Shown here: piece by piece, positions 1-29,715 of the stretch
How the letters are laid out: every line of letters starts with the position of its first letter
Position numbering within the stretch: the first letter of the stretch is position 1
Source of the DNA: a virus
DNA length: 29,715 bases
Virus record (IMG/VR): IMGVR_UViG_3300042987_002740
Span: 1-29,715 of that record
Reading direction: 5' to 3' (one strand)
The notes under the pieces: model-generated
What the model was told of the DNA's origin: nothing
Databases searched by the model: none
What the model saw: only the letters and a program-made list of their open reading frames with translations
Program-made: the position numbers and the translations under genes

Positions 1-330
1 GAAAAGGAAACTAGTTATATTACTTTATTTAATCATACTGCTGATATTAAAGCTCAGAACCGCGCAATTCTTTGGTATGTTTTAAATCTTTCATTTTTTA
101 AGGACGCATCAAAGAAGAATGCAGAATTCGAACCATTATTTGCTGGTAAGTCTTTTGAAGCTAAGGAAGGTTCAATGCATGAATACGAAGAAAATGAAAA
201 TGAAATTTATGCAAAGTGTTATAGTAAGCTAGCGAGTATTATTAGTTATTGGTTTTTCACAAGCAATGTTGATAAAGAAGAATTTGATAGAATAATCGGT
301 GAAATCGATGGAAAAATTCCAACAGAATAA
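1..330 (+). CDS. Partial tail assembly chaperone-like protein (C-terminal 109 residues)
   Basis: An open frame enters from the left edge and ends at a TAA at 328-330, giving 109 residues; the start lies outside the window. The visible part is charged and acidic, with a helix-like segment containing FNHTADIKAQNRAILWYVLN near its start and an aromatic stretch (SIISYWFF) near its end. No catalytic motif is visible. Its assignment rests on position: it lies two genes upstream of the tape measure gene, where siphophages encode tail assembly chaperones (lambda G and GT), which coat the tape measure protein before tube polymerisation. The next frame overlaps its 3' end, as expected for a G/GT-type pair. 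Homology cannot be shown from this fragment, so the role is an inference. Confidence 0.55.
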   Translation, partial: EKETSYITLFNHTADIKAQNRAILWYVLNLSFFKDASKKNAEFEPLFAGKSFEAKEGSMHEYEENENEIYAKCYSKLASIISYWFFTSNVDKEEFDRIIGEIDGKIPTE

Positions 331-1306
331 CTACAAAAAAATATTTAGAGATATTAAAAACGGATTCTCTGAGGTTAAAATCTTAGAGAATTTTTTTTAT
401 CTCAAGCATTTGTCTTTTGATGATCAAGTTGGTATTGAGCTTATTTATAATGAATATTTAGAAGAAGCTAAATCAAAAGGCGTACCTTCGCATAAAGAAG
501 TATTGAAACAATTGATTGAAGAAAAACAATGGACTCAAAATCAAGAAAATAAAATATTGCAATACGAACAAATGATTGAAAATTTTCTTAAACAAAAGAA
601 AAACACTTATCTTAAATCAGAAATAGAAAGACTTAATAAAGAAATCGAAGATAATTCTAATATATTAAATGATTTAAAAAATACTCGCGCTTCTTTATTT
701 AATAGAACGGCTGAATCTTATGCTGAAGATAAAGTTAATGATTATTATATTATTAAATGTCTTTATAAAGATAAAGAATTAAAGCATTTAGTTTATGAAA
801 AAGAAGAATATGACGATATTGACGCCGAAAGCTTATTTGCAATTATAAAACAGTATAATGAAGTTTATAAAGAAATAAACGACAACAGTATACAAAAAAT
901 TATTTTGCAAGATTTTTTTAATCTGTACATGCCGTTTTGTGAAAATCCTATTGAGTTTTTTAATAAGCCTGTTTGTGATTTAACATATAATCAATTGAAA
1001 TTACTTATTTATGCTCGATTTTTCAGAAATATATTTCAGCAGAATGAAAATATGCCGCCAGAAATTCGTTCTGATCCTGATAAGATAATGGATTATATAA
1101 ATGCAAATGAAAATGTTAAAAAATTAAGAGATAAAAATGCAAATGCTGAAAACAGAGCAGAATCTATTGTCGGAGCTACAAAAGAAGATCTAGAATATCT
1201 TAATATTACCAAACCCGGACAAAAAACTTTATCATTAGCAGATGAAGCGAAAAAGAAAGGTGGCAGCCTTTCAATGGATGACATGCTCAAAATATTTGGA
1301 AATTGA
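308..1306 (+). CDS. Tail assembly chaperone-like protein upstream of tape measure
   Basis: This 332-residue, strongly charged, mostly helical protein ends in TGA. I chose the ATG at 308; a GTG at 299 in the same frame is a possible alternative. Neither has a Shine-Dalgarno sequence, and both lie inside the upstream gene (23 or 32 nt overlap). Residues about 70-130 are rich in Glu, Lys and Gln and look like a coiled coil. The C terminus is Gly/Ser-rich followed by a short helix (GGSLSMDDMLKIFG), an ending I associate with chaperone T-type domains. Its position directly before the tape measure gene supports a role in tail assembly. The overlap places it +1 relative to the upstream frame, so it could be made by independent initiation or by programmed frameshifting. 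No enzymatic motif was seen. Confidence 0.6.
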   Translation: MEKFQQNNYKKIFRDIKNGFSEVKILENFFYLKHLSFDDQVGIELIYNEYLEEAKSKGVPSHKEVLKQLIEEKQWTQNQENKILQYEQMIENFLKQKKNTYLKSEIERLNKEIEDNSNILNDLKNTRASLFNRTAESYAEDKVNDYYIIKCLYKDKELKHLVYEKEEYDDIDAESLFAIIKQYNEVYKEINDNSIQKIILQDFFNLYMPFCENPIEFFNKPVCDLTYNQLKLLIYARFFRNIFQQNENMPPEIRSDPDKIMDYINANENVKKLRDKNANAENRAESIVGATKEDLEYLNITKPGQKTLSLADEAKKKGGSLSMDDMLKIFGN

Positions 1307-1332
1307 TGATTTTTATTGTGTAAATAATAAAT

Positions 1333-4300
1333 ATGGCAGTCCAAATCAATGTAGCAGCAAATCAAGCCGCCTTAGTTCAATCAATTCAAGCCGGTGTACA
1401 AGCTTACAATCAACGATTTGCAAATCAAAATCAGGTCAATCTACAAGTAAATGCAAGAGCTTTTTCTCAACCTCTTGGTAGAATTACAGGTGATGTTAAG
1501 GATTTCGAGGCTGCATTAGCTGCTTCTAATGCGCGTGTTATCGCGTTCGGTGCATCAACTGCTATATTAGGTGGTGTTTTACGTGGTTTTAGAAGCATTG
1601 CTGAAGTTACAGTTGAAGTAGAAAAGAATTTAGCTGATATTAATCGTGTTTTCGGATTAACTACTAAAGAATTACAAAAATTTAGCACAGATTTGTTTAA
1701 TGTTAGCAAACAAACAGCTAGTTCATTTGGTGATGCATCTAAAGCTGCTCTAGAATTTTCACGTCAAGGTGTTAAAGCTGAAGAAGTATTACAAAGAACA
1801 GCAGACGCAATGACGCTTGCCAGATTAGCAGGCATGAATGTAAACAATGCTATTGAAGCATTAACAGCTACAGTAAATGGTTTCCAAGCTACAGGAATAA
1901 CAACAACACAAGTTTTAAATAAACTAGTCGCTGTCGAACAAAGTTATGCTGTAAGTGCCGGTGATTTAGCTGAAGCTCTTTCTAGAACAGGTCTAGCAGC
2001 GCAAGAAGCTGGTGTTAATATTGATCAATTAAATGCGCTCGTTACAGCAGCGCAGGAAAAAACTGCGCGTGGTGGCGCTGTTATCGGTAACGCATTAAAA
2101 ACAATTTTTACAAGATTACAACGTACAGAAACGCTTGATCAATTAGAAGCTTTTAATATCGGAGTTCGTGATATCCAAGGTAATATTTTACCTGCTGTCC
2201 AAATATTACAGAATTTTGCTTCTGCTTATAATAGTTTAGCTGATTCACAAAGATCTCAACTATCTGAACAAGTTGCAGGTGTTTATCAAGTTAACATATT
2301 AAAAGCAATCATAGGAGATTTAAATAATAAGCAAGGTGCTTATGCTGGAGCTTTGCAAAAAGGCGCAATGGCGACAAACGAAGCTCAAATTGCTGCCGCT
2401 AAATTAAATCAAACATTAGATGCTTTATTAAGCCAAACTAGCACAGTTGCTCAACAGTTCGCCAATAATGTTGGTAAAGTGACATTTGAACCTTTAGCTA
2501 AATACACGGCAGAAACTTTTAAATCAATATTTGAGAATTTAAATGAGATTCTTGAGGGTGAAGGTGTAGGTTCTACTTTTGCAAATGGTTTATTAAAAGG
2601 TATACGAAATGTATTGGCTGGCCCCGGAGCAATTGGTGCGTTTTTCGTATTGTTTAAATTAATACAGAATTCATTTTCATATCTTACTCAAGCGTTACCT
2701 CAGATTGTTGGTATTACAACAGAAACACAAAATAGAAAAAATATTGAACAAGCTATATTGCAAATCATGCAGCAACAAGGCCCTATTTCACAAGCGTTAG
2801 CGGGTCAAATGGGTAATCAAGCTGCGCAAGCTCAGTTATTATTACAGTTAGCGAGACAACAAACAGCAGAATATCAAAGACAACAAGCATTAGTAGCTGC
2901 TTTAGCTCCAGCATTGTCTGCACAAGGAGTAACTGTTAAAGGTTCAGGAGGTCTAAGAGTTACAAGAAGCGGGGGATATATCCCTGAAGAAGCAAAACTT
3001 CAAGAAACCATCGGCGCAATTGCTGGTGGTTATATACCGGGTAAAGTTGTTCAATCTCCAGTTGGTGGAGTAATGAATACTGCTGAACAGGTGAAATATA
3101 TGCCGGGTTTTGCTCAACCATTTATTAATCCTCCTGCAAATTCACAAGCTGGAAGAACTCATAGACGTAATTCAATAAATAGAACAGGTGTTGATCCATA
3201 CATGAATAATGGATTTATACCTAATTTTGCAGAAAAAATATTATCATCCATTAAAGAAGTTAAAGATGGAGATACTATTGCGGCTCTACCTATTAATCCA
3301 AATTCAATTGATTATCGTTTAGCTAGCGTAGATGCGCCTGAAAATAATCAAAAATTTTATAATGAAGCTAAAAATTTATTAGCAAATAAATATTTAAATC
3401 CGGCAGGAGTAAATATTTTAAATAATAATATTGTTAAGGGGAAATCTGCTTACTTTAGATCTATTTTTAATGATCCTGATATTTCAAGAACTTTAGTTCA
3501 ACAAGGTTTAGCTGTCCCTGATTTCAGATATACTAGAGATACAAGTTTATTAACTTTGACAGAGAAAGCTAAAAAAAGTAGAGAAGGAATTTGGGGTGAT
3601 TATACTGTTTTTAGAGATGGATCTGAATTTCCTTTCCATCCTAAAGCTAGACAATATGAATATCAAAAAGAAGTCTTTTTTAATTCTTTCAAAAAAGCTC
3701 AAGATAAAAAATCTATTTATAAGTCCAAACAAGAACCGGGAAAAACCGTTTTAAAAAATAAAGATTTATTTGATTCTCTTACTTATTATGGCTCTAGAGA
3801 AGCTTATTCTTCTGGATATATTCCAAATTTTGCAGCAGCAGAACTGCCTACTGATTATTATATAGGTTTTGGACAATATAAAAAATTAAATAATAGAAAA
3901 ATTAGATCTGTCGTAGATAGAATTACAGCCGGGCAATTGAAAGAACAAGACGCGCCTTTTACTGAAGCTCAAGCTAGAGCAGCTGGTTGGAGACCTTCTA
4001 GCGAAGCTATACAAGAAAGAAAACAAGGAGTATTACAAAGAGTATTGAGTTCGGGATTTAAAAGAATAGGTATTGCTGGTATAGGTACATTACCTAGTAG
4101 TACAACAACTTCGCAAACAAATCCATTCGCAAAAAATTTCGAACGTTTGGCGCTTGAAAAAGCAAAACAAATGTTTGCCACAAATAATATTGTTTTTGCT
4201 TCAAATTATGAAAAAGGTGGTAAAAGATTTCATGGGGCTCCAGGTAATACCAGAATTGATGCATTAGAAGATAATTTGACTGGTCCTGTTATTGAAATGA

Positions 4301-7300
4301 AGTCTGGTGATACTACGCCTGATGCCACATTAAGAACAAAATTTACACAAGCTAAAAACGAATTAATTGAAATGTGGCATAGTGAAAAGCCTTTAGAAAA
4401 TATAGATAATATTGTACGTAGCATTGGAGGTAGACCTGAATATTTATTCTATAATGCTGATAAAGAAGTAAAAAGGGGGACAGAACAAATTCTACAAGCA
4501 AGTAGAGGTTTTATACCTAATTTTTATGATGATGAGGAAAGCGAATTAGGTCATGCGATTGCTAGAAAAACGGGATCGCAATTAGGCATAGATTCATCAG
4601 GCGTTTTAAATGTTGGATTTATGAGCAGTGAATTTGGTAATCCTTTGTATGAATTAAAATCATTATTCGAATCCGGCCAAGTGAAAAAAATCAATGCCGG
4701 TGAAGTTGTTGGCCCTAGAATACCAAATCTGATTGTTAATTTAAAAACTTTGTTACCATTTATTAGAAAAAAACAAGCGGCTAGTTTATCAAAAAATAAT
4801 ATAGATCCATTAAAGAAAACAGAATTTATAAATTCAATTTTTAAATTGAATGAATTATATGTAAAATACAACGAATTAGTAAATGCAAGTTTAAGGTATA
4901 ATGGCAAACCATTAGATGAAAACGTTAAAAAAGAAATTCTTGCTGCAAAAAATGAATCATATAATGCTTTTAAAAATCTAGGAAGTAAAAAGATTTCTTA
5001 TGATTTGGAAAAAGACGCCTTGGCTCCTAAATTTTATTCGGATTTAAATTCTCCTAAATTGTCTTTTACACATAAAGGTTTATTGTTGCCTATTTTAGAT
5101 AAATTAGATAAAGGTGGTGAAAAAATAGCTGATAGAATTCCTATATTTGGTTCATTTGTTCCTCAAGAATTAATTAAAACTTTAATTAAAGAACGTGGAA
5201 AAATGGTTGGTGGAAAAAGAGTTAGCGGATATCAGAGTTATACATCAAATGATTTAAATAAATTACGATTTGCTTTTCAAACAATGGGTGTTAATGAAAA
5301 GCAAACAAGTTCTGTACATTTAGAAGATATTTATCCAAATGGTCTAAGTAAAGGTTTTATACCAAATTTTGCTGCTGATTATATTAATAAGGTAATGAAT
5401 CTTGAATCTAATATGAGCGGTAATAAAGCTGTATTAGATACACAAAGTGGACCTTTTCCATTCATACGTAATAGTTCTCAGCCAAACTTTGCAGCGGCTA
5501 TTTCTGATCATGGTGGATTGAATAATGCGTTATCTGATTCTATAAAGAATCAAAAAGATGCTGGTTTGATGAACAAAGGATTTGTGCCTAATTTTGCTGG
5601 TATGAGAAGGCAACAAAGACAACAAGCAAGAAATCAACCTCAACCATCTGCTACACAAAGTGGTTTTGATCCAGCTAGACTACAAGCTGAAATAAATGCT
5701 TTAGCCACTAAAGCTTTAAATGATATTAGAAATACATTTTTAAGTATTCAAGCGTATCCAGCATATTATTTACTTGATCCAATTGAAAATGGTTATAAAG
5801 CTTTAAAGAATAATATACAATCTACTTTTGCAAAAACTAATAGCATGGTGGCTAACTCGTCTGGAGGTTTTAGCAATTCTGTTAAATCTTTTTATCAGAA
5901 AATGATGCAGAGTTTGCCTTCCCAAGAAAGGTTAGATAAATTTACTAATACTGCAATGTTTGCTGTGCCAATGATAGCTGCTCAATTTGAACAAGCTTTA
6001 TATGGCAATAAAGAAAGAACTGATTTAAGCGCAACGGAAAGAATGGGTAAATCATTTTTAAGCACAGGTTTAACTTCTATTTCAACAGGAGCAGCTATAG
6101 GAAATCAGATATTTCCAGGTTTAGGTGGTGCTGTTGGTGCTGTTGTAGGTGGTTTAGTTGCATTTAACAGTTCATTAAGTGCTGCTACATTATCAGCAGA
6201 TGAGTTGATGCAATTAAATGAAAAACAAACTCAAAAAGCTCAAGAAAGCATTCAATCAGCTTCATCTTATATTGATGCTCAAAAGAATTTGACAGATATG
6301 ATTGCTAAAGGTGCATCTTCTAGCGAAATAGAAAATGCTACTAAAAAACTATCAGATAATTTCAGTCAAATTAAAGACGTTAAATTACAAGATGCTTTTA
6401 TTGCTGCTGGTGGTGATGTCACTGAAATGATTAAAAAATTGCAACAATACACTACTGAAGTTGCTAAAGAAGGCGCTAGAAGAACTGGAATGTATGGACC
6501 AAAAAGTCTTACATCAAAAGAAAGAGCTGGCGCTTTAGCTATAGGATTTGGAGAGGACGCTAAAACTTATTCTAAACAAGTTAGAGATGCTATAAAAGAA
6601 GCTCAGAAAGCGGGTTATGTTGCAAAAGAAAACGCTAGAACAGCAGGACTTGGTTATGAAAGAGGCATGAGGCCGACTAGCGCTTCTGGAGAATATGAAA
6701 AAGCATATAATAAATCTTTAATGGCTTTTGCAGAAAAAATGGTTCCGCAAGATGAAAAAGATAGAGCTTCTGCTGTACAGACTTATTATGAGTCATTATT
6801 AGATAAACCGATTGAGGTTCTTGATATTTTAGATAAAGATGCTCAGAGGTTAGATTTATCCAAATATATTCAAAACTATAGAAATAAAGCTACAGAAAGC
6901 GTCGCTTCAATTTTTCAAAAAATTCAAGATTCTCTTGAGCAAGCCGCATTTGAAGCGGCAATGAGTTTTGAAAAACAGTCTAGCGCACAAAGAATACAAT
7001 CTATAATTTCTGACTTCACTTCTTCATTAAATGAGCAAATATCGTCTTATATGATGAGTAATTTGCCAGAAATCAAAAAATTTGAATATGCAAATATCGC
7101 CGCTAAAACTAAAGCTGAAGATTCTTTGACTAAATTAAATGATGATTATACATCATTTCAAATACAACAAAACAAAGAAAGATCAGATTTTCTACAGAAA
7201 AATACAAAAGAGTTAACAAAAGTATTTAAAGACTCGATGTTGACTTCGCAGGAAAATGCTGCCCTTTTTAGAGATAAAGTTTTAAAAGAACTTCAGAGTG

Positions 7301-9750
7301 GTAAGTATGAAAGTATAAATGTTAAAAATATAAGTGATCAGATTCAAAATCAAAGAGTAAACGAATTTCAAAGATTATTGAATGCAAATAATTTAGGTTT
7401 ACAAACTAATTTAAATTTACAAAATGCCAAAGATGTAGCCGCTTTTCAACAAGCTGCGAGAACTGCTATGGAAACCAAAGTAGCAGTTGCTCCAGAAGAA
7501 CAAAGACAAGCAATTGTAGATCAATTTACTCAAATAACAGATGCTCTAAGCAATGCGTTAAGAGCAAGTGAGTTTGCTAAAAGCAAATTTGAACAAGATG
7601 AAATTGCAAGAACGCTAGCACAAGCACAAAGAGAAAAAACAAAATTAGATTTAGATCAACAAAACGCAGAAAAAGAATTGCAAATAAAACAAGATTTAAA
7701 TAGATTAAAAATTGCAGCTGAATTACAATATTCAGTTGAGAGTAATAGAATTCAAAAAGAAAATTTTACTAGAATAAAAGAAGCAGAAATTACTGCTAAA
7801 AATTTAGGTTTCGCCATCGACATTGCAAAAGCTAATTCTGAATCATATATTGCCGCTTTAAGAAGAGGATTAGAAGATCCTCGCCAAGAATATGGAATGG
7901 GTGTTAGGGAAAGTTTGGAAAGAAGAATAGGTATAGAAAATAAAGTTCTTGAAGAACAAAGAAGAATGGAAGATCAAAATTTAGCCACAGAAATGGCTCA
8001 AGCTCAATTACAACTTGCTGCTGAAATTCAAAATACAAATGCATTGGAAAAATTGACACAGGTAATGAATGAATGGATAAGTAGTAAATTAGTTGAAGAA
8101 TTAGGCGGAGAGTCTAATGTTAATTTAATTAAATCTCAATATGCAGGAAATTTTAGTCCTGAAGCTATTGATAATAATTTTGGTGCTGGTACATATAGAA
8201 AATATCAAGCTTATTTACAAGCTCAAAATCAATCAAAACTTGGTTCAGCTGGCGCATTAGGTGCAAATGCACCAGTACTTGATTTCACTCAACTTTCTGA
8301 ATTAGCAAAAGGAAATCCAGTATTAGAATCCCAAGTTGAATTATTGAAAAAACAATACGAAACAAGAGAAAAAATATTAGGCATACAAAGACAAACTGTA
8401 GATGAAGATATTAGAATTAAACAAGAAAACGAAAGATTAAACACAACAATAATGGGTAGGCTTGAAAAAGGTTTTGGAAATATGGCTAAACAATCAGATC
8501 AAATTATATTGGATTTAGCAGAAAAAGCTCCTTCTGCTTTTGCAGATGGTATGACAAATGCTTTAATGGAAGTCGCAAAAGGAACAAAATCAATTGGCGA
8601 TGCATTGCAAGATATGGTGATTAATTTTGGTCAAATGTTGATGCAAGAAGTTATGAGAGCAGCTATGTATAGAGCTATTGGTTCTATTGGTAGCGGTTTA
8701 TTACAAAACGGAGGAATCGTTGGTAAACAAAGAGGCGGTATTATTCGTGCCGAAAATGGTACATATATACCCGGCAACAGAACTGGAGATAGAAATTTAG
8801 CATTATTAGAAGATGGTGAATATGTATTAAATAGAGAAGCTGTTGCTGCAATTGGGGTAGGTAATTTAGATAGTTTAAATTATCGCATGGCACCTCGTTT
8901 TCAAAGTGGTGGTGGGTTCAATATGCAAGCAGAACAAAAATTAATTGATGATAAATTTGAGTATACTGGAAATTTATTGCAAGATAGAAGAGCGGCTCAA
9001 GCTATAAATTCAGGAGATTATTCGGCATACGCTTATTCTAATGATCCTTATTTTACTGAAATGAAACAAAAAGCTTATGAAGATTTTAAACGTAGAGAAA
9101 TGGAAGATTACCAAAGAAAAGTAAAAAGAGCGCAAATGATTGGTTCAATTGTTGGTGCTGTTGGCAGTGTATTTTTGGCCGCTGGAATGAGCGGATTAGG
9201 TAAAGGGGCGACAGGAGCCGGTAAATCAGTTTCGTCTGCTCCATCCAGCTCTTCTCAAGGTAGTGGTTTGGGATTCATGGAAAAAATGTCAGGATCTGGA
9301 TCTAGTGGTTCTTTAATAGGAAGTAATGCAAGATTAGCTAAAATAATGAATTTTGAACAAAAAGGAGGTTTGATTGGTTATCAAACTGGAGGTTTTATAC
9401 CTTACGGTCATAGACTAACCGATACGTTGTCTAGATACATGTCTGGAGGTAGCGTTATGAATAATCCAAGTATTAGAAAATACGCTGTTGGAGGCGCTAA
9501 TGGAATGTTTAGTGGTGCCACATCAAGCAACAACATGAGCACTTATAACAATAGCCAAAATAATGCTACAAATATTTATATTACTTCTAATAATGAAGGT
9601 ATGAATGTCAATTCTCAAACAAGCAGTTATAAACCTAATGATGTTAAATTGACTAAAGAAATGGCATTACAAATTAGTAAAATTGCAAAAGCTACATATA
9701 TGGATGGTATGCGTACAAATGGCGAATTAAGTAGAAAGCAAACAACTTAA
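1333..9750 (+). CDS. Giant tape measure protein (TP901-type core) carrying nuclease-like inserts
   Basis: This 2,805-residue protein sets tail length, fills the tail tube and is expelled at infection. Residues about 1-400 form an Ala/Gln-rich helical region resembling the TP901-type tape measure core. A hydrophobic segment lies at about 430-452, a Gly-rich hydrophobic segment at about 1585-1610 and another at about 2602-2625. Residues about 1850-2350 are long charged coiled coil. The C terminus carries the usual tape measure ending with GDRNLALLEDGEYVLNREAV at about 2484-2503. Unusually, residues 627-1422 hold globular inserts separated by G-[FY]-[IV]-P-N-F-A motifs at 627, 828, 1059, 1341 and 1416. 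The first insert is SNase-like, the second PD-(D/E)XK-like and the third unknown. At about 0.15 nm per residue the full length predicts a tail near 420 nm, or near 300 nm if the insert block does not count. No lytic transglycosylase or peptidase domain was recognised. Confidence 0.93.
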   Translation: MAVQINVAANQAALVQSIQAGVQAYNQRFANQNQVNLQVNARAFSQPLGRITGDVKDFEAALAASNARVIAFGASTAILGGVLRGFRSIAEVTVEVEKNLADINRVFGLTTKELQKFSTDLFNVSKQTASSFGDASKAALEFSRQGVKAEEVLQRTADAMTLARLAGMNVNNAIEALTATVNGFQATGITTTQVLNKLVAVEQSYAVSAGDLAEALSRTGLAAQEAGVNIDQLNALVTAAQEKTARGGAVIGNALKTIFTRLQRTETLDQLEAFNIGVRDIQGNILPAVQILQNFASAYNSLADSQRSQLSEQVAGVYQVNILKAIIGDLNNKQGAYAGALQKGAMATNEAQIAAAKLNQTLDALLSQTSTVAQQFANNVGKVTFEPLAKYTAETFKSIFENLNEILEGEGVGSTFANGLLKGIRNVLAGPGAIGAFFVLFKLIQNSFSYLTQALPQIVGITTETQNRKNIEQAILQIMQQQGPISQALAGQMGNQAAQAQLLLQLARQQTAEYQRQQALVAALAPALSAQGVTVKGSGGLRVTRSGGYIPEEAKLQETIGAIAGGYIPGKVVQSPVGGVMNTAEQVKYMPGFAQPFINPPANSQAGRTHRRNSINRTGVDPYMNNGFIPNFAEKILSSIKEVKDGDTIAALPINPNSIDYRLASVDAPENNQKFYNEAKNLLANKYLNPAGVNILNNNIVKGKSAYFRSIFNDPDISRTLVQQGLAVPDFRYTRDTSLLTLTEKAKKSREGIWGDYTVFRDGSEFPFHPKARQYEYQKEVFFNSFKKAQDKKSIYKSKQEPGKTVLKNKDLFDSLTYYGSREAYSSGYIPNFAAAELPTDYYIGFGQYKKLNNRKIRSVVDRITAGQLKEQDAPFTEAQARAAGWRPSSEAIQERKQGVLQRVLSSGFKRIGIAGIGTLPSSTTTSQTNPFAKNFERLALEKAKQMFATNNIVFASNYEKGGKRFHGAPGNTRIDALEDNLTGPVIEMKSGDTTPDATLRTKFTQAKNELIEMWHSEKPLENIDNIVRSIGGRPEYLFYNADKEVKRGTEQILQASRGFIPNFYDDEESELGHAIARKTGSQLGIDSSGVLNVGFMSSEFGNPLYELKSLFESGQVKKINAGEVVGPRIPNLIVNLKTLLPFIRKKQAASLSKNNIDPLKKTEFINSIFKLNELYVKYNELVNASLRYNGKPLDENVKKEILAAKNESYNAFKNLGSKKISYDLEKDALAPKFYSDLNSPKLSFTHKGLLLPILDKLDKGGEKIADRIPIFGSFVPQELIKTLIKERGKMVGGKRVSGYQSYTSNDLNKLRFAFQTMGVNEKQTSSVHLEDIYPNGLSKGFIPNFAADYINKVMNLESNMSGNKAVLDTQSGPFPFIRNSSQPNFAAAISDHGGLNNALSDSIKNQKDAGLMNKGFVPNFAGMRRQQRQQARNQPQPSATQSGFDPARLQAEINALATKALNDIRNTFLSIQAYPAYYLLDPIENGYKALKNNIQSTFAKTNSMVANSSGGFSNSVKSFYQKMMQSLPSQERLDKFTNTAMFAVPMIAAQFEQALYGNKERTDLSATERMGKSFLSTGLTSISTGAAIGNQIFPGLGGAVGAVVGGLVAFNSSLSAATLSADELMQLNEKQTQKAQESIQSASSYIDAQKNLTDMIAKGASSSEIENATKKLSDNFSQIKDVKLQDAFIAAGGDVTEMIKKLQQYTTEVAKEGARRTGMYGPKSLTSKERAGALAIGFGEDAKTYSKQVRDAIKEAQKAGYVAKENARTAGLGYERGMRPTSASGEYEKAYNKSLMAFAEKMVPQDEKDRASAVQTYYESLLDKPIEVLDILDKDAQRLDLSKYIQNYRNKATESVASIFQKIQDSLEQAAFEAAMSFEKQSSAQRIQSIISDFTSSLNEQISSYMMSNLPEIKKFEYANIAAKTKAEDSLTKLNDDYTSFQIQQNKERSDFLQKNTKELTKVFKDSMLTSQENAALFRDKVLKELQSGKYESINVKNISDQIQNQRVNEFQRLLNANNLGLQTNLNLQNAKDVAAFQQAARTAMETKVAVAPEEQRQAIVDQFTQITDALSNALRASEFAKSKFEQDEIARTLAQAQREKTKLDLDQQNAEKELQIKQDLNRLKIAAELQYSVESNRIQKENFTRIKEAEITAKNLGFAIDIAKANSESYIAALRRGLEDPRQEYGMGVRESLERRIGIENKVLEEQRRMEDQNLATEMAQAQLQLAAEIQNTNALEKLTQVMNEWISSKLVEELGGESNVNLIKSQYAGNFSPEAIDNNFGAGTYRKYQAYLQAQNQSKLGSAGALGANAPVLDFTQLSELAKGNPVLESQVELLKKQYETREKILGIQRQTVDEDIRIKQENERLNTTIMGRLEKGFGNMAKQSDQIILDLAEKAPSAFADGMTNALMEVAKGTKSIGDALQDMVINFGQMLMQEVMRAAMYRAIGSIGSGLLQNGGIVGKQRGGIIRAENGTYIPGNRTGDRNLALLEDGEYVLNREAVAAIGVGNLDSLNYRMAPRFQSGGGFNMQAEQKLIDDKFEYTGNLLQDRRAAQAINSGDYSAYAYSNDPYFTEMKQKAYEDFKRREMEDYQRKVKRAQMIGSIVGAVGSVFLAAGMSGLGKGATGAGKSVSSAPSSSSQGSGLGFMEKMSGSGSSGSLIGSNARLAKIMNFEQKGGLIGYQTGGFIPYGHRLTDTLSRYMSGGSVMNNPSIRKYAVGGANGMFSGATSSNNMSTYNNSQNNATNIYITSNNEGMNVNSQTSSYKPNDVKLTKEMALQISKIAKATYMDGMRTNGELSRKQTT
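3241..3603 (+). other. SNase-like (thermonuclease) domain inside the tape measure protein
   Basis: Tape measure residues about 637-757 match the staphylococcal nuclease pattern. VKDGDT (643-648) corresponds to the D-G-D-T calcium-binding strand. YRLASVDAPE (661-670) contains R662, D667 and E670, with the same mutual spacing as R35, D40 and E43 of the Staphylococcus enzyme. The segment TLVQQGLA and the ending SREGIWGDY follow in family order. The second catalytic arginine (R87 in the Staphylococcus enzyme) is probably R709 in AYFRSIF, although a gapped alignment could place K704 there instead. This class cleaves DNA and RNA with Ca2+. The domain is flanked by GFIPNFA (627-633) and GYIPNFA (828-834). 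Family membership is well supported by the motifs; activity is an inference. Confidence 0.82.
4105..4506 (+). other. PD-(D/E)XK nuclease-like domain inside the tape measure protein
   Basis: Tape measure residues about 925-1058 show the restriction-endonuclease-like core. A helix carries E937 (NFERLALEKAKQMF). It is followed by a strand ending in D976 (TRIDALED), then the strand VIEMKSG with E988 and K990 (E-x-K), and a following helix with Q1004 (KFTQAKNELI). Spacing of D to E-x-K is 12 residues, within the usual range. The domain lies between the GYIPNFA at 828 and the GFIPNF at 1059, and the tract before E937 (about 835-924) is of unknown fold. PD-(D/E)XK folds diverge greatly, so this call rests on motif order and spacing. 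A structural prediction would settle it. Confidence 0.68.
4528..5352 (+). other. Third tape measure insert, unrecognised globular region
   Basis: Tape measure residues about 1066-1340 lie between the GFIPNF motif at 1059 and the GFIPNFA motif at 1341. The segment is mixed alpha/beta in appearance and Lys/Leu-rich. It begins with an acidic stretch and a helix (ELGHAIARKTGSQLG) and ends with HLEDIYPNG before the next motif. I see no catalytic signature that I can name. By analogy with the two preceding inserts it may be another delivered domain, but this is inference from position only. Confidence 0.4.
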
Positions 9751-9751
9751 A

Positions 9752-10657
9752 ATGTATAACGCAATTACAAATTACGAAAATACATTCTATTTAAATGGAA
9801 TGGCTTTGTCTGGTATTACAAGCGTTGATGGTTCTTATAATATAGATTATAAACCTGTCAATGTGATGGGTAAAGGATTTGTTAAACAAGTAATTAATTC
9901 TATACCTACTGCGCAATTAAGTATAAATAGATATTTGGTAAATAATGATCCTGTTTTTAGTCTTACAGGTGATGGAGATAATTATACAGCACAATATTGT
10001 AATGGTGGTTTATATTATAAAGGAAAATATTTTTCTTTTGATCAAGGTTATTTAAATTCTTTTTCTATAAGCTGCTCAGTTGGTGAAGTTCCGCAAATTG
10101 ATTCGCAGTTTAATATATATGGAAATATTGGACCCGTTTCAGATCCAACTGGTAATATAAATGCTGGCAGTGTATTTGTTCCTCAAGTTAAAAATATTAA
10201 TTTAACATGTCGCAATTCAACAACTAATCGAATAAAAGATTTTAGTATAGATTTTAATTGTCCTAAAACTCCTATTTATGGTTTAGCTAGCTCTAATGCT
10301 CAATTTCCTTTAGAAGTTCATAATGTATTTCCCATTGAAGTTACGACTTCTTTTACTCTTGAAATAGATAACTATGAAACAAAAGAGCTATTTGATGATC
10401 TTTCTTCATCTCCTATTACAAATTTCAATATAAGTGTAAGCGGAACAATTTTAGAAAATATACCTTTACAAACATACGACGGTCTTACTTTAACAACTTA
10501 TGATGATATAGAGTTAGACGCTTTTACTAAAGTTCAAAAAACAACTCCAATATTTAATTTTTCTAATTCAAATGCTATAATATTATCAGAACAAATTAAT
10601 TCAAGTGCGGATGACTTAATGAGTGTAACGTTATCATATAAAACATATTTAAATTAA
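9752..10657 (+). CDS. Beta-rich tail structural protein A (tube or tip protein)
   Basis: This 301-residue protein starts one base after the tape measure stop, with leader CTTAAA directly before ATG. It has no signal peptide or membrane segment. It is rich in Asn, Ser, Thr and aromatic residues and alternates beta strands, as tail tube and baseplate beta-sandwich proteins do. It begins NTFYLNGMALSGITSVDGSY and contains QFNIYGNIGP followed by DFSIDFNCPKTPI. The order of these landmarks is echoed in the gene at 12153 (EFDWYGN, then SFDYSASCERPSF), suggesting the two are old paralogs. Placement directly after the tape measure gene supports a distal tail or tail tube role. The exact function is not recognised. 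Confidence 0.6.
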   Translation: MYNAITNYENTFYLNGMALSGITSVDGSYNIDYKPVNVMGKGFVKQVINSIPTAQLSINRYLVNNDPVFSLTGDGDNYTAQYCNGGLYYKGKYFSFDQGYLNSFSISCSVGEVPQIDSQFNIYGNIGPVSDPTGNINAGSVFVPQVKNINLTCRNSTTNRIKDFSIDFNCPKTPIYGLASSNAQFPLEVHNVFPIEVTTSFTLEIDNYETKELFDDLSSSPITNFNISVSGTILENIPLQTYDGLTLTTYDDIELDAFTKVQKTTPIFNFSNSNAIILSEQINSSADDLMSVTLSYKTYLN

Positions 10658-10663
10658 AAAATA

Positions 10664-12160
10664 ATGAAAATCACAGATTTACCTGTTGTTACGCCTTCGA
10701 CTATAACTCAAAATCATGTTTTTTGTGTTGGCACGACTAGCAGCACTGAGCAATTAACACTCGCTAACTTACAAAAATGTTTCACAGGTTTAACTGCGCC
10801 ATCTTCATCTTCAATTAGTATAATAGGTGGAACTACTCCTAGTGGTATTACTGTTGGAGCTAATGGTTATGTTGGAATAGATAAAACTAATCCTCAAGTT
10901 GCATTAGATATAGGTGATATTGGATCAGCAACCGTAGCAGAAGCTAAAATAACTTCTAGAAGCGCTGGTAGACAAGCTTCTTATACTTTAAGTGATAGCG
11001 CTGTAAGTTGGAGGCACACTAAAAAAGCCAGTGATACTGATTATTATATAGAATGTTCAACTAATGGTTCTAATTATACTGGTTTTTTAAATATAGATGT
11101 TAATGGTAATGTAGGCATATTTAGCGGATCAGCTGATTTAACAAATAAATTATATGTTTCTGGTGGCGGAGTCACTTTTCAAAGTGGCGCTTCAGGTATT
11201 TTATTTGATCCGGGCTTATGCGAAATTAGAAACACTGTTGCAGGTGATATTTTATATTTAAATAAAAATACATCAGACGATGTATGTATTGGTGATAATG
11301 TTTTATATGTCGAGAATGGAGCAAATTCATATGTTGGTATTAATAATACAGCTCCAGCTTATAATTTAGATGTCAAAGGTTCTAGTGTTTTTGTTAGATT
11401 AAATAATACAAGCACAAACACAACAAGTATGATGCTTTCTAATACAAGTAGAAATGCATATTTAACTTTATTTAATAATAATATTAATTTAGGCGGATCA
11501 GCTAGTAATAGTACAGCTAATTTAGTTTATGATTGTTCAAATCAAAAATTAGGAGTGGGAACAAATAGCCCATCAGCTAAAATACATATTAAATCATCTG
11601 ATACTATTCCAGTTATAGTAGAATCTGACATTGCAACTAAAAATGAAACTTTATATATTAATAGTTATGCATCAGGACCTGTAAATGCAAATATTTGCAC
11701 ATTTGCAACAGGAACCGTAGCTTCTCCAACAAAACGATGGTCAATTGGATTATATAGTACTGGTCCATATGTTGATCAATTTGCATTTTTATTAGATGGT
11801 GGAATAAATACTTCCGCGATTAGAGCGCGTCTTACTAGAGATGGTGATTTACATATTAATGGCACATTATCTGAATCTTCTGCATTAAGATATAAGGAAA
11901 ATATTGAACCGATTGAAAATGTTCTTGAAGACGTTTGTAAATTAAATCCTGTTTCTTATAATTTAATAAATACATCTAAAAAACAATTTGGTGTTATCGC
12001 TGAAGAAGTTGATGAAATATTTCCTGACTTAGTTTGTCGAGACGGAAATAATGAAATTCAAGCGGTCAACTATACAAGATTAACTGCCGTCTTAATACAG
12101 GCTGTTAAAGAATTGCAGTCAGAAATTGAAGAGTTGAAAAAAACTAATAACAATGGCTAA
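10664..12160 (+). CDS. Tail fibre/spike with C-terminal peptidase S74 intramolecular chaperone
   Basis: This is a 498-residue trimeric-fibre-type protein. The N terminus (MKITDLPVVTPSTITQNHVF) resembles the short head domain of many phage fibres. The middle has repeats of the form VGI-x-x-T/N-P-x-x-x-L-D-I/V (for example VGIDKTNPQVALDIG, VGINNTAPAYNLDVKG and GVGTNSPSAKIHIK) that are typical of beta-helical fibre shafts. From about residue 403 there is an intramolecular chaperone domain of the endosialidase/S74 type. S406-A-L-R-Y-K411 fits the Ser-Lys dyad with five-residue spacing, and FGVIAEEVDEIFPDLV and a terminal coiled coil follow. Cleavage before S406 would release about 93 residues after trimer folding. 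The gene overlaps its successor by 8 nt. It sits between two paralogous structural genes rather than with the distal fibres, so it may form side fibres near the tail tip. Confidence 0.88.
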   Translation: MKITDLPVVTPSTITQNHVFCVGTTSSTEQLTLANLQKCFTGLTAPSSSSISIIGGTTPSGITVGANGYVGIDKTNPQVALDIGDIGSATVAEAKITSRSAGRQASYTLSDSAVSWRHTKKASDTDYYIECSTNGSNYTGFLNIDVNGNVGIFSGSADLTNKLYVSGGGVTFQSGASGILFDPGLCEIRNTVAGDILYLNKNTSDDVCIGDNVLYVENGANSYVGINNTAPAYNLDVKGSSVFVRLNNTSTNTTSMMLSNTSRNAYLTLFNNNINLGGSASNSTANLVYDCSNQKLGVGTNSPSAKIHIKSSDTIPVIVESDIATKNETLYINSYASGPVNANICTFATGTVASPTKRWSIGLYSTGPYVDQFAFLLDGGINTSAIRARLTRDGDLHINGTLSESSALRYKENIEPIENVLEDVCKLNPVSYNLINTSKKQFGVIAEEVDEIFPDLVCRDGNNEIQAVNYTRLTAVLIQAVKELQSEIEELKKTNNNG

Positions 12161-12947
12161 TTTTTTAAATTATCGAAATGTTGCTTTTAAATTAGAAGAT
12201 AAAAACTATTACGCAACAAAAGTTTCTTTATCTGCTAAAGCTAATGTCGATCCAGTCATATTAAACAATGGTTCTTTATTAAATTATGCTCCGCAAAGTA
12301 GTGTAGTTGGCAGTTTGTCTACTGATTTTTATTTGACTGGAGCATTGCCAGATTTTTTAAGGATTACTGGTTTTAATGAATCATCGATTACTGCAAATTT
12401 TGCTTCAGTAATAATATCTAATGTTTATCCAAAATCAATTAGTTTTAGTGTTGAGCCTTTTCAGCCTATTTTGATTTCAGCAGAATTTGATTGGTATGGT
12501 AATGTTAAAGTTGAAGATTTTACTTCTAATACAAATGAAGATAAAAACAATATTCAAATACCGAGTTATTTTGCTAATGGTTATCGGTCAAGTTTAACAA
12601 CGTCAAATTTAGAAGGAGTTGATAAAATATTAAGTTTTGATTATAGCGCGTCTTGTGAAAGACCTTCTTTTTTTCATATAAATGATATAATTCCTTTTAG
12701 AGTTGCCAAATTAAATAGATCTTTACAATTATCTTTAAAATCCAACGATTTAGGAGGAATATTGGATATTGATGGTAAAAATGTTAATTCAACTGTTTCT
12801 TTAAGAGATACATATGGCACTGTATTAGATACTTTTTCAATAAGCGGTATATTATTAAGTCAAAATTATGAAGTTTCAGAAGGTCAATATTTGCTAGCTT
12901 CAGCTGATATAGAACAAACAGTAACACAAAATAAAACTTTAGTATAA
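12153..12947 (+). CDS. Beta-rich tail structural protein B, probable paralog of the 9752 gene product
   Basis: This 264-residue protein has its ATG inside the last codons of the fibre gene (8 nt overlap), which indicates translational coupling. It is beta-rich, with no membrane segment. Landmarks match protein A in the same order: an N-terminal segment on a bound strand (YRNVAFKLEDKNYYATKVSL), a central ISFSVEPFQPILISAEFDWYGN, then DKILSFDYSASCERPSFFHI and PFRVAKLNRSLQLSL. Protein A has SFSISCSVGEVPQIDSQF, then DFSIDFNCPKTP and FPIEVTTSFTLEI. Overall identity is low, so the paralogy is a pattern-based judgement. A role in the tail tube or tip is inferred from the flanking lambda-like tip genes. 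Confidence 0.57.
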   Translation: MANFLNYRNVAFKLEDKNYYATKVSLSAKANVDPVILNNGSLLNYAPQSSVVGSLSTDFYLTGALPDFLRITGFNESSITANFASVIISNVYPKSISFSVEPFQPILISAEFDWYGNVKVEDFTSNTNEDKNNIQIPSYFANGYRSSLTTSNLEGVDKILSFDYSASCERPSFFHINDIIPFRVAKLNRSLQLSLKSNDLGGILDIDGKNVNSTVSLRDTYGTVLDTFSISGILLSQNYEVSEGQYLLASADIEQTVTQNKTLV

Positions 12948-14821
12948 TGAGTTACATAATATCAGGTTTAAATATACAAAATATTTCAGAATACAATTTT
13001 AATAATTCGTATTCAAAATATGATATTGTTGATTTTCAATTATTTACTGGAGCTTCTTTATCGCCAGCTTATACTGGTAATGGTCAAACTGGATTAACAA
13101 CTTGGTTTAACAATGATCTTTTAGAGTACTTTAAAACAGATACAAAATTTGATGTTACTGGATGGAGAAATTTAGTTTCTGGTAGCGGCGATTTAAATCA
13201 AACAGGCGCATTTGCTGCTACAAATCCATATGTTGATTTTAATGAAAATTATATTAATTTATTTAATGATCAAACACTAAGCGGGACTGGTTTTGCTTCT
13301 GATTCTAGAACTTTGATATTTCTTATTGAAGCTGCTGATTTAAAGAAAGTAGATCAATCACAAAAAATATTACAATTCGGAACGGATTCAACTTATGGAA
13401 AATTTTTATTAAGTGGAACAAATTCATATAATCAAGCAAAAATATTATTAGATAATACTGAATTTAATTCTGTTTCTTCTCTTTATAATGATAAAAATAT
13501 TTTTACTTTGATTCAAGATAATGCGGCAGGCACTATAAAATTAAGACAAAACGGTATTGATTTAGGAACATATTCTTCTTTTAATGCTAATTGGAAAGCG
13601 ACAAATTTTATTCTCGGCAACAATAATGATAGTGTTGATATAAAATATTATGAAGTAATTCATTTTACAGGAGTTGTCGCGGATTCACAAATAAGTGGTT
13701 ATGAAAAATATTTATATGAGAAATACTTTGATAATACGAGGTTATATTTTGCTTTTAATAATGTTTCAGCTGGAATTCAATATAGCCCTATAACCTATAC
13801 AGGAATTGGATATTGGACTCAGGACATTGATGATTTGTTTAAAATGAATTATGGTTGTAGTGCTAATTTTACATCTAATTTGTCAATGTTGCAAATGGGT
13901 GATGGTTATAAGACTAATGTAGCTCAAACTGTAAATACATTAAACTCTAAATTTAATTTAAACTACGATGGTTTAACAGATAAAGAAGCAAAATGCTTAA
14001 TAACATATTTTGAAAACTCTCCAGAAACAAAAAAGAAAAGTCTTTATGAAGGTTACAAAGGAGTAGAAATGAATTTATTTCCTCCTTATAAAAAGAATGC
14101 AGAATTATATTTTAAAAGCATTGATCATTCTACTATTTATAATGATATAAATAGTATTAAAATAGAAGCAGAATCATTATATGATAGTTCTTTGGATTAT
14201 AAAGGGATGTTGGTCGAGCTAGACGAAATCAATATAAAAACTTATCCTTCAGATAATAAATTTAATTCGATTAATTATAATGATATTTTTTACTATGATT
14301 CAGATTCTGTTAAATTAAGAGGTTATTATTTTTATACAGGTTCTGCATATAATATTGATGAGAATTCAACTATAACAACTGGTCCGTTTGTTGTTTCTCC
14401 AGTAAATAGTCCAACTGGAATAAGTTCTTGGTTTACTAAAGATTTTTATTTTAAAGGAAATATTGATTATAATATAAATTCTAGCTTGAGATTATTAAAA
14501 GGTGATTTTAAAAATTCTACGACTGAATATGACAAAGACGGAATCAATTATAATATTTTAGAATTTAATGTCGATTTTAAAAATAGATCAAACTCTGAAA
14601 CAAGAGCAATATTAAAATTTTTAGATGATAAAGCGGGATATAAAGTGTTTAAATATACTTTGCCTCAACCATATAATAAAGAAATTAACGTTTATTGTCC
14701 AGAATGGAATCATACTTATAATTTCAATAACAATAATGATATAGGTGTAAAGTTTATTGAGTTTAAAAATCCATTTGATACTGCAACAAAATTCAATACA
14801 AAACTATATTTTACTCAATGA
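12947..14821 (+). CDS. Lambda gpM-like tail tip protein with duplicated M domain and LamG-like module
   Basis: This is a 624-residue protein; lambda gpM is about 109 residues. Residues about 50-258 look like a LamG/concanavalin-type module ending in YYEVIHFTGVVADSQISGYE and KYLYEKYF, a common ending of such modules. Residues about 315-410 match the gpM family: QMGDGYKTNV (lambda has FGDGYSQR), TLNSKFNLNYDGLTDKEAKC, then ITYFENSP, FPPYKKNAELYFKS and an ending on beta strands. Residues about 510-615 repeat the pattern in a more divergent form (LLKGDF, GINYNILEFNVDF, AILKFLDDKAGYKVFKYTLP, INVYCPEWNHTYNF). gpM acts at the tail tip, where tube and tip complex meet. Start and stop overlap the neighbours (TAATG at 12945 and ATGA at 14818). 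The family call is good; the carbohydrate-binding role of the N-terminal module is inferred. Confidence 0.78.
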   Translation: MSYIISGLNIQNISEYNFNNSYSKYDIVDFQLFTGASLSPAYTGNGQTGLTTWFNNDLLEYFKTDTKFDVTGWRNLVSGSGDLNQTGAFAATNPYVDFNENYINLFNDQTLSGTGFASDSRTLIFLIEAADLKKVDQSQKILQFGTDSTYGKFLLSGTNSYNQAKILLDNTEFNSVSSLYNDKNIFTLIQDNAAGTIKLRQNGIDLGTYSSFNANWKATNFILGNNNDSVDIKYYEVIHFTGVVADSQISGYEKYLYEKYFDNTRLYFAFNNVSAGIQYSPITYTGIGYWTQDIDDLFKMNYGCSANFTSNLSMLQMGDGYKTNVAQTVNTLNSKFNLNYDGLTDKEAKCLITYFENSPETKKKSLYEGYKGVEMNLFPPYKKNAELYFKSIDHSTIYNDINSIKIEAESLYDSSLDYKGMLVELDEINIKTYPSDNKFNSINYNDIFYYDSDSVKLRGYYFYTGSAYNIDENSTITTGPFVVSPVNSPTGISSWFTKDFYFKGNIDYNINSSLRLLKGDFKNSTTEYDKDGINYNILEFNVDFKNRSNSETRAILKFLDDKAGYKVFKYTLPQPYNKEINVYCPEWNHTYNFNNNNDIGVKFIEFKNPFDTATKFNTKLYFTQ

Positions 14822-16251
14822 CTACTTATTATACTGGGGTCCAGTTGGCGGATGTTGTTACGGGGTTTGGTGGATATACAGGTCTTGTTTTGGTAAACAG
14901 TGGTAATTTTCCAATTAAATATGATATAAATATATCTAAAACTAATTTGCAAGGTATAGATGCATCAGATTGTAATGATACCAATACAGGCACATTGTTT
15001 ATAAGCGCAGATTTAAATAATATTAATTTATCGAATGATGAAGTGGAATTAACCATTAATCCATCAAGTTCTGGTGTTGTTTATGTTTTGCACCGTCCAT
15101 ATAGAAACTTTACATCTTCTTTTATTACTGCTGGTAATATAGATGGTTATGAATCAGCAGAGATTACTGTTAGAAGTTTATCTTCTGTAGGAGATGAAGA
15201 TGAAAATATAACAATTGATGTTACAGGACGTAGAATAAAAACATTTTCTACTCCTCCAAGAATTGGTTCTTTTTTTGCGGTAGAAGATTACAATTCTACA
15301 CTTGCTAATCCTTTGTACAGAAACTTTTTTTGGAGCGTTATAACAAATAATACATTTTTAACTGGTTTTAATTTACAGCTTTCAGCAAATACTTCTTTTA
15401 CTTCACCTACAACATATCAATATTCTGTAGTTCAAAATGAAGATGCAAATTTACCTTTATATGGTAATTATAAAGGATTATTAGAAAATATTTATAGTAT
15501 AGATTTAACAAATTTTACAATAAATACAAATTATTATGCTAGAATACAAGGAGTAAATAATGCTGGCGTTGGTGATTATTCTTACTGTACTGGTTTTGAT
15601 AATTATAATGTTAATTTAGATGGAACTGGATACAGTGGTTTATACACATCTCCTGGAGGTAATTTAAAAGTTAATTATAGAGTTTTAAATTTAAGTAGAT
15701 ATGATACATATGAAAAAGATTTTGATTTATATGAATATTTAGTTAGCCAAAATAACAACTCTTATGATTTTAGAAGATATAGTGGAATATATGTAAAATT
15801 CTTTTCTAATAATGCTCCAGCTTTATGTAATTATGTTGCGAGTAGTAAAACTACCGGTGCGATTAATTTTAATATACCGTATATTAATGGCGGCGATGGA
15901 TTTTTAATTAGCCCTAATAGTTCAAATCGTTTTTCGATAGAATTAGAATTTAATAATTGTGGCTTATATGGGCATGGTGGTGATGGGTTGATATGGAAAA
16001 ATGATAATTCTAATTTAGAATGGACATATTTTGAGCCTACTGATGGTGGGCCGATATTTAATTTCGATAATTATACATATAGCACTATTCCTATAGACTA
16101 TTATATTTATAAAGATATATATTCGGTTATGTACGCAGGAAGTGCAGGATCGAAAGGTTGGTTGATAAATATTGAAAATAATGATGCGCTTGATACTCAA
16201 GCTTTTCATATTGATGGATTTAAAATAACTAACGCATTAGAAACTCCTTAA
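14818..16251 (+). CDS. Minor tail tip protein with Ig/FnIII-like region, unrecognised family
   Basis: This 477-residue protein starts in an ATGA overlap with the gpM-like gene. The first 140 residues are beta-rich (GGYTGLVLVNSGNFPIKYDI, SGVVYVLHRPYRNF, SAEITVRSLSS) and resemble an Ig-like fold. Residues about 150-270 look FnIII-like, with FFWSVITNNTFLTGFNLQLS and NTNYYARIQGVNNAGVGDYS. The C-terminal third contains a short glycine-rich turn, NNCGLYGHGGDGLI, followed by many Tyr and Asp residues. That turn recalls, only weakly, the glycine loops of phage adhesins. Its position inside the M-L-K-I-J block argues for a tip-complex component. I do not recognise a family. Confidence 0.6.
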   Translation: MTTYYTGVQLADVVTGFGGYTGLVLVNSGNFPIKYDINISKTNLQGIDASDCNDTNTGTLFISADLNNINLSNDEVELTINPSSSGVVYVLHRPYRNFTSSFITAGNIDGYESAEITVRSLSSVGDEDENITIDVTGRRIKTFSTPPRIGSFFAVEDYNSTLANPLYRNFFWSVITNNTFLTGFNLQLSANTSFTSPTTYQYSVVQNEDANLPLYGNYKGLLENIYSIDLTNFTINTNYYARIQGVNNAGVGDYSYCTGFDNYNVNLDGTGYSGLYTSPGGNLKVNYRVLNLSRYDTYEKDFDLYEYLVSQNNNSYDFRRYSGIYVKFFSNNAPALCNYVASSKTTGAINFNIPYINGGDGFLISPNSSNRFSIELEFNNCGLYGHGGDGLIWKNDNSNLEWTYFEPTDGGPIFNFDNYTYSTIPIDYYIYKDIYSVMYAGSAGSKGWLINIENNDALDTQAFHIDGFKITNALETP

Positions 16252-16252
16252 T

Positions 16253-17872
16253 ATGAGTGAAATACAAGATAAAATAAATTCTCAACAAAGAAGTTTGACT
16301 ATTTCTGTTGATGGTAAAAATAAATCAACCTTGTTATTTGATTTATCGCCAAGCGTTGTTAATGGTAATGTTGTTGCTGATACAGTGTTGAATTTATCAG
16401 TTGAAAAAGATAACAAGAAAAATAATTCAGTGTTAATTAGCTCTACAACACCTACAGATGAAGTTGTAGTTGATGAGAATATAAGTTCACTACATTCTTT
16501 AAATTTAAAATATAAAACAGTTGGACAAGAAAAAAAACAAGGGGGTTTTAATTATACTTCTGGAGCGCCTACCTGGCCGAATATTTATTTAAATTTTAGA
16601 AAAAAAATATTTTCTAATAGTGACTTGGAATTTAGATTTTCAACGAGGAGTTTAACTGGATCTTCTGCAGCTACTGGTACGTGGTCTTGTGAAAGCGGTG
16701 TTAAAAATCCTTTCAATTTAGTTGGAGATGCGGGTTGTTTAACTCCAGTTGGTAATTTTGGAGTGTATACTTATAAATTTGCCAATAAATCAGGGGGAAA
16801 TGTTATTGCTAATAATACAGTAAAAATGATTCCTAGAATATTACCTTCTTACACAACATTAGTTTTTGCTGTGGGAACCACTTCTTGGGGATCTTCATCG
16901 GGAGGTAATTTCGCTCCATTTAATGGTCTGCTTAGACAGTATTTAGGTAAAAGAGTTCAAAAATTTACATTGAATGAACAATTTGGAAATTTTAATGTTC
17001 CAAATGCGAATGTTTATAGTTTAATATCAGCAATAAAAACATCATCTTCCTTTTACGATTGGTCTTATGTTCCTTATTTTAATTTATTGCCAACAAATAC
17101 TCCAACAGCAACATTTTCCAAGGGAATTCCAACTTTTGCATATCCTGTATTCGTTGGTAATATTTTGAATCATCCAAGATATATGGGTGAAGCATCATAT
17201 GGTTTATGTAATTTTGCTAGAAAATCGTATGAGGATCAAGATGGAGGCGTTTATCCAACAAGATTACATGATAGATTTTTACGTAATTATAAGTTTGCTT
17301 ATACTAAGCAATCTTCTTTAGATGTTTTAATGCATCATAATATTTCAAATTGGGGCACTTCATTAGCCGACACAACGACTCCGCAACAAATAACACTGGG
17401 TAGTACTGTTTATCCTAGTTTTTCAATATTTTTTGTTCAAATGTTTAGTACTCCTTATATTGCAGATAATAGCGGAGAAAAAAGTTATATGGTAAATGAA
17501 ACTTATGTTAATGGGTTTAAAACTTGTGAGTTTTATAGTCAATTAATTCCTGGAAATGTTGTTTCTACACCGGCAACATATTTGATTCAATTATTTAATG
17601 ATTTTGGAGCCGATTATTATAATGATCTAATTTTTAGTAATTCGCAAATGTTTTTATTTGATTATTCTTATGGATTGGCTCAAACACCATCAGAAATGTA
17701 TCAAAAATCTTATTCGTTAGTTGAATCAATAGCTTATGATATTAAAGGTTTTTTAGTAAAAAACAGCTCGAATTTACAATTAACAAATTCTACTTCTTCT
17801 TTAAGGGTGCCAATAGCTGATAGGCATCCTTATGTAAATATGTTTTTAAACAATCCTAATAGTTTAACCTAA
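16253..17872 (+). CDS. Tail tip-associated protein of unknown function
   Basis: This 539-residue protein starts two bases after the preceding stop and is followed by the gpL-like gene two bases downstream. There is no signal peptide, membrane segment or obvious repeat. Residues 1-90 are Ser/Val/Asn-rich and probably beta. The remainder is rich in Phe, Tyr and Trp, with segments such as TWPNIYLNFRKKIF, LVFAVGTTSWGSSSGG, NHPRYMGEASYGLCNFARKS and HDRFLRNYKFAY. The His, Asp and Tyr-rich central region (about 300-360) looks like a compact globular domain rather than fibre. It has no lambda counterpart at this position. I do not recognise its family and assign only a tail context. Confidence 0.55.
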   Translation: MSEIQDKINSQQRSLTISVDGKNKSTLLFDLSPSVVNGNVVADTVLNLSVEKDNKKNNSVLISSTTPTDEVVVDENISSLHSLNLKYKTVGQEKKQGGFNYTSGAPTWPNIYLNFRKKIFSNSDLEFRFSTRSLTGSSAATGTWSCESGVKNPFNLVGDAGCLTPVGNFGVYTYKFANKSGGNVIANNTVKMIPRILPSYTTLVFAVGTTSWGSSSGGNFAPFNGLLRQYLGKRVQKFTLNEQFGNFNVPNANVYSLISAIKTSSSFYDWSYVPYFNLLPTNTPTATFSKGIPTFAYPVFVGNILNHPRYMGEASYGLCNFARKSYEDQDGGVYPTRLHDRFLRNYKFAYTKQSSLDVLMHHNISNWGTSLADTTTPQQITLGSTVYPSFSIFFVQMFSTPYIADNSGEKSYMVNETYVNGFKTCEFYSQLIPGNVVSTPATYLIQLFNDFGADYYNDLIFSNSQMFLFDYSYGLAQTPSEMYQKSYSLVESIAYDIKGFLVKNSSNLQLTNSTSSLRVPIADRHPYVNMFLNNPNSLT

Positions 17873-17874
17873 TT

Positions 17875-19710
17875 ATGTCGAATTTATTTCTTTTAAATAA
17901 TAATGAAGTTTTAGATTTTTATGAGATACATTTGAGCGATTATGAGGGTTATTTATATTTTCATGGATCTAAAAATTTTCAAAAAGATTTAATCTTTCAA
18001 GGAAAAAAATATTTATACATTCCATGTGAGGTTTCGAATTTAGAATATAATTCAGAAGGCAAAACTAATAGACCTACATTTTTGATTTCTAATATAAATA
18101 ATTATATGTCTAATTTGATGAAAGATAGAAATGATTTTATTGGTCGTAGGTTTTATAGAAAAAAAATACTTGCTAAAGATTTAGATGATGAAAATTTTGG
18201 AGGCGTTAATAAAAATTTATTGGGCGCTAGATCTTTCTCTTCTTTTATTGCAAGTGATATGTATATTATTCAGAAAAAAAATTCTGAAAGCAGAGATAAA
18301 ATTGAAATTCTTCTAACTAATGTTTTGGATTTTGAGGGTATTAGTATACCTTCAAGAAAAATATTTAATAATGCGTGTCAATGGACATACCGGGGTTGCG
18401 GTTGTAATTATGGTAAAATAAATGGTTATACAGGGCCAGATGTATATCAAAGAGAAACATTGAATGATGATTTATCTACAATAAATACTAATTTAGGATT
18501 ATCATCTAATTTAACTTATCATTTTCAAAGTTCTACTCAAACATTTTCTGGAACAACTACAATTCCATTAGAAAATCCACCTAGTACTATATTGAGTTTT
18601 GATAAATTAACTTCTTGGACTAACGCAGGCACTGCTGGTGGAAGCATAACTATATCCGGTAATCCAAAAAAATATATAAATCAAGGTAGAATGGGTGATT
18701 ATAATGGTGTTCTTTTGTCCAATAGAACTGGAGCTACAGATTCTTTAACAATTACAACAAGTAATTTAAATAGCGCTTTAACAATTTTTTATGTGTCTGA
18801 AATGGTTGATAAAATAAATAATAAAACTTCTAAAAAAGATACGTATCGCGGTTTATCTTCAACTCAAGATGGTAAATTTTTATTAGGTTATTGGAATCAT
18901 TACGAAGATGTTATGGCTTCAAAAATAGATGCTTCAAATTATGATTGGGTTAAATCAGTTGGTCCTTGGGCTCCAAATAACTTAAATAATTCTAGGGTAT
19001 ATGGAGCCATATGTCCTAATAGCTCTACAAGTACAACATATTTTATAAGAGATGGTAATATTTATGTGCAAAGAGATGGTTTTATAAATGGTTCTAATGG
19101 TCTTGGTTTTAATATTGTTGAACCTAGTGAAATTGTAGTTTATGAAATAATTATTTATAATACAACTTTGACATTAGAACAAGCAGAATATATTTCATTT
19201 TATTTGGGAAATAAATATAATTTACCTGTACCTTTTACTAAAAGTAAAACAGTAATTAAAAAGGGATCCACTTTTTTTACAGACGAAGAAAATCTCGGTT
19301 TGCCAATGGCTGATGAAAATAATAAAATGTTTTTAATTGCAAACGCAGCGAATAGCCAATTATCAACATCGGAATCTTACGGTTTAAATAATTTAATTTA
19401 TAGAGGTGATTATAATAGAAATACTCGTTATAAATTTGGTGATTTTGTAAAAATAGAGCCTCCTATTAATTTTGATTTTAATGAGGATTCCCAAATTAAC
19501 AATAATTCAATACCTGCTAGATTTTTTGTTTGTATAGATCAAAATGGATCTTTTAATGAGCATCCATTCAATTTTACAAATAAATGGAAAGAGGATAAGT
19601 GCTCCAAAAATCTTAATGGTTGTAGTTTAAGATTTAATGGTAATCAAATAGGCATTCCTTTTGGGGGTTTTCCTGGTACTGTTCAATATGAATATAAACT
19701 TCCTTCCTAA
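17875..19710 (+). CDS. Lambda gpL-like Fe-S tail tip protein with lectin-like insertion
   Basis: This is a 611-residue protein; lambda gpL is 232 residues. The N-terminal domain aligns well with gpL: EGKTNRPTFLISNI, then DRNDFIGRRFYRKKILAKDL and DENF. The C-terminal gpL domain binds a [4Fe-4S] cluster through four cysteines. Here NNACQWTYRGCGCNYG gives C168 and C177 (spacing 9, with an extra C175), and EDKCSKNLNGCSLRF gives C576 and C583 (spacing 7). Both spacings equal those in gpL. Between the pairs, where gpL has about 22 residues, there are about 400. They include a LamG-like module (about 240-452, ending YEIIIYNTTLTLEQAEYISF and YLGNKY) and a CBM5/12-like module (about 515-575, with RGDYNRNTRYKFGDFV, FFVCIDQNGSFNEHPF and KW). 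The protein probably links the gpM-like layer to the J-like hub. Confidence 0.88.
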   Translation: MSNLFLLNNNEVLDFYEIHLSDYEGYLYFHGSKNFQKDLIFQGKKYLYIPCEVSNLEYNSEGKTNRPTFLISNINNYMSNLMKDRNDFIGRRFYRKKILAKDLDDENFGGVNKNLLGARSFSSFIASDMYIIQKKNSESRDKIEILLTNVLDFEGISIPSRKIFNNACQWTYRGCGCNYGKINGYTGPDVYQRETLNDDLSTINTNLGLSSNLTYHFQSSTQTFSGTTTIPLENPPSTILSFDKLTSWTNAGTAGGSITISGNPKKYINQGRMGDYNGVLLSNRTGATDSLTITTSNLNSALTIFYVSEMVDKINNKTSKKDTYRGLSSTQDGKFLLGYWNHYEDVMASKIDASNYDWVKSVGPWAPNNLNNSRVYGAICPNSSTSTTYFIRDGNIYVQRDGFINGSNGLGFNIVEPSEIVVYEIIIYNTTLTLEQAEYISFYLGNKYNLPVPFTKSKTVIKKGSTFFTDEENLGLPMADENNKMFLIANAANSQLSTSESYGLNNLIYRGDYNRNTRYKFGDFVKIEPPINFDFNEDSQINNNSIPARFFVCIDQNGSFNEHPFNFTNKWKEDKCSKNLNGCSLRFNGNQIGIPFGGFPGTVQYEYKLPS

Positions 19711-20017
19711 AGATTTATTAAATAATTTAATGGAATTATCTAAAAATTCTAATGTTGAAATATGCGGTTTCATTAAAAATAATATATTTGTAAAATGTGA
19801 TAATTTACATCCAGATCCATTTAATTATTTTACTATTTCGCATAAAGAATATTTGAAGAACATTGATTCTATTTTATTCCATAGTCATCCTTACAAATAT
19901 AACGATAAAGGTTTTTCGGATTGGGATTTAGAAAATCAAAAATATCATTGTTTAAATATGCTGTTATACAGTGTAAATTTAAATAGATTTTTTTATAAAA
20001 CATATGATAAAGATTAA
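19688..20017 (+). CDS. Lambda gpK-like JAMM/MPN metallopeptidase, short form without NlpC/P60
   Basis: With the ATG at 19688 the protein is 109 residues and overlaps the L-like gene by 23 nt. A TTG at 19661 would add nine residues, but it is a less likely start. The JAMM/MPN signature is visible: E24 in VEICGF, then H65-S-H67-P and S77-D-W-D80, the zinc ligands and catalytic residues in family order. The loop between H67 and S77 is nine residues, where seven is usual. Lambda gpK has this domain followed by an NlpC/P60 peptidoglycan peptidase; here the gene stops after the JAMM part. gpK functions in tail tip assembly. Position between the L-like and I-like genes, with overlaps on both sides, supports the call. 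Confidence 0.78.
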   Translation: MNINFLPKDLLNNLMELSKNSNVEICGFIKNNIFVKCDNLHPDPFNYFTISHKEYLKNIDSILFHSHPYKYNDKGFSDWDLENQKYHCLNMLLYSVNLNRFFYKTYDKD

Positions 20018-20540
20018 CTTATACGGTTGTTTAGCGAAAAAACTCGGTTCATCTTGGGAGCTTGATGTCAAATCAATTATGGAGGTTTTTGAGGCTTTGG
20101 AAGCAAACAATCGTAAAGAAAATTTGTTCTTTAGAACAATGGATAAATTTTTTACACATTTTATTGTTTACATTGATGGAAAAATAATGCCGCCTCATTT
20201 ATTAAAAAGTAAATTATTAAAAAAAGACAGTGTTGTAGATATTTTACCTGTTGTTCAAGGTGGATTAGTAGGCGCTTTAATAATTATTGGCGTTGTTTTG
20301 ATAGTTTTATCTTTTGTTCTAACTAAATTACTAACGCCTAAAGAACCAGTGGATATAAAAACAAGCTCTTCTGTTTTAGGAAAGATTAAAAATGTTACTA
20401 ATAGAAATATTCCGGTTCCTATTGGTTATGGTAGATTTAGGATAGGTAGTGCGGTCATTTCAAATGATATAATTGTATTCAATGGAGCGGAAGCGCAAAC
20501 TATCAGCTCATCTGTTTTAGACATTATAAAGGGAAGTTAA
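20004..20540 (+). CDS. Lambda gpI-like tail assembly protein
   Basis: This 178-residue protein has its ATG inside the end of the JAMM gene (14 nt overlap). The first 85 residues look like a beta-grasp/ubiquitin-like domain (IKINLYGCLAKKLG, then HFIVYIDGKIMPP and DSVVDILPVVQGG), as in the gpI family. A hydrophobic segment follows at about 88-110 (GALIIIGVVLIVLSFVL), and then the conserved ending PVPIGYGRFRIGSAVISNDI at about 141-160. In lambda, gpI is needed to build the J-containing tip but is not a major part of the virion. The K-I-J order and the family-like ending make the call firm despite low overall similarity. Confidence 0.82.
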   Translation: MIKINLYGCLAKKLGSSWELDVKSIMEVFEALEANNRKENLFFRTMDKFFTHFIVYIDGKIMPPHLLKSKLLKKDSVVDILPVVQGGLVGALIIIGVVLIVLSFVLTKLLTPKEPVDIKTSSSVLGKIKNVTNRNIPVPIGYGRFRIGSAVISNDIIVFNGAEAQTISSSVLDIIKGS

Positions 20541-20543
20541 TAT

Positions 20544-23500
20544 ATGCCTTATAATAATAATCAATTTTTTGTCAAAGGATTAAATAATAAAGCTGAATAT
20601 TGGATTAATCAAGGAGGTAAAGATGGTCCTGTTTTATCTTTGCAAAGTCTTATCAGTAATATGCCTGGCTTAAAACTTGAGGAGTTAGTTAAAAAAATAG
20701 AATCAGATGAAAAATTATATTGTACAGATCTTTTATGTGAAGGCCCTATTGAAGGATTAGTTGATAAATATGGAAACGTTTTAAAATATGGCACTTCTAC
20801 AAATCCAAAAGATTCTGATGATACTATTTTAGGTAAAGGAATATATTATAATGATGTGCCGTTGATTGATTCTAAATTGAATAAATTTAATTTTGTAAGT
20901 TCTGGTTTTGAAATTGATTATGGTGAGGAAGTAAAGAATTATAATTATGGCAATTATCCATCGACTGTTTATAAATACGATCAAAAGTTATATTTATCAG
21001 AAATAGAAACTATACCGAATATCATCTATAATGGTTATTTTCAGTTTATTATAGATGAAACAAATAATTTTATTCCGATTAAGCTACCAATCAATGATTC
21101 GAATTGGTATTTTTCTAATCAATTCACTTCAAATTTTATTTATAGCTCAAAGTTTAATATTAAGAATATAGTTAACATTATCTCTTCGGCAAAAAATAAT
21201 TGTCAGGAGTTTACTCATAAAATTTATAATAAATTTTGTGATAATATTTCAATAAATCTTACGGTAAACAGTCTTTTTAATAATAATGAGAATTACTCTG
21301 CTTCGTTTGCTATTGAAATATCGGAAGATTTTTCTTCGCGGAGATATTACTGTATTGTTGCGATAACTGGATTTGCAAAAAGTGCGGCTACTATTTCTAT
21401 TCCAATAGATTTAAATTTAAATTCAGTTGAAAATAATAATTATTATGTTAAAGTTTTTTCTCTTACCAAAAAAATAGATCCCGCTAATACAAATCTGGCG
21501 TCAGTTTTTTGTGATTTTTCTGTTTCAAGCGTTGTGGAAAGAATTTTAACTAAAGGATATTTCGTTTATCCATACTCTTGCACAGTAAAAACAGTAGTTA
21601 GTTCTAGACATTTTAATTCAGATCCAAATAGAACATTTGATCTTAAATTATTAAAAATAAAAACACCTTCTAATTACGATCCTGAAGCTAGAGAATATAA
21701 TGGTAATTGGAATGGTAAATTTAATAACTTTTTGAGATGGACAGATAATCCAGCTTGGGTATTTTTTGATATTTGCACAAATTCTCGTTATGGTTTAGGT
21801 AATGGTTTAATCAATGAATCTGACATAAACAAATGGGAATTATATAAACTATCTCAGTATTGTGATGACTTGGTTAAAGTAAATGTGCCTTATTCTGAGA
21901 GTGAAGATTCTTTTGAAATGTATTATACGCAAAAAAATAAGATATATATTCAAAAAAATAATAGATCTTTAGAGTTTATTAAAAAGAAATATAAGCCTGT
22001 TTATGATACTGTTACAGATGTTTTTTCAAATGACTCTTTTTATGAATCATTGATTTTTTTGTACGATATGAAAAATGCAGACGGCGATGTTGAAAAAAAT
22101 TATAAAAAAATTATTTGGTCTGTTAAAGAGGTTAATCTTTTTCAAGATGGACAATCTTCAGAAGTTTCAACTGGAGGCGGAACACATTTTGAAATTCAAT
22201 TAATAAATGATTTTGGACCTAAATCTTTTTTTGAGACCGATTTAACTGGTTTATTAAATAGCTTTTTGTCTACAAGCGTGAATACATTTATTAAAAATTC
22301 TTCAATTTTGTCTAGAGTTTCAATCGGTGATAAAAACACACAGGGTGCGGCTAAAGCTTTTATTTTAACAAATATTGCTAATTCTGTGAAAAATAATACT
22401 TCGCTTTACAATAATATTTTGAATAAAAATATTGTCGATGATGATTTATTTGTTAGTAATGATGATTTTACTGTAAATGTTAACTCAAGTATTAATGGTA
22501 AATGTTTGCCTCGAAGTAAAAATTATAGAGACCCTTTAGAGCCTAGATTTTCTTGTAACTTATTAATAGATAACGAAACTAATTCATTGAAATTGTTATC
22601 TGATATATGTTCTATTTTTAGAGGAATATCTTATTATAAAAATAATTACATAGGAACTACTTACGATGTTCAAAAGCCAGTTGTTTATTTATTTAATAAT
22701 TCAAACGTTAAAGATGGAGCGTTTTTCTATTCTAGTGGAAGTTTGGAGGGGTTATATAGTGTTGCAAAAATTTCTTTCAAAGATCAATATGATAATTTCA
22801 ATGATTCTGTTGAAATTGTTGAAGATGCAGAATTGTTAAAAAATTATGGCGTTATAATTAAAGAAATTTTAGGTTTTGGTATTACATCTAGAGATCAAGC
22901 TAGAAGAATTGGTGAATGGTTATTAATGACAAATAGATTAGAGAATCAATCTGTAAATTTTTCTACAGATCTTCAAGGGATTCTATTAAAACCAGGAGAT
23001 GTTATTGAAATAAAAGATCAATACAAGAATAATTCTACTCTTCAGGGTAGAGTGGTAAATGTTGATTTAGATGATAATTCTATTGTTGTGGATAGGCAAT
23101 TAAATTTAAATTTAATAGGTCAGAAGATAAAATTTATTTTTTCTAATTATGTTGTGGATTCTTCTTTTAATGGTATTACAGCCACGCAAGCCAATAATAT
23201 TCAAATACTAGAATTAAAAATTAAAAATATCGATAACAGCACTAATAAGGTTTGGTTTGATGCTGATTATAATTATTCTGATTTTAACAAAATTATTTCA
23301 TCTACTGTTTTTATTATCGATGATTTAAATATTAATAATAATTATATTTATTATAAAATAGTCAGTATATCTGAAACCAATAATAATGAATATAGCGTAT
23401 TTGCTATTAAGTATGATTCTTCTAAATATACATATTTAGATAAAAATTTATTGCAGAAAGATAATGATATTATTAATAATACTATTTCGTACTCAAATAT

Positions 23501-23924
23501 TGACTTTCTGCAAGAGATTACAATTCCTATCAATCAATATATTGTACCGTATAGCATAAATGCTGATCAAGTTCCAAAAGTTGCATATGATTATTCATTT
23601 ACTGAACAAACAACTTTATTATCTAAGGTTGCTGGTGCAGCTTATTCTTATATAAATATATCATTTTCTAATATTTTTAATTATATAAATAATAGTAATA
23701 GTGAATATTATAAAAAAATACAATTGGTTTTAAATGATAGAGGTGGTTTATTATGTGTAATTAATTTAAAAAATCAATCTTTGAAATTTAAAATTACGGC
23801 TGATAACGTGGGTGATAAAAACGTATTTATGGGTCGTTTTGGTATTAACGCTTTTTCAAATAATGCCTCTGCATATATAAAACTTTATTTGTTTGATAAA
23901 AATAATAAACTAATTAATATATAA
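20544..23924 (+). CDS. Lambda gpJ-like central tail tip protein (host attachment hub)
   Basis: This 1,126-residue protein is close to lambda gpJ (1,132). Hallmarks run in order. DLLCEGPIEGLVDKYG lies near residue 65 and is followed by YYNDVPLIDS. NPAWVFFDICTNSRYGLGNG at about 408-427 and INKWELYKLSQYCDDLV follow. Residues about 670-800 hold EPRFSCNLLIDNETNSLKLL, then DICSIFRGISYY and SYAKISF-type strands. RDQARRIGEWLLMTNRLENQ and LLKPGDVIEIKD follow at about 785-820. gpJ trimers form the conical tip, contact the receptor and open for DNA passage. Here the protein ends soon after the hub domains, with a mostly beta, Asn/Ile-rich C terminus from about 830. The FnIII-rich part of lambda gpJ is not obvious, and a candidate lies in the next gene. 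Confidence 0.9.
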   Translation: MPYNNNQFFVKGLNNKAEYWINQGGKDGPVLSLQSLISNMPGLKLEELVKKIESDEKLYCTDLLCEGPIEGLVDKYGNVLKYGTSTNPKDSDDTILGKGIYYNDVPLIDSKLNKFNFVSSGFEIDYGEEVKNYNYGNYPSTVYKYDQKLYLSEIETIPNIIYNGYFQFIIDETNNFIPIKLPINDSNWYFSNQFTSNFIYSSKFNIKNIVNIISSAKNNCQEFTHKIYNKFCDNISINLTVNSLFNNNENYSASFAIEISEDFSSRRYYCIVAITGFAKSAATISIPIDLNLNSVENNNYYVKVFSLTKKIDPANTNLASVFCDFSVSSVVERILTKGYFVYPYSCTVKTVVSSRHFNSDPNRTFDLKLLKIKTPSNYDPEAREYNGNWNGKFNNFLRWTDNPAWVFFDICTNSRYGLGNGLINESDINKWELYKLSQYCDDLVKVNVPYSESEDSFEMYYTQKNKIYIQKNNRSLEFIKKKYKPVYDTVTDVFSNDSFYESLIFLYDMKNADGDVEKNYKKIIWSVKEVNLFQDGQSSEVSTGGGTHFEIQLINDFGPKSFFETDLTGLLNSFLSTSVNTFIKNSSILSRVSIGDKNTQGAAKAFILTNIANSVKNNTSLYNNILNKNIVDDDLFVSNDDFTVNVNSSINGKCLPRSKNYRDPLEPRFSCNLLIDNETNSLKLLSDICSIFRGISYYKNNYIGTTYDVQKPVVYLFNNSNVKDGAFFYSSGSLEGLYSVAKISFKDQYDNFNDSVEIVEDAELLKNYGVIIKEILGFGITSRDQARRIGEWLLMTNRLENQSVNFSTDLQGILLKPGDVIEIKDQYKNNSTLQGRVVNVDLDDNSIVVDRQLNLNLIGQKIKFIFSNYVVDSSFNGITATQANNIQILELKIKNIDNSTNKVWFDADYNYSDFNKIISSTVFIIDDLNINNNYIYYKIVSISETNNNEYSVFAIKYDSSKYTYLDKNLLQKDNDIINNTISYSNIDFLQEITIPINQYIVPYSINADQVPKVAYDYSFTEQTTLLSKVAGAAYSYINISFSNIFNYINNSNSEYYKKIQLVLNDRGGLLCVINLKNQSLKFKITADNVGDKNVFMGRFGINAFSNNASAYIKLYLFDKNNKLINI

Positions 23925-23925
23925 T

Positions 23926-26900
23926 ATGCCGTTAATAACAGGTTTTAGCTCTATTGGTGGAACTTTTGCTATAACAGGTTTAGCAGTTAATAATTTATCT
24001 AGTTTTTCAAGATTAAATTATGACGTTGATCCCACTCTTGCAGGTTTGACTGCTGGTAGTAAGTTTGTATCGGGAGTAATTAATCAAAATAATCTTTCGG
24101 TTTCTTTAAATGTTAAAAGTCCACAAGATGATTTAGTTTATTCTACTTGTTCAATTGATTTAGATGTCTTTTCCGGTTTTAAAGCGGACTTATATACAAA
24201 AGATAGATCATATATAGGTAGTTTGTTCAATGATTATAAATCAACTGATTTTAATTTTTCGAATACTCAGATTCTTTCGTTGATAAATAATAATACTGGA
24301 GCGTTATCTGGTTTAGTTTTTTCAGGAAAAAGAGAATATTTTATTGATATAGTATCAAGTGATATATTTGGTAATGAAGATATATATTACTTTTTATTAA
24401 ATTATCCTACTGTTAAATTAACTGGTATTGACATAAGAAACACAAATCCGCTAACAGTTTTTCCGTATTACGACAATGTTTCTGGTTTAAGAAGTCTTAA
24501 TGTATATACTTTTAAAAATGTAAGTTTAGAAACTGGTTCAGGGCAAAATGATTTTTATAGTTTAACTCCTATTTCGACATTATCATTTGATTATTCAGAT
24601 AAAAAAGACAATTTTAATTTTACAATAGATCCGCCTGATTTTTTTGATAGTTCTTTGGAAACAACTTTGCCGTTTTATTTAATGCTTGCGCCTTATGATT
24701 ATTTATATTCAGGTCAATTATATGTAACTTCAGGAATAAAAACCTCTTATTATGATACATCAGTTGTCCCGTCAAAGATTGATAGTATTACTGGTTATAT
24801 ATCTTGCAGTCAGAATCAGTATGATAAAAATTTAGATGCGCAAGCAATTGTTAAATGGAATGATATAAAAACATCTAACGCTTTATCTTTTGAAGCTTAT
24901 GTTTATGAGGATGGACTAGAAAACGCTAATTATATTTTTTCTTCTACTAACCCTCAAGTGGAAGGAATAAAAAGAATACATCATGGTACGGGCTTAAACG
25001 TTTTTCAGTCAAAAACAGGTTCTACTTATTATTCTGGATCAACTCCAATTTTCCAGAAATATGGTAATTCTGGTATTAGATGGCCTGATCATACTTTATT
25101 TTTAGACAATTATTCTTCATTTCCATTAGGTTTTTATCCAACTGGCGGTTTATTTGACTATATAACTGAAATTAGGATTCCTTCTGGTTATTTAAATTAT
25201 CCAGAATTATATTTTATCAAAGCGTTTGATACCGGAACAAATTCTTTTATTTTATTACCGAGCGGTGATCAATATAGCGGTTCTATATATACTGGAAGTT
25301 ATTCTGGTGCAAGATTTATATCTGGAGGTAGGTATTTAGAGTACACATATGATGGAACAGCTATGTCTCCGGGCGATCCTGGAGCAAATAAATTACAGGG
25401 CGATGCGCCGTTAGGTTCCAATAGTATTGGTAAATTATATTTAGATTCTAGTAATCACTTAGGTAATGATGTAGAATTTTTCTTGTCTAGAATAACTGGC
25501 AAAATCAAATTAGAGAAAAAAGATAATTCTCAATCCTATGCTATTTATAATTATGAAAATTATAATTCAAATGCTGGATATTTTGATATAACAGTTGATC
25601 TATTTAGATCATCAAGCGTTGGATCAATATCTGTAGGGGATCGTGTTTTATTAAGTAGATATAGCGATACGCCTTCAACTATTGATTATGAGCAAGGCGT
25701 TTTATTCGCAAAAAGAATAACTGGAAATGCAGATTTTATTTTATCTGAATTTGAGCCAAAAATTAAATTTCCGATAAAGCCGAATAAAAATTACGAAGTA
25801 AAAGTACGCGCTTCTTATCAAGATGGTAGTTTCTCGGATTTTTCAGAAACATTAAGATTTACTTCAGGGCAAATTATTGATGTTGTAACAGGAATAACTA
25901 CTGGAAACTATGTAATTGATGGATCGGGTTTTACTGGTTATTTTCCTATTTTTTCAGATAGAGATACTATAACTACAGGAAATATTTATTTAAGCGGAGC
26001 AAATAATATTGTTTTTAATGCGCCGCCTTCTTATACAACAGGAGTAGAAGAGTATTTAGTTTTAGAAAATAATATAATCAAACGTCAGACGGGTGTTGCC
26101 GCATCTTCTTATTTTACTGGTGATTTAATTGTTTCAATTGCTTCAGGAAAAACTTTCGGCAAATATTTAAATGGAGATACTATTCCAGCCTCTGGTAAAA
26201 CATCAAAAGATGTAATTGAAATGGCTATTAGAGAAAATCTAGAAGTAACAACATCTTTAACTTCTTCAACAAGTGTTGCATTTAATCAAACAGCAATAAG
26301 TAATGTTTTAAATTTCGGTTATACAATAAATACTTTAGGAGCAACTGTTTCAGGAGCTTCATTAGAATATCGTAGGGGAAATGTTGGAGCTTGGTCTGTT
26401 TTATCAACAAGCACTACCAATCCTGATACATATACTCATAACTTAACAGACACAAATTATAATACATCAGGTTTTTATTATAGATATATTGTTACAGATA
26501 CGGCTGGTTCGTCTGGTACTTCTTTATTAACAATAACACCAAGCGCTTATGTTGCACCTACTGCAAGTTTGTCAATTGCTGGTATTGGATTAAATGGATA
26601 TGAATCTAATTCTAAAAGAGAAAAAGGCCACACAAATTCAACATTAGGCGGAACTGTTACAAGAAATACTTCAAATGTAAATCTAGTAAGTTATCAATGG
26701 CAATATCAATTAAATGGCGCTGGCTCTTGGGTAAATATAGCTTCGCCTGTTTCAATTGGTCCTGGAACTACTAGTATAACTAGTAGTACACATGATGATT
26801 CTTTATTAAATTCAGCTTCTAGTTTATTATATCGAGTAAAAATTATTGATGATTATCAATCTTATTTATCTTCTCAAGTCTATTCATCAAGCAGTACTGT

Positions 26901-27243
26901 AAATTTTGTTGATTTAATTTTTTATGGTCCAACAGCAACTGGTCCAACAAATTCTGCTGTTGTAAGGGGTTTACCATCTAAAATCTTTGTAGATGGTAGT
27001 AATCCATTCAATTTAAATACAAACACAACAGAAAGAATATTTAGTGTTGCTATGCCAAATAGTTTGACTGTTTCTGAAGTTTTAGATTTAGACGCTTTGA
27101 ATGCAAACATAACTGCTAATTATTTACAATCATCGTTTAGTGTAGCTGATTATACTGGTAATTTATCCACATATAATGTGTATACTATGACAAATGCTAT
27201 ACCATACACTTCAAATCATAGGCATCAAATAACAAGAGTGTAA
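23926..27243 (+). CDS. Large tail fibre with FnIII and Ig-like modules
   Basis: This 1,105-residue protein starts two bases after the J-like stop. Residues about 1-450 are beta-rich, with repeated Asp/Ser/Thr strands. Residues about 590-660 contain an FnIII-type strand pattern (NKNYEVKVRASYQDGSFS at about 620), like the FnIII modules of gpJ proteins. At about 727-775 there is a widespread fibre motif, IASGKTFGKYLNGDTIPASG. Two similar Ig/FnIII-like modules follow (about 785-865, ending FYYRYIVTDTAG, and about 905-988, ending LLYRVKIIDDYQ). A terminal domain at about 990-1105 ends SNHRHQITRV. It is probably a central or side fibre attached to the hub, and the C-terminal domain is the candidate receptor-contact part. 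The fibre role is well supported by context; the receptor is unknown. Confidence 0.78.
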   Translation: MPLITGFSSIGGTFAITGLAVNNLSSFSRLNYDVDPTLAGLTAGSKFVSGVINQNNLSVSLNVKSPQDDLVYSTCSIDLDVFSGFKADLYTKDRSYIGSLFNDYKSTDFNFSNTQILSLINNNTGALSGLVFSGKREYFIDIVSSDIFGNEDIYYFLLNYPTVKLTGIDIRNTNPLTVFPYYDNVSGLRSLNVYTFKNVSLETGSGQNDFYSLTPISTLSFDYSDKKDNFNFTIDPPDFFDSSLETTLPFYLMLAPYDYLYSGQLYVTSGIKTSYYDTSVVPSKIDSITGYISCSQNQYDKNLDAQAIVKWNDIKTSNALSFEAYVYEDGLENANYIFSSTNPQVEGIKRIHHGTGLNVFQSKTGSTYYSGSTPIFQKYGNSGIRWPDHTLFLDNYSSFPLGFYPTGGLFDYITEIRIPSGYLNYPELYFIKAFDTGTNSFILLPSGDQYSGSIYTGSYSGARFISGGRYLEYTYDGTAMSPGDPGANKLQGDAPLGSNSIGKLYLDSSNHLGNDVEFFLSRITGKIKLEKKDNSQSYAIYNYENYNSNAGYFDITVDLFRSSSVGSISVGDRVLLSRYSDTPSTIDYEQGVLFAKRITGNADFILSEFEPKIKFPIKPNKNYEVKVRASYQDGSFSDFSETLRFTSGQIIDVVTGITTGNYVIDGSGFTGYFPIFSDRDTITTGNIYLSGANNIVFNAPPSYTTGVEEYLVLENNIIKRQTGVAASSYFTGDLIVSIASGKTFGKYLNGDTIPASGKTSKDVIEMAIRENLEVTTSLTSSTSVAFNQTAISNVLNFGYTINTLGATVSGASLEYRRGNVGAWSVLSTSTTNPDTYTHNLTDTNYNTSGFYYRYIVTDTAGSSGTSLLTITPSAYVAPTASLSIAGIGLNGYESNSKREKGHTNSTLGGTVTRNTSNVNLVSYQWQYQLNGAGSWVNIASPVSIGPGTTSITSSTHDDSLLNSASSLLYRVKIIDDYQSYLSSQVYSSSSTVNFVDLIFYGPTATGPTNSAVVRGLPSKIFVDGSNPFNLNTNTTERIFSVAMPNSLTVSEVLDLDALNANITANYLQSSFSVADYTGNLSTYNVYTMTNAIPYTSNHRHQITRV

Positions 27244-27251
27244 AATAATAT

Positions 27252-29715
27252 ATGGCTTTAACCACTGGATTACAATTACCATTTGGTATTCAACCTGTTA
27301 ACCCTTGTCCGGTTGACAGTTGGTCTGGTCCATATACTGGTGCCAATGCAGCAGCTGCGATAAGTGCAGCAAATGCAGCCATCCCACAAGCCATTCGTTT
27401 TCAATCGATGCAGGTTCGATTGATTATAAATAACGTTTCATATATTTATTGGTATAGAGACGGGGTTACTGATTCTGATTTAGTTGAATTAAATGCTGCT
27501 ACAGATTTTGCTCAAGATGCAGAAAGATTGATTAGGACTTTTAATCAGTCTAGTCATGCATTTGTAACTGGAGATTTATTGGGTTTCAATGATACTACTG
27601 GTTGGTTTAAGGCAAAAGCAGATTCTGTTGAAACAGCTGAAGTAGTTGGTATTGTTCAACATATTAGCGGTAGTAATTTTGATTTAGTTTATAATGGCAG
27701 AGTAACAGGTTTAAGCTCATTAAATGAGGGTGATGTTTATTTTCTTTCGCCTTATACTTCAGGTGCGTATACAGATATAGAGCCTACATTTGTAGGACAA
27801 GTAACAAAACCTGTGCTTTTTGCTCTTTCGTCTACTGAAGCTAATTTTATAATTTATAGAGGATTTGAAATAACTTCTAATAATGGTGGTCAAACAAGCA
27901 GTGGAACAAGCGGTTCTTCTGGATCTAGCAATGGTTCTTCGGGAACAAGTGGATCTTCAGGAACAAGTGGATCATCTGGAACAAGTGGCTCATCAGGAAA
28001 TACTGGATCTTCTGGAACAAGTGGTTCATCGGGTCAAAATGGTTCTTCAGGTACAAGTGGATCATCTGGTCTTAACGGTTCATCTGGAACAAGTGGATCT
28101 TCTGGTACAAGTGGATCATCAGGAACCAGTGGGACAAATGGTTCTGGCGGATCTTCAGGAACTAGTGGATCTTCTGGAACAAGTGGATCTTCAGGAACAA
28201 GTGGATCATCAGGAACTAGTGGAACAAATGGTTCTGGAGGATCTTCAGGTACAAGTGGTTCTTCTGGTACAAGAGGTTCTTCAGGAACTAGCGGATCTTC
28301 AGGAACAAGTGGTTCTTCAGGAACTTGTGGATCTTCAGGAACTAATGGTTCTAATGGATCTTCTGGCACATCAGGTGGAAATGGTTCGGCTGGGTCTCCC
28401 GGAACTCCTGGATCATCGGGAACAAGTGGATCTTCAGGCACAAGTGGATCTTCAGGAACAAGTGGATCTTCAGGAACAAGCGGATCTTCAGGAACAAGTG
28501 GATCTTCAGGAACTTGTGGATCTTCAGGAACTAATGGTTCTAATGGATCTTCTGGCACATCAGGTGGAAATGGTTCGGCTGGGTCTCCCGGAACTCCCGG
28601 ATCTTCGGGCACAAGTGGATCTTCAGGAACAAGTGGATCTTCAGGAACTAGTGGAACAAATGGTTCTGGAGGATCTTCAGGCACAAGTGGATCTTCAGGA
28701 ACAAGTGGATCTTCTGGAACAAGCGGATCTTCAGGAACAAGTGGTTCTTCAGGAACAAGTGGATCTTCAGGAACTAATGGTTCTAATGGATCTTCTGGCA
28801 CATCAGGTGGAAATGGTTCGGCTGGATCTCCCGGATCATCGGGAACAAGTGGATCTTCAGGAATAAGTGGATCATCAGGAACAAGTGGATCTTCAGGAAC
28901 TAGTGGGTCTTCAGGAACTTGTGGATCTTCAGGAACTAATGGTTCCAATGGATCTTCTGGCACATCAGGTGGAAATGGTTCGGCTGGATCTCCCGGAACT
29001 CCCGGATCTTCGGGCACAAGTGGATCTTCAGGAACAAGTGGATCTTCAGGAACTAGTGGAACAAATGGTTCTGGAGGATCTTCAGGTACAAGTGGTACTT
29101 CTCCAACAGGTTTAGTGGCATCGAATTATGTAGTTCAAGGAAAATTAAATGCTGATCAAACAATTGCGAGTGGATCTGATGTTTTGATTGAATTCGTAGA
29201 TGATTTTGATCCTAATAATTGGTGGGATCCTACATCAAAAAGATTTACTCCAACTATTCAAGGTTATTATATAATAGCTGTTGGCGCATGGTTTTCTGAT
29301 CCCGGCTCTACTAATAGCCAAATGAATTTGCAGGCTAGAAAAAATGGTAATACTTTTGCTATTTCTCAAGAACCGAATAACTCTTCTGGAACTGGGCAAT
29401 CTCTTTGTCTTACGAAAATAGTTTATTTTAATGGTTCAACCGATTATGCTGATTTCACAGTATATCAAAGCACTGGTGTTAATAGAACTTTACAATATGG
29501 AACAACTTCTGGATCTGGAACATGGTTTTCGGCTTCATTAATTGTTGGAGGAGGTAGTTCTGGAACATCGGGTTCTTCTGGTACAACAGGATCTTCAGGA
29601 ACAAGTGGATCTTCAGGAACTAATGGTTCTAATGGATCTTCTGGCACATCAGGTGGAAATGGTTCGGCTGGATCTCCCGGAACTCCCGGATCTTCGGGCA
29701 CAAGTGGATCTTCAG
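27252..29715 (+). CDS. Collagen-like/C1q-like tail adhesin, 3' end beyond window
   Basis: An open frame starts at ATG 27252 after the leader TAAAATAATAT and stays open to the right edge (821 complete codons). Residues 1-217 form a fibre head domain (SYIYWYRDGVTDSDLVELN, then TGDLLGFNDTTGWFKAKADS and VVGIVQHISG). Residues 218-617 are collagen-like: 133 Gly-X-Y triplets, mainly GSS and GTS, with a single Asn interruption. Residues about 623-767 look like a C1q/TNF-type jelly roll (NNWWDPTSKRFTPTIQGYYI, then KNGNTFAIS, YFNGSTDYADFTVYQS and TWFSASLIVGG). From residue 768 Gly-X-Y repeats resume up to the window edge. Few X-Y positions are proline, so stability would have to come from trimerising domains. 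It is probably a trimeric distal adhesin. Confidence 0.87.
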   Translation, partial: MALTTGLQLPFGIQPVNPCPVDSWSGPYTGANAAAAISAANAAIPQAIRFQSMQVRLIINNVSYIYWYRDGVTDSDLVELNAATDFAQDAERLIRTFNQSSHAFVTGDLLGFNDTTGWFKAKADSVETAEVVGIVQHISGSNFDLVYNGRVTGLSSLNEGDVYFLSPYTSGAYTDIEPTFVGQVTKPVLFALSSTEANFIIYRGFEITSNNGGQTSSGTSGSSGSSNGSSGTSGSSGTSGSSGTSGSSGNTGSSGTSGSSGQNGSSGTSGSSGLNGSSGTSGSSGTSGSSGTSGTNGSGGSSGTSGSSGTSGSSGTSGSSGTSGTNGSGGSSGTSGSSGTRGSSGTSGSSGTSGSSGTCGSSGTNGSNGSSGTSGGNGSAGSPGTPGSSGTSGSSGTSGSSGTSGSSGTSGSSGTSGSSGTCGSSGTNGSNGSSGTSGGNGSAGSPGTPGSSGTSGSSGTSGSSGTSGTNGSGGSSGTSGSSGTSGSSGTSGSSGTSGSSGTSGSSGTNGSNGSSGTSGGNGSAGSPGSSGTSGSSGISGSSGTSGSSGTSGSSGTCGSSGTNGSNGSSGTSGGNGSAGSPGTPGSSGTSGSSGTSGSSGTSGTNGSGGSSGTSGTSPTGLVASNYVVQGKLNADQTIASGSDVLIEFVDDFDPNNWWDPTSKRFTPTIQGYYIIAVGAWFSDPGSTNSQMNLQARKNGNTFAISQEPNNSSGTGQSLCLTKIVYFNGSTDYADFTVYQSTGVNRTLQYGTTSGSGTWFSASLIVGGGSSGTSGSSGTTGSSGTSGSSGTNGSNGSSGTSGGNGSAGSPGTPGSSGTSGSS
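27903..29102 (+). repeat. Collagen-like tandem repeat array 1 (18-nt units)
   Basis: The 1,200-nt array is built mainly from the 18-nt unit GGATCTTCAGGAACAAGT (Gly-Ser-Ser-Gly-Thr-Ser) with third-position variants. A longer block of about 75 nt, encoding GTNGSNGSSGTSGGNGSAG and then a GSP (usually with GTP), recurs near 28338, 28527, 28770 and 28932. The copies are nearly identical at DNA level, which points to recent duplication rather than old protein-level repetition. The third copy lacks the GTP triplet. Frame is preserved throughout apart from one extra Asn codon at 27930. Confidence 0.95.
29118..29552 (+). other. C1q/TNF-like jelly-roll domain between collagen-like arrays
   Basis: Residues about 623-767 of the 27252 product show the usual C1q-like progression: an early strand (VLIEFVDDFDPNNWWDP), then FTPTIQGYYIIAVGAWF, then a KNG turn, then FNGSTDYADFTVYQSTG and a final strand ending in SASLIVGG. 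Collagen-like stalks with C1q-like heads are known in animals and in bacterial and phage adhesins, where the head forms trimers. Here repeats also follow the domain, so it may work as an internal trimerisation node or as one of several heads. Confidence 0.72.
29553..29715 (+). repeat. Collagen-like tandem repeat array 2, continues beyond window
   Basis: Gly-X-Y coding repeats resume directly after the C1q-like domain and run to the window edge. They include a further copy of the longer block, starting near 29616, that is almost identical to the copies in array 1 more than 600 nt away. The C1q-like domain is therefore embedded between two arrays that share recent sequence. Confidence 0.93.

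Follow-up and report, generated by a model that had tools for sequence, protein, structure and literature searches.

The stretch of viral DNA analysed here (the window; 29,715 nucleotides, IMG/VR record IMGVR_UViG_3300042987_002740) carries a 611-aa ORF at 17875-19710, and the region under study, 18376-19623, lies inside this ORF. The features of the gene and its neighbourhood are the following.

12947..14821, + strand: homologue of gpM (distal tail), much extended at its N-terminus (PF05939 matched at residues 500-603 of 624, E 1.5e-13)
17875..19710, + strand: gpL homologue (tail-tip hub protein), 611 aa (PF05100, E 1.6e-35; PHROG 18, E 7.7e-44; lambda gpL 8iyk_L, E 9.9e-19)
17908..18354, + strand: N-terminal beta-sandwich (hub domain I), about residues 12-160 (first PF05100 stretch, E 5e-30; pLDDT mostly 80-95)
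18376..18411, + strand: first Fe-S half, C168-QWTYRG-C175-G-C177-NY, spacing 9 (alignment with lambda; C168 and C177 invariant in 78 relatives)
18439..19263, + strand: insert 1, LamG/concanavalin A-like jelly roll by prediction, residues 189-463 (AlphaFold2; Foldseek against PDB and BFVD; 28% mean orthologue identity)
19297..19332, + strand: landmark GLPMADENNKMF, residues 475-486, the counterpart of lambda GPAVADEYDQPT (51 relatives give the consensus GxPxADxNDKxF; loop listing)
19375..19593, + strand: insert 2, putative CBM5/12-like module, about residues 501-573 (YRGDYNRNTRYKFGDFVK...FFVCI...P....W; same module in dozens of relatives; weak profile matches)
19600..19623, + strand: second Fe-S half, C576-SKNLNG-C583, spacing 7 (aligned with lambda Cys205/Cys212; D574, C576, C583 and R586 invariant in 78 relatives)
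19657..19680, + strand: PFGGFPGT motif at the C-terminus, residues 595-602, common to other gpL proteins (alignment)
19661..20017, + strand: short gpK-like protein whose listed start falls within gpL (PHROG 30, E 3.4e-9)
20004..20540, + strand: gpI homologue (PHROG 32, E 2.2e-23)
20544..23924, + strand: gpJ homologue, central fibre/hub partner (PHROG 31, E 1.9e-102; PF13550, E 2e-12)

In Pfam searches two stretches of the 611-aa ORF that lie apart matched PF05100 (Phage minor tail protein L). Searched on their own, the N-terminal 192 residues gave E 5e-30, covering residues 26-180, and the C-terminal 150 residues gave E 7e-5. When solved structures were searched with phmmer, lambda gpL (8iyk_L, E 9.9e-19) was aligned in two parts as well, with residues 15-180 corresponding to lambda 23-185 and residues 571-599 to lambda 200-224. 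The protein shares with lambda gpL (PF05100; PDB 8iyk, 8k35) hub domain I, defined for lambda in PMC10721106, the cysteine spacings of 9 and 7, the C-terminal FGGF and the gene order M-L-K-I-J. Indeed, homologues of gpM, gpL, gpK, gpI and gpJ follow one another as in the order H-M-L-K-I-J, with two extra ORFs between gpM and gpL. With the gpM, gpK, gpI and gpJ homologues as neighbours of gpL, this part of the window is the tail-tip operon of a lambda-type siphophage fragment. Thus, by sequence comparison, the window protein is confirmed as belonging to gpL/PF05100 tail tip protein L. A phmmer comparison of the gpM homologue with the gpL of the window found no sequence similarity between the two. 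The gpK-like protein has at most 118 aa, about the size of the N-terminal metalloprotease-like part, and an NlpC/P60 match was not found in it.

The cysteines of the window gpL are C51, C168, C175, C177, C380, C553, C576 and C583. The original prediction had located C168/C177 and C576/C583 within sequence matching both halves of the gpL C-terminal domain, about 400 residues apart, and this proved accurate: the C168 codon starts at 18376, the C583 codon ends at 19623, and we counted 398 residues between the pairs. When the insert is left out, C168/C177 align with lambda Cys173/Cys182 and C576/C583 with Cys205/Cys212, the four residues modelled as ligands of the lambda [4Fe-4S] cluster (PMC10721106). 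The spacings of 9 and 7 are found in the contexts C-x-W-x-YRG-xx-C-x-Y and D-x-C-SK-x-L-x-GC. In lambda, however, only 22 residues separate Cys182 from Cys205, and they hold no extra domain. In the alignment of 78 relatives nine columns only are invariant, namely D104, R161, C168, Y172, C177, D574, C576, C583 and R586. The extra cysteine C175, for which a possible change of the cluster had been suggested, occupies the position of lambda D180, the first x of YRGxxC. Of 132 relatives, 15 have a cysteine at this position and 8 have it one residue earlier (YRC), and two close orthologues have Ala and His at the C175 position. The suggestion is therefore not supported; the sequences give no evidence of a role for C175, which is a lineage trait, an occasional extra cysteine that shows no sign of acting as a ligand.

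The native loop between the lambda pairs is CGYSGPAVADEYDQPTSDITKDKC, and many expanded gpL proteins retain its GPAVADEYDQPT part in the form GxPxADxNDKxF. In the window gpL the jelly roll lies before GLPMADENNKMF and the CBM-like module after it, and many relatives have insert 2 alone, with short linkers elsewhere. The survival of a part of the native loop at residues 475-486 between the modules implies two insertion points rather than one, so that the modules do lie between the cysteine pairs as had been proposed, but not at a single site.

Two AlphaFold2 models, built from 51 and 78 sequences, reached a mean pLDDT of 81-82 and a pTM of 0.65. The N-terminal sandwich was predicted confidently and was followed by a confident all-beta domain with its first strand at 189-195 and its last at 457-463, then by a second small beta module at about 501-573; a helix was predicted downstream of C576. 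In both models the pLDDT fell below 50 over residues 157-176, a stretch that contains C168, and the deeper alignment (78 versus 51 sequences) brought no gain in confidence at the first cysteine pair.

The LamG-like character of the large insert was upheld by fold and not by sequence profiles. Foldseek matched it to ConA-like lectin domains in the PDB (prob 1.00, TMt up to 0.71), and several matches in the viral library BFVD are named 'Concanavalin A-like lectin/glucanases superfamily'. No LamG or ConA-like Pfam family matched the window protein within a limit of E 10, the insert alone had no relevant Pfam match and no tblastn match among 50,697 phage records, and the insert profile matched none of the PDB sequences. 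We therefore assign a ConA-like jelly-roll fold to insert 1 from the predicted model, and sugar binding by it is putative. Insert 1 also had many matches to lectin-like regions of clostridial neurotoxins and of trypanosomal sialidases, at about 10% identity; these reflect the jelly-roll fold that the proteins have in common and do not indicate a toxin. The resemblance of insert 2 to CBM5/12 is weak. PF02839 (CBM_5_12) had no match in the window protein and was found in 2 of 51 relatives, with a best E of 0.0047, and sub-threshold PDB matches pointed to modules of chitin-oligosaccharide deacetylases. Chitin-binding CBM5/12 modules usually have an exposed Trp pair. In insert 2 this pair is seemingly replaced by FFVCI, and for this reason a sugar ligand cannot be assumed.

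The same gene occurs on one identical contig and on one contig that is 98% identical, and in the latter 6 of the 28 substitutions in gpL alter the protein. In viral_contigs the single-protein scans gave two near-identical contigs and no others, and in genome_contigs none. Moreover, seven diverged orthologues have the same two-module layout with the landmark kept. Together with the identical and 98%-identical copies, these orthologues show that the layout is neither due to chance nor an assembly artefact. Several hundred residues interrupting a conserved domain could suggest a mobile genetic element (an intein or similar) or a misassembly, but there is next to no chance that this is the explanation: the frame is continuous, no splicing or endonuclease domain was found with Pfam, the changes in the 98%-identical copy are mostly synonymous, and the seven orthologues share the insert around the same landmark. 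Intein and misassembly were thus rejected as already refuted by the orthologues, and a frameshift was rejected alongside them. Mean pairwise identity among the window gpL and the seven orthologues was highest in the two cysteine halves (75% and 73%), followed by the hub domain at 66%, the landmark region (466-488) at 61%, the CBM-like module at 51% and the jelly roll at 28%. The jelly roll is hence the fastest-changing part of gpL in this group, and its 28% against the 73-75% of the Fe-S halves is the pattern that would be expected of a receptor- or glycan-facing part.

The original prediction had called for a search for homologues with insertions at this point, and they were found in number. 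The first pattern scan used DNA encoding W-x-x-D-x-C-x-K-x-L-x-G-C, which selects for a second pair preceded by Trp and so gives a biased sample; at least 118 ORFs matched the gpL profile, and nearly all had expanded loops. The second scan used the first pair alone and is free of selection on the second pair. Among the matches listed, 107 ORFs were measurable, 72 with the canonical spacing of 22-23, 6 with 29-41 and 29 with 95-410. After removal of near-duplicates and incomplete ORFs 61 were left among the matches listed (35 canonical, 3 intermediate and 23 with more than 50 residues, four of these with more than 200). These fractions are rough, the samples being the matches listed from both pattern scans. 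As 23 of the 61 non-redundant relatives listed exceed 50 residues, loop length does not define the gpL family; a loop of about 22 residues is typical of it, and the 398 residues of the window gpL depart from this. In the PMC13243795 paper, on LSH1, the C-terminal region of gpL is termed hypervariable.

A homologue lacking one of the pairs, which would have spoken against the Fe-S knot as a display scaffold, was looked for and not encountered among the matches listed. Each homologue sample was fetched via one cysteine pair, and the informative part is that the other pair was always present as well: both were kept in 134 of 134 non-redundant complete homologues among the matches listed, with loops from 22 to more than 570 residues. 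PMC13243795, citing Tam et al. 2013, reports some gpL relatives without the cluster altogether. The domains in the loop are varied. In three relatives (L147, L194, L186) a D-mannose-binding B_lectin domain lies between the pairs (E 1.3e-6 to 4.6e-4, below Pfam's own cut-off), and in another (L089) a PA14 domain (E 1.7e-6, above the Pfam cut-off). Quite different, partly coiled-coil-looking inserts occupy the same loop in L180 and in the cultured Synechococcus phage S-CBS4. The S-CBS4 protein, gp036 (465 aa), is like the window protein a gpL homologue with separated pairs, 261 residues apart, whereas its insert is unrelated and no ConA-like or CBM-like module was recognised in it.

Insertions were also seen elsewhere in gpL. 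In five gpL ORFs of about 720-800 aa (L022, L105, L203, L055, L080) the second pair is separated from the PFGGFP end by several hundred residues, and from these sequences that stretch can be taken as a further insertion place. In four others (L030, L031, L059, L119) about 340 residues are inserted within hub domain I, between profile positions of about 117 and 123.

A domain between the cysteine pairs has precedents in other hub proteins. In the RcGTA hub gp13 the ion-binding domain is split (143-167 + 250-263) with an oligosaccharide-binding domain (168-249) between the parts, and the Fe-S cluster is visible (PMC7296036). The R4C hub is split likewise (142-161 + 244-266, with an oligosaccharide-binding domain at 162-243), and its cluster was seen by cryo-EM (PMC10276861). 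In JBD30 gp50 a putative metal ion is coordinated by Cys147/156/238/245 (PMC11445458). We confirmed these spacings on the genes (R4C cysteines 147/157/244/251; JBD30 147/156/238/245), with about 80 residues between the pairs. Like the window gpL, these hubs have four cysteines with a stretch of sequence between the pairs. They differ in belonging to the PF09931 N-terminal family and in having a single small domain, whereas the window protein is a true gpL with two modules and about 400 residues. The family of these hubs is PF09931 + PF09356 and not PF05100, and PF09931 is present in R4C and JBD30. PF09931 had no Pfam match in the window protein, and PF09356 was reached weakly, by 11 of 51 gpL relatives. 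A profile comparison of gpL with the R4C and JBD30 hubs (two hub sequences) aligned the second cysteine pair alone, with negligible probability. The RcGTA-type feature of a sugar-binding-type domain between the cysteine pairs is found in the window gpL by fold only. By analogy, therefore, the window gpL would work like the RcGTA-type hubs without being a member of them.

These hubs also bear on the alternative that the four cysteines hold no [4Fe-4S] cluster but form disulfides or bind another metal, the two halves being the ends of a multidomain fibre-like protein. The low AlphaFold2 confidence at the first pair and the modelling of only a putative metal ion at the equivalent JBD30 site would fit this alternative. 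Nevertheless, we consider it quite improbable, given that the four cysteines and their neighbours Y172, D574 and R586 are invariant across insert lengths and that the cluster is retained in RcGTA and R4C, where a domain is inserted too.

Taken as a whole, the window protein is probably a gpL hub subunit of the lambda type whose surface loop between the Fe-S halves has grown at two points, with the ConA-like jelly roll at one and the CBM5/12-like module at the other. The four cysteines would most likely still meet around one [4Fe-4S] cluster, clipping the polypeptide at the base of the loop. The modules would then project as loops from the outside of the tail tip, in three copies per tail, and could contact polysaccharide on the cell surface before the final receptor is engaged by gpJ. 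Counting against this explanation are the pLDDT below 50 around C168, the Pfam searches, which gave no significant match to either module in the window protein, the apparent replacement of the Trp pair in insert 2, and the gpL relatives reported to have no cluster.

The modules may alternatively be displayed but serve structural or protein-binding purposes, as spacers, as contacts to the extended gpM or gpJ, or as sites where other fibres dock. Folds of the ConA-like and CBM-like kinds can mediate contacts between proteins, the Pfam searches returned no CBM or lectin match in the window protein, and the inserts of S-CBS4 and L180 in the same loop are of a quite different kind. However, known or likely sugar-binding families (B_lectin, PA14, CBM_5_12) recur at the site, oligosaccharide binding is ascribed to the counterparts in RcGTA and R4C, and the jelly roll is the fastest-evolving part, which makes a purely structural or protein-binding function unlikely, though less so than the loss of the cluster. 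By comparison, a display role is supported most strongly by the recurrence of unrelated sugar-binding-type domains (ConA-like, CBM5/12-like, B_lectin, PA14) in one loop. The proposal that the Fe-S knot acts as a scaffold displaying such modules from the tail tip thus appears well supported by comparison, because the pairs are kept at every loop length and because RcGTA and R4C provide a precedent; the architecture is less novel than had been implied.

The same principle, a conserved tail-end protein that displays CBMs in loops, is found in the 'evolved Dit' proteins of Lactobacillus, lactococcal and streptococcal phages, where CBMs are inserted in loops (PMC7291167); those, however, are distal tail proteins and have no Fe-S site. 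The principle of a domain between the cysteine pairs is already known from RcGTA and R4C, with similar spacing in JBD30, and the window gpL is a larger version of this arrangement. New here are the insertion at two points on either side of a conserved landmark, the variety of modules, and the frequency of long loops in uncultured phages together with their near absence from cultured ones in the searches made, the cultured phage collection having yielded almost no expanded-loop gpL. A literature search of open-licence papers found no description of LamG- or CBM-bearing gpL proteins.

What the Fe-S cluster does in gpL has been described as uncharacterised (PMC10721106). The cluster site stays unchanged across loops of 22 to more than 500 residues that hold different sugar-binding-type domains; this suggests a role as a structural clip, an idea that thereby becomes testable for gpL. 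A more far-reaching and distinctly tentative possibility is that the Fe-S knot of gpL serves generally as a docking clip whose two loops flanking the GxPxADxND landmark take interchangeable lectin-type modules, so that uncultured lambda-tailed phages would have much of their diversity in host recognition there and not in gpJ or the side fibres. If so, the cluster would be a staple holding gpL in its fold irrespective of the insert. The inter-pair loop is, moreover, a recognisable place in which to seek adhesion modules in uncultured phages.

Further observations were made in the rest of the window. In the gpM homologue (12947-14821) only the C-terminus (500-603 of 624) matches PF05939, and the long N-terminal part reads like another ConA-like domain, with the end motif VDIKYYEVIHFTGVVADSQISGYEKYLYEKY; through this extension the distal tail ring, too, may carry a lectin-like module. 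The ORF at 10664-12160, between the tape measure and gpM genes, encodes a structural protein with a C-terminal Peptidase_S74 (endosialidase-type) chaperone domain. At 27253-29715 an open protein with long collagen-like Gly-X-Y repeats (GTSGSS units) runs off the 3' end, and the listed ORFs at 27883-28866 (+) and 28034-29017 (-) are out-of-frame artefacts of this collagen-like repeat.
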